From a bacterium (GTDB taxonomy: Bacteria; BMS3Abin14), in the NCBI GenBank assembly GCA_029210965.1, contig JARGFZ010000009.1:1-57809 (forward strand): DNA of 57,809 bases. Direction: 5' to 3'. Below are positions 1 to 57,809 of this stretch, piece by piece. Position 1 is the first letter of the stretch. Each line of letters begins with the position of its first letter. The notes beneath the pieces were generated by a model. That model saw only the letters and a list, made by a program, of their open reading frames with translations. It was not told the origin of the DNA and made no database searches. Made by a program: the position numbers and the translations under genes.

Positions 1-335
1 GGGTCTGGAGGTGTTTGACATTCATGATAATTTTCATCCTTTCATCATGAACGTTTTCAGACCTGTTGTTCAGACTCATCTCATGTTAGAAACATGAGGC
101 TTGCTTCAGACTCATTTCATGTTGGAAGAGGCTGCCCCTTGACCTTTACGATTTTTTCTTTAGACTACGATAGTTTTCAGGGTATTGAGGGTGAAAAGTC
201 ATCCCCCGCCAGGCGCAGTGAATCCGTATTACGCCGCAGGCGCGGCCCCCGCCCCGGTCCCGCCGGTGGCGGGACTGTTTGAAAGGCTTTTGGCAAGTCC
301 ATCCTAATCAAGGGATTCTGACGAGGTAATACAAC
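1..335. other. Non-coding leader before purU
   Basis: No convincing gene is seen here. Two near-identical 23-bp units (69-91 and 105-127, offset 36 bp) form a degenerate direct repeat, with a weaker copy near 33-51. A perfect 8-3-8 palindrome sits at 257-275. A GAGG ribosome site lies about 10 bases before the purU ATG. I cannot place a promoter with confidence. Confidence 0.5.
257..275. repeat. REP-like palindrome, copy 1
   Basis: Perfect 8-bp inverted repeat with 3-nt spacer (gtcccgcc-ggt-ggcgggac). It is one of five same-architecture copies in the window; the others are at 1239, 1280, 9466 and 37396. Confidence 0.75.
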
Positions 336-1217
336 ATGAGCGAAATAGAGGCGCCCAACGGGGCTCCCAAAGTCACTGCGCTGATCCAGGGCAAGGACAC
401 CAAAGGGATCATCGCAACTATCACGAACTGGATCTTCGACCACAGCGGCAATATCGTCTACCTGGACCAGCACACCGATCCGGTTGAGGATATGTTCTTC
501 ATGCGGATTCGCTGGGACATGGACGGTTTTGAGATCCCGCGAGACAAGCTGGACGAGGAGTTCAGCAAGGTCTGCTGGCGATTGGGCATGGCTCACCGGC
601 TTTTCTTCTCCGACAGAAAGAAAACGGTTGGCATCCTGGTTTCGAAACAGGGACATTGTCTTCTGGACCTGCTTTACCGCTGGCGCAGCCAACAGCTTGC
701 TGTAGATATCCCCTGCATCATCAGCAACCACGAAAATCTTAGGGACATGGCCGGTTATTACAACATCCCCTTCCACCATCTTCCCGTGACCAGGGAAACC
801 AAAAGGGAGCAGGAGGACCAGGCCCTTGAGATCCTCAAAAAGGAGAACGTGGACACCGTTATCCTCGCCCGCTACATGCAGATCCTCACGCCCAAGTTTG
901 TCACGGCCTATCGCAACAGTATCATTAACATCCACCACTCCTTCCTCCCGGCCTTTATCGGTGCCGACCCCTACCTGCAGGCCTTTAAAAGGGGCGTTAA
1001 GATCATCGGTGCTACCAGCCACTACGTAACCGAGGATCTGGACCAGGGTCCCATTATTTACCAGGACGTAGTATCGGTCACGCACCGCGACAACGTTAAG
1101 ACACTGAAAAGAAAGGGTGAGGACATAGAAAAGGTGGTTCTCGCCAGGGCCGTCTCCCTGCATACCGAGAATAAGGTGCTGATACACAACGGAAAAACCG
1201 TTGTTTTCGGGGGATAG
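336..1217 (+). CDS. purU: Formyltetrahydrofolate deformylase PurU
   Basis: Cytosolic enzyme that hydrolyses 10-formyl-tetrahydrofolate to formate and tetrahydrofolate, balancing the one-carbon pool and feeding formate to purine synthesis. The 293-residue length is usual for PurU. An N-terminal ACT domain spans about residues 12-90 (start ALIQGKDTKGIIATI). The hydrolase domain follows from about residue 96. The PurN-type catalytic Asn-His-Asp set is visible as N198 and H200 in INIHHSFLPAF and D236 in TEDLDQGPII. The ATG has a GAGG site about 10 bases upstream. It is followed by a REP-like palindrome pair and a terminator, so it is probably monocistronic. It is unlikely to belong to the cluster downstream. 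Confidence 0.96.
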   Translation: MSEIEAPNGAPKVTALIQGKDTKGIIATITNWIFDHSGNIVYLDQHTDPVEDMFFMRIRWDMDGFEIPRDKLDEEFSKVCWRLGMAHRLFFSDRKKTVGILVSKQGHCLLDLLYRWRSQQLAVDIPCIISNHENLRDMAGYYNIPFHHLPVTRETKREQEDQALEILKKENVDTVILARYMQILTPKFVTAYRNSIINIHHSFLPAFIGADPYLQAFKRGVKIIGATSHYVTEDLDQGPIIYQDVVSVTHRDNVKTLKRKGEDIEKVVLARAVSLHTENKVLIHNGKTVVFGG

Positions 1218-1238
1218 GCGTCCGATAAGGCACCATCT

Positions 1239-1298
1239 ATCCCGCCTTTGGCGGGATTATCGGGCCTCATTGATCCTCGGTCACGCCATTGGCGTGAC
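1239..1298. repeat. REP-like palindromes, copies 2 and 3
   Basis: Two 19-nt palindromes of the RTCMCGCC-N3-GGCGKGAY family lie at 1239-1257 (atcccgcc-ttt-ggcgggat) and 1280-1298 (gtcacgcc-att-ggcgtgac), between purU and its downstream terminator. Paired copies are typical of REP/BIME arrays; no RAYT transposase is seen in the window. Confidence 0.75.
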
Positions 1299-1367
1299 TG
1301 GCCTTGTATCTGATACCTTCTCGAACGCCTGTATAAATACTATCATTTCAGATCTCAGAAAAATGAG

Positions 1368-1396
1368 CAGGGGCCGGAAGGCCCCTGTTTCTGTTT
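1368..1396 (+). terminator. Rho-independent terminator
   Basis: Eight-bp GC-rich stem (caggggcc / ggcccctg) closed by a GGAA loop and followed by tttctgttt. It separates purU from the SpeD-like gene, so the following cluster probably has its own promoter in 1397-1460. Confidence 0.85.
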
Positions 1397-1462
1397 GATC
1401 TCACATCCTTTATTCCGCGGCAGGGCTGCAGAACAACCCCATCTTTTTATAAAAAGAATAAA

Positions 1463-1867
1463 ATGCTGGGAACCCAGACAGTACCCATGAGCATACCCGA
1501 GAGAGCAGCCGCTGAGCAGGTGTGGGGAATCGCCACCTCCATCGACATCTACGACTGTGATCCGGCCACCAGCCGGGACGCCGACGCCATCCGCCGCTTC
1601 GTCGTGGAGCTTTGTGACCTCATCGAGATGAAGAGGTTCGGAGAGACCCAGGTGGTCCACTTCGGCGAAGACGAGAAAGTAGCCGGCTACTCCATGACCC
1701 AGCTTATTGAAACGTCCCTCATCTCGGCTCACTTCGCCAACCTGACCAACGCCACCTACCTGGACGTCTTCAGCTGTAAGCCCTACGACCCCGATGTCGT
1801 GGCCCAGTTCGCCCGGGATTACTTCGGAGGGTCCAGGATCGAGACCAGTGTGACTTTCAGGAGATAG
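1463..1867 (+). CDS. SpeD-like pyruvoyl decarboxylase family protein with altered active site
   Basis: A 134-residue protein of the S-adenosylmethionine decarboxylase (SpeD) fold. The segment from S85 to C105 aligns without gaps to the SpeD core. S85 matches the self-cleaving serine that becomes the pyruvoyl group, H90 the processing histidine and C105 the catalytic cysteine (DVFSC). The usual Glu-Ser-His-Leu-Thr-Ile-His motif reads Thr-Ser-Leu-Ile-Ser-Ala-His here, so the Glu before the serine and the first His are replaced. SpeD relatives that decarboxylate other amino acids are known, so the substrate may not be AdoMet. It stands first in a cluster, 2 nt before the next gene. ATG 1463 is assumed; ATG 1487 is an alternative. 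No spermidine synthase is seen nearby. Confidence 0.75.
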   Translation: MLGTQTVPMSIPERAAAEQVWGIATSIDIYDCDPATSRDADAIRRFVVELCDLIEMKRFGETQVVHFGEDEKVAGYSMTQLIETSLISAHFANLTNATYLDVFSCKPYDPDVVAQFARDYFGGSRIETSVTFRR

Positions 1868-1869
1868 AG

Positions 1870-2787
1870 ATGGAAAGTCTGAGGGTTGTTAGGGACCCGG
1901 AAGAAGCAAAGTTCCTCTGGGAGGCGCTCATGCCCAGGGAGGTCGTCACCGATCTCTGGGAGGTACGCGCCTGTTTCCACCGCCATTTTCGCCGTCCCAT
2001 TCATTTCATCACCGGCGAAAATACGGGCTGTGGGTCCAGCCTCCTGCCTCTGTCCTACATCGAAGAGCAGGGCATTTACGGATACTTCCCTGGGGAAACG
2101 TGGCAGGGCAAGACGTGGCTGGAACAGAACCTCATCCTGGGGGATGAGCCTTTGCGTCTTCTCGACGCCATACCAGGCCCCTACCACATCCGATACCTTT
2201 CACCGCGGTGCGTCACAGACAGCTGCATAGAGGCTTCCGTAGATGAAATCGGGTATCTGTTTACGCCACACAGTTACAGCCACGATATCAGCGGCTACCT
2301 GGAGAGCTTCTCGGGTAAATCCCTCAAAAGGGTGCGCAGGGAGATCCAGCGCATTGAGGACATGGGGCTCGAGTGGCGCTACGACCGCCTCGATGATATC
2401 GAACTCATTGTCGCTATGAACCTCTCCCGTTTCGGGAAGGACTCCTATTTCGGCGATCCCAGGTTCAGAAAGGGTTTTATGGAGATGATCCGGCTCTTCG
2501 CCGACCGTGGCTGGCTGCGGGTCACGAGCGCCCTTATCGGCCGGGAGGTAGCCGCCGTTGACGTGGGTGTCCTCTACGAAATGACCTACACCCTCATGGC
2601 AGGAGGCACCAACCCGTCATTCCCCGGCATCGCCAAGGTCATCAACATGCACCACATGGAGCGGGCCTGCGAGGATAAGGTCAGGGAGGTGGATTTCCTG
2701 TGCGGGGACTTTAACTGGAAGAAGATATTTCACCTTCAGGAGCGACCCCTTTTCCTTGCTGCCAGAGCTGCTGTGCAGGCGGATTGA
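1870..2787 (+). CDS. FemAB/CelD-type GNAT acyltransferase
   Basis: A 305-residue soluble protein resembling the GNAT_6 (CelD/BcsL, FemAB-like) acyltransferases. Support comes from the double-GNAT size, the KRVRREIQRI helix in the middle, the segment VAAVDVGVLYEMTYTLMAGGTNPSF, and the C-terminal VDFLCGDFNWKKIFH, which matches the D-F-G-D-x-x-WK ending of this family. Such enzymes transfer acyl or aminoacyl groups to amines. It starts 2 nt after the SpeD-like gene, and its TGA overlaps the TTG of the next gene, so co-translation is likely. The substrate is unknown; a role in acylating an amine made by the neighbouring decarboxylases is inference. Confidence 0.7.
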   Translation: MESLRVVRDPEEAKFLWEALMPREVVTDLWEVRACFHRHFRRPIHFITGENTGCGSSLLPLSYIEEQGIYGYFPGETWQGKTWLEQNLILGDEPLRLLDAIPGPYHIRYLSPRCVTDSCIEASVDEIGYLFTPHSYSHDISGYLESFSGKSLKRVRREIQRIEDMGLEWRYDRLDDIELIVAMNLSRFGKDSYFGDPRFRKGFMEMIRLFADRGWLRVTSALIGREVAAVDVGVLYEMTYTLMAGGTNPSFPGIAKVINMHHMERACEDKVREVDFLCGDFNWKKIFHLQERPLFLAARAAVQAD

Positions 2788-3158
2788 GTATTACGGTGAG
2801 GAATAAACGCGTCCTTGTGGTGGGTACTACCACGAATTACGTCGACATCATCCGAAACAGATACCCAGGGAGGGCCCTTTTTTTCACCGGTAAGAACCTG
2901 CGCCTCCAGGCTCAGGAAGAAACTCCCGGAGAAGCTGAAGAGGTCCTGGCCAACCTTGGTGATGTCAAAGTGGTCTCCGCGGCAATTAAGGAGCACCTCT
3001 CCCTTCACGGCCTTACCCTTTCAGGGATCACCTGCTACGATGACGAGTCCCTCACCCTGACCGCCGTCCTCGCCGCAGAGATGGGGCTGCCTTTCGCCAC
3101 GGAAAATGCTGTCTTGATGAGCCGCAGTAAGTTTCACTCCAAACGGGCCTGGAGACCG
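2784..3158 (+). pseudogene. ATP-grasp ligase, N-terminal fragment
   Basis: The first ~122 residues match the pre-ATP-grasp half of an ATP-grasp ligase: a Rossmann-like start (KRVLVVGTTTNYVDIIRNR), then GITCYDDESLTLTAVLAAEMGLPF and SRSKFHSKRAW, the usual lead-in to the ATP-binding subdomain. After about 3155 the family signal stops and the frame reads low-complexity Arg/Ser sequence to 3368. The ATP-binding and Mg-binding parts (roughly 280 residues) are missing. It abuts, out of frame, a PLP decarboxylase that lacks its beginning, so a deletion of about 1.1-1.2 kb (estimate from family lengths) joins the two. The TTG at 2784 overlaps the upstream stop; GTG 2796 is an alternative. ATP-grasp ligases of this layout often form amide bonds. 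Confidence 0.65.
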
Positions 3159-3159
3159 G

Positions 3160-4111
3160 TTGCCGGCGCATACTCTTCAGCGGTCCGGGCAAGACTGAAA
3201 AGGAACTGGAACTTGCGGCGCTCAACGCCCCCAGGGTCACGGTGCTCATCGACAGCTTCGGTGAACTCGAGCGGCTCGATTCGGCCGCTCTTAAAGCCGG
3301 TACGGTTATCACAGCCGGGGTTCGGCTCACGACCAGGGAGGACGGCCTGTGGCGGAAGTTCGGCATAAATCTTTCCTCACTAGGTGAGTTTCTGTCCACC
3401 TCCGCCGGGGAAAAAGCTGTACAGGTCAGAGGCCTTCAGTTTCACACAAGCTGGAACCTGACCCCTGAAGCTCAGGTGAAGTTTATCGAGAGGCTGGGAA
3501 AAGCGCTGGGTACCTTAGACCACGGACTCATCCAGTCCCTCCGGTTCCTGGATATCGGGGGCGGGTACTGGCCCGAGGGGGGGAAGTGGCTGCTGACCGG
3601 GGAATCGCCCTCCTCACCCGGCGCTGACTTCCTGCGGGGAAGGGAACGCCTTTACGCAGCCCCCATCGGGGATTTTGCGCGGGAGATCGCAGGGGCCCTT
3701 AATAAGCACATTTTTCCTCTGGTGCCCCTCAAAATATACGCTGAGCCGGGCCGCTGGATCGCGGACAAGATCATGAACATCGTGGTCTCTGTAGCGGACA
3801 GGAAGGCTGACGACCTCGTCATTACCGATGCGGGCACAAATATTATCGGGTGGGAACGGTATGAGACCGATTACGTTCCAGTGATAAACCTCAGCCGCCC
3901 TTCCCTCACCGAAAGGCCCTGCCTGGTGGCCGGGTCCCTGTGCACCCCCCACGATATCTGGGAATGGTCCTATTTCGGGGAAGGCATTGAACCCGGGGAC
4001 ATCCTTTTCCTCCCCAACCAGGGGGCCTACACCTGGAGCCTGCACCAGGGGTTCATCAAACCGTTGGCGAAAATGATAACGATCGAGGATTGTACGAAAG
4101 TACAGTGTTGA
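3160..4111 (+). pseudogene. Fold-III PLP-dependent decarboxylase, C-terminal part
   Basis: The frame is open from 3131 (after a TAA at 3128) and shows family sequence from about 3164: ILFSGPGKTEKELELAAL, LQFHTSWN (the HxGS-like strand), DIGGGYWP (phosphate-binding glycines), AEPGRWI, and the C-terminal SLCTPHDIW and GAYTWSLHQGF. This is the layout of diaminopimelate, ornithine and carboxynorspermidine decarboxylases. The N-terminal ~100 residues with the Schiff-base lysine are absent, so the product as read cannot be active. The GTG at 3242 is the first start codon but leaves out visible homology, so the real start was lost in the junction with the ATP-grasp gene. The original substrate is unknown. 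Confidence 0.75.
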
Positions 4112-4299
4112 GTGTAGTGTGCAGAGTGTAGAGTGTTGAGGGAGGTTCAGCCCAAAGGCCAGGTTTAACAGGGATAAAAGGGATGGAAGGGCATTGGCAT
4201 TTGGATAATGGACTGATTATTTCTCTGCACCCTGCACTTTGGACTCTGCACTAATTATCCTATCCCCTTCATCCCTGTTAAAAGACGGAGAAACTGCAA
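4112..4299. repeat. Intergenic repeats before the GNAT-nitrilase gene
   Basis: Starts with degenerate gtgtagagtgt-type tandem sequence (about 4110-4140). A motif beginning tttaacagggat occurs at 4164-4191, and a reverse-complement relative lies at 4261-4283, so the region can fold on itself; a third copy is at 36392-36424. The motif cgcactttggactctgcac-like stretch at 4226-4250 is complementary to the first repeat. No gene seen. Confidence 0.6.
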
Positions 4300-5610
4300 A
4301 TGCCAAAAAGACGTCCCAAAATAACGATCCGCCGCTGAAAAGCGGAAGACATACCGGGAGTCATCGCGTGTAACAAGGCAGCTTACGCGGACTATCCCCC
4401 GGAGTTCGAATACGACCAGCGGCTATACGAGATGCAGTTGGCCACCTTTTCGCAGGGGCAGTTCGTGGCCCTCATCGGCAACAAGGTCGTGGGTTTTGCC
4501 ACCTCCCTCATCGTCAGCCTCGATGACGAGACCTATTGGTACAATGTGGATGAGATCACAGATGCCGGGACCTTCAGCACCCACAACTACTTTGGGGACA
4601 CCCTCTACGGGGCGGATATGGCCGTCCACCCTGACTACCAGCAGCTAGGCATCTCAGGGATGCTCTACGACCGCCGCAAGAGGCTCATGAAGCGTTATAA
4701 CCTGAGGCGCATGATCGCATACGGCCGTATCGCCGGGTACAGGCAGTATGCCGGCAGGATGACCGCCGAACAGTACGTCAGGAAGGTCGTGGAAGGTGAA
4801 CTGAAGGACCAGGCCCTCAACGCCCACCTCAAGGCTGGCTACCAGGTGAAGAAGGTCCAGCTGGACATCACGGTGGATTTTTCCAGCCTCAACTACTCCA
4901 CCTACCTGGAGATACCCAACCTCGATTTCGACCTCGCCAAATCCAGGATTGCCGTATCCGGGGTCCCCAAGCGCCCGGCCCGCCGGATCAGGATCTGCGC
5001 GGCCCAGTACCTCATGAAACCCATCCGGTCCTGGCAGGAGATGGAGGAATCGGTTGAGTTCTTCGTTGACACAGCGGCCGCCTCCCACTGCCATTTTCTC
5101 CTTTTCCCTGAGTATTTCTCCTACCAGCTCATCAGCTGCTACGCGGCCAAGGGCGGGATGAAGGAGACGGTTCTCAAGCTTGCAGGGTTCGCGGAACGCT
5201 ACGTCCAGATGCTGCGCGGCCTGGCCATGAAGTACAACATCTACATCATCGGGGAATCCCACCCCACCCTGCGGGACGGAAAGCTTTACAACACCGCCTA
5301 CCTGTTAACCCCCAGCGGCTTCGTCTACACCCAGGATAAACTGCATATCACGGCCACCGAGAGGAACGAGAGCAATATTGAGCCAGGCGAGGGCATCCGG
5401 CCCTTCAATACTCCTCTGGCCAGGATCGCCATCCAGGTCTGCTACGACATCGAGTTTCCGGAAACGTCTCGCCTCCTGGCTCTTGCTGGAGTCGAGGTGA
5501 TCTTCGTTCCTCTTTACACCGACGAGAAAAAAGCCTACTGGCGAGTCCGCCACTGCGCCCAGGCCAGGGCCGTTGAGAATTTCGTCTACGTGGTCCTTAG
5601 GGTGGAATAG
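4300..5610 (+). pseudogene. GNAT acetyltransferase-nitrilase fusion with in-frame TGA
   Basis: From ATG 4300 (GGAG site about 9 bases upstream) the frame reads MPKRRPKITIRR, then TGA at 4336-4338, then KAEDIPGVIACNKAAY and on without a break. The GNAT domain begins before the stop, so the gene has a nonsense codon at position 13; the ATG at 4432 would cut off the first strand and helix. The GNAT part has an acetyl-CoA loop (VHPDYQQLGIS). The carbon-nitrogen hydrolase part has Glu in LFPEYF, Lys in TQDKLH and Cys in IQVCYDIEFPE, the complete nitrilase triad. Homologous two-domain proteins usually run on about 80-100 residues past the ENFVYVV motif, where this one ends, so the C-terminus also seems lost. 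Substrates unknown. Confidence 0.75.
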
Positions 5611-5684
5611 AGTAGGACATTGTGTAGAGTGTAGAGTGTACGGTTCAGAGTGCGGTAGATCCAAGGCCAGAGTCCTGAGGAATA

Positions 5685-5733
5685 CCGGCTTGTCCGCCAT
5701 AGCTGATCGGTTGTCGTTAGCGACGGCGGAAGG
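5685..5733 (+). repeat. Dispersed repeat, CTTGTCCGCC family
   Basis: The stretch ccggcttgtccgccatagc ... acggcggaagg has relatives at 16421-16461 (same strand) and 48511-48548 (opposite strand). It is imperfectly palindromic (gtccgcc / ggcgga). It lies in a gene-free stretch between converging genes. Confidence 0.55.
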
Positions 5734-5806
5734 CGTATATGCTGACATACGCCGAGGATTTCCGAAGGGCGATAACGCAGAAGATACCGTGCTATGACCG
5801 ACCGCA

Positions 5807-6274
5807 TTAACTCCTTAATGTAGCTTTCAGCCGATCCGGATATACCAAAAGATCCAAAGCATCCAAAACATTCAGCGCCACCACATCGGCAGCTCTCAGC
5901 GCTTCGGAACTTGTCCCCTCGGGACCCAGGACCACGATCCCCAGGGAAGCGTCCACCAGCATCCCCATGTCGTTACGTCCGTTCCCTATGGCCACCGTCT
6001 TGAGAGGAAGGCCTCTCAGGTATTTCTGCTTGGCCTGGATCTGATCTTTCTTAGGTATGATATGCAGTGTAACCGGAAGGCCGTGACAGACCTTGGTTGC
6101 GCTCCCGTAGGTGTCGGCGGTGAGGACATGGATGTCCAGTTTTTCCGCCAGAGCAACAACCCGTTCCTTTACTCCATCGATGAACGCCCCATCCAGTGTC
6201 AGAGTTCCGTTAAGATCAAGTACCAGATGGCGTATGGGGTAACTTCCCCAACCGGGGACGTCAATGGTGATCAT
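5807..6274 (-). CDS. HAD-family hydrolase (soluble P-type-ATPase-like)
   Basis: A 155-residue HAD-superfamily phosphatase without a cap domain, like the small soluble proteins related to the P-type ATPase P-domain. Motif I is DLNGTLT near residue 20 (nucleophile Asp, but the second acidic residue is Asn, as in some of these proteins). A Thr in VLTADT gives motif II, the Lys in IIPKKDQ motif III and GNGRNDMGML motif IV. The substrate cannot be inferred. It stands alone between two repeat-bearing intergenic regions. Confidence 0.8.
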   Translation of the reverse strand: MITIDVPGWGSYPIRHLVLDLNGTLTLDGAFIDGVKERVVALAEKLDIHVLTADTYGSATKVCHGLPVTLHIIPKKDQIQAKQKYLRGLPLKTVAIGNGRNDMGMLVDASLGIVVLGPEGTSSEALRAADVVALNVLDALDLLVYPDRLKATLRS

Positions 6275-6639
6275 AACAAACCCTCCTTAAGGGTATGAGA
6301 CATGGACAATATTGATGACTTCGTAAAAAGTCATTGATTTGTAAGGAAAGTGAAAATGACACTTTTCGCTTTCCGAGGAGCAAAAAGCCGATTACGGACT
6401 TTTTGCGACCCTGTCAATATTAGATAATAACAGAATCAACGATTTTTCCTCCAGGAGCAAGAGACAATTAATGGCACAACCCAGGTTAGTGACCGGGTAT
6501 CACGACAGGTGCCATGGGTAAAATAATCACTATGCCAATGAATACCTTTATGGCCCGGAGACACTGAACTGATTATATTATAAGTATAGAAAAGGGCTGA
6601 TATCAAAAAAAGGATCAAACAGACAGGGAGGTTAATGTT
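6275..6639. other. Gene-free region with dispersed repeat
   Basis: Holds an inverted copy of the repeat found at the right window end (listed separately, 6312-6420), then AT-rich sequence without a recognisable gene. The promoter of the secreted-protein gene downstream probably lies in 6550-6620 but I cannot define it. Confidence 0.5.
6312..6420 (-). repeat. Dispersed ~110-bp repeat, inverted copy
   Basis: On the minus strand this reads attgacagggtcgcaaaaag, an inner palindromic segment, ttgctcctcgg, and ends cttacaaatcaatgac. The same blocks in the same order occur at 57601-57688 and 57732-57809. Both copies carry internal inverted repeats, so it resembles a non-coding palindromic repeat element or MITE. 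No coding capacity. Confidence 0.7.
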
Positions 6640-7296
6640 TTGAAGCATACAGCTGTTTTCATGGTCGTCGTATTTCTCTTAATGGGTTGGGTTCCAGGCA
6701 TGGCTCAGGCAGCCGATAAATCCTATGTCATCGGCCGCATAACAGGAACCTATCAAAATCTCCCGGGATATTTTAGCCACAATCCGGATTATCTTTCTTC
6801 TGGGCAGACAGATGAGGTTGAATTTCCAGGATTCAGGCTCCTGCGTGTGGAGGATGGCAAAAAATTTCTCATCCGTCCCAGCCATATGGGATACTTCTAT
6901 CAGGACCTGCCAGGCGGCAGATATACCCTGACGAGGAAACGCAACGACCGGCCTGATTACAGAGAAGGAAAAATGACCAACATCATGAGCTTTGAGGTTG
7001 GGTCCGGGGCCCTGGTCAACCTGGGTACAATGAATATTATCCTCGACGGTGAACCCCATGAGTCACTGTGGTCGAACCAGCACTACACCAGAGGAACCTA
7101 TACCTACGGATATCGTTACGAGCGAGATCCCGGTGAAAGCGGCTACAGCGGACCGTTGAAATGGTTTACAGAGAAAAAATCAAAAATTGCAGCCAGTTTC
7201 GGGGACCGGGTCGTCCGGGTGAGCACCGCCCCCACCGATGAAAAGGACGGGTCAAAGGTGTTCCTGAAGCAGATCGTTCCCCGGTCGGACTGGTAA
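6640..7296 (+). CDS. Secreted protein of unknown function
   Basis: A 218-residue protein that I do not recognise. The TTG start is chosen because GGAGG lies 7 bases upstream and it gives a typical signal peptide (MKHTAVFMVVVFLLMGWVPGMAQA, cleavage near residue 24). The mature part is rich in aromatic and charged residues and has carboxypeptidase-regulatory-like flavour (PGGRYTLTRKR after a YFYQDL strand, then a VNLGTMNIIL strand), suggesting a beta-sandwich in the periplasm or outer membrane. No cysteines for a lipoprotein box. It is monocistronic. Confidence 0.6.
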   Translation: MKHTAVFMVVVFLLMGWVPGMAQAADKSYVIGRITGTYQNLPGYFSHNPDYLSSGQTDEVEFPGFRLLRVEDGKKFLIRPSHMGYFYQDLPGGRYTLTRKRNDRPDYREGKMTNIMSFEVGSGALVNLGTMNIILDGEPHESLWSNQHYTRGTYTYGYRYERDPGESGYSGPLKWFTEKKSKIAASFGDRVVRVSTAPTDEKDGSKVFLKQIVPRSDW

Positions 7297-7349
7297 TTAA
7301 GATTAAGACTTAGACAAGATCCTCTTACATAACGTATTTCACGAGCAAC

Positions 7350-7724
7350 TTATCGACTTTTAATCAACCAGACCAGGAACCCTGCAGCAATAACCCACAG
7401 CAGGACAACAACCAAAGCCCCGAACCAACTCCTGGGCCGGGTGAGTATCCGTTCTTCAGCCTGTAAGCGCAGGTCTGCCATCACCTCGCCCGGTATCAGC
7501 CGGACAACTGTGGCGATGCCCAGGGGAAGAATGATCAGATCGTCGAGGTAGCCGAGCACGGGAATGAAATCGGGGATCACATCCACAGGACTCAGCGCAT
7601 AGGCGGCCACCAGAGCCGCCAGAGCCTTGGCGTACCACGGCACTCTGGGGTCACGCGCGGCCAGGTAGAGGGCAAGGACGTCCCTTTTCACATCCCTGGC
7701 CCATTTTTTCAGACGATCGAGCAT
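7350..7724 (-). CDS. YkvA/DUF1232 family membrane protein
   Basis: A 124-residue protein with the DUF1232 core: DPRVPWYAKALAALVAAYALSPVDVIPDFIPVLGYLDDLIILPLGI, including the conserved Y-x-LSP-x-D-x-IPD-x-IP motif. A further hydrophobic helix (FGALVVVLLWVIAAGFLVWL) forms the C-terminal membrane anchor. Family function is not established. Start ATG with a basic N-terminal helix. No clear operon partner. Confidence 0.85.
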   Translation of the reverse strand: MLDRLKKWARDVKRDVLALYLAARDPRVPWYAKALAALVAAYALSPVDVIPDFIPVLGYLDDLIILPLGIATVVRLIPGEVMADLRLQAEERILTRPRSWFGALVVVLLWVIAAGFLVWLIKSR

Positions 7725-8133
7725 GGTTGGTTTAATTCCTGATTCCTGATTCCTAATTCCAGATTTCAGATTCCAGATTTCATCTGTTTTCTTTGCGTCT
7801 TGGCGTCTTGAGTGAGCTTGGCGAACGAGCGAGAGGCAGCTTGGTCACTTTTGTAGAAACCGATCTTCCCCCCTGATTTAGATTTACCCTGCGTTACCCT
7901 GTGTACCCTGCGGTAAATTAGCTCTTATCGTTTCTATAGCATCCGGGATCGCTTCGCATGGGTAGCAGCTCGCGATGACACCAACCTGCGATTGGAGTTT
8001 CAGGTTTTGGGTTCCGGGTTTAACTTCAAACCTCAAACACCAAACTTCAAACTTGTCTTTAGCCCTTTCGCCAAGTCGCTCCGTCGCCCCGTCGATACGT
8101 TCTATCATCGCCTCCCCACCCTTACCAGTCGAT
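7725..8133. repeat. Gene-free region with degenerate tandem repeats
   Basis: Positions 7736-7780 are built of imperfect attcctgattcc / agatttcagattcc units. 7930-7980 carries a cgggatcgcttcg-type segment and 7990-8060 a run of caaacttcaaac-like units. No gene or structured RNA recognised. Confidence 0.5.
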
Positions 8134-9309
8134 CTACACCCTGAACGCTGACACCATCCGCTCAAGGGCCTCGTCCAGCATGGACTGCGAACAGGCGAAA
8201 TTGAGGCGCATGTGGAGATCGCCCCCCGGTCCGAATGTTGGGCCATGGTTGAGGGCCAGCCGGGCGACTTCCTGAAAACGGCGGACGATCTCCTCCATGG
8301 AATGGCCTGTTCCCCAGAGATCCAGCCACGCCAGGTACGTCCCCTCCAGGGGCATGGAAGTCCCTCCCGGCAGGCTTTCTCTGACAACACTGTCCACCCG
8401 ATCCCGGTTACCCTGCAGATATTTAAGGAGATCTTCCAGCCACATTTCACCATGGTTGTATGCTGCTGTTGCCGTAAGGGGACCAAAGCTGTTGGGACCG
8501 TGCATACCACAGCGGGCCATCTGGAGTTGGAATCGGCGCCTCAGGGAGTCGTTTGAGATGATGACGTTCCCGGTCATGGTCCCGGCCAGGTTGAAGGTCT
8601 TGGAAGCCGAGGTGCAGGTGATCACCTGGCTGGCGATCTCCGGTCCAAGGGAGGCGAGAACGGTGTGTGTGTAACCCTCGTACACCAGGTCGTGATGGAT
8701 CTCGTCGGAGACAATGAGAATGTCCCGTTCAAGACAGAACTCGGCAAGTTCCTTAAGCTCCACCCTGGTCCAGACGCGGCCTCCGGGGTTGTGTGGACTA
8801 CACAGTATCAGCATGCGGGTTGCCGGGCCGACCTGGCGGTCCAGTTTTGCCATGTCCATTCGATAACGGCCGTCCACCTGCACAAGTTGGTTGTTTATAA
8901 CCTCACAGCCGTTAGCGGTGATGGCCCCGAAGAAGGGATAGTAGACAGGAGCCTGCACCACCACCTGATCACCCGGTTTACAAAAAGCCTGGACCAGGAG
9001 GTTGACGGCGTTGACGATGCCGTGGGTAGTGAATATCCACTCCGGTTCCACGGCCCAGCCGTGACGGCGGGCCATCCAGTTCATAACGGCATCGTTGTAA
9101 AGGACAAGATCCCCGGGATAGCCGTGAATACCGTGGTCAGCAGCGCGCCGGAGCGCCTCGTTGACCTCCGGGGGCGGACAGAACTCCATGTCGGCGACCC
9201 ACATGGCGAGGCCGTCTTCAAGAGAAACCCCGTACCTTTCCTCCATACCGTCCCATTTGAGGCACTGGGTGTCCCGCCGGTCGATTATGGTGTCAAAATC
9301 GGAGCTCAT
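8134..9309 (-). CDS. PatB/MalY-type PLP aminotransferase (C-S lyase)
   Basis: A 391-residue fold-I PLP enzyme of the MalY/PatB group, which cleaves cystathionine or cysteine S-conjugates to thiols, pyruvate and ammonia. Group features are the N-terminal FDTIIDRRDTQCLKWD, the MWVADMEFCPPPEV motif, IFTTHGIV, CSPHNPGGRVW, SDEIHHDL and the PLP lysine in CTSASKTFNLAG. The C-terminus carries the substrate-binding arginine in LHMRLNFACS. Length is normal. It is single; no methionine gene is adjacent. Confidence 0.9.
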   Translation of the reverse strand: MSSDFDTIIDRRDTQCLKWDGMEERYGVSLEDGLAMWVADMEFCPPPEVNEALRRAADHGIHGYPGDLVLYNDAVMNWMARRHGWAVEPEWIFTTHGIVNAVNLLVQAFCKPGDQVVVQAPVYYPFFGAITANGCEVINNQLVQVDGRYRMDMAKLDRQVGPATRMLILCSPHNPGGRVWTRVELKELAEFCLERDILIVSDEIHHDLVYEGYTHTVLASLGPEIASQVITCTSASKTFNLAGTMTGNVIISNDSLRRRFQLQMARCGMHGPNSFGPLTATAAYNHGEMWLEDLLKYLQGNRDRVDSVVRESLPGGTSMPLEGTYLAWLDLWGTGHSMEEIVRRFQEVARLALNHGPTFGPGGDLHMRLNFACSQSMLDEALERMVSAFRV

Positions 9310-9465
9310 AGGTTTTCATACTTCAGGGCAGGGGAAAAAGCAATTTTTGAGCCAGAGCCGGGAGTCAGTAGCCAGGAGCCAGTAGATTTGGAAAATCACG
9401 GGACACAGTGACGCGGGGACGCGGAATCCAGCATCAAAAAGCGGCATTGTTTTAACGCAGAGTTC

Positions 9466-9484
9466 GTCACGCCCCTGGCGTGAC
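9466..9484. repeat. REP-like palindrome, copy 4
   Basis: Perfect 8-3-8 inverted repeat (gtcacgcc-cct-ggcgtgac); its arms are identical to those of the copy at 1280-1298. Confidence 0.75.
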
Positions 9485-9845
9485 AGGCTTCGGACGCAGA
9501 GGAAACATTTAATCCGGGTTTAAGCCGGTTACAATAAAGGCGATATTTTTTTAACGCTGAGGGGCTCAACTGCACTTGCCGTTCTACCACCTTCCCTATT
9601 CCTTATTCCCCTTTCTTGCCAATGCGCCAACTGGCCCATATACTTTTATGCAGGGGGGTTGGAAGACCGGCGCCCGGATGCTCAACCGGTTATCCTTTCA
9701 GGAGCTTTTGCCTCTTCCTTTCAGACCTTCCCGTTTTAAATAAATCCAGGCACAAAAGCCCATGGAATGCCCTTTTGCGGGACACCATTGAGCATCGGGA
9801 TTTTACACCTGGAGCAGATCGTCACGACCAGAATGCATTCAAAGG

Positions 9846-9874
9846 TTGACAATGCATTATAATATTCTTATATA
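9846..9874 (+). promoter_or_regulatory. Candidate sigma-70 promoter of the RND operon
   Basis: A perfect TTGACA at 9846-9851 is followed after 17 bases by TATATA at 9869-9874, about 70 bases before the TolC-like ATG. A TATAAT at 9858-9863 is too close to that -35 and has no good partner of its own. Confidence 0.55.
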
Positions 9875-9942
9875 TTGCTATCTCAATTAATTAGACGCGC
9901 GTGAATTTTTTCTTTCCAACCCGTAATGGAGGTATCAGAGAA

Positions 9943-11292
9943 ATGTCCAGGATGAAGAAGGGGATCGTGATACTTGCAGCTGCAGTGCTTTTCCTGCCGT
10001 CTGCCCCCCGTGCGGACGTCCCACAGGTCGGGCTTCAGGAAGCTTTCCAACTGGCCCTTGAGCAAAACCCGGAACTTGTGGCCATGGGAAACTCCGTGGA
10101 GGCGGCCAGAGAACGGGTGGGCGCGGCCAAAAGCCATCTCCTGCCTAAGGTAACCCTTGAGGAAAGGTATATGAGGACCGACAACCCCACCTACGCTTTT
10201 TCCTCCAAACTGAACCAGAGCCGCTTTGAGGATTCCGACTTTGTCATTGACAGTCTTAACCACCCGGAAGACATCGACGACTTCATGACCTCCATTTCCA
10301 TTGTGCAACCCCTTTATTCCAGGGAAGCATCACTGGGGGTCGACATGGCAAGGACACAAAGCGAGGCCCTGGATCTTGATTTTGGGAAGAGCAGGAAAAA
10401 GGTACTCCTGGACGTCGTTGAAGCGTTCATTGGAGGGGCGACGAGCCGGCAGTTCCGCGATGTGGCCCAAAAAGGTCTCGAGGACGCCATATCCCACCTG
10501 GAGATCGCCCGTTCCAGGGTTGAAGCGGGGCTGGGTCTCGAATCGGACCTGCTCAGGGCCGAAGTATCCGTAAAGGAAATGGAGGAACGTCTCGTTTCGG
10601 CACAGAAGAACACCTCTCTGGCGAACCGCACCCTGGGTCTGATCCTGGGACAGGATGGCCCGGTTGAGGCTGCCGGTGAAGTGATCCCCATGCCGGACCT
10701 CAAACCGGTGGAGTACTACGAGGAGGCATCCTCCAGCCGGGATGATCTCCTTGCCATGGCCAAAAGGGTTCACAACGCCAGGCTCAACATCGACATGTCT
10801 GCGGCCAGGTTCTCCCCCACTGCCGGCCTGGGCGGTTCGTACCAGATCAACAGCCACCAGTTCCCCCTGGACGAAGAGGGTAGCAGTTACCAGGTAAGCG
10901 CCTTTATTCGCTGGGACATTTACAACGGAGGACTGAAGGGCCATGCGGGATCGGATGCCAGATTCAGTCTTCTGGAAGCGGAGGCTTATTACAACGGGTT
11001 AAAAAAGGAGATCATTTTTCGTATCAACCAGGCCTACCTGAACGTTCAGGAAGCTTCCCGGGGCAAAGAGCTGGCCTCTTCCCGATTATCCCTGGCTGAC
11101 GAAACAGTGAGGCTTATGGAAAAACGCTACGAAAACTCTCTGGCAACGGTGGTGGAGTTACTGGACGCCCAAACGTCCCTTGACTCCGCGAGAGCGGACC
11201 TGGTGGCCAAGACCAACTCCCAACTGATCTTCCTGGCCCGTCTGATGTTTCAGAGCAACCTCATCGAGCAGGAATTTCTTGCGAAAAATTGA
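9943..11292 (+). CDS. TolC-family outer-membrane efflux protein
   Basis: Outer-membrane channel of a tripartite pump, about 449 residues from ATG 9943. This start has GGAGG 9 bases upstream and gives a clean signal peptide (MSRMKKGIVILAAAVLFLPSAPRA); GTG 9901 is in frame but would bury it. Two OEP repeats are visible, the first from LQEAFQLALEQNPEL and the second from SSRDDLLAMAKRVHNARLNIDMSAARFSPTAGLGGSY, each with long helical stretches; the C-terminal part has the typical YENSLATVVELLDAQTSLDSARADL. The next gene starts 9 nt after its stop, within one operon with the adaptor and the RND pump. Confidence 0.92.
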   Translation: MSRMKKGIVILAAAVLFLPSAPRADVPQVGLQEAFQLALEQNPELVAMGNSVEAARERVGAAKSHLLPKVTLEERYMRTDNPTYAFSSKLNQSRFEDSDFVIDSLNHPEDIDDFMTSISIVQPLYSREASLGVDMARTQSEALDLDFGKSRKKVLLDVVEAFIGGATSRQFRDVAQKGLEDAISHLEIARSRVEAGLGLESDLLRAEVSVKEMEERLVSAQKNTSLANRTLGLILGQDGPVEAAGEVIPMPDLKPVEYYEEASSSRDDLLAMAKRVHNARLNIDMSAARFSPTAGLGGSYQINSHQFPLDEEGSSYQVSAFIRWDIYNGGLKGHAGSDARFSLLEAEAYYNGLKKEIIFRINQAYLNVQEASRGKELASSRLSLADETVRLMEKRYENSLATVVELLDAQTSLDSARADLVAKTNSQLIFLARLMFQSNLIEQEFLAKN

Positions 11293-11300
11293 AGGAGAAA

Positions 11301-12434
11301 ATGATGCTTACAAAAAATATCCTGCTTTCAGCCGCTATTGCCGGGACCATGATTTTCGGAGCCTGCTCCCCTGCCCATGAGGCCAAACCAGTCGTCCGCC
11401 CGGAGGTCACAGGCGTCGAACTTCAAAAGGTCCAGATTACGAGCGTTCCGGAAAGCTACGAGACCACAGGCACGGTGGTCCCGAAAAGCTCGAGCACTGT
11501 TTCGAGCCGCGTCATGGGAACCGTCACCTCCCTTCTGGTCAGAGAAGGAGACAAGGTAAAGGCAGGGCAGCTCCTGCTGACCCTTGACGATCGGGACCTC
11601 CGGGAAAGAGTGCGGACTGCCGAGGAGGCTCACAACCAGGCCATTCATGCCCTGGAGGCCGCCCGCAACCAGGAGGATCTGGCGGGCAGGACCTACGAGC
11701 GGTACCGAAAGCTGTACGAGGGAAATGCAATTACCACCCAGGAAATGGACAACGTGACCAACCAGGCTAACCAGGCACGGCACGGTGTGGAACAGGCCCA
11801 GGCCATGGTCAAAAGAACAGAATCATCCTGGGATGAAGCGAAGATCTTCCTGGGCTTTTCCAAAATCACCTCCTCCATCGACGGCATTGTCACGGGAAAG
11901 ATGACCGACCTGGGCAGCATGGCGTCCCCCGGCGTTCCCCTCCTGCAGCTTGAGGACAGGGCTTCTCGCCTGGTGGAGGCCAGTTTCGAAGAGCGAATGC
12001 TCGACAGCGTTAAAGAAGGTATGGAAGTTCAGGTGCGGGTCCCTTCAAACGCCGACGAAACCGCAGGCAGGATCGTTGAGGTGGTTCCCACCGTAGACCC
12101 GCGGACCCGGACTTTTGTGGTCAAGATCGCGGTTCCGGGTGTGGACCTGCGCAGCGGACAGTACGGCTCCGTGAGGTTTAAATCCGGCACGCGGGACCTG
12201 CTTCTCGTGCCCGCCTCGGCCGTTGTCAAACGGGGCCAGCTGACAGGGGTCTTCATTGTGGATTCCAAGGATCACGTCATATACAGGCTCATAAGGGTGG
12301 GGAGACCTTACGGTGAAATGGTGGAGGTTCTCTCAGGCCTTACGACCGGGAATACCATTGTCATCGGGAACCTGGATAAAGCTGTGGACGGCGGCATCCT
12401 GGTACCCTCCAGCACCCAGGGCGGAGGGAACTGA
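11301..12434 (+). CDS. RND efflux periplasmic adaptor (membrane fusion lipoprotein)
   Basis: About 377 residues. ATG 11301 follows an AAGGAG site; a lipobox (IFGAC) near residue 22 suggests an inner-membrane lipoprotein. Domain order: lipoyl half ([39 protein letters not shown]), coiled-coil hairpin (about 90-165), second lipoyl half ([32 protein letters not shown]), beta-barrel and membrane-proximal domain. It bridges the inner-membrane pump and the TolC-like channel. Its TGA is one base from the ATG of the pump gene, so translation is coupled. Confidence 0.93.
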
Positions 12435-12435
12435 C

Positions 12436-15400
12436 ATGGAGGCCATCGGCATTTCAGGAAAGATCGCCAAGGGGTTTCTGACCTCCAAACTGACGCCCAT
12501 CATCGTGGCAGCTTCTCTCATCCTGGGAGCGTTGGCCGTCAGCGTCATCCCCAGGGAAGAGGAACCCCAGATCGTTATCCCCATGGTGGACGTCTTTGTC
12601 GGGTTCCCCGGAGCCACCCCCGAAGAGGTGGAGCAGCGGGTCACCCGTCCCCTGGAGCGTCTTCTGTGGGAAGTGAAGGGCGTCGAGTATGTGTACTCCA
12701 TTGCTCAGCCAGGGCAGAACCTGACCATCGTCCGGTTCAAGGTGGGCGAGGACATGGAAAAAAGCCTGGTCAACCTATACACCAAGCTTATGCCCAACTA
12801 CGGGTCCATCCCCGCGGGGATCACCGAACCGGTCATCCGTCCCAAGAGCATCGATGACGTCCCGACGCTGGCGCTCACACTGTGGTCAGAGGTGTATTCC
12901 GGCTACCAGCTCAGGCGCATCTCCGAGGAGCTGCGCAGCGATCTGAAGCAGGACCGGGACGTTAGCGAGATAGAACTCATCGGCGGCCAGCAGCGCCAGG
13001 TCCGGGTCACCCTGGAACCGGGAAGGCTCAGCGCCTACAACCAGTCTCCCATGCTTATCCTGGGAGCCCTGAGCCAATCCAACACCATTCTCCCTTCCGG
13101 AAGCTTCCAGTCCGGTAACGTCGAATACCTTGTCGAGACCGGCGGGTTTTTGACGAGCGCCGAGGATGTGGGGAGCGTTGTGGTGGGCCAGTGGGCTGGA
13201 CGGCCGGTCTTCTTAAGGGACGTGGCTGACATCACCGACGGACCGGGGGAGCCCACAGATTACGTCTTTATGGGCCACGGCCCCGCCTCCATGGAGGAAG
13301 ACCCTGTCGTCAGGTCCGGGCAGTTTGAAGCCGTCACAGTGGCCGTATCCAAAAAGAAGGGCACCAACGCCACCCTGCTATCCAAGAGGCTTCTGGCAAA
13401 GGTCGAGGCACTCAAAGGCACCGTCCTCCCCTCGGAGGTGGAGGTAACAGTGACCAGGAACTACGGGGAGACGGCCAAGGAAAAATCGGACGAACTGCTC
13501 AAACACATGCTCATTGCCACGATCTCTGTGATCCTGCTCATGGCCCTGTTCCTGGGGTGGCGTGAGGCTGTGGTGGTGGCGGTGGCGGTTCCTGTGACAC
13601 TGGCCCTTACCATGTTCGTCAACTACCTGCTCGGCTACACGCTCAACCGGGTGACCCTCTTTGCCCTGATCTTTTCCATCGGGATACTCGTTGACGACGC
13701 TATCGTGGTGGTGGAGAACATTCACCGGCACTTTAAAAGATACGGGCCCGATAAATTAAGGGCCATTTATGCCGTGGACGAGGTGGGTAACCCGACTATC
13801 CTTGCTACTTTTGCCGTCATCGCGGCCCTGCTTCCCATGGCCTTCGTATCCGGGCTCATGGGGCCCTACATGCGGCCCATTCCTGTAGGCGCGTCGGTGG
13901 CCATGATCTTTTCTCTGCTGGTTGCGTTCACCGTAAGCCCGTGGCTCAGTTTCAAGGTGCTGGGCAAGTCAAAGCACTCTGAGGCAAAGACCGATGAAAG
14001 CAGCCGTATGGACCGACTGTACGAGACCCTATTGAGGCCTCTTGTCAAAAGCCGGAGCCTGCGCCTGTCGGCCCTGGCCGTGGTGGGGGTGCTGCTCCTT
14101 ATGGCCATGGCCCTCGTCCCCTTGAAGAAGGTGACCATGAAGATGCTGCCCTTCGACAACAAGAGCGAGCTTCAGGTCATTATAGACATGCCCGAGGGGA
14201 CCACGCTGGAACAGACGGCAGCCGTCACCAGGGAAATGTCGGAATTCCTCAAAACCGTGCCACAGGTCCGTCACTACCAGTCCTACGTGGGGGCAGCCTC
14301 TCCCTATAACTTCAACGGCCTTGTCAGGCACTATTACCTCAGGGGCGAGGCCAACCTCGCCGACATCCAGGTGAACTTCGTCGAGAAAAACGAGCGAAGC
14401 GCACAGAGCCACGACCTTGCCAAACAGCTGCGGCCCAGACTCACCGAGATCGCCGAACAAAACGGCGCAAAGGTCAAGGTGGCCGAGATCCCCCCAGGTC
14501 CGCCTGTCCTGAGCACTCTCGTTGCCGAGATCTACGGACCGGACAGCCAGCGCCAGATCGAGATCGCCCGGGATATCCGGAAAATTTTCGAGGAAACGCC
14601 GGGTGTGGTGGATGTGGACTGGTACGTGGAGGATCAGCAGCCAAGGCTCGTGTTTGAAGTGGACAAAGAGAAGGCAGCCCTCAGCGGGGTGGCCACCGGG
14701 GACGTGGCCCGGACTCTGCGCATGGCCCTTGCCGGCATGAATGCCGGCATTCTTCACCTGCCCGAGGAGAAGGAGCCTGTAGAGATAAACCTGAGAATGT
14801 CCGTCGAGGACCGTTCAGACGCCAATATCCTGAAAACCCTTAAAGTACCGTCGAGAAACGGATCTCTTGTTCCCATAGGAGAACTGGTCAAGGTCACCAG
14901 TACCGTCCAGAACCGTGCCATCTACCACAAGAACCTCAAGCGTGTGACCTACGTCATCGGGGACGTTGCCGGTACCCAGGAGAGCCCCGTCTACGCTATT
15001 TTGAACATGAAGGACCGCGTCGCGCAGCTGGCACTCCCGGAAGAGTACGAGCTGGAACAGCACTTTTCCGAGCAGCCGCCCCTGGAGGACCGCTACACCA
15101 TGAAGTGGGACGGGGAATGGCAGATCACCTACGAGGTGTTCCGGGACCTGGGCATCGCCTTTGGAGCCGTTCTCATCCTCATCTATATTCTTGTGGTGGC
15201 CTGGTTCAGGAGCTTTTCCATACCGCTGGTCATCATGCTCCCCATACCGCTGACACTGGTGGGGATCCTTCCCGCCCACTGGCTCATGGGGACCTTTTTC
15301 ACCGCCACCTCCATGATCGGGTTCATCGCCCTTGCCGGGATCGTGGTGAGAAACTCCATCCTCCTCGTGGATTTCATCCAGATGGAGGAAAAGTCGACGG

Positions 15401-15684
15401 GAGGGCTCATCGAAGCAGTCATCAAGGCGGGCACCGTCAGATCCAGGCCCATCATCCTCACCGCCGCCGCGGTCATGGTGGGGTCTGTGGTGATGTACTT
15501 CGATCCGATCTTTCAGGGCCTTGCCATTGCCATGATGTCCGGTGCCATGGCATCGACCTTCCTGACCCTGCTGGCTGTGCCCCTGGCCTATTATGAACTA
15601 TTCAAGGGATCGGAAAACAACGGAGATGGTAATGAGGATGAGGATACAGGACCCGATGGTCCCCAATGTGCCTCGGCGCCTTAG
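12436..15684 (+). CDS. RND efflux transporter (AcrB family)
   Basis: A 1082-residue inner-membrane proton-driven pump. I place the start at ATG 12436 (GGAGGG upstream, one base after the adaptor stop), not at the in-frame codon 12313, because [29 protein letters not shown] is the usual RND amphipathic helix and TM1. The periplasmic porter domain opens with [26 protein letters not shown]4 carries the proton-relay acidic pair in [18 protein letters not shown]. The second TM bundle begins around [20 protein letters not shown] and includes [14 protein letters not shown]. The substrate is not predictable; the sequence is closer to the HAE/AcrB-like group than to metal (CusA) pumps. Confidence 0.93.
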
Positions 15685-15798
15685 CTTTTCAATTGGAACC
15701 GGTTTGGTGTAAAATTGCTTTGACTACCAGTCAGGCGCAGCACAGTTTTCCGAAGGGGAGTTCAAGAGCTATATGGTTCTTGAACTCCTTTCCCTTTC

Positions 15799-15829
15799 TC
15801 CGCGTCTCCGCGTCTCCGCGTCTCCGTGT
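15799..15829. repeat. Short tandem repeat
   Basis: Three near-perfect cgcgtctcc units in a row. The same motif recurs in degenerate form at 36530-36565 and near 53692-53715. Confidence 0.6.
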
Positions 15830-15886
15830 CACATTTATATTTTAAACCCTTGTGTTCATTGGAGAAGGGTTTAAAATATAAATGTG
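15830..15886 (+). promoter_or_regulatory. 22-bp perfect inverted repeat overlapping the tmRNA promoter
   Basis: Arms 15830-15851 and 15865-15886 are exact reverse complements around a 13-nt loop. The right arm ends at the first G of mature tmRNA and includes an AT-rich aaaatataaa stretch where a -10 element is expected. A ttgtgt at 15850-15855 could be a weak -35. The repeat could act as a cruciform operator, or as a hairpin in a 5'-extended precursor removed by RNase P. Confidence 0.65.
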
Positions 15887-16245
15887 GGGGCGAGTTGGTT
15901 TCGACGGGGGACTGGAATCCCGTGGCGCATGCCGAGGTACCGGTGGCCTCGTTAAACCCCGGTCGTATATAGCTGCCAACGATACCGGCTACGCACTGGC
16001 TGCCTAATTAACTTTAGGTAAGTCGGCGCTGCCCTGACGGCGCCCGTAACGTCAGGACGCAGTGTCATAAGCTCGGGCTTGCTCCCTGTCGCCGCCTGGC
16101 CGGCAGGGGGGACTTCCAGTCAGGCTCATCTTCCAGACTCCCTGTCCGTGGGGTCGCTGGCGGAGAAATTAAACACGGAATAAGCATGTAGTGCCGCGAG
16201 GCTGAAAGCCTTCGGACGCGGGTTCGACTCCCGCCGCCTCCACCA
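15886..16245 (+). ncRNA. ssrA: tmRNA (ssrA)
   Basis: Transfer-messenger RNA for ribosome rescue, about 360 nt. The 5' end GGGGGCGAGTTGGTTTCGAC is diagnostic. It pairs with 3' CGCCTCC before A-CCA (16235-16245), and the T-arm GGTTCGACTCCC lies at 16221-16232. The tag frame starts at GCC 15975 and ends at TAA 16005-16007, encoding ANDTGYALAA, so with the tRNA-borne alanine the tag is AANDTGYALAA. Its protein partner SmpB is encoded at 43759-44214. Accessory sequence begins directly after the CCA. Confidence 0.97.
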
Positions 16246-16359
16246 GTCTTCGTTCGAAACGCAGTGGAGAACGAAGACTGCCACGGCGTAGTTGCCCGAC
16301 AGGGTAACGAAGCCGGGCATCAATTTAAGTGGCTTGTTAATGGCGTTTCGAACTACGCC
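16244..16359 (+). repeat. Nested inverted repeats downstream of tmRNA
   Basis: Three perfect inverted pairs nest here: 16244-16254 with 16270-16280 (11 bp, starting inside the tmRNA CCA), 16252-16262 with 16343-16353 (11 bp), and 16285-16293 with 16351-16359 (9 bp). There is no T-run, so this is not a classic terminator. Mutually exclusive folds are possible. Confidence 0.6.
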
Positions 16360-16541
16360 TTGGCAAGCCATTTTCTTTTGAGACAGAGCAAAGCCTGTCG
16401 CAACCAAACACTTGGAATAAAGCCGGACTTGTCACGGCATAGCCAAAGGCGGCGACGGAAGCCCATTGCGACGCCCCAAGAGCGCAGCCGGAAGCCGCAG
16501 GTGAGCCGGAAGCCGGACGCCTTGGCAAGCCATTTTCTTTT
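16355..16541 (+). repeat. 25-bp direct repeat pair
   Basis: acgccttggcaagccatttt plus ctttt occurs identically at 16355-16379 and 16517-16541, 162 bases apart. The space between has no recognisable gene and includes a CTTGTCCGCC-family repeat (16421-16461). The pair lies between tmRNA and the GIY-YIG gene, so it could be a scar of duplication or insertion. Confidence 0.65.
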
Positions 16542-16586
16542 CTTTAACCCTTTCCAATTTGGACCTGAATTTGCACTGATCATTTC

Positions 16587-16847
16587 ATGGCAAATTCTGG
16601 TCCAATCTTCCACTATGTCTATATTCTCAAATCTCTTAGTGATCCCTCACGTCACTATACCGGACTGACTCAGGATCTCGATATGTGCCTCAAAGACCAC
16701 AACTGGGGGAAGGTACCGCACACACGAAAGTACAGGCCATGGGTGATAGAAACCGCCATTGCCTTCCGGTCCCGTGAAAAAGCATCTGCCTTCGAACAAT
16801 ACCTCAAATCGCACGCAGGCCGCGCTTTCGCCAAGAAGCGCTTTTAA
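16587..16847 (+). CDS. GIY-YIG nuclease-domain protein
   Basis: An 86-residue protein formed almost entirely by a single GIY-YIG domain: YVYILKSLSDPSRHYTGLTQDL (the GIY-YIG pair in the YVY/HYTG form), the catalytic-arginine helix replaced by LKDHNWGKVPHTRKYRPW, and a late Glu in AFEQYLKSHAGRAFAKKRF. Small stand-alone proteins like this are common in bacteria and often sit as mobile cargo; the function is not established. A strong ribosome site is not visible before ATG 16587. Confidence 0.8.
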   Translation: MANSGPIFHYVYILKSLSDPSRHYTGLTQDLDMCLKDHNWGKVPHTRKYRPWVIETAIAFRSREKASAFEQYLKSHAGRAFAKKRF

Positions 16848-16906
16848 AGGGCCCCTGCCGTCACTTCCGTTAATCTGCTCCTGCATTGATCTTATTATAC
16901 ATTTAA

Positions 16907-16942
16907 AAACAGCCACTTAGCGACCTGCTGGAGGCTGTTTTT
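16907..16942 (+). terminator. Rho-independent terminator
   Basis: A seven-bp stem aacagcc / ggctgtt with a long loop is followed by tttttat. It would terminate the GIY-YIG transcript. Confidence 0.55.
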
Positions 16943-17003
16943 ATGGTTTCTGGGTGGTGCCACCCGGTTCTCCCTACATCAAACCCTACATGGAATCCAT
17001 ACG

Positions 17004-17115
17004 TTGAACAGGCAGTTTAAATCAGACCTTCCCGCCTCTGTCAGGGCAAGGCTCCTTAACCGGGCCGAGACAAGAGGGAAGATTTCAACCTGGTCCCCCT
17101 CCGGTATGCTTTGGA
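17004..17115 (+). pseudogene. AbiEii-like nucleotidyltransferase toxin, N-terminal fragment
   Basis: From TTG 17004 the frame reads MNRQFKSDLPASVRARLLNRAETRG, the usual start of AbiEii/AbiGii-type toxins (SVRxRLLNxAxxxGEDF). A frame change near 17075 continues with REDFNLVPLRYALE, also AbiEii-like. It then passes directly into helicase sequence (HVGLLVFDEGH). The catalytic nucleotidyltransferase domain is missing. An AbiEi antitoxin gene is not recognisable upstream. This is a remnant of an abortive-infection type toxin-antitoxin locus; short length keeps confidence moderate. Confidence 0.55.
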
Positions 17116-19162
17116 GCTGGCTGCCCACGTTGGCCTGCTGGTTTTTGATGAAGGCCACCAGTTCGACAGCGGTACCCGAGGCATCACATACGAGCTGCTC
17201 CTGACGTCGCTGCGCTCCATGATTCCCGAAGGAACTCAGAAGGTGCTGATCTCAGCGGTCATTAGCAACGCCGAGGCTGTTGGAGAATGGCTCAACGGGG
17301 AGCCCAATGTCGTCGAAGGCACAACCCTGATTCCGACTTTCAGGTCGGTCGGATTCGCGAGCTGGCTCGATCAGTTGGGAAGAATCGAGTACGTCGACAG
17401 CCGTGATGCCGAACAAGGTGAGTTTTTCGTTCCGAGGGTGATTGAAAGATTCAATCTCGGGAGGAAGAAGCGGGAAAGGACGGACCGTTTTTTTCCTGAA
17501 AAGACCGATGGGCAGGCTATCGCACTTTACCTTGGTCTGAAATTGGTCCCGAATGGCAGTATCGCTCTTTTCTGCGGAAGGAAGTCAACAGCGGCCAGCG
17601 TCTGCGAAAAAACCGTTGATATTATCGAGCGAGGCGCACCCGTGGCCTTACCATCAGATTTTTCTGACGCCCAGGAAGTTGAGCGGCTGACCCATCTGCA
17701 CGTCGAGAATCTCGGTGCTGACGCTCCGGCGTCCCAGAGCGCGGCACATGGCATTTTCTCCCATCATGGCAATACTCCGCATGGTATCCGGCTGGCGGTG
17801 GAGCATGCCATGCGCGACGACCTTGTGCGATTCGTTGTTTGCACCTCTACCTTGGCGCAGGGCGTAAACCTTCCGATTCGATACCTCATCGTGACCAGTG
17901 TCTACCAGGGCATGGAGCGCATCAAGGTTCGCGATTTCCACAACCTCATTGGCCGAGCGGGTCGAGCCGGGATGCATACCGAAGGCAGCATCCTGTTTGC
18001 CGATCCGGTGATCTATGACAAGCGAAAGGCGCGTAACGATAAATGGCGCTGGGATCAGGTGAAAGAACTTCTGGAGCCGCGCAATTCTGAGCCATGCATC
18101 AGCAATCTTCTATCGATCTTCGACCCCATCAAGAGCGATGACGAGAAATACACCATCACCATGGAGGCTCTGGATTTTGCCAAGGCCTATATCGACGATC
18201 CTGCTGAAGTTGCCAAATTGGCTGCCGGGATAGCCGCACAACATGGAGACAAAAATTTCTCACGAGACGGTGTCGAGCGGCAAGTCGCCTGGAAAATCAG
18301 CCTCATCTGTGCCGTCGAGAGCTTCCTGTTATCCCATTGGGATGAATCGGAGGATGGTCTTTCGGAAGCTGATGTGGCCCGCCTGGCCGAAGGGACGCTG
18401 GCTTTCTTCCTGGCTGATGATCAGAAAAAGGAGCATATTCGCGAGTTGTTTCAGCTTCTCGCTGGGAACATCTCCGCAAACATCACAGATTCGGCTCGCC
18501 GCAAAATCTACGGCAGGACGCTTTACGGAATTCAGGATGCCCAAGCCATTGAGGGATGGGTTCAGTCCAACGCTGACAGCCTGCTTTCGATTGTTGATGA
18601 AACAGAAGCTCTCGATCTTGCCTGGCCATTGCTTACCCGGCATATCAACGGTGGCGTATTCACCAAGTTCGATAAGCCGGAGGTGCTAAAAGAAATCGCG
18701 CATGGGTGGATCAGTGGAAAGCCCTTCAGCGATCTCCTGAAAATCATCCTTAAGCGAAAAGCCAAGATGATATGGGGCACCCGCCGGAGGGAGTTCAAGA
18801 TCGATCATATCGTCGACGTCTGCGAAGGGACGCTCGCTTATGACGGTGCGCTGGTTTTAGGCGCTATGACTGAATTCATCGAAACCCTCGACCAAGACGG
18901 CACCGGAGACCTGATCAATCGTCTACAGCTTTTTCAGAAGCGCCTGAAATATGGTTTGCCCACCGAAACCACCATTGCCCTTTACGAGCTTGGCTTTTCG
19001 GACCGCGTCATCGCTCAGGACCTCGCCGCATCCTTGAACCTGGCTGCGACCCAGAAGAAGGATCTCGTGAAGGCGCTGAAAAAAGACCGGGACGGAGCCA
19101 ATGCGGTGATGGAAAAATACCCAAGCTATTTCCAGGAGCGAATGAATGAACTCCTGCAGTAG
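17111..19162 (+). pseudogene. SF2 (Ski2-like) DEAD/DEAH helicase lacking its N-terminus
   Basis: About 680 residues of a superfamily-2 helicase. Visible motifs are II (LLVFDEGH), III (LISAVIS), V (VVCTSTLAQGVNLPIRYLIV) and VI (HNLIGRAGRAG), followed by a long helical C-terminal region. Motifs Q, I (Walker A) and Ia are absent because the gene runs upstream into an AbiEii-like fragment with a TAA at 17057, so ATP binding is lost. The motif VI form and the long C-terminus resemble Ski2-like helicases found in phage-defence operons such as HamB of Hachiman, but no HamA is seen and that link is inference. Its end overlaps the next small gene, so it was in an operon. Confidence 0.75.
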
Positions 19163-19280
19163 AACTCCAGATCATCGATCCAAACTATCTCGCGCCCTGC
19201 TGTTGGTCCGGTTGCTGGCGGAGTGCGGAGTCTACGATATTTCTCGGGGAAAGCTCGCATTTCCCCAGGAGGGGGCATGA
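19146..19280 (+). CDS. Small overlapping ORF of unknown function
   Basis: A 44-codon frame (MNSCSRTPDHRSKLSRALLL...) whose ATG lies 7 bases after an AGGAG inside the helicase end; its TGA overlaps the ATG of the next gene (ATGA at 19277). The tight overlaps on both sides and the good ribosome site argue that it is translated. A helical LSRALLLVRLLAECGVYDI segment is the only visible feature. Not recognised. Confidence 0.4.
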   Translation: MNSCSRTPDHRSKLSRALLLVRLLAECGVYDISRGKLAFPQEGA

Positions 19281-19655
19281 ACCAGCAGGCGCAGCCATCA
19301 CCAAGAGAGCATCATTTCTACGTTGCGATAGCCAAGTTCCTTTTCCACCATCCGGAGCATGGCATCGTATCAGTGCGGGACCCGATCAAGATCAAGGACG
19401 CAGAGCGATACGGGCTCAGCCCGCTCATACTTTATGGATTGACCGTTGCCGGGTTACCCATTCGGTGGATGACCTTCACCCCAGTCGATCAACCCAGGCC
19501 CTTCCGGGATGTTCTTTTGGATGCGTGGCGTAACGCCGAGGGTTTGCGTGGCCGACCGGACATCCTGCGGATCAACCGCCACATCGCGACGGCCAGCCCT
19601 GAACTGGTAGGGGAAATGGCAGAAATCAGAGTCCAGATCGAGGTCGCCGATGCCA
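19277..19655 (+). pseudogene. Unrecognised protein truncated at the proW junction
   Basis: The ATG at 19277 follows GGAGGGGG and overlaps the preceding stop. About 125 residues (REHHFYVAIAKFLFHHPEHGIVSV ... [28 protein letters not shown]) look like a real soluble protein, but I do not recognise the family. Around 19655 the sequence joins proW in another frame; this frame then runs on as Gly/His/Arg-rich shadow to 20005. It was probably the third gene of the helicase operon, and its 3' part has been removed. Confidence 0.5.
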
Positions 19656-19659
19656 GGGA

Positions 19660-19997
19660 GAAATCCCTTCCAGCTTCCCGTGGCGGCGGGAACCATCATG
19701 GCGGGCATCAATCAAACCTTGATGCTCGCGCTTTCCATGGTGGTCATCGCCTCCATGATATCGGTGGGCGGACTGGGCCAGATGGTCCTGCGGGGCATCG
19801 GACGTTTGGACATGGGCCTTGCGGCCGTAGGCGGCATCGGCATCGTCGTTCTCGCGATCATAATAGACCGGCTCACCCAGGCCATAAGGGGGCCGTCTGC
19901 CAGGCGCGAACTTGGCAAGTGGTACACCAGGGGACCGGCGGGCGTAGTCAGGAAGATGTTCAGCGCGAAACCTGTCGCAGCCCGACAGGCAGGATAA
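19660..19997 (+). pseudogene. proW: ProW, C-terminal remnant of glycine-betaine ABC permease
   Basis: The frame reads [70 protein letters not shown], the last membrane helices and EAA-loop exit of ProW, ending in a basic tail at 19997. The rest of ProW and all of ProV are missing; upstream is accessory-island sequence. The true osmoprotectant operon proVWX has therefore been cut here, by insertion-deletion or by assembly. Confidence 0.85.
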
Positions 19998-20114
19998 ACG
20001 GATAACGCCCCTTTGGGGGGCGACATGAAAAGAACGTGGATAACGAGTGACACAAAGAGGAGATAAAATCATGAGAGAAGTGAGAAATATTGGGCAAATC
20101 ATGACCTGTGCCTG

Positions 20115-21068
20115 ATGGTAGTGGCGTTCCTCGGCATCAGCATGCCTGCCTTTGCCAAGCCCACAGTTCAGCCGGTTTGGGGCAACATCGCCGAGGAATG
20201 GTTCCAGAACGAGATCATTTTCCGGGGTCTGGAGAAGATGGGCTACGAAGTAAAGACTCCACTCGAGGTGGAGATCACCGTGGCCCATGTTGCGGTGGGT
20301 AACGGCGATGCCGACTTTTACGCAGTCCACTGGGATCCCCTCCAGACCGCCTTCTACGAGAAAGGCGGCGGGGACAAGACCATGACCAAGGTCGGCACCA
20401 TCGCCAGCGGAGCCCTGCAGGGGTACCTTATCGACAAGGCAACCGCCGACAAGTACAAGATAACCTCTGTGGACCAGCTCAAGGACCCCAAGATCGCCAA
20501 ACTTTTCGACACCAACGATGATGGAAAAGCCGACCTTACAGGATGCAACCCCGGGTGGGGATGTGAGAGAGTCATCGAACATCATCTCAAAGCCTATGAT
20601 CTGGCCGGCACCGTGAAACACAACCAGGGTTCCTATTTCGCCCTTATGGCCAACACCATAACCAAGCACAAGAACGGCGAACCGATCCTCTACTACACAT
20701 GGACGCCCCTTTGGGTTTCAGGCATCCTGGTCCCGGGAGAGAACGTCCAGTGGCTGACCGTTCCACGTACCGATCTTCCGGGAGGCGAGGAGGGCGCGAA
20801 CACCCTTCTGCCCGATGGCCGTAACGTGGGTTTCTCGGTCAACAACATCAGGATCCTTGCCAACAACAAGTTCCTGGCGAAGAATCCTGCGGCCAAAAAG
20901 TTCTTCGAAATGGTCCAGATCCCCATCAACGACATCAGCGCCGAGAACCTGATGATGAACAAGGGCGAGGACTCCATGAAGGACATTCGCCGGCACGCCA
21001 ACGACTGGATCAAGGCCAACCAAAGCACTTTCGACAAGTGGGTGGCCGAAGCCAAAAAACTCATGTAG
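20115..21068 (+). CDS. proX: Glycine-betaine/proline ABC transporter substrate-binding protein ProX
   Basis: About 317 residues with ProX features: VGNGDADFYAVHWDPLQ, GTIASGALQGYLIDKATADKYKITSVDQLKDPKIAKLFDTNDDGKADLTGCNPGWGCE, and the betaine-box aromatics in LYYTWTPLWVS. It ends in a helical tail (KANQSTFDKWVAEAKKLM). The signal peptide is damaged: AGGAG and ATG 20071 lead in another frame to TGA 20113, while the ProX frame has only ATG 20115, which gives a short signal lacking basic residues. One base lost or gained between 20071 and 20113 would explain this. A strong terminator follows. Confidence 0.88.
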   Translation: MVVAFLGISMPAFAKPTVQPVWGNIAEEWFQNEIIFRGLEKMGYEVKTPLEVEITVAHVAVGNGDADFYAVHWDPLQTAFYEKGGGDKTMTKVGTIASGALQGYLIDKATADKYKITSVDQLKDPKIAKLFDTNDDGKADLTGCNPGWGCERVIEHHLKAYDLAGTVKHNQGSYFALMANTITKHKNGEPILYYTWTPLWVSGILVPGENVQWLTVPRTDLPGGEEGANTLLPDGRNVGFSVNNIRILANNKFLAKNPAAKKFFEMVQIPINDISAENLMMNKGEDSMKDIRRHANDWIKANQSTFDKWVAEAKKLM

Positions 21069-21090
21069 GAAAACCTTTCATCAGCAGTAG

Positions 21091-21122
21091 AAAAGGCCCG
21101 CCTTTGAAAGGCGGGCCTTTTT
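21091..21122 (+). terminator. Rho-independent terminator after proX
   Basis: A 14-bp stem (aaaaggcccgcctt / aaggcgggcctttt) with a 3-nt loop, followed by further T. It is palindromic and could also serve phoU transcripts arriving from the opposite strand. Confidence 0.88.
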
Positions 21123-21162
21123 CGCGGAACCCAGGTTCCGATCTAAAGAGATATCTGGAGAC

Positions 21163-21864
21163 CTAATTCTTCCTTAACCGCTTGGTTTGCAGATCGCCGG
21201 TGCTGAAATCCTCAGCCAGATGCCTGATGATCTCCCCCTCCACAAGGTAGACGACATCCTCGGCGATGTTGGTGGCGTGGTCGCCGATGCGCTCGAGGTG
21301 CCGGGTGGCGGAAAGGGTGTGAATAAGGGCCTCGGCACGATCCGGGATCTTCCTGATCGTTTCATAGATGACCTTGAACGCTTCCCGGTTCATCTCGTCC
21401 ACTTCGTCGTCCATCTTGATGACCTTCACGGCCAGGGGTACGTCCATGTTGACGAAGGCGTCCAGGCTCATGCGGAGCATCTCCTGGGCCTTGTCGGCCA
21501 TGGTCGGCAGGTCCACGGGAAGGTTGAGGGGCGGTTCGCCGCACAGGAAGGTTGCCCTCTCGGCAAGGTTTACGGCAGTATCGCCGATACGCTCAAGCTC
21601 GTTGTTGGTTCGAAGTGCCGATATGATAAAGCGCAGGTCGATGGCTACCGGCTGGTGGAGAGCCAGTATCTTCAGACCTTCCTCCTCCAGGTCCACTTCC
21701 ATCTGGTCGATACGCTGATCTGAGTCAATAACCTCCTGAGCCAGAACACAGTCACGGTTCTCAAGGGAAAGGACTGCCTTGGTTAGGTTTTCCTCCACCA
21801 CAGCCATTAGCTCTAGAAGCATTTTCTTGAGTTTTTCGATCTCCTTGTGCAGAAGAAGGGTCAT
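21163..21864 (-). CDS. phoU: Phosphate-signalling protein PhoU
   Basis: A 233-residue, all-helical cytoplasmic protein made of two PhoU repeats, each with the metal-binding E-x-x-x-D signature: one around LRTNNELERIGDTAVNLAE and one around LSATRHLERIGDHATNIAEDVVYLVEG. It couples the PstSCAB transporter to the PhoR kinase and keeps the regulon off when phosphate is plentiful. It is last in the pst operon, a few bases after pstB. Confidence 0.96.
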   Translation of the reverse strand: MTLLLHKEIEKLKKMLLELMAVVEENLTKAVLSLENRDCVLAQEVIDSDQRIDQMEVDLEEEGLKILALHQPVAIDLRFIISALRTNNELERIGDTAVNLAERATFLCGEPPLNLPVDLPTMADKAQEMLRMSLDAFVNMDVPLAVKVIKMDDEVDEMNREAFKVIYETIRKIPDRAEALIHTLSATRHLERIGDHATNIAEDVVYLVEGEIIRHLAEDFSTGDLQTKRLRKN

Positions 21865-21876
21865 TGTCTTTCTCCT

Positions 21877-22755
21877 TTAACCGAAACGCCCGGTCACATA
21901 GTCCATGGTATCACGAAGGTGAGGCCGGACGAAGATCCTGTCCGTGGGGCCGTACTCGATGAGGTGCCCCAGGTACATGAAAGCCGTGTAATCGCTGGTG
22001 CGGGCTGCCTGCTGCATGTTGTGGGTCACGATGAGGATGGAGTAGTCACCTTTAAGCTGTTCGATAAGGTCTTCGATCTTGTTGGTAGCGATAGGGTCGA
22101 GGGCTGAGCACGGTTCGTCCATGAGAAGGACCTCCGGTTCGGCTGCGATGGCCCGGGCGATGCACAGCCGCTGCTGCTGGCCGCCTGACAGGCCAAGAGC
22201 GCTCTCGTGGAGCCGGTCTTTTGTCTCTTCCCAGATGGCCGCCCCTTTCAGGCTCGTTTCGCACACCTCATCGAGAATGTCCTTGTTGCGCTCACCATCG
22301 ATGCGCAAAGGATACACGACGTTTTCGTAAATACTCATGGGGAAAGGGTTGGGCTTTTGAAACACCATGCCCATGCGCTTTCGCAGTTCGATGACGTCCA
22401 CTCCCGGATCGTACATCGGTTCTCCGTTAAGCAGGATATCACCACTGATCCGGACCGTGGGAAGCAGGTCGTTTATGCGGTTGACCGATCTCAGCAGAGT
22501 CGACTTGCCGCATCCTGACGGACCAATGAGGGCAGTGACAAGTCCTTTGGATATCTTCATGTCCACATCAAAGAGAGCCTGTTTTTCCCCGTAGTGCAGG
22601 TTGAAATCTTTTATCTCGAGGATCGGTTCTTCCGTGTCCAGTTCGTCGTGAACGTCGGTGGGAAAGGATTGCCCTTCAGCTATGAGAGCAAGTCGGCTTG
22701 CCTTCTCACCGCCGCTGCTCAGGTTAACTTCTGTGTTTTGCTGTTGTTCCAACAT
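21877..22755 (-). CDS. pstB: Phosphate ABC transporter ATP-binding protein PstB
   Basis: About 292 residues from the ATG at 22755, which has AAGGA upstream; an open frame to 23133 continues beyond but overlaps pstA and shows no family content. Walker A is GPSGCGKST, the signature [16 protein letters not shown], Walker [16 protein letters not shown], and the H-loop VTHNMQQA. The ~45-residue N-terminal extension is longer than usual. The N-terminal core strand is [22 protein letters not shown]. It powers phosphate import with PstC/PstA. Confidence 0.95.
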
Positions 22756-22772
22756 CTGTAAATTCCTTTTCT

Positions 22773-24455
22773 TTAAAACGTTGCGGACTCGAACTTTTTT
22801 CGCAACCTGGTCCTGAGTCGTACCGCCACCACGTTGAGGAGAAACACGATCCCGATGAGCAGGAGGGTCGTGGTGAAGACCATCGGTTTGGCCGCTTCGC
22901 TGTTCTGGCTCTGGAAACCCAGGTCGTAAATGTGAAAACCCAGGTGCATGAAGCTTCGCTCGGCGTGAATATAGGGGAAGATCCCGTCTATGGGCAGTTC
23001 CGGCGCCAGTTTGACGGCACCCACCAGCATTAGCGGTGCCACCTCCCCGGCACCCCTTGCCATGGCAAGGATCATTCCCGTCATGATGCCGGGCATGGCC
23101 CGGGGAAGGATGATGCGCTTTATGGTCTGCCATTTACTCGCCCCGCAGGCGTAGGACCCTTCCCGCATGGAGTTGGGGACCGCCGCGAGGGCCTCCTCCG
23201 TGGCTACAATAACCACCGGCAGGGTCAGCAGGGCCAGGGTCAGGGCCGCCCACAGGACCCCGCCCTTACCAAAGGTCGGGTCGGGCAGATGCTCTGCGAA
23301 AAGCAGCTGGTCCAGGGAGGCGCCGATGATGTAGCAGAAAAACCCGAGACCGAAGACGCCGAAAACGATGCTTGGCACACCAGCAAGGTTATTGATGGAG
23401 ATGCGGACGATACTGATCATGGTCCCTGCCCTGGCGTACTCCCTCAAGTACAGGGCTGCCATAACCCCGAAGGGCATCACCGCCAGGGACATGATGAGGG
23501 TCATGACCACGGTCCCGAAGATGGCCGGAAAGACTCCTCCCTCACTGTTGGCTTCCCGGGGTTCGTCTGTCAGGAACTCGGTCCAGCGGGACAGGTAGAT
23601 CCCCACCCGGTCGGCAAAATTCAGGCTGTTGGCCGGATAGGCCCGGACGATATCGGCAAGGGGAACCTGTTTCTCCTGTCCCTGGGCGGTTTCCATCACC
23701 ACGATGTAGCGGCTGTTGGACCGGTTCAAGGCATCGATCTGCTGGCGGATCGATTTAAACTCCTCGGAGGCCCTGCTCTCAGCGGCTTCATACTCCTTCG
23801 TTGCCATTTCCCAGGAGGGAGACCCCTGACCGCTTTTGAGTTCGGCGCTCCTGATGGCCAGCCTGGCCTTTTCCAGCGTGTGATTGATCTTTCCGACATT
23901 CACAGTTTCGAGCCTGCGCCTGCGGTCCCTTCGATCGCTGACCTCGCCATGGAACTCTTTGTATTTCCGGTAGATCCCGGCCGGTTCATCGGCTACAGTC
24001 TGGCCGTCAAAAATGAACGCCTTGGGGAACCCGTAGAAGATCCCCCACTCTGTCCGCTCAACCACCAGAGCCCACGGGGGAAGGGTCCGGCCTGAGATGG
24101 AGCTGTCCTCGATCCACCGGAAATGCTCACCGGTCAGGTCGAAGTTGCCGGTCCTCACAAGCTTTCGCCCGCCCATTTCACCATCGCCGTAAATTTCGGC
24201 ACGAGCGACCTCTCCCATGACAACCTGACCATCTCCGGTTTCAAAACGCGGCAGCTCGGAGGGCCAGAAAGTACCCATGCCCTGGTAAAACACAAGGATC
24301 AAAAGGCCGACGATCATGAGCAGGGAGATGATGAGCCCGCCGCCGGTGAGCCACACCATGGGCTCGCCCTGGCTGAAAAGGGAGGTGCTGGAACGTTTCC
24401 ACCGCCGGCCCTGGGTCGTTGGGGTCTTTTTAGGATCATCACTTTTAGCTGTCAT
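22773..24455 (-). CDS. pstA: Phosphate ABC transporter permease PstA, extended form
   Basis: A 560-residue PstA, roughly twice the length of the E. coli protein. TM1 ([23 protein letters not shown]) is followed by about 260 residues of periplasmic insertion, including charged coiled-coil-like helices ([24 protein letters not shown]). The standard permease core starts at [26 protein letters not shown]. The EAA loop motif is [34 protein letters not shown]. Its start overlaps the end of pstC by 4 nt (ATGA type), so the two are translationally coupled. Confidence 0.94.
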
Positions 24456-27052
24456 AGTTCACTGGCCCGTTTCCTGAATCTCAGCCGCACGATCTCGGCG
24501 AAAGTGTTTAATACAAAGGTCATGAGGAAAAGAACAAGGGCCGCCAGGAACAGGGTCCGATAATGGGTGCTGTTTACCACAGCTTCGGGCAGCTCCACGG
24601 CGATATTGGCAGACAGGGTCCTGAAACCGTTGAAAATATTCATATCCATGATGGGAGTGTTGCCGGCAGCCATGAGGACGATCATGGTCTCGCCCACAGC
24701 ACGGCCCAGGCCGATCATGATGGCCGAAAAGAGTCCGCTCATGGCGGTGGGGATGATGATCCTTGTGGCCGTCTGCCAGGGAGTCGCGCCTGCTCCGAGA
24801 GACGCGGACCGGAGGTGATCCGGTACGGCGGAAAGGGCATCCTCGCTGATGGTGTAGATGATGGGGATAATGGCAAACCCCATGACAAATCCGACGATGA
24901 GGGAGTTTCGCTGGACGTACGTCCCGAAAACACCACCCCTCGGATCGAGGCCAAGGAGGCTGAGGATCCCGCCGAGGATCCCTGACCCGGCCAGGATGGC
25001 AAGGGCCGTTAACCCGAAACGCGACAGGTCAAACCAGGCGCAGCGGGTCCTGGACCAGTCAGCAGTCAGGCGCCGGACCCAGAGGCTGACCTTGACACCG
25101 CTGAGCCATGCGGCGGCCAAGGCCGTGACCGGCAGCATGAGAAAAGTCCAGGCTCCCCAGGTCCCAGGCAGCTGCCCGTCCAGCCAAGAAATGACATCCC
25201 CGCCGAAGCAGATCGTTTCGAGGCCCGGTGCCAGAACCATGGCCAATCCCATACCCAGGGGCACGGGCAGGAAGATGAACCAGAAACGAAAGCTCTGCAT
25301 CCTGATGGACCACCCGTGAGGCAGGAGCTGCCACAGGTAGGCACCCAGAAGGAACGACAGGGGCATGGTCACGAAAACAGCCATAAAAACGGTGAGCAGG
25401 TCAGCCACCACCGGGGCGAAGACGAGAGCCGCCAGGAAGCCCAGGACAACACTTGGGAGGCTGGCCATGAGCTCGACCACAGGTTTGACCCGGCTCCGGA
25501 TCCGCGGAGTGAGGAACTCACTGGTGAACACCGCCGCCATAAGGGCAATGGGCACTCCGAAAAGCAGGGAGTAAAGGGTTGCCTTGAGGGTGCCGAAGAT
25601 AAGGGGGATAAGACCGAACTTGGGTTCAAAGTCATCCGTGGCGGCTGAAGACTGCCAGACGTGTTCCGGGACGGAGGCCCCCTCGTACCATACAGGCAGC
25701 AGGAGGGAGCCGAAGGTCGTCTCAGGGTGCCTGGGATCAAGGTCCCAGCGTGCCATGGTGTCCCGGTAACCTGCCAGCACAGCGTCGTCCCTGGGAGCAA
25801 ACATCATGGAGAGAACGGGGCCGCGTGCTGTTGATGGCTTGAGAGCACCCAATCTTTTATGACTGGTGACGTGAAAGATGTCCGCCGAACCGTCTTCGCG
25901 TCCCACACCGATCATCCTCATCCTCGAAGATGACGCGATGGCTGTTACAGGCGAGTCCCCTTTAAACTCGTGGGCCGTGACCAGCCTGAGGTGATCTTCG
26001 TCGGACCCCGGAACCGTGCTTGATGTCCTGGCCGGGAACCATGCCCGGACGGTCCCAGCTGAATCCCCGGTCAGAAGGGTGGTCCGGCCGAGAAGAAAAC
26101 GCAGGACAGTGAGGGTCTCATCGGGGTCTTCCACCAGATCCACGACTTCCTGGACGTAAGGCCGGTCAAAATCCCGCGTGTTGTAACGGACCAGGGTCCC
26201 GTCCGGCCAGGCGACGCTGGCCGAGTCCCCGAGGCCGGCCAGGGTAAGAAACGCCGGTAGATCCTTCCGGTCTGCGGCGATAAAGGGAAGAGAGGCTGAC
26301 TCGGTGGAAAAGGTCAGCTCCCCCGTGAGCATGTTCTCCCGTTCCTCTGCCCTCACCAGGCTGAAGGTGCGGTCCTCGTGGAAGACCACGTATACACGGT
26401 CAGCGCCGTCAGTGATCTGGTCCACAAGCATGACGGGAGTGTCAGAGTCTCCGGGAACAGGTTCGGAGAAGGAAACCGTGAGCCGCTGGGTGCGGAACTG
26501 GTCCCGTGAGATCCTCTGGACCATGGCGTTCCCGATCCTGCCGATCTCTTCCGTGGAAAAAGACCTTACCGTATCATCCACCTCATCGAGGTCCAGAAAA
26601 CCTGTTTCGAAAGTTACCTTGCCGAAAACAACTTCCCCGTTCTCAAAACCCAGGATGGTGTCGGAAGATGTGAGGGAAAAGGATGCCGCGGTGATCTTCC
26701 TATCCGGAAAGATTTGACGTTCCTCGAGGATCGCCCCGTTGTCGAGACCCAAAGCAATGATCCGGCCGTCGGGAAGGAGACTGAATAACATTGTCCGGTA
26801 TTCATCCGCCTGGGTATGAAGGGGTCTGATCTGCTCGTAAGGCGGCCTGAAGTTCTGCTCAGATCCCACGCTGGCAGGCCTGAGGAGGGGAAGGACAACC
26901 CATAATAAAAGGAAGAACACAGTTGATATCGCGACAACGGTCCCGATGCCGCCGACGGTGATGATCCACTTTGAAAGGACGTCACCAGCCTTGACGGTCC
27001 AGGGTGTTTCTTTTTTACGTTTCCTGCCTGAAAACTTGACCCGATCGCTCAT
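24452..27052 (-). CDS. pstC: Phosphate ABC transporter permease PstC, giant form
   Basis: An 866-residue protein. After TM1 (WIITVGGIGTVVAISTVFFLLLWVVLPLL) about 420 residues of periplasmic beta-rich sequence follow, with repeated strands such as DEYRTMLFSLLPDGRIIALG, LTGDSAGTVRAWF and GREDGSADIFHVTSH that suggest a beta-propeller. The PstC permease core then begins at PLIFGTLKATLYSLLFGVPIALMAAVF, with a further insertion of about 130 residues carrying extra membrane helices, and the EAA loop GATPWQTATRIIIPTAMSGLFSAIMIGLGRAVGE. Large PstC variants are known in proteobacteria but this is at the long end. It lies after a hairpin that follows pstS. Confidence 0.92.
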   Translation of the reverse strand: MSDRVKFSGRKRKKETPWTVKAGDVLSKWIITVGGIGTVVAISTVFFLLLWVVLPLLRPASVGSEQNFRPPYEQIRPLHTQADEYRTMLFSLLPDGRIIALGLDNGAILEERQIFPDRKITAASFSLTSSDTILGFENGEVVFGKVTFETGFLDLDEVDDTVRSFSTEEIGRIGNAMVQRISRDQFRTQRLTVSFSEPVPGDSDTPVMLVDQITDGADRVYVVFHEDRTFSLVRAEERENMLTGELTFSTESASLPFIAADRKDLPAFLTLAGLGDSASVAWPDGTLVRYNTRDFDRPYVQEVVDLVEDPDETLTVLRFLLGRTTLLTGDSAGTVRAWFPARTSSTVPGSDEDHLRLVTAHEFKGDSPVTAIASSSRMRMIGVGREDGSADIFHVTSHKRLGALKPSTARGPVLSMMFAPRDDAVLAGYRDTMARWDLDPRHPETTFGSLLLPVWYEGASVPEHVWQSSAATDDFEPKFGLIPLIFGTLKATLYSLLFGVPIALMAAVFTSEFLTPRIRSRVKPVVELMASLPSVVLGFLAALVFAPVVADLLTVFMAVFVTMPLSFLLGAYLWQLLPHGWSIRMQSFRFWFIFLPVPLGMGLAMVLAPGLETICFGGDVISWLDGQLPGTWGAWTFLMLPVTALAAAWLSGVKVSLWVRRLTADWSRTRCAWFDLSRFGLTALAILAGSGILGGILSLLGLDPRGGVFGTYVQRNSLIVGFVMGFAIIPIIYTISEDALSAVPDHLRSASLGAGATPWQTATRIIIPTAMSGLFSAIMIGLGRAVGETMIVLMAAGNTPIMDMNIFNGFRTLSANIAVELPEAVVNSTHYRTLFLAALVLFLMTFVLNTFAEIVRLRFRKRASEL

Positions 27053-27075
27053 GCATGGATTCCCGGTGTAAGGAT

Positions 27076-27109
27076 AAAAAGCGGGCGGCGGCCTGACTCG
27101 CCGCCGCCC
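27076..27109 (-). terminator. Terminator/attenuator between pstS and pstC
   Basis: On the minus strand a perfect 9-bp GC stem (gggcggcgg / ccgccgccc, 9-nt loop) precedes gctttttat. It would cut most pstS transcripts and let a minority read into pstCAB-phoU, giving excess binding protein over transporter. Confidence 0.8.
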
Positions 27110-27158
27110 ATTTTAACAACAAGCTCGTGGATTGATAACTAAATTATCAGGTGTTGTT

Positions 27159-28139
27159 CTATTTTATACCCACGGACTCGAGAGCCTGATCAGCGATCCT
27201 GGCAGATACGGGAAGGTACCCGTCTTTTACGACCACTTCCTGTCCCTGCTTGCTGAAAATATATTTCACGAACTCCTTGCGAAGAGGATCCAGGTCGCTT
27301 CCGGGCTTGAAGTTCACGTATACATACAGGAACCTGGCCAGGGGATACTCACCGCTGTAGGCGTACTGAGACTCAGCCGGGATGAACTTTCCGCCCTCTT
27401 TCCTGGCCAGGGGAACGACACGCACGTCGGCGGTCCTGTAACCGATGCCGGAGTACCCGATGCCGCCCAGATCCGTAGCCACGCCCTGAACCACGGCGGA
27501 GGAACCAGGCTGCTCCTTGACGGAGTCCTTGTAATCTCCCTTGCCCAGGACGTTATCTTTGAAATAACCGTAGGTGCCGGAAGCGGAGTTTCGGCCATAG
27601 ATGGATACCGGCAGGCTTGCGAACCTGCCCGTAAGCCCAAACTGACCCCAGTTGTTAAGGTCTTTGGAAAAACCCATCTTTCTGGTCTTGGAGAAGACCG
27701 CGTCCACCTGGGGGAACGACATGCCCTTGATGGGGTTGTCTTTGTTCACGTACACAGCAAGCATGTCGATGGAAGTAGGCAGCGCGACCGGCTTGTAGCC
27801 GAACTTGCCCACGAACTCGTCGATCTCTTTGTCCTTCATCTTCCGGCTCATGGGCCCGAAGTTGGAGGTGCCGGCGATAAGGGCCGGAGGAGCGGTGGAA
27901 GAGCCCTTGCCCTCGATCTCCACCGAAACGTTGGGGTAGACTTTTTTGAAGCCCTCGGCCCACAGGGTCATGAGGTTGTTCAGGGTGTCGGAGCCCACGC
28001 TCTTGATGGAACCGGAGACACCTTTGACCGGCATGTAGGTGGGGAGGTTCTTGTCCACCATTGCGTCTGCGGCCGCAATGCCCGCAAAAGCCAGGCAGAC
28101 GATGACAGTCAGCGTTGTGATAAGTGCTCTTTTTTTCAT
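27159..28139 (-). CDS. pstS: Phosphate-binding protein PstS
   Basis: A 326-residue periplasmic protein with a signal peptide cleaved near residue 25 (CLAFAGIAAADA). Ligand-site motifs are KSVGSDTLNNLMTLWAEGF, the GKGSSTAPPALIAGTSNFGPMSR loop and GRNSASGTYGYFKDNVLGKGDYKDSVKEQPGSSAVVQGVA. It delivers phosphate to PstCA. ATG follows AAAGGGA. Transcribed first in the pst operon, with Pho-box-like repeats upstream. Confidence 0.96.
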   Translation of the reverse strand: MKKRALITTLTVIVCLAFAGIAAADAMVDKNLPTYMPVKGVSGSIKSVGSDTLNNLMTLWAEGFKKVYPNVSVEIEGKGSSTAPPALIAGTSNFGPMSRKMKDKEIDEFVGKFGYKPVALPTSIDMLAVYVNKDNPIKGMSFPQVDAVFSKTRKMGFSKDLNNWGQFGLTGRFASLPVSIYGRNSASGTYGYFKDNVLGKGDYKDSVKEQPGSSAVVQGVATDLGGIGYSGIGYRTADVRVVPLARKEGGKFIPAESQYAYSGEYPLARFLYVYVNFKPGSDLDPLRKEFVKYIFSKQGQEVVVKDGYLPVSARIADQALESVGIK

Positions 28140-28469
28140 TTTTTTCCCTTTCTTCTCATTTTAATTTTAACCTGTTTTTCTTTCTTTGGGTCCGGCATGA
28201 ACCGGACCGCCGATTGAATTTTTATCTTACAAATCCAATAATGGGCCTTAAATGTTAGGAAATTGTTAAGGAGAGGTTAAAAGGAGGTAAGGGGAAACAG
28301 TGCACAAATGCAGAAGTGCACACGCACACCGAGCGGAATCCCGGCGCAGAAGGTTTTAGTCAGTGCAGAAGTGCAGAAGTGCACCCGATGCATGTGCACA
28401 CTCTCTGTTTGAATTTTGATTTTGAAATTGATTTTGGATCTTGGATCTTGGATTTTTGATCAGGGTAAG
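28140..28469. other. pstS leader and repeat region
   Basis: The pstS-proximal half carries Pho-box-like repeats (28254-28280). Positions 28300-28405 are made of degenerate gtgcagaagtgca units and 28430-28455 of ggatcttggatcttgg units. No gene seen. Confidence 0.55.
28254..28280 (-). promoter_or_regulatory. Pho-box-like direct repeats upstream of pstS
   Basis: gttag at 28254 and gttaa at 28265 and 28276 recur with exact 11-bp spacing (a weaker gtaag follows at 28287). On the minus strand, the pstS direction, these read as TTAAC-type half-sites one helical turn apart, the arrangement bound by PhoB. They lie about 115-140 bases before the pstS ATG. Confidence 0.7.
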
Positions 28470-30251
28470 TCACGATGGCAGAGTGATCGTAAACGTACTC
28501 CCCTTTCCAGGGCGGCTGGTGACGCTCACCTCGCCGTTGTGGACCTGGGCGATGTGCTTGACGATGGCGAGGCCCAGGCCGGTGCCTCCGAGGGTGCGGC
28601 TCCTTGCCTTGTCAACCCTGTAGAAGCGCTCGAAGAGCCTTGGGATGTGAACGGCCTCGATGCCGGCTCCCTCATCCTTGACACTTACCATGACACCGCC
28701 ATCCGCGGCCCGGCATTGTACGGTAACCGTTCCACCTGTCCCGCTGAACTTGACCGCATTGTCCAGAAGGTTGATGAGGGCCTGGACCAGCAGGGACGGG
28801 TTGATAGGGCACATCAGTTCGCCGGGACAGTTGATCTCCACATTTATTTCCTTCTCCTCGATTCCCGTGTGGCACGCTTCCACCGCCTCTTCAATGACCT
28901 CCCGGATACGGCCCTCCTCGAGGTAGACCTGCCCAGTCTCGGCCTCCATCTCGATCTTGGAGAGGCTGAGGAGATCCTCCACAATGGCGTTGAGGCGATC
29001 GGAGTGTTTCCCGATGATCCCCAGGAACCGCCGGGCTGTCTCCTGGTCCTCGAGGGCGCCGTCGAGGAGGGTCTCCACGAACCCCTTGATGGAGGTGATG
29101 GGGGTGCGGATCTCATGAGAAGCGTTGGCCACAAATTCACGGCGTATATTTTCCAGACGCCTGATATTGGTGACGTCGTTTAAAACCACCAGGGTGCCGA
29201 TCCGTTTTCCGCTGACATCGGTAAGGGGAGCTCCGTGGGCCTGGAGGCTCCGTTCGCCGCCGCTGTAAAGGGAGATCTCATCCTCCACAGGTTCCATGCT
29301 CCCAAGGGTTTTTGAGACGAACCTCTGCAGGGCCGAGTTCCTGATGACCTCCTGGATGGGCCTGTTAAGGGCCGTTTCATGCCTGACACCCAGAAGGTCC
29401 GAGGCGGCCTGGTTGAGGCTGATGAGGTTCTCACTCGTGTCAAAGGCCAGGACCCCTTCCACCATGCTGGATAAAACCGCCTCCAGTTCGTTTCTCTGGT
29501 TGACCACCGTACGGATGCGGTCATCGAGCTGCCGGGCCATGCTGTTCATCTCTTCGGCCAGCTCGGCGAATTCCTCCGTGGAGGAGAATCTGAGCCTGGT
29601 GCCAAAATCACCGTCCGCGTATCTTCTCACCCCGTCCCGCATCTCCCGCAGGGGCGATGTGATGCGCCTCGAAAGGAGGACGGTTGTGATCACGATGAGC
29701 AGGCCCGCCGCCATGACTCCCAGGGTCAATCGCAGCCTGACCGACCACAGGGCCTGGGTCATGGTGGAAACCGGGACGGCGACACGCATGATCACCACGA
29801 TATTGGAGGGCCCCTCCATGGGAACGGCGACATACATAAGGGGTTTTTCCAGGGTGTAGCTGTAACGGATGGATGAGCCGGCCGCACCGCCTATGGCTTT
29901 TTTGATCTCGGGGCGTGTGGAGTGGTCGTCCATTTTCCCGGGATCCTCGTCGGAATCGCAAAGGACCCGGCCTGAGGAGAGGACGACAGTGACCCGGGTG
30001 GAGGTACGAACAGCAAAATCACTGCACCAGCTGCTCAGTTTCGGGTTGGTGTCCAGGAAATCCTCGGTTTCGAGAGTGGCTACCGCACTTCGCGCCGCGG
30101 CGTAAGCCATGGACTGAAGATCATTCGATTTCTGGCTGTAGAAGAACCGCGTCATCTCCCGGGCGCCCAGCCACAAAACTCCGGCCAGGGCCAGGGCCAT
30201 GACCAGCAGATATGTAGGGAGAAGTCTGTAGATAAGGCGTTTGCGGGACAA
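28470..30251 (-). CDS. phoR: Phosphate-regulon sensor histidine kinase PhoR
   Basis: A 593-residue membrane kinase. TM1 lies at residues 8-30, a periplasmic sensor domain of about 130 residues follows, then TM2 (LTLGVMAAGLLIVITTVLL), HAMP (SRRITSPLREMRDGVRRYADGDFGTRL), PAS (ELEAVLSSMVEGVLAFDTSENLISLNQAASDLLG), HisKA with the phosphorylated His in FVANASHEIRTPITSIKGF, and HATPase_c (N box LINLLDNAVKFS, G boxes VKDEGAGI and GGTGLGLAIVKHIA). TTG start with GAGGG upstream. It is 108 bases after phoB on the same strand and signals to it. The periplasmic domain is larger than in E. coli PhoR, as in the Bacillus type. Confidence 0.93.
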   Translation of the reverse strand: MSRKRLIYRLLPTYLLVMALALAGVLWLGAREMTRFFYSQKSNDLQSMAYAAARSAVATLETEDFLDTNPKLSSWCSDFAVRTSTRVTVVLSSGRVLCDSDEDPGKMDDHSTRPEIKKAIGGAAGSSIRYSYTLEKPLMYVAVPMEGPSNIVVIMRVAVPVSTMTQALWSVRLRLTLGVMAAGLLIVITTVLLSRRITSPLREMRDGVRRYADGDFGTRLRFSSTEEFAELAEEMNSMARQLDDRIRTVVNQRNELEAVLSSMVEGVLAFDTSENLISLNQAASDLLGVRHETALNRPIQEVIRNSALQRFVSKTLGSMEPVEDEISLYSGGERSLQAHGAPLTDVSGKRIGTLVVLNDVTNIRRLENIRREFVANASHEIRTPITSIKGFVETLLDGALEDQETARRFLGIIGKHSDRLNAIVEDLLSLSKIEMEAETGQVYLEEGRIREVIEEAVEACHTGIEEKEINVEINCPGELMCPINPSLLVQALINLLDNAVKFSGTGGTVTVQCRAADGGVMVSVKDEGAGIEAVHIPRLFERFYRVDKARSRTLGGTGLGLAIVKHIAQVHNGEVSVTSRPGKGSTFTITLPS

Positions 30252-30359
30252 AGCAGACCCTCAAAAATAGAATGATGAATAGTGAAGGACGAAGGATGAG
30301 TAAATACGCTCGGGAAAATTGGGCCTTTCTTCCACCTTCCTCCTCCCTTATTCGTTAAG

Positions 30360-31049
30360 TTATTCCTTGAATCGATACCCCACTCCCCGGACCGTTTCAA
30401 TAACATCCCCGAAATCGCCCAGTTTTTTGCGCAGGCCCAGGATGTGGACGTCTACGGAACGTTCCGTCACATGGTAGTCGTTACCCCTGATATTATCCAC
30501 TATCTGGGACCTTGTGAACACCCATCCCGGACGACGCACCAGAAATTCCAGAATGTTGAACTCGGTAAAGGTCAGATCTACAGAATCCCCTCCTGAGGTG
30601 ACCTCTCGTCTGCCCGGGTGGATGTATATCCCGTGGTGGTCGATAGCCCCGTCAGGCGATTGGCCGGGATCGCTCTCGGCACGGCGAAGAACATTCCTGA
30701 TCCTTGCCACGAGCACCTTCGGGCTGAACGGTTTGAGGATGTAATCGTCGGCACCAAGTTCCAGACCCGAGACGATGTCGGCCTCCTCTCCTTTGGCTGT
30801 CACCATGATCACCGGTATCGAGGAGGTCGCTTCAGTGCTCTTTAACTTCCTGCATGCGTCGAGGCCGTTCATTCCGGGAAGCATCAGATCCAGGAGAACG
30901 ATATCCGGCTCCCAGGAAGAAGCCTGTATGAGACCGTCCTCAGCTGAACCCACCAGCTTAATGTCGTACCCTTCCCGGTCCAGGTTATAACGGATCAGTT
31001 CCTGGATATCTTCGTCGTCTTCGATAAGCAGTATTCTTTCCTTAGCCAT
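30360..31049 (-). CDS. phoB: Phosphate-regulon response regulator PhoB
   Basis: A 229-residue OmpR/PhoB-type regulator. The receiver domain has acidic residues in LLIEDDEDIQELI, the phosphorylated D54 in IVLLDLMLPG and Lys in VMVTAKGEE. The winged-helix DNA-binding domain covers residues 130-229 (LTFTEFNILEFLVRRPGWVFTRSQIVDNIRG ... VDVHILGLRKKLGDFGDVIETVRGVGYRF). It activates pst genes at low phosphate; its own promoter region carries the same repeat type. Confidence 0.95.
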   Translation of the reverse strand: MAKERILLIEDDEDIQELIRYNLDREGYDIKLVGSAEDGLIQASSWEPDIVLLDLMLPGMNGLDACRKLKSTEATSSIPVIMVTAKGEEADIVSGLELGADDYILKPFSPKVLVARIRNVLRRAESDPGQSPDGAIDHHGIYIHPGRREVTSGGDSVDLTFTEFNILEFLVRRPGWVFTRSQIVDNIRGNDYHVTERSVDVHILGLRKKLGDFGDVIETVRGVGYRFKE

Positions 31050-31095
31050 ATATTTCTCTCCACCCTGATCATAATACCTTTTTACCAGTGGTGGT

Positions 31096-31111
31096 GTTAA
31101 ATTCTGGTTAA
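31096..31111 (-). promoter_or_regulatory. Pho-box-like direct repeats upstream of phoB
   Basis: Two gttaa half-sites 11 bp apart (31096, 31107), each inside the longer repeat gttaarttctg. Orientation relative to phoB equals that of the pstS repeats relative to pstS. They lie about 50-60 bases before the phoB ATG, suggesting autoregulation; the divergent exporter gene starts 46 bases on the other side. Confidence 0.65.
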
Positions 31112-31156
31112 GTTCTGATCTCTGATAGAATTGGAACAGGAAAGGGAGGTTTTTCA

Positions 31157-31787
31157 GTGAAGAGGATCGCTGTTTTCCTATTCATTATTACCGCGATCAT
31201 TGTTTCGATCCTGGCCCTCGCATATTTTAAGGCCTTCCAGATCGAAGCGTCTGCTGAAGGGGTATACCAGGGTTACATTGAGGGAGATTATCTCTATATT
31301 TCGTCCCCTGTGGGCGGTAAGGTTGTCAATCTTGCCGTTGAAAAGGGAGGCAGCTAAAAAGGACATTGAGGGAGCAAAGGCGGCCCTTGACAAGGCGCAG
31401 TGGTATTTGGCTCAAACAAAAGGTATCTCACCTGGCTCTGCCCGCGTCGTGGACGTTCTCTATGCTGAGGGAGAGTTTGTCCCGGCAGGTGCACCAGTGG
31501 TTTCGCTGCTGCCGCCGGAGAGAGTCAAGGTGAGGTTTTTCGTGCCGGAGTCCATGCTTTCCGCCATTAATACAGGCCTGAATGTTGACATTGCACGTGA
31601 CGGTGCCGAGCAGGTGCTTGCTGGAAAAATCAGCTACATTGCCCCCTATGCCGAGTACACACCTCCCCTGATCTACAGCAAGGAGAACCGTGAAAAGCTG
31701 GTATTCATGGTAGAGGCTTCTTTTAATCCCCCTGCCGCTGAAGATCTGAATCCCGGCCAGCCGGTGGAGGTCAGCATATCCAAATGA
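31157..31787 (+). pseudogene. HlyD-family secretion protein with internal deletion
   Basis: The 5' part (to about 31353) reads an N-terminal membrane anchor (MKRIAVFLFIITAIIVSILAL) and the first biotinyl-lipoyl strand set (YLYISSPVGGKVVNLAVEKGGS) and stops at TAA 31355. The 3' part, in another frame from about 31352, resumes with the end of the coiled coil (AAKKDIEGAKAALDKAQWYLAQT), the second lipoyl half and the beta-barrel (VKVRFFVPESMLSAINTGLNVDI), ending at 31787. Compared with YbhG-like adaptors of about 320 residues, about 110-130 residues of coiled coil are lost out of frame. The ABC genes downstream are intact and overlap by 4 nt. Confidence 0.8.
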
Positions 31788-32713
31788 GAGTTGAAGAAAA
31801 GCCTGTTATTGATGTTTACGATCTGAAAAAGAGTTTTGGCGGCAAACCGGCTGTTAAAGGGATATCCCTGAAGGTCGGGCGGGGGGAGATATTCGGTTTT
31901 CTTGGACCTAACGGGAGCGGCAAGACCACGACCATTCGGATGCTGTGCGGCCTGATGAAACCCGATGGGGGACATGGCAGCTGTCTCGGCTTTGACGTGC
32001 TGACTGAAATGTCGAAGATTAAGGAGAACGCCGGGTACATGACCCAGAACTTTTCCCTTTACGAGGATATGACGGTGGGCGAAAACCTGGATTTCATGGC
32101 CCGTCTTTACGGTATTCCCAACAGAAAGGATGTTGTCGCTGAAAACCTTTCACAGCTGGGAATGACTGGGAACAAAGATCAACTGGCGGGGACTCTCTCC
32201 GGGGGTTGGAAGCAGCGCCTGGCTCTTGGAGCATGCATGATCCATAACCCGCAGCTGCTGCTCCTCGATGAGCCGACAGCCGGCGTCGACCCGAAGGCAC
32301 GGTTCGATTTCTGGAACAAGATACATAAACTGTCAGCGGAAGGTGTGACAATACTCGTCTCTACTCATTACATGGACGAGGCAGAGCAGTGTCACAAACT
32401 GGGTTATATCGTTGCAGGCGAACTGCTCACGGAAGGAAGTCCGGAAGAGGTGATCAAAAAATCCGGTCTTGTGACCTGGAGGGTGGCCGGCCCCGATATC
32501 TGGTTGCTCTCCGAAAAAATTTCCGGGCTGCCGGCAGTGGCACAGGTGACGGTTTGTGGAACGGAGCTGCATGTAAGCGGATATGACGAGGAGGCCTTGC
32601 ATAGGGACTTGAAACCGTTCATGGACGGGAAGTGGGCTTTCGAAGTCTCCAAACCTGGCGTGGATGATGTCTTTGTAAGCCTCATGAAACAAAGAGGTGA
32701 CGAGGGGCTATGA
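31784..32713 (+). CDS. ABC-2 exporter ATP-binding protein
   Basis: A 309-residue ATPase of the YbhF/CcmA-like group. Walker A GPNGSGKTT, Q-loop YMTQNFSLYED, signature LSGGWKQRLALGACMIHNP, Walker B LLLLDEPTAGVDPKA and H-loop STHYMDEAEQC. The last ~90 residues are the family's C-terminal domain. It overlaps the HlyD remnant and the permease gene by 4 nt each. Unlike E. coli YbhF it has only one ATPase domain. Confidence 0.93.
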   Translation: MRVEEKPVIDVYDLKKSFGGKPAVKGISLKVGRGEIFGFLGPNGSGKTTTIRMLCGLMKPDGGHGSCLGFDVLTEMSKIKENAGYMTQNFSLYEDMTVGENLDFMARLYGIPNRKDVVAENLSQLGMTGNKDQLAGTLSGGWKQRLALGACMIHNPQLLLLDEPTAGVDPKARFDFWNKIHKLSAEGVTILVSTHYMDEAEQCHKLGYIVAGELLTEGSPEEVIKKSGLVTWRVAGPDIWLLSEKISGLPAVAQVTVCGTELHVSGYDEEALHRDLKPFMDGKWAFEVSKPGVDDVFVSLMKQRGDEGL

Positions 32714-33849
32714 AGGGCCGTAGTTTTTCACCGGCAAGGTTCTGGGCAATTATCGTCAAGGAGTTTATCCAGATGAGGCGGGACAGGCTCACCTTCGGTA
32801 TGATGGTCGGCATCCCCCTGATGCAGATCATCATCTTCGGTTATGCCATCAACTTCGACCCAAAAAATCTTCCTGTAACGGTTGTCTCCGCTGATAACAG
32901 CGTTTTCTCCCGTGACCTTGTTTATGCCATGGAAAACAGCGGTTATTTTCGAATCACAGGGACAGCGGCAAGTAAAAAGGAAGCCGCAAAACTTCTCGAC
33001 CTGGGTGATGTCCAGTTCATTTTGAATATACCGGAAAACTTCGGCCGCAAGCTGCTTAAAGGTGAACGTCCCGCAATACTGCTGGAAGCAGACGCAACCG
33101 ACCCGGTTGCCACAGGCAGCGCTATGGCCGCCATGAGCGTTATCGCACAGAAGGTGTTCGACCGGGATTTAAAAGGGCCGCTAGGTTACTTACAGGCTGG
33201 GCAGCCACCTTACAGGCTGGTCATTCATAAAAAGTACAACCCCGAAGGGGTGACGCAATATAACATCATCCCGGGCCTGATGGGCATCGTGCTTACCCTG
33301 ACGATGGTGCTCATCACCGGCGTGGCCATCACTCGCGAGCGTGAACGGGGAACCATGGAGAACCTCCTTTCCACACCGGTGCGCCCCATAGAGGTCATAA
33401 CGGGCAAGATCATTCCCTACATCATTATCGGGTACCTCCAGGTAACGCTTATTCTCCTCGCGGCACATTACTTCTTTCACATCCCCATGGTAGGCAGCGT
33501 TCCTCTGTTGTTACTGGTTTCGCTGTTTTTTATCGTGGCCAACCTTTCCATGGGCATCACATTTTCCACCATCGCTAAAAACCAGATGCAGGCCATGCAG
33601 ATAGCCTTTTTCTTCTTTCTTCCCTCGCTGATGTTGTCCGGTTTTATGTTCCCTTTTCGCGGTATGCCGGAATGGGCCCAGTGGATAGGCTCCGCATTGC
33701 CGCTTACCCACTACTTGCGGATCGTTCGCGGTATTTTCCTTAAAGGAAACGGTTTCTCGGAGGTACTCGTCCACCTTTGGCCTATTGCCCTTTTTATGTC
33801 CATCGCAATTACCGTGGCGGTCGGCAGGTACCGGGAGACCCTGGATTGA
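32710..33849 (+). CDS. ABC-2 type exporter permease
   Basis: A 379-residue membrane protein of the YbhR/YbhS group: TM1 near residue 25-45 (TFGMMVGIPLMQIIIFGYAINF), a large extracytoplasmic domain to about residue 175, then five membrane helices including IPGLMGIVLTLTMVLITGVAITRERERGTMENLLSTPVRPIEVITGK, the conserved ABC-2 motif. Only one permease gene is present, so it probably works as a homodimer. Substrate unknown (drug or lipid export is typical). It is last in the operon. Confidence 0.92.
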   Translation: MKGRSFSPARFWAIIVKEFIQMRRDRLTFGMMVGIPLMQIIIFGYAINFDPKNLPVTVVSADNSVFSRDLVYAMENSGYFRITGTAASKKEAAKLLDLGDVQFILNIPENFGRKLLKGERPAILLEADATDPVATGSAMAAMSVIAQKVFDRDLKGPLGYLQAGQPPYRLVIHKKYNPEGVTQYNIIPGLMGIVLTLTMVLITGVAITRERERGTMENLLSTPVRPIEVITGKIIPYIIIGYLQVTLILLAAHYFFHIPMVGSVPLLLLVSLFFIVANLSMGITFSTIAKNQMQAMQIAFFFFLPSLMLSGFMFPFRGMPEWAQWIGSALPLTHYLRIVRGIFLKGNGFSEVLVHLWPIALFMSIAITVAVGRYRETLD

Positions 33850-33897
33850 GGACTGTTCCCTTCTATTTTATCCATTGTGCGCGGGTTATTTTAATCC

Positions 33898-34539
33898 TCA
33901 GGACTCTCGACTGCTATTGATCCCCCATCTTTGCCTGAGATCCGGCCATGCCACCAGGTAGATAACACCGAACAGGAGGAAGATATCCCTGATGAGCGCG
34001 GATCTCAGAGAGGGCGGCGCTTCCTCAGGCTCCGAACAGGTTTCCTCAGCGCCGTTGCCCTCTTCTACCGTTTCAAGGAAAATCCCTGGTTCGTTGAAAA
34101 GGCTGCTCCCATCACCGGGGATATCGAGGATCGACGCCGTCTCAGACTTTTCAGCCAGGGATGTTTCAGCGGTAGAAAAACAACCGCAGTCGATCTCCAG
34201 CCCCACTGCCACACCGTAGCCCAGGACTCCGGTGAACATGACCATCATGGCCAGGATCCCCAGGAGGGCCCAACGCTTGTTCAGCAGGGTACCGAAACCC
34301 ACCACCACCTCCAGGGCAGGCAGTCCAATGGCGGCGCAGGGAAGCAGGACAGCAGGCAGGATACCGTAGGCTGCAATGGACTGGCTAAAACCAGCTATAT
34401 CGGCAAGTTTCGTGGCGCCTGTATAAAGGAAAAGACCTCCCATAAACAACCGGAAACTGTGAAAGATCCAGGGTGTCAGGAGGAAACGGGGCAAACTGTT
34501 TTTCATGGGGGATATGCTTTCCATTTCAGACGGGATCAT
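33898..34539 (-). CDS. MauE/DoxX-like membrane protein
   Basis: About 213 residues from the ATG at 34539, chosen because the upstream 27 codons show no family content. A four-helix DoxX/MauE core is visible: FRLFMGGLFLYTGATKLAD, ILPAVLLPCAAIGLPALEVVVGFGTLL, RWALLGILAMMVMFTGVLGYGVAVGLEIDCGCF with the CGCF redox motif typical of MauE-like proteins, and a last helix IFLLFGVIYLVAW. A hydrophilic, acidic insertion of about 55 residues separates the last two helices. A role in electron transfer to disulphide chemistry is possible but unproven. Confidence 0.78.
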   Translation of the reverse strand: MIPSEMESISPMKNSLPRFLLTPWIFHSFRLFMGGLFLYTGATKLADIAGFSQSIAAYGILPAVLLPCAAIGLPALEVVVGFGTLLNKRWALLGILAMMVMFTGVLGYGVAVGLEIDCGCFSTAETSLAEKSETASILDIPGDGSSLFNEPGIFLETVEEGNGAEETCSEPEEAPPSLRSALIRDIFLLFGVIYLVAWPDLRQRWGINSSRES

Positions 34540-34836
34540 TTTCCCATTGCCTTTCCATGTCAAGGAGGAAAACCCGGAGTGTATTTTAAGATAGCCCAAG
34601 GTCCAAAGTCCAATGTCCAACGGGGAAAATAAGACTTTGGGACTAACACTTTGGGACTAAGTACTTGTCTCAGACTCAGTCTATGTCTTAGACTACCCTC
34701 CCGACACCTGTTTGACTAATATCAACGCACTGGATCCTGAATCTGCTATTCTCTAATAGCTAATAGGACTTTTCCTCACCCCCACCTCGGTCCTCCCCTT
34801 TCAAGGGGGAGGAAGAATAAGGAATAGGGCTATAAT

Positions 34837-36285
34837 ATGAAACTGGACAAAAAAACGAAGATCCTCGACCTGTTGGAAACGAACCCCGACCTTATAGACC
34901 TCCTGGTGACGTTATCGCCGGAATTTACAAAACTCAAAAACCCCCTCCTGCGAAAGACTCTCGGCCGCTTTGCCACTTTAGAACACGCGGCCCAGACCAG
35001 CGGTGTGCCCTTCGAGGAGTTGTCCAGAAAGATCGCCGAGGCCATGATCCACAGTCCGGGGGGTGCTAAAGACCAAACCACTCCCGCTACCCGGGAGGAA
35101 AAGTCCCAACGTATGGAAGCCCTCAAGGACATCGTCAGAGGCCTCCACAAGGGGATAGCCCCCGAGACACAGAAAGCCCGCTTTGCCGAGATGCTGAAAG
35201 AGGTATCCGCATCAGAGATCGCCGAGATGGAACAATCCCTTATCTCGGAGGGGATCAGCGAGGAAGAGATCAAGAACCTGTGTGATGTCCATGTCCAGGT
35301 CTTCGCCGAGTCCTTCGAGGGGGCCGAGCCGCCACAGGTCCCCGCTGGCCACCCCGTGGACACTTTCCGGAGGGAGAACGAGGCGCTGGGTGAGGTCGCC
35401 GTGGGGATCCAAAGCATCCTCGCAGATACCGGCCCCTCACCCGGCGACAAGACCAGGGCAGAACTGACCAGCCTTTTCAGGGATCTGGCCCAGATCGAAA
35501 AACACTACCTGCGCAAGGAGAACCAGCTGTTCCCCATGCTGGAAAAGCATGGAGTCAGCGGGCCATCCAAGGTCATGTGGGCCCTGCACGACGATATACG
35601 GGCGGTACTTAAGGAAATCTTACGGGCTGTGGAGGCCGGCGACTGGACCACGGTAAGCTCGGAAGGTCCGGGGCTCATCACCGTCATCGTTGACATGATC
35701 TACAAGGAGGAGAACATCCTCTTCCCCATGGCCATGGAAACCCTCTCCCAAGCCGATTGGGGGCGAGTTTTTGAGGGGAGCGAGGAGTTGGGGTTTGCCC
35801 TCATCGAAAGTGACCCCAGCTGGCAGCCGGAATCAGGTCCAATCAGCGAGACTCCTCCGCCCCGAACCGGCCGAGGCCAGGCGCCCCTGTGGCTGTCCAC
35901 CGGTGGCCTGAATCCGAAACAGCTGGACCTTATCCTCACCAGCCTTCCGGTAGACATTACCTTCGTGGACGCCCAGGACAAGGTCCAGTACTACTCGGCC
36001 CAACCGGACAGGATCTTCCCCCGCAGCCCCGGCATCATCGGCCGTGAGGTGCAGAACTGCCATCCGCCGTCCAGCGTCCACGTTGTCCAGGAGATACTGA
36101 ATGACTTCCGCGAAGGGAAGAGAGACGCCGCCGACTTCTGGATCCAGATGGGCGGCAAGTTCATCCTCATACGCTACTTCGCTATCCGGGATAAGGAGGG
36201 CGAATATGAGGGGTGCCTGGAGGTCAGTCAGGATGTTACGGACATCCGGGCGCTGGAAGGGGAGAAACGATTGCTGGATGGGTGA
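34837..36285 (+). CDS. DUF438/hemerythrin/PAS-domain protein
   Basis: A 482-residue cytoplasmic protein with three parts. The DUF1858-like N-terminus (TKILDLLETNPDLIDLLVTLSPEFTKLKNPLLRKTLGRFATLEHAAQTSG) resembles redox-linked helical domains. DUF438 (about 90-165) is followed by a hemerythrin HHE domain (KHYLRKENQLFPMLEKHGV, MWALHDDIRAVLKEIL and YKEENILFPMAMETL) that could hold a di-iron site. A PAS domain closes it (LDLILTSLPVDITFVDAQDKVQYYS ... VSQDVTDIRALEG). Proteins with this layout occur in anaerobes and are thought to sense oxygen, NO or redox state. No partner is adjacent. Confidence 0.88.
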   Translation: MKLDKKTKILDLLETNPDLIDLLVTLSPEFTKLKNPLLRKTLGRFATLEHAAQTSGVPFEELSRKIAEAMIHSPGGAKDQTTPATREEKSQRMEALKDIVRGLHKGIAPETQKARFAEMLKEVSASEIAEMEQSLISEGISEEEIKNLCDVHVQVFAESFEGAEPPQVPAGHPVDTFRRENEALGEVAVGIQSILADTGPSPGDKTRAELTSLFRDLAQIEKHYLRKENQLFPMLEKHGVSGPSKVMWALHDDIRAVLKEILRAVEAGDWTTVSSEGPGLITVIVDMIYKEENILFPMAMETLSQADWGRVFEGSEELGFALIESDPSWQPESGPISETPPPRTGRGQAPLWLSTGGLNPKQLDLILTSLPVDITFVDAQDKVQYYSAQPDRIFPRSPGIIGREVQNCHPPSSVHVVQEILNDFREGKRDAADFWIQMGGKFILIRYFAIRDKEGEYEGCLEVSQDVTDIRALEGEKRLLDG

Positions 36286-36576
36286 ATACCCGGAAGACCG
36301 CCCGACACGGAGATTCGGTGATACGGCGACACGGGGAGGATCCGGTTGGTCGAATGAGCGACTTGTCGAAAAAGCATAATCAAAAACTGGCTTTAACAGG
36401 GATGAAGGGGATAAAAGGGATGGGTTTAATCCTGGAATCCCCTTTTGTTTGAGGACCACCACCGCCGCTGACTCGGGTCCGGGATTTCACCTTGACACCT
36501 AGACACTTCGTTACTGCTCTCTCCCCTTTCCCCGCGTCCCCTCTTCCCCGCGTCTCCCCGTCCGCTCTCCAGCCCC
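36286..36576. repeat. Repeat-bearing intergenic region
   Basis: Contains a tttaacagggat-type motif (36392-36424; relatives at 4164 and, inverted, 4261) and a pyrimidine-rich ccccgcgtccc/ctcttcccc stretch at 36520-36570. No gene seen. Confidence 0.55.
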
Positions 36577-37029
36577 TCACCTTCCCTCCACCACCTTCAG
36601 CACCACCCAGGTGGCCACCCCGTACCGGAACAGTTTTCCTCCACCAACGAGCAGGAAGAACCGCCAGAAGTTTATCCGCAGGATCCCCCCCACGAGGCAC
36701 AGCGAATCCCCGATAAAGGGCACCCATGAAAGAAACAAAGTCCAGGAACCGTATCGCTTATAAAATCTTTGTGCCTTTTCCCTGGCCTCGTCGTCCACCC
36801 TGAGGATTCTTTTTATCAGAAAGGCGCCCCCGTAAATCCCGACGGCGTAGGTCGTCAGGGCCCCCAGGGTGTTGCCGGCGGTGCCCACGGCCACTGACAC
36901 GACCGGATCGTATCCCTTGAGCAGAAGAGCCACCAAAAGCCACTCAGACCCAAGGGGCAAAACGGTGGAGGCCAGGAAACTCAGAGCAAAAAGGGCCACC
37001 AGCCCATGTTCGGGGGTTAAAAAGTCCAC
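36577..37029 (-). CDS. YqaA-like SNARE-associated/DedA-superfamily membrane protein
   Basis: A 150-residue membrane protein like E. coli YqaA. Helix 1 is LVALFALSFLASTVLPLGSEWLLVALLL, then VGTAGNTLGALTTYAVGIYGG (the G-x-x-x-G-x-x-x-Y pattern), a cytosolic amphipathic helix with basic residues, and FLSWVPFIGDSLCLVGGILRINFWRFFLLVGGGKLFRY, the conserved motif of the family. Likely lipid-scramblase-related by superfamily; exact role unknown. Confidence 0.88.
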   Translation of the reverse strand: MDFLTPEHGLVALFALSFLASTVLPLGSEWLLVALLLKGYDPVVSVAVGTAGNTLGALTTYAVGIYGGAFLIKRILRVDDEAREKAQRFYKRYGSWTLFLSWVPFIGDSLCLVGGILRINFWRFFLLVGGGKLFRYGVATWVVLKVVEGR

Positions 37030-37738
37030 GGGGAAAGGTATACGTGAAAACCCTGTAAAACAAAAGTTTGAATCCGGAAGTCCGTAACCGGTATGGCGGT
37101 GCTGGGTGCTGTATCGACCTGTTCGCTTCCGTCTTCGCTTTCAGCTACGACGTGACAAGTCGCGAACGAAACGGAGTATCGGGGTGTCGGGGAAAGAACC
37201 ACCGTCCACTCTGTCATTGCGAGGAGCGTGGGTGCGTAAAAGCATTGCAAAGCTTACTTATCACAGCGCAGCCACGTGAAGGCTACATCACAGGGTTTCA
37301 CGGGGTTAGACATTTTCTCCTTCACCTGCCTTCTCCCACGGGAGCTTCGGTGAAGGGGATAGTCTCAGATTTTTTGATTCCTCAGTCTGCCCTGAATCCC
37401 GCCAATGGCGGGACCGAAGGGTGTTCTCAGTGTCCTCTAGTGAGTCACATTATTGAAGCGAGTGACAAACGGGTGGTGAAAAAAATGAGGTTTTGTTTCA
37501 TTGCATGATTTAACTCTGTGAAACCCTGCCTGCCCCGAGCTTGTCGAGGAGAGCAAGCGAAGCGCGTCGATGGGTGTACCCTGTGGTTAATTAAGCTTTT
37601 AGAATTTGACCGTTACCGGAGTGGTGAAAGCAGGGCTCATTTGAAGGTACTCATTTCCCGGATGAGCCTCTTGATTTATTCTGTGTTCTACATTCCCTGC
37701 TCTGAGCCTGGTCGAAGGGTACGTTCTACATTCTGCCT
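37030..37738. other. Long gene-free region with dispersed repeats
   Basis: About 700 bases. It holds a tcattgcgaggagcg-type segment (37216-37231), a REP-like palindrome (37396-37414), a cgagcttgtcgagg segment (37534-37547) and a gagcctggtcgaaggg segment near 37702-37718 related to the cccttcgacaagctcaggg sequence at 55064-55082. An open frame at 37068-37508 runs through these repeats and is not believed. Confidence 0.55.
37396..37414. repeat. REP-like palindrome, copy 5
   Basis: 8-3-8 inverted repeat (atcccgcc-aat-ggcgggac, one end mismatch G/T-tolerant), same family as the copies at 257, 1239, 1280 and 9466. Confidence 0.7.
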
Positions 37739-40700
37739 TTACTTTATATCAGCATGATACGCCTGCAGCGATCTGACAACGCCCTTGCCCTGTCTTTGTT
37801 CCTCGATCCCGCGAACAGCGGCAAGCGCCGCGGTTGCCGTGGTGATAAAGGGGACCTTGTAGTTAATGGCTGCTTTTCTGATATACGAATCATCATCGGC
37901 ACTCGTCTTACCGCTTGGCGTGTTGATGAGCAGCTGAATCTCCCTGTTTTTGATGGCGTCTACTATGCTCGGCCGTCCCTCATGGTACTTCTTTATGGTC
38001 CCGGACTCGATACCCTTATCCTTAAGGAACCTGGCAGTACCGCCCGTACAGAGGAGGGAGAACCCCAACTGGACGAACTTCCTCGCCACCTCAACGATAG
38101 CGTTCTTGTCCCTATCCGTTACTGTAATGAGCACCGTCCCCTCTGTGGGAAGAGGGGACAGGGCCGCCTCCTGGGCCTTGCAGTAAGCAAGTCCGAAAGA
38201 CGGGTTCATACCAAGAACTTCACCGGTGGATCTCATCTCGGGTCCGAGAACAGGGTCCTCTTCGGGAAACATGTTGAAGGGAAAGACCGACTCCTTCACA
38301 CCGTAATGGGGAATACGCCGATGCTCAAGTTCCATATCCTCGATCTTTGCCCCCAGCATGACCCTCGTAGCGATATTAGCCATGGAGATGTTGCACACCT
38401 TCGAAACAAGGGGAACGGTCCTTGACGCCCTTGGGTTGGCCTCCAGAACATAGACCGCGTCCTCACTGATGGCGTACTGGATGTTCATGAGTCCCACCAC
38501 GTTCAGCTCTATGGCGATCTTTTTCGTGTAGTTCACGATGGTCTCAATATGTTTTTCCGGGATACTGATCGGGGGAATGACGCAAGCCGAATCCCCGGAA
38601 TGGACACCCGCAAGCTCGATATGCTCCATGACAGCAGGTACAAAGGCATCCGTGCCATCCGCGATGGCGTCAGCTTCTGCCTCGATGGCATCCTCTAAAA
38701 ATTTGTCGATGAGGATGGGACTGTCCGGTGTAAGATCCACCGCCTGAGAAACATATGCCAGGAGCATCGCCTCGTCTCTTACGATCTCCATGGCCCGTCC
38801 GCCCAAAACGTAGGAGGGCCGCACCATAAGAGGGTAGCCGATCCTGTCGGCAACACTGAGAGCTTCCTCCAGGTCGCCGGCCATCCCTGATTCAGGCATC
38901 GGGATCCCCAACTTTTCCATCATCTTACTGAAACGGTCTCGGTCTTCAGCAAGATCAATGGCCTCCGGGGAGGTCCCGATGATGGGAAGGCCAGCATCCA
39001 GAAGTTCCCGGGCTATATTAAGAGGTGTCTGGCCCCCGAACTGAACGATCACTCCCTCGGGCTTTTCTTTTTCATAGATGGAAAGAACATCTTCCACTGT
39101 CAGAGGTTCGAAGTACAACTTATCCGATGTATCGTAATCGGTAGAAACGGTTTCAGGGTTGCAGTTGACCATAATGGACTCCAGCCCCTCTTCGCGAATG
39201 GCCAAGGCGGCGTGGACACAGCAGTAGTCGAACTCGATCCCCTGGCCGATCCGGTTGGGGCCCCCGCCCAGGACCATGATCTTGCGCCGGTCACTTGCTC
39301 CTATAGCGTCTGGAACGTTATAGGTGGAATAGTAATACGCCGCATCCTCGACCCCGCTCACTGGTAGTGGCTGATAACCTGGGACAAGACCAATGGCTTT
39401 TCGCCGCTGCCGTACTTCCTTCTCAGAAATTTTCAGAAGCATGGCCAGGTACCGGTCGCTGAAACCATCCTTTTTGGCTTTTTCAAGGAGGTCATCCGGC
39501 AATACACCACCCTGGTATTCCAGGATCTCCTCTTCCAGAACCACCAGTTCCTTCATCTGCTCAATGAACCAGGGTTTGATGTGTGTCTTTACGCTGAGGT
39601 CGTCCACCGAGGCCCCCTTACGCAGGGCTTCGTACATGATAAACTGGCGTTCACTGGATGGCTCGGCCAGAAGCTCCATAAGCTCTTTCAGGTTGCGGTC
39701 GTTAAAATCCTTCGCAAAGCCCAGACCGTACCTTCCGATCTCCAGGGAACGGATGGCCTTAAGAAAAGCCTCTTTATAATAGCGGGCAATGCTCATGGCT
39801 TCTCCGACTGCCCTCATCTGGGTACCCAGTTTGTCAGGAACATCTGTGAACTTTTCAAAAGCCCACCTTGGGAACTTGACCACAACATATTCACCCCAGG
39901 GCGCGTAGTTTTCCAGTGTTCCGCCTTTCCAGTAGGGCATGTCGTCCAGGGAAAGCCCCCCGGCCAGTTTGGATGAGATGAGGGCAATGGGAAATCCTGT
40001 GGCCTTGGAAGCAAGAGCGGAGGATCTGGAAGTCCGTGGGTTGATCTCAATGACTACAACCCGGCCGGTTTTCGGATCGTGGGCGAACTGGACGTTGGTA
40101 CCGCCTATGACCTCTATGGCTTTCACGATGCGATAGGAGAAATCCTGGAGCTTTTCCTGCAGGTCAGGATCGATGGTGAGCATGGGGGCCGTACAGAAGG
40201 AATCCCCGGTGTGCACACCCATGGCGTCAACGTTTTCGATAAAGCAGACGGTGATGATCTGGTTCTTCCCGTCACGGACCACTTCGAGTTCCAACTCCTC
40301 CCAACCGAGAACCGATTCTTCCACCAGGACCTGGTTGACCAGGCTGGCCGCCAATCCCCTGCCTGCGATAACCTCAAGCTCCTCCCGGTTGTAAACCAGT
40401 CCACCGCCAGTCCCCCCCATGGTATAGGCGGGGCGAAGGACCACAGGATATCCAAGCTCCAAAGCAAACTGTGCCGCCTCCTCGACGGTGGTCGCGATCT
40501 CGCTTTTGGGCAGTTCAAGACCCAGGCGTTCCATTGTTTCCTTGAAAGCGAGGCGGTCCTCTCCCCTTTCAATGGCATCTACACCGACTCCAATGATCCT
40601 GACTCCGTTTTCCTTGAGCACTCCCTGGCGTGAGAGTTCAGAGGAGAGGTTCAAACCCGATTGCCCTCCAAGGTTGGGAAGGAGAGCATCGGGCTTTTCG

Positions 40701-40939
40701 ATCTCGATTATTTCTTTCATCCGCTCCACAGTGAGAGGTTCTATATAGGTAGCGTCCGCCATACCGGGGTCGGTCATAATAGTTGCGGGATTGGAATTTG
40801 CCAGGACGATCTCGTATCCGAGGGAACGGAGGGCTTTACAGGCCTGGGTCCCCGAATAGTCGAACTCACAGGCCTGACCGATGACAATGGGACCTGATCC
40901 AATGATCATAATTTTACGGATGTCGTCATAAGTGGGCAT
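37739..40939 (-). CDS. carB: Carbamoyl-phosphate synthase large subunit
   Basis: A 1066-residue enzyme that makes carbamoyl phosphate from bicarbonate, ATP and ammonia supplied by CarA, for arginine and pyrimidine synthesis. Two homologous ATP-grasp halves are visible, each starting with a GSGP/GGGP motif (MIIGSGPIVIGQACEFDYSG; MVLGGGPNRIGQGIEFDYC) and carrying ATP-grasp loops (YTMGGTGGG; YVLGGRAMEIV). The last ~130 residues form the MGS-like allosteric domain (GTVLITVTDRDKNAIVEVARKFVQLGFSLLCTGGTARFL). Start ATG follows GGAGGGG. CarA is not in the window. Confidence 0.97.
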   Translation of the reverse strand: MPTYDDIRKIMIIGSGPIVIGQACEFDYSGTQACKALRSLGYEIVLANSNPATIMTDPGMADATYIEPLTVERMKEIIEIEKPDALLPNLGGQSGLNLSSELSRQGVLKENGVRIIGVGVDAIERGEDRLAFKETMERLGLELPKSEIATTVEEAAQFALELGYPVVLRPAYTMGGTGGGLVYNREELEVIAGRGLAASLVNQVLVEESVLGWEELELEVVRDGKNQIITVCFIENVDAMGVHTGDSFCTAPMLTIDPDLQEKLQDFSYRIVKAIEVIGGTNVQFAHDPKTGRVVVIEINPRTSRSSALASKATGFPIALISSKLAGGLSLDDMPYWKGGTLENYAPWGEYVVVKFPRWAFEKFTDVPDKLGTQMRAVGEAMSIARYYKEAFLKAIRSLEIGRYGLGFAKDFNDRNLKELMELLAEPSSERQFIMYEALRKGASVDDLSVKTHIKPWFIEQMKELVVLEEEILEYQGGVLPDDLLEKAKKDGFSDRYLAMLLKISEKEVRQRRKAIGLVPGYQPLPVSGVEDAAYYYSTYNVPDAIGASDRRKIMVLGGGPNRIGQGIEFDYCCVHAALAIREEGLESIMVNCNPETVSTDYDTSDKLYFEPLTVEDVLSIYEKEKPEGVIVQFGGQTPLNIARELLDAGLPIIGTSPEAIDLAEDRDRFSKMMEKLGIPMPESGMAGDLEEALSVADRIGYPLMVRPSYVLGGRAMEIVRDEAMLLAYVSQAVDLTPDSPILIDKFLEDAIEAEADAIADGTDAFVPAVMEHIELAGVHSGDSACVIPPISIPEKHIETIVNYTKKIAIELNVVGLMNIQYAISEDAVYVLEANPRASRTVPLVSKVCNISMANIATRVMLGAKIEDMELEHRRIPHYGVKESVFPFNMFPEEDPVLGPEMRSTGEVLGMNPSFGLAYCKAQEAALSPLPTEGTVLITVTDRDKNAIVEVARKFVQLGFSLLCTGGTARFLKDKGIESGTIKKYHEGRPSIVDAIKNREIQLLINTPSGKTSADDDSYIRKAAINYKVPFITTATAALAAVRGIEEQRQGKGVVRSLQAYHADIK

Positions 40940-41266
40940 ATACCCCTCCAGTACAGGAATTTGGTGTTATGTTTGGGGTTTGAAGTTTGATGTTGCGATC
41001 AGGCCTTAACGGTACGGTGCATCTGTGCCTGTGGTTTCAGGTTCCAGGTTTTGGATTCAACCTCAAGCCTCAAACGTCAAACTACAAACCAGGTTTTTGA
41101 GCTTTGGACTTATTTCCCTCAGGCCGTCTCGGAGAATCATTTCCAGGAGGGGACATAGTAGACTATATTGGAGGAGGAGCGGTGTTGTCAAACAAGCTCG
41201 TAATAGCAGTGGTAAGAGAGGGTACTGCGCCCTGCCTATTACTATTACTATTGCTATTTGTTGTAC
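40940..41266. other. Gene-free region
   Basis: Degenerate runs such as tttggggtttgaagtttgatg (40970-40992) and cctcaagcctcaaacgtcaaa (41060-41082) are near reverse complements of each other. The carB promoter should lie at the left end. No gene recognised. Confidence 0.45.
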
Positions 41267-42418
41267 TTAACTTCCTGTTTTACACTCATCCGAACATCCG
41301 CAGCCCGAGACGGCTGTCTCATTCATGGCAGGCCGCACCTTCTCCATCAAACCCTTGAGGGACCGAGCCAGGGGCTTCACCGAGACAACTATCAGGATCA
41401 GAGCCGCTGCGTACTGAACCGGGGCAGGAATGAGTTCGGCTGCCTGACCCACCGCAGCCTTGGCGGTGATCCCGGACAAGTCGTAGATCCAATCAAGAGC
41501 AAGGCCTGCCAGGACGCTCACTACAGCGATGGCCCCAAGATATATACCGACCGCCCTTTTGCCCAGCAGGCCTACAAGGACCGAAAGAGAGGCGATGTTG
41601 GTAGCAGGGCCCACCAGCAGAAATACCAGCGCCGCCCCGGGGCTCACTCCCTTCAGGATGAGTGCTGCTGCGATAGGGGTGGAGGCGGTTGCGCATATGT
41701 AAAGAGGTATCCCCACCAGGAGCATGAGCAGCATAGCCGAAAGGCCTTCACCCAGGTAGGAGGTAATAAACTCATCAGGTACCAGAGCCGTAATAACACC
41801 GGCCAGGAGAAGACCCACCGCGAACCATCCCGCAAGGTCTCCCCAGAGTTCCCCGAAAGCGTACTTCAATCCGCCTGACAGTTTTTCCGAAAATGAATGA
41901 TGGTTGTTGTGCTCAATCGAATCGCAGGTTTCTCCATCGCAGCAGCCATCTACCGGGCAGCTGTTGTCGATATCCCCTTCCTTCAGAACCTCGACACCGC
42001 CAAACACAGCCTGGGCTATACCGGCAACAAAAGCAGTCACGAAAGCAACAAGTGGTCTGGCTATCGTCATAAGAGGATCGAGGAGCGCCCAGGAAACAGC
42101 GATGGAATCGATTCCGGATTCCGGGGTGGATATGAGGAAAGCCGTAGTAGCTCCCCTGCTCGCCCCCTGTTTGCGCAGTGACGCTGCAGCCGGAAGAACA
42201 CCGCAAGAACACAGGGGGATGGGAATCCCCAAAAGCGCGGCTTTAAATACAGGAAGGAAACGTCCCTGCCCAAGGTTCCGCCCTATGTAATCGGTGGAAA
42301 GGAACATTTTGAGCAGCCCCGCCACCAGGATCCCGAAAAGGATGTAGGGGGAGGCATCCAGAAGAAGGGAAAACGTCTCGTTAAGGACGCTGATGGTGAA
42401 ACCGAGGATGGTTGACAT
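41267..42418 (-). CDS. SO_0444-type metal efflux permease (ArsP/DUF318-like)
   Basis: A 383-residue permease with two four-helix halves. Conserved Cys motif IPIPLCSCGVLPAAASLRKQGAS in helix 2 and the repeat motif ATASTPIAAALILKGVSPGAALVFLLVGPATNIASL in the second half mark the ArsP/SO_0444 family. The central loop is Cys-rich (CPVDGCCDGETC, plus HNNHH) and the C-terminus ends GCGCSDECKTGS, both likely metal-binding. It follows an ArsR/SmtB repressor gene on the same strand; this pairing suggests efflux of a thiophilic metal or metalloid (Cu/Zn/As group). Exact ion unknown. Confidence 0.9.
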   Translation of the reverse strand: MSTILGFTISVLNETFSLLLDASPYILFGILVAGLLKMFLSTDYIGRNLGQGRFLPVFKAALLGIPIPLCSCGVLPAAASLRKQGASRGATTAFLISTPESGIDSIAVSWALLDPLMTIARPLVAFVTAFVAGIAQAVFGGVEVLKEGDIDNSCPVDGCCDGETCDSIEHNNHHSFSEKLSGGLKYAFGELWGDLAGWFAVGLLLAGVITALVPDEFITSYLGEGLSAMLLMLLVGIPLYICATASTPIAAALILKGVSPGAALVFLLVGPATNIASLSVLVGLLGKRAVGIYLGAIAVVSVLAGLALDWIYDLSGITAKAAVGQAAELIPAPVQYAAALILIVVSVKPLARSLKGLMEKVRPAMNETAVSGCGCSDECKTGS

Positions 42419-42519
42419 TTAACTATACCTCCATGTGAACGGTGAACTGTGAACTAGAAACCAGAGATCAGTTCCTCGGTATTTTCTATTCACTTTTCAC
42501 GATTCACTTTTCACGGATT

Positions 42520-42876
42520 TTATTCCCTCACATGCTCTAACGCCATGTTGATGAGTTGGCTGACATGTTGGTCGTTAAGACGATAATAAAGGATCGTTCC
42601 CTCTCTTCGATTGATCACAAGGTCCAGGTGCCGGAGTATCCTCAACTGATGACTGACAGCCGATTCCGTGATCTCAAGAAGTGCGGCCAGGTCGCATACG
42701 CACAACTCGCCAGGCTGTAGAGCCCACAGAATGCGCAGGCGTGTAGGATCCCCCATGGCCTTGAAGGTACGCGTCACAAGATCAACATCTTCCACTCCGA
42801 GGGAATTTTCCCTTGCCTTATCGATCTTTTCCTTGTGAATAACCCTGGTTTCACACAGGTCAGACGGTTTTGACAT
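42520..42876 (-). CDS. ArsR/SmtB-family metal-sensing repressor
   Basis: A 118-residue winged-helix repressor. VTRTFKAMGDPTRLRILWALQPGELCVCDLAALLEITESAVSHQLRILRHLDLV contains the ELCVCDLA metal motif of the alpha-3N (ArsR/CadC) type and the DNA-recognition helix SAVSHQLRILR. Further Cys near the N-terminus (DLCETR) could complete the site. The C-terminal H-x-x-x-H-like helix HVSQLINMALEHVRE may form an alpha-5 zinc site. It precedes the permease by about 100 bases; binding to the palindrome upstream would repress both. Confidence 0.93.
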   Translation of the reverse strand: MSKPSDLCETRVIHKEKIDKARENSLGVEDVDLVTRTFKAMGDPTRLRILWALQPGELCVCDLAALLEITESAVSHQLRILRHLDLVINRREGTILYYRLNDQHVSQLINMALEHVRE

Positions 42877-42901
42877 AACGTCCCCTTATTGTTTATCTGA
42901 G

Positions 42902-42915
42902 TATATGCTCATATA
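42902..42915 (-). promoter_or_regulatory. Candidate ArsR/SmtB operator
   Basis: Perfect inverted repeat tatatg-ct-catata in an AT-rich stretch 26-39 bases upstream of the repressor ATG, nested with gtatat/atatac (42901-42918). Shape and place fit ArsR/SmtB operators. Confidence 0.65.
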
Positions 42916-43148
42916 TACGCTTATAGAATATATGTCAAGGGAGGAAAGGTTCGGTACCGGGTACCGGGTACTGCCTTTTAAACCATTTTCCCCCTCATAT
43001 GTCTGAAAACTGAGTGCAGCCCATGGATTTTCGGGGCATCGTCCCTGTAAAAATCTTTGCGCCAAACACGTAATTATAATTACAGCAATCAAGACCCGTT
43101 TTAAAATGGTACAATTGACTGTAGCAGCAGGCTTTGGAAGGTACTTCC

Positions 43149-43643
43149 ATGAATGGAACTTTCAAACATATCTCGATGATTTTTCTGTCAGCTATGTTAT
43201 TTTTAGCCGGTTTCTCTCCCTTTTTAGCTAAAGCTGACGACTCCTTCGCCTTCCTGTACATACCTGGGGTACAGGGGGATGCTGAGGATCCTGCCCATCG
43301 CAACTGGATCGAGGTCCTCTCGTGCGACTGGGGTTCGGTACCCACACCCAGAGGCTCTATGGTATCTGACAGCGACAAGGGGCCGGCCGGAAAGTTGTGT
43401 TTTGGAGATTTTTCCTTCCTGAAACATGTGGACGGAACTTCCGAGACCCTTGCGAGATACTGCTCGCTCGGCCTGCAGTTCTCCCATATCCGCGTGGAGC
43501 TTTCTGGCTCATATATGGGAAAATTCAAGTATCTGATCCTGCGGAAGGTAAAGGTTCTGTCCGTACGGCCGGGAAAGACGGAAAGTGACGGGAGTAAGAC
43601 AGAGATTGTGACGGTGGGTTTCAAGCAGGTAGAGTATCAATAA
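43149..43643 (+). CDS. Exported Hcp-like protein
   Basis: About 164 residues from ATG 43149, chosen over an in-frame TTG at 43134 because GGAAGG lies just upstream. A signal peptide (HISMIFLSAMLFLAGFSPFLAKA) is followed by an Hcp-family domain: FAFLYIPGVQGDAEDPAHRNWIEVLSCDWG is the typical start of Hcp tube proteins, and the ending KVLSVRPGKTESDGSKTEIVTVGFKQVEYQ fits the last strands. Classical type VI Hcp has no signal peptide. No other type VI genes are in the window. Function unknown; export through Sec is predicted. Confidence 0.8.
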   Translation: MNGTFKHISMIFLSAMLFLAGFSPFLAKADDSFAFLYIPGVQGDAEDPAHRNWIEVLSCDWGSVPTPRGSMVSDSDKGPAGKLCFGDFSFLKHVDGTSETLARYCSLGLQFSHIRVELSGSYMGKFKYLILRKVKVLSVRPGKTESDGSKTEIVTVGFKQVEYQ

Positions 43644-43683
43644 ATAAACTGCGGGACGAAACTTCAGCACGCAGTTTATTTAT
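43640..43683 (+). terminator. Stem-loop after the Hcp-like gene
   Basis: Perfect 14-bp inverted repeat (43640-43653 / 43670-43683, loop 16 nt) that includes the TAA stop codon. Upper part GC-rich, lower part AT-rich, like a terminator though without a long T-run. Confidence 0.6.
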
Positions 43684-43758
43684 CTGGCAAGCTGCGCTTG
43701 CTTCCTTAAGGAAGGGGTAAACCCTTTTGCTGACCAAAGGTTTTCCCAGACGGGAAAT

Positions 43759-44214
43759 TCAGTCTTGGCCTTTAATCGCACGGTGAATTTCCCGTTCCTG
43801 GTCTCTCTTCTTTATATCCTCTCTCTTGTCCCCCAGTTTCTTGCCTCGGCCAACACCCAACTCCAGTTTGACAATTCGGCCCTTCAGGTACAGGCTCAAC
43901 GGTACAAGAGTCAGCCCTTTTTCCATGACCTTGCTCTGGAGCCTGTGGATCTCCACGGCGTTTAACAACAGCTTACGTTCACGTAAAGGGTCGTGATTGG
44001 TGATGTTACCGTGGGAATAGGGGCTTATGTGAGCGCCTATAAGCCACGCTTCGCCGTTACGGATATCGGCATAGGCTTCCTTAATATTCGCCTTCCCCTC
44101 CCGGATGGATTTGACTTCGGTCCCCGCCAGAACTATCCCGGCCTCGACCTTTTCCAATATCTCGTAGTTAAACCGCGCCTGGCGGTTCTGAACTAGGGTG
44201 CGACCCGTTCCCAT
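43759..44214 (-). CDS. smpB: SsrA-binding protein SmpB
   Basis: A 151-residue RNA-binding protein needed for trans-translation with tmRNA (15886-16245). Family motifs: QNRQARFNYEILEKVEAGIVLAGTEVKSIREGKANIKEAYADIRNGEAWLIGAHISPY, the H-loop region and LVPLSLYLKGRIVKLELGVGRGKKLGDKREDIKKRDQEREI with the basic C-terminal tail that enters the decoding channel. Its start overlaps the end of the upstream HEAT-repeat gene by 22 nt. Confidence 0.96.
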   Translation of the reverse strand: MGTGRTLVQNRQARFNYEILEKVEAGIVLAGTEVKSIREGKANIKEAYADIRNGEAWLIGAHISPYSHGNITNHDPLRERKLLLNAVEIHRLQSKVMEKGLTLVPLSLYLKGRIVKLELGVGRGKKLGDKREDIKKRDQEREIHRAIKGQD

Positions 44215-46166
44215 GGACCTCCTCCTCCACCAGCCCCACCCATTTCATTCTTCAGACGCGCCAGCACCGGCTCCAGGCTGCCCTTCCTTGAATAAGCCTG
44301 CCTGAGACTGTAAAGCTGGGCGGCCTCCAAAAGGGCCGGTTCCCAGGGCTCTGGAAAAAGGACCTTGTTGAGAGGATGGATGGCCTTTTGATCCTTTATC
44401 CTGCAAATGATCTCGGCCGAATCAAGGAATTTGGGCCCTTCCAGTTGGGCCATCTTTTCGGTGACGAGCCTCACGACATCAACTCCCCCGGCGACAAGGG
44501 GTTCTGAAACAGCCCTGCGCAGCGCTGCGTTGTCGTCGTCCAGGGTTTCAACAAGCTCCAGGTAAAGCCCCGGGTCGTTTAACTGGCTGATGGCATGGCG
44601 GGCATTGTCGCCCACTATCCCCTCCCGGCCCGCTGCCTGACGCAGGGCGCTCCAGGAAGGCTTTCCCATGTTGGCCAGGGCGTTGGCTGCCACCCAGCCC
44701 ACATCACCGTACTGGAGCAGGTCTGCAAGGAGAGGCACACTCTCAGGCCTTCCCAGCTCCCCAAGCAGGGCAATAGCGTTGTAACGCAGGGTCGTGTTCC
44801 TCTTGCTCCTGGCTCTCTCGTGGAGAGTACCCAACGCACCATCCCCCATCTGGAGGATTACAAGGTTCCTGGTGAGACAGAACCTGTCATCCCCGGTCGC
44901 CTTCAGGAGCTCATCCACAGCAGACTCTCCTATCTCCATGAAGGCGTAGGAGATCAGCCCTCCCATCTGATCTTCGCTCTGCATCCTGTTGATAAGTCCA
45001 TGGATGGCTCTGGGGTCCTTGAACTCGATGAGGGCTGTGACCGCGAACATCCTCACATTGACATCCGTGTCATCAAGGGCGCTTATTATGAGAGGAACCG
45101 CCTCCCTGTCTCCGATCTTGCGCAGGGTCGTGATTATGTTTTTCCTGATTACCGGGTCCTTGTCCCTGATCCTGCTCGCAAGGGTCGGATAAATGTCCGG
45201 ATTCAGCCGGGCAAGGGCAGTGGTTGCATAATCCTGAACCTCTAGATTTGGATCTCTTAAAGCCATGAACAGACCCTCGGAAGCAGATATGTGGTGAAAA
45301 CCGTCAAGCGCCTTTACTACGCTCCTGCGGACCGCCACCTCCCTGTCCTTGAGAGCATTGATCAGATAGGGCAGGGTGTCCGGCAACCGGAGCCGTCCCA
45401 AAGCCAGTGCCGCACCGCTTCTTATCCTGACACTCCCGGTCTTCAGTGCAGCCTGCAGGGCCGGGACCGACCTGGGCCCGAACTTTTCAGCTGCCTGGAG
45501 GACAAAATCGGCCAGCCCCACGTCTTCCATCTCAAACAGCTTGAGGATGCCGTCTAAGGACCTTTCGTCCCCGAGGTCGCAAAGTGCCTGGATAACCTGG
45601 ATCCGCACGTCCCTGTCCGGGTCCTTCAGGAGTTTGTAAAGGGGGCCCACAGCCAGGGGGTCGTTTATTCGTCCCAGCAGGTAGGCTGCCCGGCTGCGAA
45701 AAGTGGGATCTCTATGTCCCAGCTGGTCAACGAGGAAGGAGGAGGCCCTCGGGCCCAGTTCCACGAAAATGGACTCGCACAGCCAGTTTATCTCCGTGTC
45801 GTCCATCCCTGTGAACACGGCCATGTACCCCACTGCACCCCATCTTTTAAGAGAGTCTACAGCCTCCCGCCGGACCTTGATATCAGGGTACCTGAGCAGG
45901 TCAAGGTTAAAGTCCAGCGCCTCATCCGTCCCGAGTTCGCGGATCTCATCGAGGACCGGGAACCGTTCCTCCTCGGATGCGAGGTAATATCGTCTTTTCA
46001 GGATCTCCAGCTGGGATTGCTGCCCGATGGCGGGGTGGCCGGCACGTCCCGTTCCCCCCGTGGTGACCCCGACAGTAGCCTTGGCCGCCCACCCATCTCC
46101 GGGGGCAAAGCAAAGCAAACCCGCCAGCATTGCAGTACATATCCCTACAGGGAAGGCTTTACGCAT
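44193..46166 (-). CDS. Exported HEAT-repeat protein
   Basis: A protein of about 657 residues. The ATG at 46166 gives a good signal peptide (MRKAFPVGICTAMLAGLLCFAPGDGWAA); ATGs at 46202 and 46214 and a longer frame from 46244 are alternatives. From about residue 60 to the end there are roughly 15-18 HEAT/PBS-lyase-like repeats of about 31 residues, for example RDPTFRSRAAYLLGRINDPLAVGPLYKLLKDPDRDVRIQVIQALCDLGDERSL. Such solenoids bind other proteins; a periplasmic scaffold role is inferred. A Gly-rich tail ends it. Confidence 0.82.
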   Translation of the reverse strand: MRKAFPVGICTAMLAGLLCFAPGDGWAAKATVGVTTGGTGRAGHPAIGQQSQLEILKRRYYLASEEERFPVLDEIRELGTDEALDFNLDLLRYPDIKVRREAVDSLKRWGAVGYMAVFTGMDDTEINWLCESIFVELGPRASSFLVDQLGHRDPTFRSRAAYLLGRINDPLAVGPLYKLLKDPDRDVRIQVIQALCDLGDERSLDGILKLFEMEDVGLADFVLQAAEKFGPRSVPALQAALKTGSVRIRSGAALALGRLRLPDTLPYLINALKDREVAVRRSVVKALDGFHHISASEGLFMALRDPNLEVQDYATTALARLNPDIYPTLASRIRDKDPVIRKNIITTLRKIGDREAVPLIISALDDTDVNVRMFAVTALIEFKDPRAIHGLINRMQSEDQMGGLISYAFMEIGESAVDELLKATGDDRFCLTRNLVILQMGDGALGTLHERARSKRNTTLRYNAIALLGELGRPESVPLLADLLQYGDVGWVAANALANMGKPSWSALRQAAGREGIVGDNARHAISQLNDPGLYLELVETLDDDNAALRRAVSEPLVAGGVDVVRLVTEKMAQLEGPKFLDSAEIICRIKDQKAIHPLNKVLFPEPWEPALLEAAQLYSLRQAYSRKGSLEPVLARLKNEMGGAGGGGGPWERVAP

Positions 46167-46376
46167 TATTAACAGAGAGGTATTATTGATATGTCGTTTC
46201 ATCCTGGTTATCATCCTGCCTTGGAGCCTGTCGGAGTATCTCATCCGGCTTTCAGATATAGTCTGGTAGAAGATATAATACTATTGTCTTGAAAAATCGA
46301 GGCAACTTCAAGGATTATACATGAAATCCGTTTTTGGACGAAGTTCTCAGCGGATCTCGGGTAAGGGAGACTTTCC

Positions 46377-46532
46377 ATGAAGGATTACAAATGCCCAGTC
46401 TGTGATGCGGAGCTTATCCTCGATGGCGATGAACGAACCGGTGATAACGTATACTGCTCATCCTGCAGCAGTACCATCAAGGTTTACAGCGGCAAAACAA
46501 GTGATGACCTCAAACTTGTCGATGATAACTGA
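46377..46532 (+). CDS. Small zinc-ribbon protein
   Basis: A 51-residue protein (MKDYKCPVCDAELILDGD ... VYCSSCSSTIKVY) with two CxxC knuckles at residues 6-9 and 27-30, enough to form one zinc ribbon. GGGAG lies 8 bases before the ATG. It ends 22 bases before the inositol-phosphatase-family gene and so is probably co-transcribed with it. Acidic tail (DDLKLVDDN). Family function unknown. Confidence 0.65.
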   Translation: MKDYKCPVCDAELILDGDERTGDNVYCSSCSSTIKVYSGKTSDDLKLVDDN

Positions 46533-46554
46533 TTATCTCTAACCTCTAATACCA

Positions 46555-47361
46555 TTGACCAGACTCGATAAACAACAACCCACCAGGTCCGATCTCCTGG
46601 CAGACGCAGTTCGCATTTCCCGTCTCGCCGGAAAGCTGCTGAAAGACCGTCTGTTAACCGACATTTCTGTGGCTCACAAGGGAGAAGTGGATCTTGTCAC
46701 GGAAATGGACAGATCGGCCCAGGACCTTATCGAGCAGGAGATCCTGGTCAAGTATCCGGATCACGGCATCCTCGCTGAAGAAGACCTCCACATACAGGGC
46801 TCAGATGGTTTCCACTGGATCGTCGACCCTTTAGACGGGACGACCAACTATGCCCACCGCTTCCCGGTATTCTCGGTCTCCATCGCCGTAGCCTACAGGA
46901 ACGATATCCTGTGCGGTGTCGTCTTCAACCCCGTAACGGAAGAGCTGTTCACGGCTATCCGGGGTGAAGGAGCCAGCCTTAACGACATGCCCATCAGGGT
47001 TTCCAAAATAAACAGTCTCAACGACAGTCTCCTCGGGACCGGGTTTCCCTACAACATAAGGGAAAGTTCCCAGACCAATCTGGACCATTTCAAAGAATTC
47101 GCCATGAGGACCCAGGGTATCCGACGCTGCGGAAGCGCTGCTCTGGACCTTTGCTTTGTAGCCTGCGGACGGCTGGAGGGCTTCTGGGAGCTGAACCTGA
47201 AATCCTGGGATATCGCAGCCGGTGCGCTTATCGTCAGGGAGGCCGGGGGGGTAACCACCGATTTTGAAGGCACCGCGCTGGAAATAGACGGATCAAGGGT
47301 CCTTGCCAGTAATGGGCACATTCATGAGCAAATGATGGAAATTTTGAAGATCAGTGTTTAG
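46555..47361 (+). CDS. Inositol-monophosphatase family protein (SuhB-like)
   Basis: A 268-residue Mg-dependent phosphatase. Metal-site motifs: GEVDLVTEMDRSAQ, GILAEED (Glu pair), WIVDPLDGTTNYAH and SWDIAAGALIVREAGG. It may act on myo-inositol 1-phosphate or related sugar phosphates; homologues such as SuhB also bind NusA/RNA polymerase. TTG start is assumed because no ATG precedes the first conserved segment, and no strong ribosome site is visible. Confidence 0.93.
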   Translation: MTRLDKQQPTRSDLLADAVRISRLAGKLLKDRLLTDISVAHKGEVDLVTEMDRSAQDLIEQEILVKYPDHGILAEEDLHIQGSDGFHWIVDPLDGTTNYAHRFPVFSVSIAVAYRNDILCGVVFNPVTEELFTAIRGEGASLNDMPIRVSKINSLNDSLLGTGFPYNIRESSQTNLDHFKEFAMRTQGIRRCGSAALDLCFVACGRLEGFWELNLKSWDIAAGALIVREAGGVTTDFEGTALEIDGSRVLASNGHIHEQMMEILKISV

Positions 47362-47548
47362 AGTCTAGCTTCTGGTGTCTGGAGTCCAGGACCTGGGGTC
47401 TGGACAGTCTACAAAAGATCAAAAACGGGCTAAACGCGAAGGATTCCAAGTTGCGCAAAGTTGATGGACTCGCAATGACAAAAAAACACCCTTAATGATC
47501 ATTCTTCACTGCTTTCCCACCGCTCCCATGTTCCCATGCTCCCCCGTA

Positions 47549-48295
47549 TCAGTCGGATAATCCGACACCAACGGGGGATACAGCCCTCGCCAGGGTCAGG
47601 ACGGATACCGTCGCACCCGCACGGCGCAGGATCCTGGAACACGCCAGGACCGTTGAACCGGTAGTGTAAACATCATCAAAAAGTAGAACCCGTTGCCCCC
47701 TCACCAGATCAATAGCTCTGCCAGGTACAAAGGATACGGAAGCGTTTCGGCTTCTTTCCTTTGCGGAAAGACCCACCTGGGTACGATTTCCCTTTTTTCT
47801 GAGAGCATTCGTCTGAACCTCAACACCCAGTTGCCGGGCGACCGACGCGGCAAGGATATAGGACTGGTTAAACCCTCTTTTCCATCGGCCGTTTAAGGAC
47901 AGCGGTACGGGTATTAGAAGATCCACCTCGGGGAAGGGATGTAGTGCACCAATGCCCGTGGCAAGCGCATCTTGAAGAGGCGCCATCAGTCCGATCATGC
48001 CTCCGTACTTGAATTTGGATAGTGCCTCGGCCACTGCCCCCCGGTACAAAAGCACACCTCGGCACCACTTAAAGGTCGGCCGCCCCTTTATGCAGGCAAG
48101 ACACAAGTGGGATGCCTGACTGCCCTGAAAGGGCTTACCGCACAGTTCGCAGCATTGCCCTCCAACAGGTTCAAATAAATCAAAACAATCCGGGCAGCAG
48201 TGGGGGTAAGGGCCATGAGAGAGTCGGCCGCAGATAAGACAGATGGGAGGGTATATGGCATCCAGGAGTCCACGAGCGATCTCATTCGATAGCAT
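47549..48295 (-). CDS. comF: ComF-family phosphoribosyltransferase-like protein
   Basis: A 248-residue protein. The N-terminal double zinc finger has Cys pairs CLICGRLSHGPYPHCCPDC and CCELCGKPFQGSQASHLCLAC. The phosphoribosyltransferase domain has LLIPVPLSLNGRWKRGFNQSYILA and the PRPP loop RVLLFDDVYTTGSTV. In naturally competent bacteria ComF aids uptake of single-stranded DNA; elsewhere its role is unclear. Confidence 0.92.
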   Translation of the reverse strand: MLSNEIARGLLDAIYPPICLICGRLSHGPYPHCCPDCFDLFEPVGGQCCELCGKPFQGSQASHLCLACIKGRPTFKWCRGVLLYRGAVAEALSKFKYGGMIGLMAPLQDALATGIGALHPFPEVDLLIPVPLSLNGRWKRGFNQSYILAASVARQLGVEVQTNALRKKGNRTQVGLSAKERSRNASVSFVPGRAIDLVRGQRVLLFDDVYTTGSTVLACSRILRRAGATVSVLTLARAVSPVGVGLSD

Positions 48296-48644
48296 ACCTG
48301 TCGATATGCAAACGACAAGCCAGTTTAGACTCCTGGATGCATGAGACGCGGTGAGGGGGAGCGTGGGTGAGGGAGAACAGACAGTATCGGCGTGTCGGTG
48401 TGTCGGCGTATCGGAGAAAATACCAGTATTTGGGAGGGAATCAAGGTCCAGGGTCTAAATACTGCTTTTGTCATCGCGAACCGTTAACCGAGTGAAGCGA
48501 TCCCGGGATTGCTTCCGCCTTCGCCAAGGCTACGGCGGACAGGTCGGCATGATCTATGGCCTCGCAATGGCAACGATCGCAACGCCCTGTGCTCTTCGCC
48601 CTACGCACTGTCTTTCCCACTGCCTCCTGGGTACTGGGTACTGC
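48296..48644. other. Gene-free region with repeats
   Basis: Contains cggcgtgtcggtgtgtcggcg tandem-like sequence (48390-48415), a CTTGTCCGCC-family repeat in reverse orientation (48511-48548) next to a gaagcgatcccgggattgc segment, and a cctcgcaatggc segment (48561-48572). No gene seen. Confidence 0.55.
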
Positions 48645-50192
48645 TTAAAACAAAGGAACTCCCGTCATTTCTGATGGTTGAGCTATACCCATGATCTTCA
48701 GTATCGTCGGAGCTACATCAGCCAGGCGCCCTTCCCTTAAGACAGGGTGTTCAGAGGTAAAACCGGGGGCGACCAGGATCAGGGGAACACTCCTCGTCGT
48801 ATGTGCGGTGTGCGGCGTTCCGCTGGGATCCATCATCGACTCGGCGTTTCCGTGATCGGAAGTAATTATCAGCACCCCACCTGACTTGATCACCATATCG
48901 GAGATCCGACCGACACATTCATCCACCTTCTCGATGGCGGTAACCGCCGCCTCATAAACTCCGGTGTGCCCCACCATGTCCGGGTTGGCAAAGTTCACCA
49001 AAACAAAATCGTAGTCCCCGGAACGGAGGCGATCCATGAGCTTGTCGGTTACCTCCTCGGCACTCATCTGGGGCTTGAGATCGTATGTAGGCACATCCTT
49101 CGGTGACGGAACAAGGTAGCGATCCTCTCCAGGAAAAACCCTTTCTTCCCCGCCGTTGAAAAAGAAGGTTACGTGGGCGTACTTCTCCGTTTCCGCGATC
49201 CTGAGCTGGGTCAAACCGTGTTTACTGATCACCTCACCGAGGATTTCCCCATGCTCCTGTGGTGAAAAAATAACCGGGTATGGGAAGTTCTCATCGTACC
49301 GGGCAAGGCAAACATAGGTTGAAAGCTCAGGAAATTTTGATCTTTTAAAACTTTTGAAATCCCGATCATTGAGGGCGTGACTGATCTCCCGGGCACGGTC
49401 ACCCCTGAAGTTCATGAACACCACACCGTCACCATCACCAATGACCCCAACTGGAACACCCCTGTGGTAAATAACAGTGGGCTGGATAAATTCGTCGGTC
49501 TCGCCTCTCTCGTAAGCCTCCTTGACAGCCGACTCACCAGACAATGCCTCAAACCCCTGTCCCGATACGAGGGCGTTATAGCCTTTCTCGACCCTGTCCC
49601 ACCTGTTGTCCCTGTCCATGGGATAAAAGCGGCCGGCAACCGTTGCCAACCTGACATTTTTCAGGGTAGCCAGGTGCTGCTGGATCTCCTGAATGAAGCC
49701 CAGCCCTGAATTAGGCGGTGTGTCGCGGCCGTCCATGAAGGCGTGGACAAAAATACTGTCTACTTTATTTTTCGAAGCCATGGTCGCCAGAGCTTTTATC
49801 TGATCAATATGGCTGTGGACGCCACCATCAGACATGAGACCCATTATGTGGAGCCTGCCCGAGGCCCTTTTAACAGTCCTGAACGCATCAAGGAGGACCG
49901 GGTTTTCAAAAAACTCCCCGGACTGGATGGCCTTGTTTATTCTTGTGAAATCCTGATAAACGATGCGCCCGGCACCCAGGTTAAGGTGTCCCACCTCTGA
50001 ATTGCCGATCTGGTGGTCAGGGAGTCCCACATCCATTCCTGCCGCCCCGAGGGTCGTGGTGGGATAGAGGGAGGCCAAGCGGTCCATGACCGGGGTCCTG
50101 GCCCCGGCGATGGCGTCCAGACCTTCCCCGGTGGAAACTCCCCAGCCATCGAGAACCATAAGTACAGTGGGGACTTTTTTTACTCTATTCAT
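48645..50192 (-). CDS. gpmI: 2,3-bisphosphoglycerate-independent phosphoglycerate mutase
   Basis: A 515-residue, two-Mn glycolytic enzyme interconverting 3- and 2-phosphoglycerate. Start ATG 50192 follows AAGGAGAG. Alkaline-phosphatase-type motifs: VLDGWG near the N-terminus, the phosphorylated Ser in IGNSEVGHLNLGAGRIVYQD, substrate-domain HIDQIKAL and HAFMDGRDTPP, FRGDRARE, and metal ligands NFANPDMVGHTG and ITSDHGNAE. Normal length. Confidence 0.96.
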   Translation of the reverse strand: MNRVKKVPTVLMVLDGWGVSTGEGLDAIAGARTPVMDRLASLYPTTTLGAAGMDVGLPDHQIGNSEVGHLNLGAGRIVYQDFTRINKAIQSGEFFENPVLLDAFRTVKRASGRLHIMGLMSDGGVHSHIDQIKALATMASKNKVDSIFVHAFMDGRDTPPNSGLGFIQEIQQHLATLKNVRLATVAGRFYPMDRDNRWDRVEKGYNALVSGQGFEALSGESAVKEAYERGETDEFIQPTVIYHRGVPVGVIGDGDGVVFMNFRGDRAREISHALNDRDFKSFKRSKFPELSTYVCLARYDENFPYPVIFSPQEHGEILGEVISKHGLTQLRIAETEKYAHVTFFFNGGEERVFPGEDRYLVPSPKDVPTYDLKPQMSAEEVTDKLMDRLRSGDYDFVLVNFANPDMVGHTGVYEAAVTAIEKVDECVGRISDMVIKSGGVLIITSDHGNAESMMDPSGTPHTAHTTRSVPLILVAPGFTSEHPVLREGRLADVAPTILKIMGIAQPSEMTGVPLF

Positions 50193-50317
50193 CAAGAATC
50201 TCTCCTTGTTGTCAAAAAAAGTCCCCTCTGGAAGAGGGGATGAGGGGAGTGGGCGAAGAAGGGATGAAGACGCATATTCTCCTCATCTCCTTTTCCCCTT
50301 TTCTCCTTTTCTGTAAT

Positions 50318-51658
50318 TTACTCCTCATTCTCATACTGCGGGCTGTCTGCGGGGGTTGATCTTGGCTCAGTCAAGCCTGGCAGAGCAAAACTGTTCCAGA
50401 GTCCGCATGATTGGCATCGTGATGCCCACGCATCGACGGTGTGGCTGCAGTTCCCGCATATGAACCTGGGATTCAAACCGTCGGAGAGATCCACGTAAAG
50501 ACCAAACTCCTTGATAGATTCCTTATATCTCTCTCTCCGCGCGTTGACCTCGCCGAGAAGGGCATGGAGGAGAGGTGATACATAACCGGTGGATTCCACC
50601 TTCTTAAGGGCCATATAACTTTCATCAACCATCTCCAGCCGCAGGCAGATCTTCCCGTAGAAAAGGTTAAGGAAAACGTCCTCGGGGGCACTGTCAAGAA
50701 GGCCCCGGAAGGTCTCGATGAGCTTGCGGGGATTTTCCTTTTTGATCAGTTTTTCTTCCATAACCTGGAGGAATACGGGGTTATGGTGCCGGTTGTATCC
50801 CTCTGTGAGGATCTTCAACCCCTCATCCACCTTGCCGGACCTGATGCGGGCCTCCCCGAGGGCTACGGTAGCGGCTACAAAGTCCGGAGACTCTTTGAGG
50901 ATATCCCTGAGGGTCTTGACCGCCTTTTCCGCATCACCGTTGTCCAGGTAACCGGCAGCCACCTGGTAGCGAAGACCTAATAGATACGACTGCGATTCCG
51001 GTTCTCTTCCAGCCGCCTTGATGAATTTCCGCTGAGTATTCACCGCCCCTTCCCAGTCGCCCTGCTTCTCCTGGATATCCCTGAGGGCGATGAGAGCCGT
51101 CCGGTTGGAATCATCCTTGGAGAGGATCTTATTCAGAATTCCCACAGCCTCTGTCAACTGGCCTGCAGCAAGGTAATCATCAACAAGAAACAGAAGAACC
51201 CTGAGGTTCCCCGTATGCGCCTCAAGAGCCTTCCTATGAAGCTCAAGTGCTTTCTGGAACTCCCCCAACGCAAGGTAAACCGTACCCAACCTGAAGAAAG
51301 GCAAAAGAAACTCAGTGTCCTTGGCCACAGCCTCCTCAAGGAGTTTGACCGCCTGGTTCATTTTGCCCGAAAGGTGGGCATCCACACCGCGGTTGTAAAG
51401 CTCCTCGGCCTTGGCCCGCCGTCTTTTCTTCATGCTGACCTGGAAATTGTCATAGGATCTACGTATCCCCCGGAGAGCCAGAAGAGCGAAGACAATGGCC
51501 GATCCTATGCCAATAGACAGGAGAACAAGGCCAACAACGGGCAGTTCCACCATCTTTCCCGGCCACACGGTCAGATCGACCGTCCCGTGGTTATAGAAGG
51601 CAAAATAGGAGAATAGGATGACGACTATCAGGATAACCATCGTGGCCAGGCGACTCAT
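50318..51658 (-). CDS. LapA-LapB-like fusion: two-TM/TPR/zinc-ribbon protein
   Basis: A 446-residue inner-membrane protein. Two N-terminal helices (ATMVILIVVILFSYFAFYNHGTVDLTVWPGKMVELPVVGLVLLSIGIGSAIVFALLALRG) match LapA (YciS/DUF1049). A TPR solenoid of about 9 repeats (residues 85-400) follows, and the C-terminus has the LapB rubredoxin-like knuckles CGNCSHTVDAWASRCQSCG. In E. coli LapA and LapB are separate neighbouring proteins that control LpxC degradation with FtsH. A fusion keeping both parts suggests the same role here. It overlaps the dksA/traR-like gene by 4 nt. Confidence 0.85.
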   Translation of the reverse strand: MSRLATMVILIVVILFSYFAFYNHGTVDLTVWPGKMVELPVVGLVLLSIGIGSAIVFALLALRGIRRSYDNFQVSMKKRRRAKAEELYNRGVDAHLSGKMNQAVKLLEEAVAKDTEFLLPFFRLGTVYLALGEFQKALELHRKALEAHTGNLRVLLFLVDDYLAAGQLTEAVGILNKILSKDDSNRTALIALRDIQEKQGDWEGAVNTQRKFIKAAGREPESQSYLLGLRYQVAAGYLDNGDAEKAVKTLRDILKESPDFVAATVALGEARIRSGKVDEGLKILTEGYNRHHNPVFLQVMEEKLIKKENPRKLIETFRGLLDSAPEDVFLNLFYGKICLRLEMVDESYMALKKVESTGYVSPLLHALLGEVNARRERYKESIKEFGLYVDLSDGLNPRFICGNCSHTVDAWASRCQSCGLWNSFALPGLTEPRSTPADSPQYENEE

Positions 51659-52014
51659 TTGATCTCACCTCTCTTTTCCAGGTCTTCCTTGCACTGTGCG
51701 CAATAGTTGGCTATGGGTCTGACCTTCAGGCGGCCTTCAGGAATGTCTTCACCACACATCTGACAGACACCATAAGTGCCATCCTTGATCCTGTCGATGG
51801 TCTTATCTATCTCCCGGATGCGTCGGTTTATCTTCTCATTCCAGGCAAGGGAATAATCGGCAGAGTAACTGGAATCGGCAAGATCCGCCAGATCCATGGC
51901 CCCGATCCTGTCCTTGTTCTTTTCCCCGCTTGTAACTCTTTGCAGCTCTACGAGGAGATCCATTCTGTCCTCGAGAAGCTTTTTTTTATAATTTTCCAGG
52001 GTCTTGTCGTCCAT
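51655..52014 (-). CDS. DksA/TraR-family zinc-finger protein
   Basis: A 119-residue protein. N-terminal coiled coil (TLENYKKKLLEDRMDLLVELQRVTSG), the acidic DLADLADSSYSADYSLAWNEKINRRIREIDKTIDRI segment, and a C-terminal zinc finger CQMCGEDIPEGRLKVRPIANYCAQCKEDL. Such proteins enter the RNA-polymerase secondary channel and modulate initiation with ppGpp. It is placed between rlmH and the TPR gene, as in related genomes. Confidence 0.92.
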   Translation of the reverse strand: MDDKTLENYKKKLLEDRMDLLVELQRVTSGEKNKDRIGAMDLADLADSSYSADYSLAWNEKINRRIREIDKTIDRIKDGTYGVCQMCGEDIPEGRLKVRPIANYCAQCKEDLEKRGEIK

Positions 52015-52107
52015 GAAATCGTTTCCCTTTCAGGCTGGCGATTTTATACCGGGTGTCTGTTTACCGGAAATTTCTTCACTATTCCCTATTCCCTCTCCCC
52101 TATTCCT

Positions 52108-52566
52108 TTACTTATGATACGGCTCTCCCCGTATAATGGTAAAAGCCCTGTACACCTGTTCCACCAGGACCAGCCTTGCCATCTGGTGAGGGAGGGTCAC
52201 AGCTCCCAGCGATATCATCTGATCCGAATCGGTCAGAGCAGATCTGGCAAGACCGTGGGGACCGCCGATGACAAAGCTGATCAGGTCCACCGAATTAAAC
52301 ATCGCTTTTTCAAACCACGAAGCCAGTTCTTCCGAGGACAAGGTCCGGCCTTTTCTGTCCAGAGCCACCTTCAGATCAGCTTTGTGATGTTCCTTCTTCA
52401 ACCTGCCGTAGGCCGCCTCGAGATCCTGTGCGCTCCCTGATATCTCCTTGGCGGAATCTCGGACCCGAATGGGTGCATAATACCCTATTCGCCGGCTGTA
52501 TTCGTCAATAGCCTCCCTGAAGTATGGTTCCCGGATCTTTCCAATTCCAAGCACCTGGATCTTCAA
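52108..52566 (-). CDS. rlmH: 23S rRNA pseudouridine-1915 N3-methyltransferase RlmH
   Basis: A 152-residue SPOUT methyltransferase with the AdoMet knot: LISFVIGGPHGLARSAL and the C-terminal SLGAVTLPHQMARLVLVEQVYRAFTIIRGEPYHK, which is nearly invariant in the family. It methylates helix 69 of 23S rRNA in the assembled 70S ribosome. Its start overlaps the end of rsfS by 4 nt. Confidence 0.96.
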   Translation of the reverse strand: MKIQVLGIGKIREPYFREAIDEYSRRIGYYAPIRVRDSAKEISGSAQDLEAAYGRLKKEHHKADLKVALDRKGRTLSSEELASWFEKAMFNSVDLISFVIGGPHGLARSALTDSDQMISLGAVTLPHQMARLVLVEQVYRAFTIIRGEPYHK

Positions 52567-52931
52567 CTGGGCTTTATCTCCTCAACCTCAGTCGTAAGAT
52601 CCAGCCTGGGAGCATCTATCCAGAGCCTCTCTATATCATAATATTCCCTGACGGGTTCAAGGAAAACATGGATGACGACTTCGCCGTAATCCAGAAGGAC
52701 CCATTTACCCTCCCTGAACCCTTCCTCACCGAGAGCCTTGATCCCTACCGCCTTGTAGGCTTGATTCACGTTTTCGGCCACCGCCTGAGTATGCCTGTCG
52801 GAGGTGCCGGTAAGGATCACAAAATACTCCGCAATAGAAGACATCCCCCTGAGATCAAGAACCAGAGGATCAAGAGCTTTCTTATCCAATGCCGCGCCAA
52901 CGGCCAGTCGAGCCATGTCTGTAGAGTTCAA
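52563..52931 (-). CDS. rsfS: Ribosome silencing factor RsfS
   Basis: About 122 residues. I place the start at TTG 52931 (MNSTDMARLAVGAALDKKALDP) because GGAGGGG lies about 8 bases upstream; ATG 52916 is possible, and the longer frame to 53015 would overlap nadD. Family core: DPLVLDLRGMSSIAEYFVILTGTSDRHTQAVAENV and WVLLDYGEVVIHVFLEPVREYYDIERLW. It binds L14 and blocks subunit joining in starvation. Confidence 0.94.
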   Translation of the reverse strand: MNSTDMARLAVGAALDKKALDPLVLDLRGMSSIAEYFVILTGTSDRHTQAVAENVNQAYKAVGIKALGEEGFREGKWVLLDYGEVVIHVFLEPVREYYDIERLWIDAPRLDLTTEVEEIKPS

Positions 52932-52950
52932 ACCTGTTTTTCCCCTCCAT

Positions 52951-53595
52951 TCACACTTTTTGGGGCCGGTAAAGGCCCTTTTGCTGGATATACTGTAAAA
53001 CCTCATCGGTAACAAGGTTCCGAATACTGTGGCCCCCAGATACCGCCTTTCTTATCATGCTCGAGGAGACATCCACCGGGGAAACCTGCAGTGTCCTGAG
53101 GCTGCCACCGCTGTCGTGCAGATAGACACCTCCAGCTGGAGTATAGCGTTCAGAGAGATTTTTCGGAAGTGGGGTCATCAGGTCCACCGGATAGCCCGGG
53201 CGGGTCAATACCACAAGGTGAACCTGGGCCAGAACATCTTCCGAGCGGTACCAGCTGTTGATAAGGGAATAGGCATCCCCGCCCAGGGCCATCCATACCA
53301 GGGAGTTCTCCGCTGCTTTACTCACCTCTTTCACCGTGTCGAGTGTAAAAGAAGGGCCCTCCCTGTGCAACTCTATGTCAGAAGCGGTAAGGCTCGGGCA
53401 GTTGCCCACAGCAAGCTGCACCATCCGCAGGCGATCCTCGGGGGAGGCCGTGGGAGGCTCACGGTGGGGGGGTATTCCCGCCACCATCATCAGTACCTGG
53501 TCAAGCCCGAAGGCCGTTGCAAACTCCTGGGCCACCCGGAGATGGCCAATATGGATGGGATCGAAGGTGCCGCCGAAGATTCCGATTTTGGCCAT
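52951..53595 (-). CDS. nadD: Nicotinate-nucleotide adenylyltransferase NadD
   Basis: About 214 residues from the ATG at 53595, with GAGG 9 bases upstream; the open frame to 53694 is an extension without family content. The nucleotidyltransferase motif GGTFDPIHIGHLRVA is at the N-terminus and the second motif VSSSMIRKAVSGG near the C-terminus. It converts nicotinate mononucleotide to deamido-NAD. Confidence 0.95.
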   Translation of the reverse strand: MAKIGIFGGTFDPIHIGHLRVAQEFATAFGLDQVLMMVAGIPPHREPPTASPEDRLRMVQLAVGNCPSLTASDIELHREGPSFTLDTVKEVSKAAENSLVWMALGGDAYSLINSWYRSEDVLAQVHLVVLTRPGYPVDLMTPLPKNLSERYTPAGGVYLHDSGGSLRTLQVSPVDVSSSMIRKAVSGGHSIRNLVTDEVLQYIQQKGLYRPQKV

Positions 53596-53763
53596 ATCAT
53601 AAGTCCTCGTAATGGTCAAAATTGGAATCTGGAAAAGGGGAAGAGGAGAGGAGGAGAAGGGGGGAAAGATCTTTAACCTGTTTTGTGTCCCCACGTTTCC
53701 GAGTCTCCGTGTCAGCCGGTTTTTCCCCTTTTCCCCTCTTCCCCTCTTCCCCTCTTCTGTCGC

Positions 53764-55020
53764 TCATTCCCTCAAATGCCCTTCCCCCATTACGATCCAC
53801 TTCTCAGTGGTGAGCTCCACCAATCCCATAGGCCCTCTGGCGTGGAGTTTGTCAGTAGAAATTCCGATCTCGGCTCCCAGACCAAAAACAAAACCATCGT
53901 GGAGCCTCGAGGAAGCGTTCACCATTACCGCGGCAGAGTCGACCTCTCTGATAAAACGTTGGGCGTTGGCATGGTTCATGGTAACGATGACATCGGTGTG
54001 AGCAGATCCGTAACGCGCGATATGCCCCATCGCTTCATCCATATCAGCCACAACCTTGACGTTGAGGATCCGGTCCAGGTACTCCATAGGCCAGTCCTCA
54101 TCAGTGGCCTCCTTCACCCAGGGGGCGGCCTCTTTGGTCTCCCGACAGCCGCGGATCTCTACCCCCTCCTCCCTGAACTTCTCAAGAACTTTCTGGAGGA
54201 AGGAACCCGTCATGTCCCGATGCACCAGCATCGTCTCCAGGGCGTTGCACGTACCCGGCCGATTAAGCTTTGCGTTGACGCAGATATCCAGGGCCATCTC
54301 GACCTGGGCCCCGCTGTCAACATAGGTGTGGCAGACTCCATCCAGGTGCTTGATCACCGGTATTGTTGAGTTCTCCATGATCATCCTGATGAGACCTTTT
54401 CCACCACGGGGTATGATCAGGTCCACGTAATCATCCAGTTTCAGAAGGGCGTGAACCGCAGCCCGGTCTGTCATGGGAACCGCCTGAACAGCCTCCGCAG
54501 GCAGGCCGGCCTGGACAACGCTGTCGCAAAAAACCCGCGCCAGGGCATTGTTGGAGTGGATAGCCTCGGACCCTCCCCTCAAAATGCAGGCGTTGCCGGA
54601 TTTAAGGCAAAGGGCCGCCGCGTCTATGGTCACATTGGGCCTCGATTCATAAATGATGCCGATAACACCAATGGGCGCTCTCATTCGCCCCACTTTAAAT
54701 CCGCTGGGACGTGTCCAGATCCCGGTCACCTCGCCCACCGGGTCAGGCAGAGCCGCAACCTCGTTTACAGCAAGAGCCATTTCTTCGATGCGATTTTCCG
54801 TAAGTTTGAGGCGATCCAGCATGGCTGAGGTCAGCCCGGCTTTTTCTCCTGCCGCAAGGTCTTTCTGGTTTTCCACCATCAGCCTGTCTACGGACTCCCT
54901 GAGATGCCGGGCAACGGTATCGAGAGCGTCATTCTTTTGAGCTGGTGCGGCGCCGGAGAGTAAACGTGATGCTTTTCGGGCTTTCTCTCCCATATCGTGC
55001 ATGAGTTTCTGGATGTCCAT
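53764..55020 (-). CDS. proA: Glutamate-5-semialdehyde dehydrogenase (gamma-glutamyl phosphate reductase)
   Basis: A 418-residue NADPH enzyme for the second step of proline synthesis. The catalytic Cys is in NRPGTCNALETMLVH; the NADP-binding region has GVIGIIYESRPNVTIDAAALCLKSGNACILRGGSEA. ATG follows AAGGAG at 7 bases. It lies downstream of proB on the same strand, with a repeat-bearing gap (55021-55154) between. Confidence 0.96.
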   Translation of the reverse strand: MDIQKLMHDMGEKARKASRLLSGAAPAQKNDALDTVARHLRESVDRLMVENQKDLAAGEKAGLTSAMLDRLKLTENRIEEMALAVNEVAALPDPVGEVTGIWTRPSGFKVGRMRAPIGVIGIIYESRPNVTIDAAALCLKSGNACILRGGSEAIHSNNALARVFCDSVVQAGLPAEAVQAVPMTDRAAVHALLKLDDYVDLIIPRGGKGLIRMIMENSTIPVIKHLDGVCHTYVDSGAQVEMALDICVNAKLNRPGTCNALETMLVHRDMTGSFLQKVLEKFREEGVEIRGCRETKEAAPWVKEATDEDWPMEYLDRILNVKVVADMDEAMGHIARYGSAHTDVIVTMNHANAQRFIREVDSAAVMVNASSRLHDGFVFGLGAEIGISTDKLHARGPMGLVELTTEKWIVMGEGHLRE

Positions 55021-55063
55021 GGAGATCTCCTTATCGGATTGGCAGAAGGAGGAATTGGGAAGC

Positions 55064-55102
55064 CCTTCGACAAGCTCAGGGTCCCGAGCATGGTCGAGGG
55101 AG
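55064..55102. repeat. cccttcgacaagctcaggg-type repeat
   Basis: cccttcgacaagctcaggg at 55064-55082 is followed by cccgagcatggtcgaggg (55083-55100). Relatives are in 37530-37550 and 37700-37720. It is an imperfect palindromic intergenic element placed between proB and proA. Confidence 0.55.
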
Positions 55103-55154
55103 AGGGAGGAGGAATAACATCGCTGAAAACAATCCTATAATACTCGCTAATGGT

Positions 55155-56300
55155 TCATCCTTTATCCTTCTGATCCGCAGAGATGACAAGGTCATCTCTG
55201 TGAATAACTTCAGCCCCCGGGCAGGTTCCCAACACACTCTCTATCTCATCACTGTGCCGGCCCATGATCATTCTTATCTGATCAGAGGAAAAGCAGGTGA
55301 CACCCCGCGCGATCTCTCCATCGTTGGCGTCCATGCAGCGAACCATGGATCCCGCTTCGAAATCTCCCAGTACCTCTCTTACACCTGCAGGAAGAAGACT
55401 TTTATTGAGCTTTTTCAGTGCCTTTGAAGCGCCGGCGTCGATGACCAGCGTCCCCTTCGGCTGGCCGGATGAATAGGCGATCCAGTGCTTGCGCAAAGCC
55501 AGCTTCTCAGCCGAAGGCAGAAAAAGGGTTCCCGTTGGATCCCCGTTCAGTACCCTGGTAAGGACACCTTCCCTGCGGCCATCAGCGATGACCGTGGGCA
55601 CACCCATGTGAGCTGTTCGCTTGGCGGCAAGGACCTTTGAGGACATGCCCCCGGACCCCGATTTCCCCGGACCGCCGGCCATGTTGACGATGTGGCTATC
55701 CACCTCCTCCACAACCTCAACCAGCTTGCCATCACCGAGCCTCGGGTCCTTGTCGAACAGGCCCTCCGTGTTGGTGAGGAGGACCAGCAGGTCGGCCTCA
55801 GCGAGGTTCACCACCATGGATGCCAGAAGGTCGTTATCACCGAAACGGATCTCTTCCACCGACACGGTATCGTTTTCATTGATGACAGGCACAGCGTTCA
55901 TCTTCAGCAGGGTCTCCAGGGTGTTGTGGGAAAGAACAAACCGGCGTCGATTTTCGAGACCCTCCCTGGTGAGCAGGACCTGTCCTACCCGCTTTCCGTG
56001 GCGCGCAAAAGCATCAGCGTAGGCCTGGACAAGGCGGCCCTGGCCCACAGCTGCCAGCGCCTGCTTGATCTTCATCGTCCGGGGCGACTCCTGGTACCCC
56101 ATGGCCTGCATCCCCATGAGAATGGCTCCTGAACTGACGATGATAAAATCCCGTTCACCTTCCATGGCAGCCATTTCATCGGCCAGATGGTTTAAAAGGT
56201 CTTGATCTATCCCTCCGCCAGGGGCTGCGAGAACCATGCTCCCCAGCTTGACAATGACCCTCTTTCGGCCCTTGAGGATGCTGCGTTTGTCCTCAATCAT
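55155..56300 (-). CDS. proB: Glutamate 5-kinase
   Basis: A 381-residue enzyme for the first step of proline synthesis. The amino-acid kinase domain has VKLGSMVLAAPGGGI, IVSSGAILMGMQAMG, NAVPVINENDTVSVEEIRFGDNDLLASMVVNLAEADLLVLLTNTEGLFDKDP and GGMSSKVLAAKRTAHMGVPTVIADGR. A C-terminal PUA domain spans about residues 280-365. It overlaps the end of obgE by 8 nt, so the two are probably coupled. Feedback inhibition by proline is known for this family. Confidence 0.96.
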   Translation of the reverse strand: MIEDKRSILKGRKRVIVKLGSMVLAAPGGGIDQDLLNHLADEMAAMEGERDFIIVSSGAILMGMQAMGYQESPRTMKIKQALAAVGQGRLVQAYADAFARHGKRVGQVLLTREGLENRRRFVLSHNTLETLLKMNAVPVINENDTVSVEEIRFGDNDLLASMVVNLAEADLLVLLTNTEGLFDKDPRLGDGKLVEVVEEVDSHIVNMAGGPGKSGSGGMSSKVLAAKRTAHMGVPTVIADGRREGVLTRVLNGDPTGTLFLPSAEKLALRKHWIAYSSGQPKGTLVIDAGASKALKKLNKSLLPAGVREVLGDFEAGSMVRCMDANDGEIARGVTCFSSDQIRMIMGRHSDEIESVLGTCPGAEVIHRDDLVISADQKDKG

Positions 56301-57303
56301 TGCCCTTTTCCTTAAGTTTTTCGATCATGGTGGACAGTTTCCCCACAAGGGGTGTCAACCCCTCACCAACAGCGGCGGAAATGAGCATGGGTCTGATCCC
56401 GGTGTCTTCCTGAAACTTTGCCAGGATACTTTCCCTTTCCTCCGGACTGACCACGTCTGCCTTACTCAGGGCCACGATGAAATCCTTCCGGGCAAGATCG
56501 TCGGCATATTGCCCAAGTTCCTGGCGGATCGTCCGATAGGCCTCTACAGGATCGCCATCGCCGGGAGCAAGCCCCACCAGATGGAGGATAACAGATGTTC
56601 TTTCTACGTGCCTCAGGAATTGGTGACCCAGCCCTACTCCCTGATGAGCCCCCTCTACCAGGCCGGGAACATCGGCGACTACAAAGCTTCTATCATCGTC
56701 CACCCTCACGACACCGAGGTTGGGAACCAGGGTGGTGAAGGGATAATCGGCGATCTTTGGACGAGCCGCGGAGATACGGGAAATCAACGTGGATTTTCCG
56801 GCGTTGGGAAGCCCCACGATGCCCACATCGGCAATGAGCTTCAGCTCCAGCACCAGATCCCTTGCCTGCCCGTACCTGCCTTCCTCGCTGATCCTGGGTG
56901 CCTGTCTGGTGGGGGTAGCAAAGTTGGAGTTCCCCCTGCCTCCTCTGCCTCCCTTTGCGGGGATGAACTCCCCCTCGGTGAGATCAGCCAGAAGCTCTCC
57001 GGTAGAAGCATCCATGATCTGAGTCCCTGGCGGGACTCGCAGGACGACGGGATCACCATCTTTACCGGTCATTTTGGAACCGCGGCCGTGGGCACCGGTT
57101 CCTGCGCGGTATTCCCTTTTATATCGAAAATCTATGAGAGTGGAAAGTTGGGGGTCGGTGCGGATAAAAACATCCCCGCCTCGGCCCCCATCTCCTCCAT
57201 CAGGGCCTCCGCGGGGTACAAACTTTTCACGACGGAAACTGACGCAACCGTTTCCCCCCGCTCCCGATTCCACAAAGATCTTGACGCGGTCGATGAAACT
57301 CAT
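56293..57303 (-). CDS. obgE: GTPase Obg
   Basis: About 336 residues from the ATG at 57303 (MSFIDRVKIFVESGAGGNGCVSFRREKF). The Gly-rich Obg domain (to ~158) is followed by the G domain: GLPNAGKSTLIS (G1), switch region, DVPGLVEGAHQGVGLGHQFLRHVERT (G3) and SKADVV in the NKxD position. There is no OCT domain at the C-terminus. A run of nine G (57307-57315 on the plus strand) sits just before the start codon and no normal ribosome site is visible. It acts in late 50S assembly. Confidence 0.95.
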   Translation of the reverse strand: MSFIDRVKIFVESGAGGNGCVSFRREKFVPRGGPDGGDGGRGGDVFIRTDPQLSTLIDFRYKREYRAGTGAHGRGSKMTGKDGDPVVLRVPPGTQIMDASTGELLADLTEGEFIPAKGGRGGRGNSNFATPTRQAPRISEEGRYGQARDLVLELKLIADVGIVGLPNAGKSTLISRISAARPKIADYPFTTLVPNLGVVRVDDDRSFVVADVPGLVEGAHQGVGLGHQFLRHVERTSVILHLVGLAPGDGDPVEAYRTIRQELGQYADDLARKDFIVALSKADVVSPEERESILAKFQEDTGIRPMLISAAVGEGLTPLVGKLSTMIEKLKEKGND

Positions 57304-57322
57304 CGCGGGGGGGGGTGAATTG

Positions 57323-57580
57323 CTACTCTGCGCCGAAGACGCTGACCTGTTTGCGGGTCTTGTCCTTGCGCTCGAATTTGACGATCCCGTCCACCTTGGC
57401 AAAGAGTGTAAAATCTTTGCCCAGACCGACGTTGGAACCAGGGTGGATGCGAGTGCCACACTGACGCACCAGGATGTTTCCTGCGCGGACAAACTCACCT
57501 GCAAACTTTTTAACGCCCCGGCGTTTGGACTGGGAGTCTCTTCCGTTATTTGAACTTCCGCCAGCTTTCTTGTGAGCCAT
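57323..57580 (-). CDS. rpmA: 50S ribosomal protein L27
   Basis: An 85-residue protein from the ATG at 57580, with GGAGG 9 bases upstream. The N-terminal [24 protein letters not shown] reaches the peptidyl-transferase centre, and the remainder ([40 protein letters not shown]) is typical. It precedes obgE as in most bacteria; the usual upstream rplU (L21) is not within the window. Confidence 0.97.
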
Positions 57581-57600
57581 CTTTCTTTCCTCCAAAACTA

Positions 57601-57809
57601 TTGACAGGGTCGCAACAAGTCCGGACGGGACTTTTTGCTCCTCGGTAAGCGAAAAGCGGGGTTTTCGCTTACCTTACAAATCAATGACATACAGTTCAAG
57701 TCATTGATTTGGGCACCCCACACGGGGTGCGTTGACAGGGTCGCAACAAGTCCGGACGGGACTTTTTGCTCCTCGGTAAGCGAAAAGCGGGGTTTTCGCT
57801 TACCTTACA
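57601..57809 (+). repeat. Tandem repeat element at the right window edge
   Basis: The 78 bases 57601-57678 recur identically at 57732-57809, giving a 131-bp period; the second copy is cut by the window end. Each unit holds the internal palindromes aagtccggacgggactt-like and ggtaagcgaaa / tttcgcttacc. Between the units lie the inverted pair aaatcaatgac / gtcattgattt and gcaccccacacggggtgc. A related copy lies inverted at 6312-6420. Non-coding. Confidence 0.8.

Follow-up and report, generated by a model that had tools for sequence, protein, structure and literature searches.

An inverted repeat with perfect 22-bp arms around a 13-nt loop abuts the tmRNA gene (ssrA) in the 57,809-nucleotide stretch of DNA analysed here (the window). 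The repeat is a real and statistically strong feature, and its identity is mostly ordinary: the right arm is the -10/start region of the ssrA core promoter conserved in this family, while the left arm is an AT-rich stretch beside the -35 box that reaches two bases into it (Table 1). We give about an even chance to the reading that this is a pseudo-symmetric ssrA promoter in which the arms became homogenised, template switching during replication being the simplest route, with promoter function kept. If true, this would be a natural case of a housekeeping promoter reshaped by arm homogenisation with its -35 and -10 boxes retained, and would show how a long perfect hairpin can originate by an RNA gene without an operator or a processing signal. 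For annotation, the lesson would be that a conspicuous palindrome where a gene begins may tell more of replication chemistry than of regulation.

Table 1. Features at the ssrA locus, in coordinates of the window
Feature	Position	Strand	Remarks
ssrA (tmRNA), tag ANDTGYALAA	15886..16245	+	ARAGORN and Rfam RF00023 (197.6 bits)
Left arm of the inverted repeat, CACATTTATATTTTAAACCCTT	15830..15851	+	AT-rich; 22/22 complementary to right arm
Loop of the repeat, 13 nt	15852..15864	+	Contains 4 nt of the -35 box plus some of the -35/-10 spacer
Right arm of the inverted repeat, AAGGGTTTAAAATATAAATGTG	15865..15886	+	Conserved -10/start-site region of ssrA; ends on tmRNA base 1
Predicted -35 box, TTGTGT	15850..15855	+	TTG invariant in 5/5 genomes
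Predicted -10 box, TAAAAT	15872..15877	+	16 nt past the -35 box; conserved
Mirror -10 (TAAAAT on the minus strand)	15839..15844	-	Partner is a poorer -35-like TTCTCC at 15861-15866
Degenerate 8-bp tandem array, TCTCCGCG / CTCCGYGTC type	15793..15831	+	Abuts the left arm; dispersed in the genome; outside the palindrome

Inverted repeat and promoter of ssrA

Complementarity between the arms was 100% (22/22 pairs), confirming the preliminary description, in which a perfect 22-bp repeat was reported to abut the tmRNA gene; its placement of the right arm's end on the first tmRNA base also held, as ARAGORN and Rfam both started the gene at 15886. Among the perfect inverted repeats with loops of 3-40 nt in the window, this was the longest (the runner-up had 14 bp), and 1000 dinucleotide-preserving shuffles of 15700-15950 gave a maximum arm of 10 bp, reached in four of them. 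Folding of the DNA strand yielded -20.1 kcal/mol with a z of -9.35, and the equivalent values of z in four relatives were -1.41, -2.19, -0.25, and -0.18. In 842,310 sampled bases of the genome under study (G000), i.e., about 26% of the genome, with the window included and a stretch of contig C21 added deliberately, perfect repeats of at least 18 bp with a loop longer than 7 nt were limited to the ssrA repeat and a 20-bp repeat on C21. The other perfect repeats of at least 16 bp mostly had loops of 3-7 nt, and several of these short-loop repeats look terminator-like in our reading. The sampled stretches of G000 contained 10 tRNA genes.

The phylum sample consisted of 12 genomes, all from one family, and a tmRNA above the Rfam cut-off was found in five. 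The seven genomes without such a hit (G002, G004, G006-G009, and G011) included two, G006 and G009, that are rated 97-98% complete; a weak 344-nt match to the tmRNA model on contig C2, also from the phylum search, was rejected because it contains tRNA-Pro. A core promoter consisting of TTG, a spacer, TTAAAAT, TGTG, and GGGGGCGAG (GGGGGCG) preceded ssrA in all five ssrA-bearing genomes, and TTAAAAT together with TGTGGGGGCGAG was invariant in their alignment; at the position homologous to the left arm, TTT and CTTG were common to all five. The preliminary description placed the expected -10 within the right arm, in agreement with the box listed in Table 1. Its view that a promoter does not require such a long perfect repeat also held, since relatives share the core promoter without the perfect repeat. 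Against TTGACA/TATAAT at 16-nt spacing, each strand scored 8/12, with TTG on the plus strand only. The promoter call rests on conservation, because the TTGTGT/TAAAAT pair was missing from the output of a consensus scan with tighter demands on the -10. On this basis an ordinary sigma-70-type promoter is predicted, in which the positions of the -35 and -10 boxes are conserved. Transcription of tmRNA would most likely start at 15884-15886, approximately 7 nt beyond the -10, and the hairpin would then be a feature of the DNA, outside the normal pre-tmRNA. The left arm lies in the position of an UP-element, and such a role is predicted for it.

Comparison with relatives and origin of the perfect arms

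The perfect dyad was found in one of the five ssrA-bearing genomes, G000, and in none of the four relatives: the sister G001, which is the sole comparison within the genus, and three outgroups (G003, G005, and G010). With arms fixed at 22 and the loop at 13, and with p estimated against shuffled left arms, complementarity in G001 was 15/22 (p 0.0006), or 17/22 when one 2-nt bulge was allowed (reached in 0/5000 shuffles), followed by 12/22 in G003 (p 0.011), 11/22 in G010 (p 0.0065), and 9/22 in G005 (p 0.23); part of this complementarity is due to the composition of the promoter itself, since TTTTA near the -35 complements TAAAAT. The sister thus has an imperfect quasi-palindrome in the same register and with the same 13-nt loop. 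According to the preliminary description, absence of the repeat from relatives, together with transcripts starting at 15886 from an ordinary promoter, would speak against it; relatives are indeed without the perfect repeat, and an ordinary promoter is predicted, but the imperfect version is retained in G001. Outside the family, no repeat score above 12 was obtained in the 24 ssrA upstream regions scored, the top one (12) being L014. These belonged to 30 fetched ssrA loci, 29 of which were scored and one of which was not found by ARAGORN; in two (L012 and L029), ARAGORN set the start considerably further into the locus than the Infernal hit did, and these upstream regions may be misplaced.

Between G000 and G001, whose tmRNA genes are 99% identical, the left arms were alike at 16/22 positions and the loops at only 3/13, which fits arms that are held together. 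The proposed course would begin with a quasi-palindromic ssrA promoter whose halves were already partly complementary, as in G001, and its arms would have been homogenised to a perfect palindrome in the lineage of G000. A template switch during replication, i.e., quasi-palindrome correction, could have rewritten one arm to complement its partner. The altered promoter may have been tolerated because an inverted copy of the AT-rich -10 would still work as AT-rich DNA upstream of the -35. Correction of quasi-palindromes to perfect ones via template switching in E. coli is described in PMC7202029, creation of perfect stems by a single template-switch event in PMC8794818, and arm homogenisation, including one event in yeast with an extension from 5 to 16 bp, in PMC8604942. 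As in the lacZ and thyA mutations of E. coli presented in PMC7202029, there is an imperfect inverted repeat with a short loop and one lineage in which it is perfect; here, by contrast, the event was not observed, and ancestry is deduced from one sister and three outgroups with equivocal polarisation. The likeness to the RNA stems of PMC8794818 lies in a long perfect stem beside a structured RNA gene, which is hard to build by point mutation, and the difference lies in the ssrA stem being promoter DNA that is probably not transcribed as a hairpin.

Confidence in a template-switch origin of the perfect palindrome is only moderate, since the polarisation is equivocal. At the six left-arm differences between G000 and G001, the base of the outgroup majority was carried by G000 at three (positions 4, 9, and 15) and by G001 at one (position 8), and two were split; this gives no sign of a fresh one-step replacement. 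The left arm of G000 matched the three outgroups at 13, 12, and 13 of 22 positions, and that of G001 at 11, 9, and 12. The loops of G000 and G001 agreed at 6/13 positions when inverted (11/13 as purine-pyrimidine) and at 3/13 and 4/13, respectively, when direct, with a post hoc p of 0.013, and this would suit template switching; yet the direct comparison of G000 with G005 gave 7/13, and loop inversion between G000 and G001, contradicted by the outgroups, was not adopted. It is possible that an older perfect palindrome is decaying in G001, or that the change was stepwise under selection. The retention of the C21 palindrome in three genera (see below) also counts against a template-switch origin, as it indicates that this phylum can maintain palindromes.

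Alternative readings of the repeat

The preliminary description offered a regulator site, a precursor hairpin for RNase P, or one end of an inserted element. The regulator site survives as an alternative that we regard as unlikely, though not negligible: the dyad would be a selected DNA site, with a dimeric regulator bound to both arms, or with cruciform extrusion under supercoiling tuning ssrA transcription. The conservation of the left arm between G000 and G001, far above that of the loop, the significant complementarity retained in G001, and the strong hairpin potential of the G000 repeat would all suit this, but constraint on an UP-element and the -35 alone could explain the conserved left arm, and the perfect dyad is missing from all four relatives. 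Usual operators need less than a 22-bp perfect arm. When the whole genome was searched with the full 20-nt core of the arm at up to three mismatches, it was found at its own two arms alone, and a regulon operator recurring with this core is therefore unsupported. Among the matches listed in a literature search on ssrA or tmRNA promoters with an inverted repeat, there was no palindrome of an ssrA promoter, and the sole match for "ssrA promoter" concerned the SsrA-SsrB system of Salmonella. PMC10434271 reports an enrichment of inverted repeats near several features of bacterial genomes, tmRNA among them, the present case not being included there.

Because TAAAAT and the start-region sequence are identical on both strands, each scoring equally against the consensus, the mirrored -10 might drive a divergent leftward transcript besides tmRNA. 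Bidirectional promoters are common in E. coli according to PMC12825309, and the ssrA promoter resembles the pseudo-symmetric ones described there in its two-fold sequence symmetry with a -10-like box for each strand. In that paper, however, divergent starts are commonly 18 bp apart around a shared -10 (10 and 23 are also common), whereas at ssrA the symmetry centre lies between the -35 and the -10, the two -10 boxes are separate, and the predicted starts are approximately 54 bp apart. With TTG absent from the minus-strand -35 and no convincing gene for a leftward transcript in the ORF listing, such two-way transcription is doubtful. Since both arms share the -10/start region and the -35 consists of loop plus two arm bases, inversion of the loop would turn the whole promoter away from ssrA and onto the other strand. 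The tmRNA supply within a population could be toggled in this way, either through template switching or through recombination of the two perfect arms, but we consider such a flippable promoter extremely improbable.

Folding of the repeat in a precursor would involve read-through from the upstream AcrB-type gene, which lies on the same strand, with trimming by RNase P or RNase III beside the hairpin, and the stem end does coincide with the mature 5' base. A conserved -35/-10 pair, however, lies inside the repeat at a normal distance from 15886, and the start of tmRNA is unchanged in relatives without the hairpin. Base 15886 would also need to pair in both the hairpin and the acceptor stem, and the upstream gene is followed by an 11-bp repeat (15757-15788), although a terminator scan gave no U-tract terminator. 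Since the left arm is some 35-56 nt ahead of where transcription is predicted to start, a normal transcript would be without it. The RNase P leader hairpin was set aside because of the conserved promoter within the repeat, and any precursor hairpin is very unlikely.

As the end of an inserted element, the palindrome would be a terminus or scar and the 8-bp array the body. The array does abut the left arm, its similarity stops at the start of this arm (15830-15832) in many of 41 array-type matches elsewhere in the genome, and the 20-bp palindrome on C21 likewise adjoins an array. The arm sequence, however, is absent from other array copies, and the flanks of arrays are generally without such palindromes: an inverted repeat score of at least 11 within 10 bp of an array was found at 2/49 clusters in loci of G000, 0/22 in G003, and 1/24 in G004. 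A degenerate array also occupies the same place in G001 (by eye), and that at the C21 locus is common to three genera; arrays at matching places in relatives are not recent insertions, and an insertion scar is thus unlikely. This reading is already largely refuted, and we rate it as highly improbable.

Arrays, the C21 palindrome, and other observations

The pattern of the 8-bp array was counted 195 times in G000, against 0 for a reversed control, and arrays, which are widespread in the family, were found in 9/9 genomes searched, G000 included; a literature search with four letter strings of the array returned no relevant paper. We propose no general association between palindromes and arrays: in 837,809 bases with 30 array clusters, two of 11 repeats (score of at least 16, loop longer than 7 nt) were located within 10 bp of an array, and both sit in the window, namely the ssrA repeat and another (53632-53757) with an array inside it.

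A similar but stronger palindrome is the 20-bp repeat on C21 (L101:2091-2155), with counterparts in G006 (L121) and G004 (L122). It is located at the start of a ketopantoate-reductase-type (panE-like) gene (Pfam ApbA), with its left arm over the presumed ribosome-binding site and its right arm over the first codons. The repeat is conserved in three genera, with 3/20 pairs changed on both sides (compensatory). Orthologues are also present in G003 and G005. Scoring covered G000, G006, and G004: the z values of the RNA fold were -7.6, -5.0, and -4.0, and 91.7% of the cells in the three-sequence alignment were paired, using the structure of the G000 row. The C21 repeat looks like a conserved mRNA hairpin, and an 8-bp array abuts this palindrome in all three genomes.

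The 3' flank of ssrA (16244-16847) opens with a 12-bp repeat and a stretch similar to the sequence behind tRNA-Leu on contig C59 (79% identity in the matched part); a GIY-YIG ORF comes next. This may be an element that is dispersed on the downstream side of RNA genes. The corresponding flank differs in G001 and G003, in which a terminator-like hairpin is present. G003 has a further copy of the tmRNA 3' end (L079; C1:2662243-2662326), 84 nt long and with 90% identity to the tmRNA of the window. It lies approximately 26 kb from the ssrA of G003, beside N-masked bases, and may be where an element has integrated, i.e., its attachment site. At the end of the window (57600-57809), a repeated unit of approximately 131 bp carries GGTAAGCGAAAA and CAAATCAATGAC hairpins, and hairpins of the CAAATCAATGACT type were seen again in several of the stretches sampled. 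Four loci of G000 (L089, L100, L112, and L116) contain further families of intergenic tandem repeats in an inverted arrangement, with ATCTCA-, GTAGAA-, and AGAATGT-type units.
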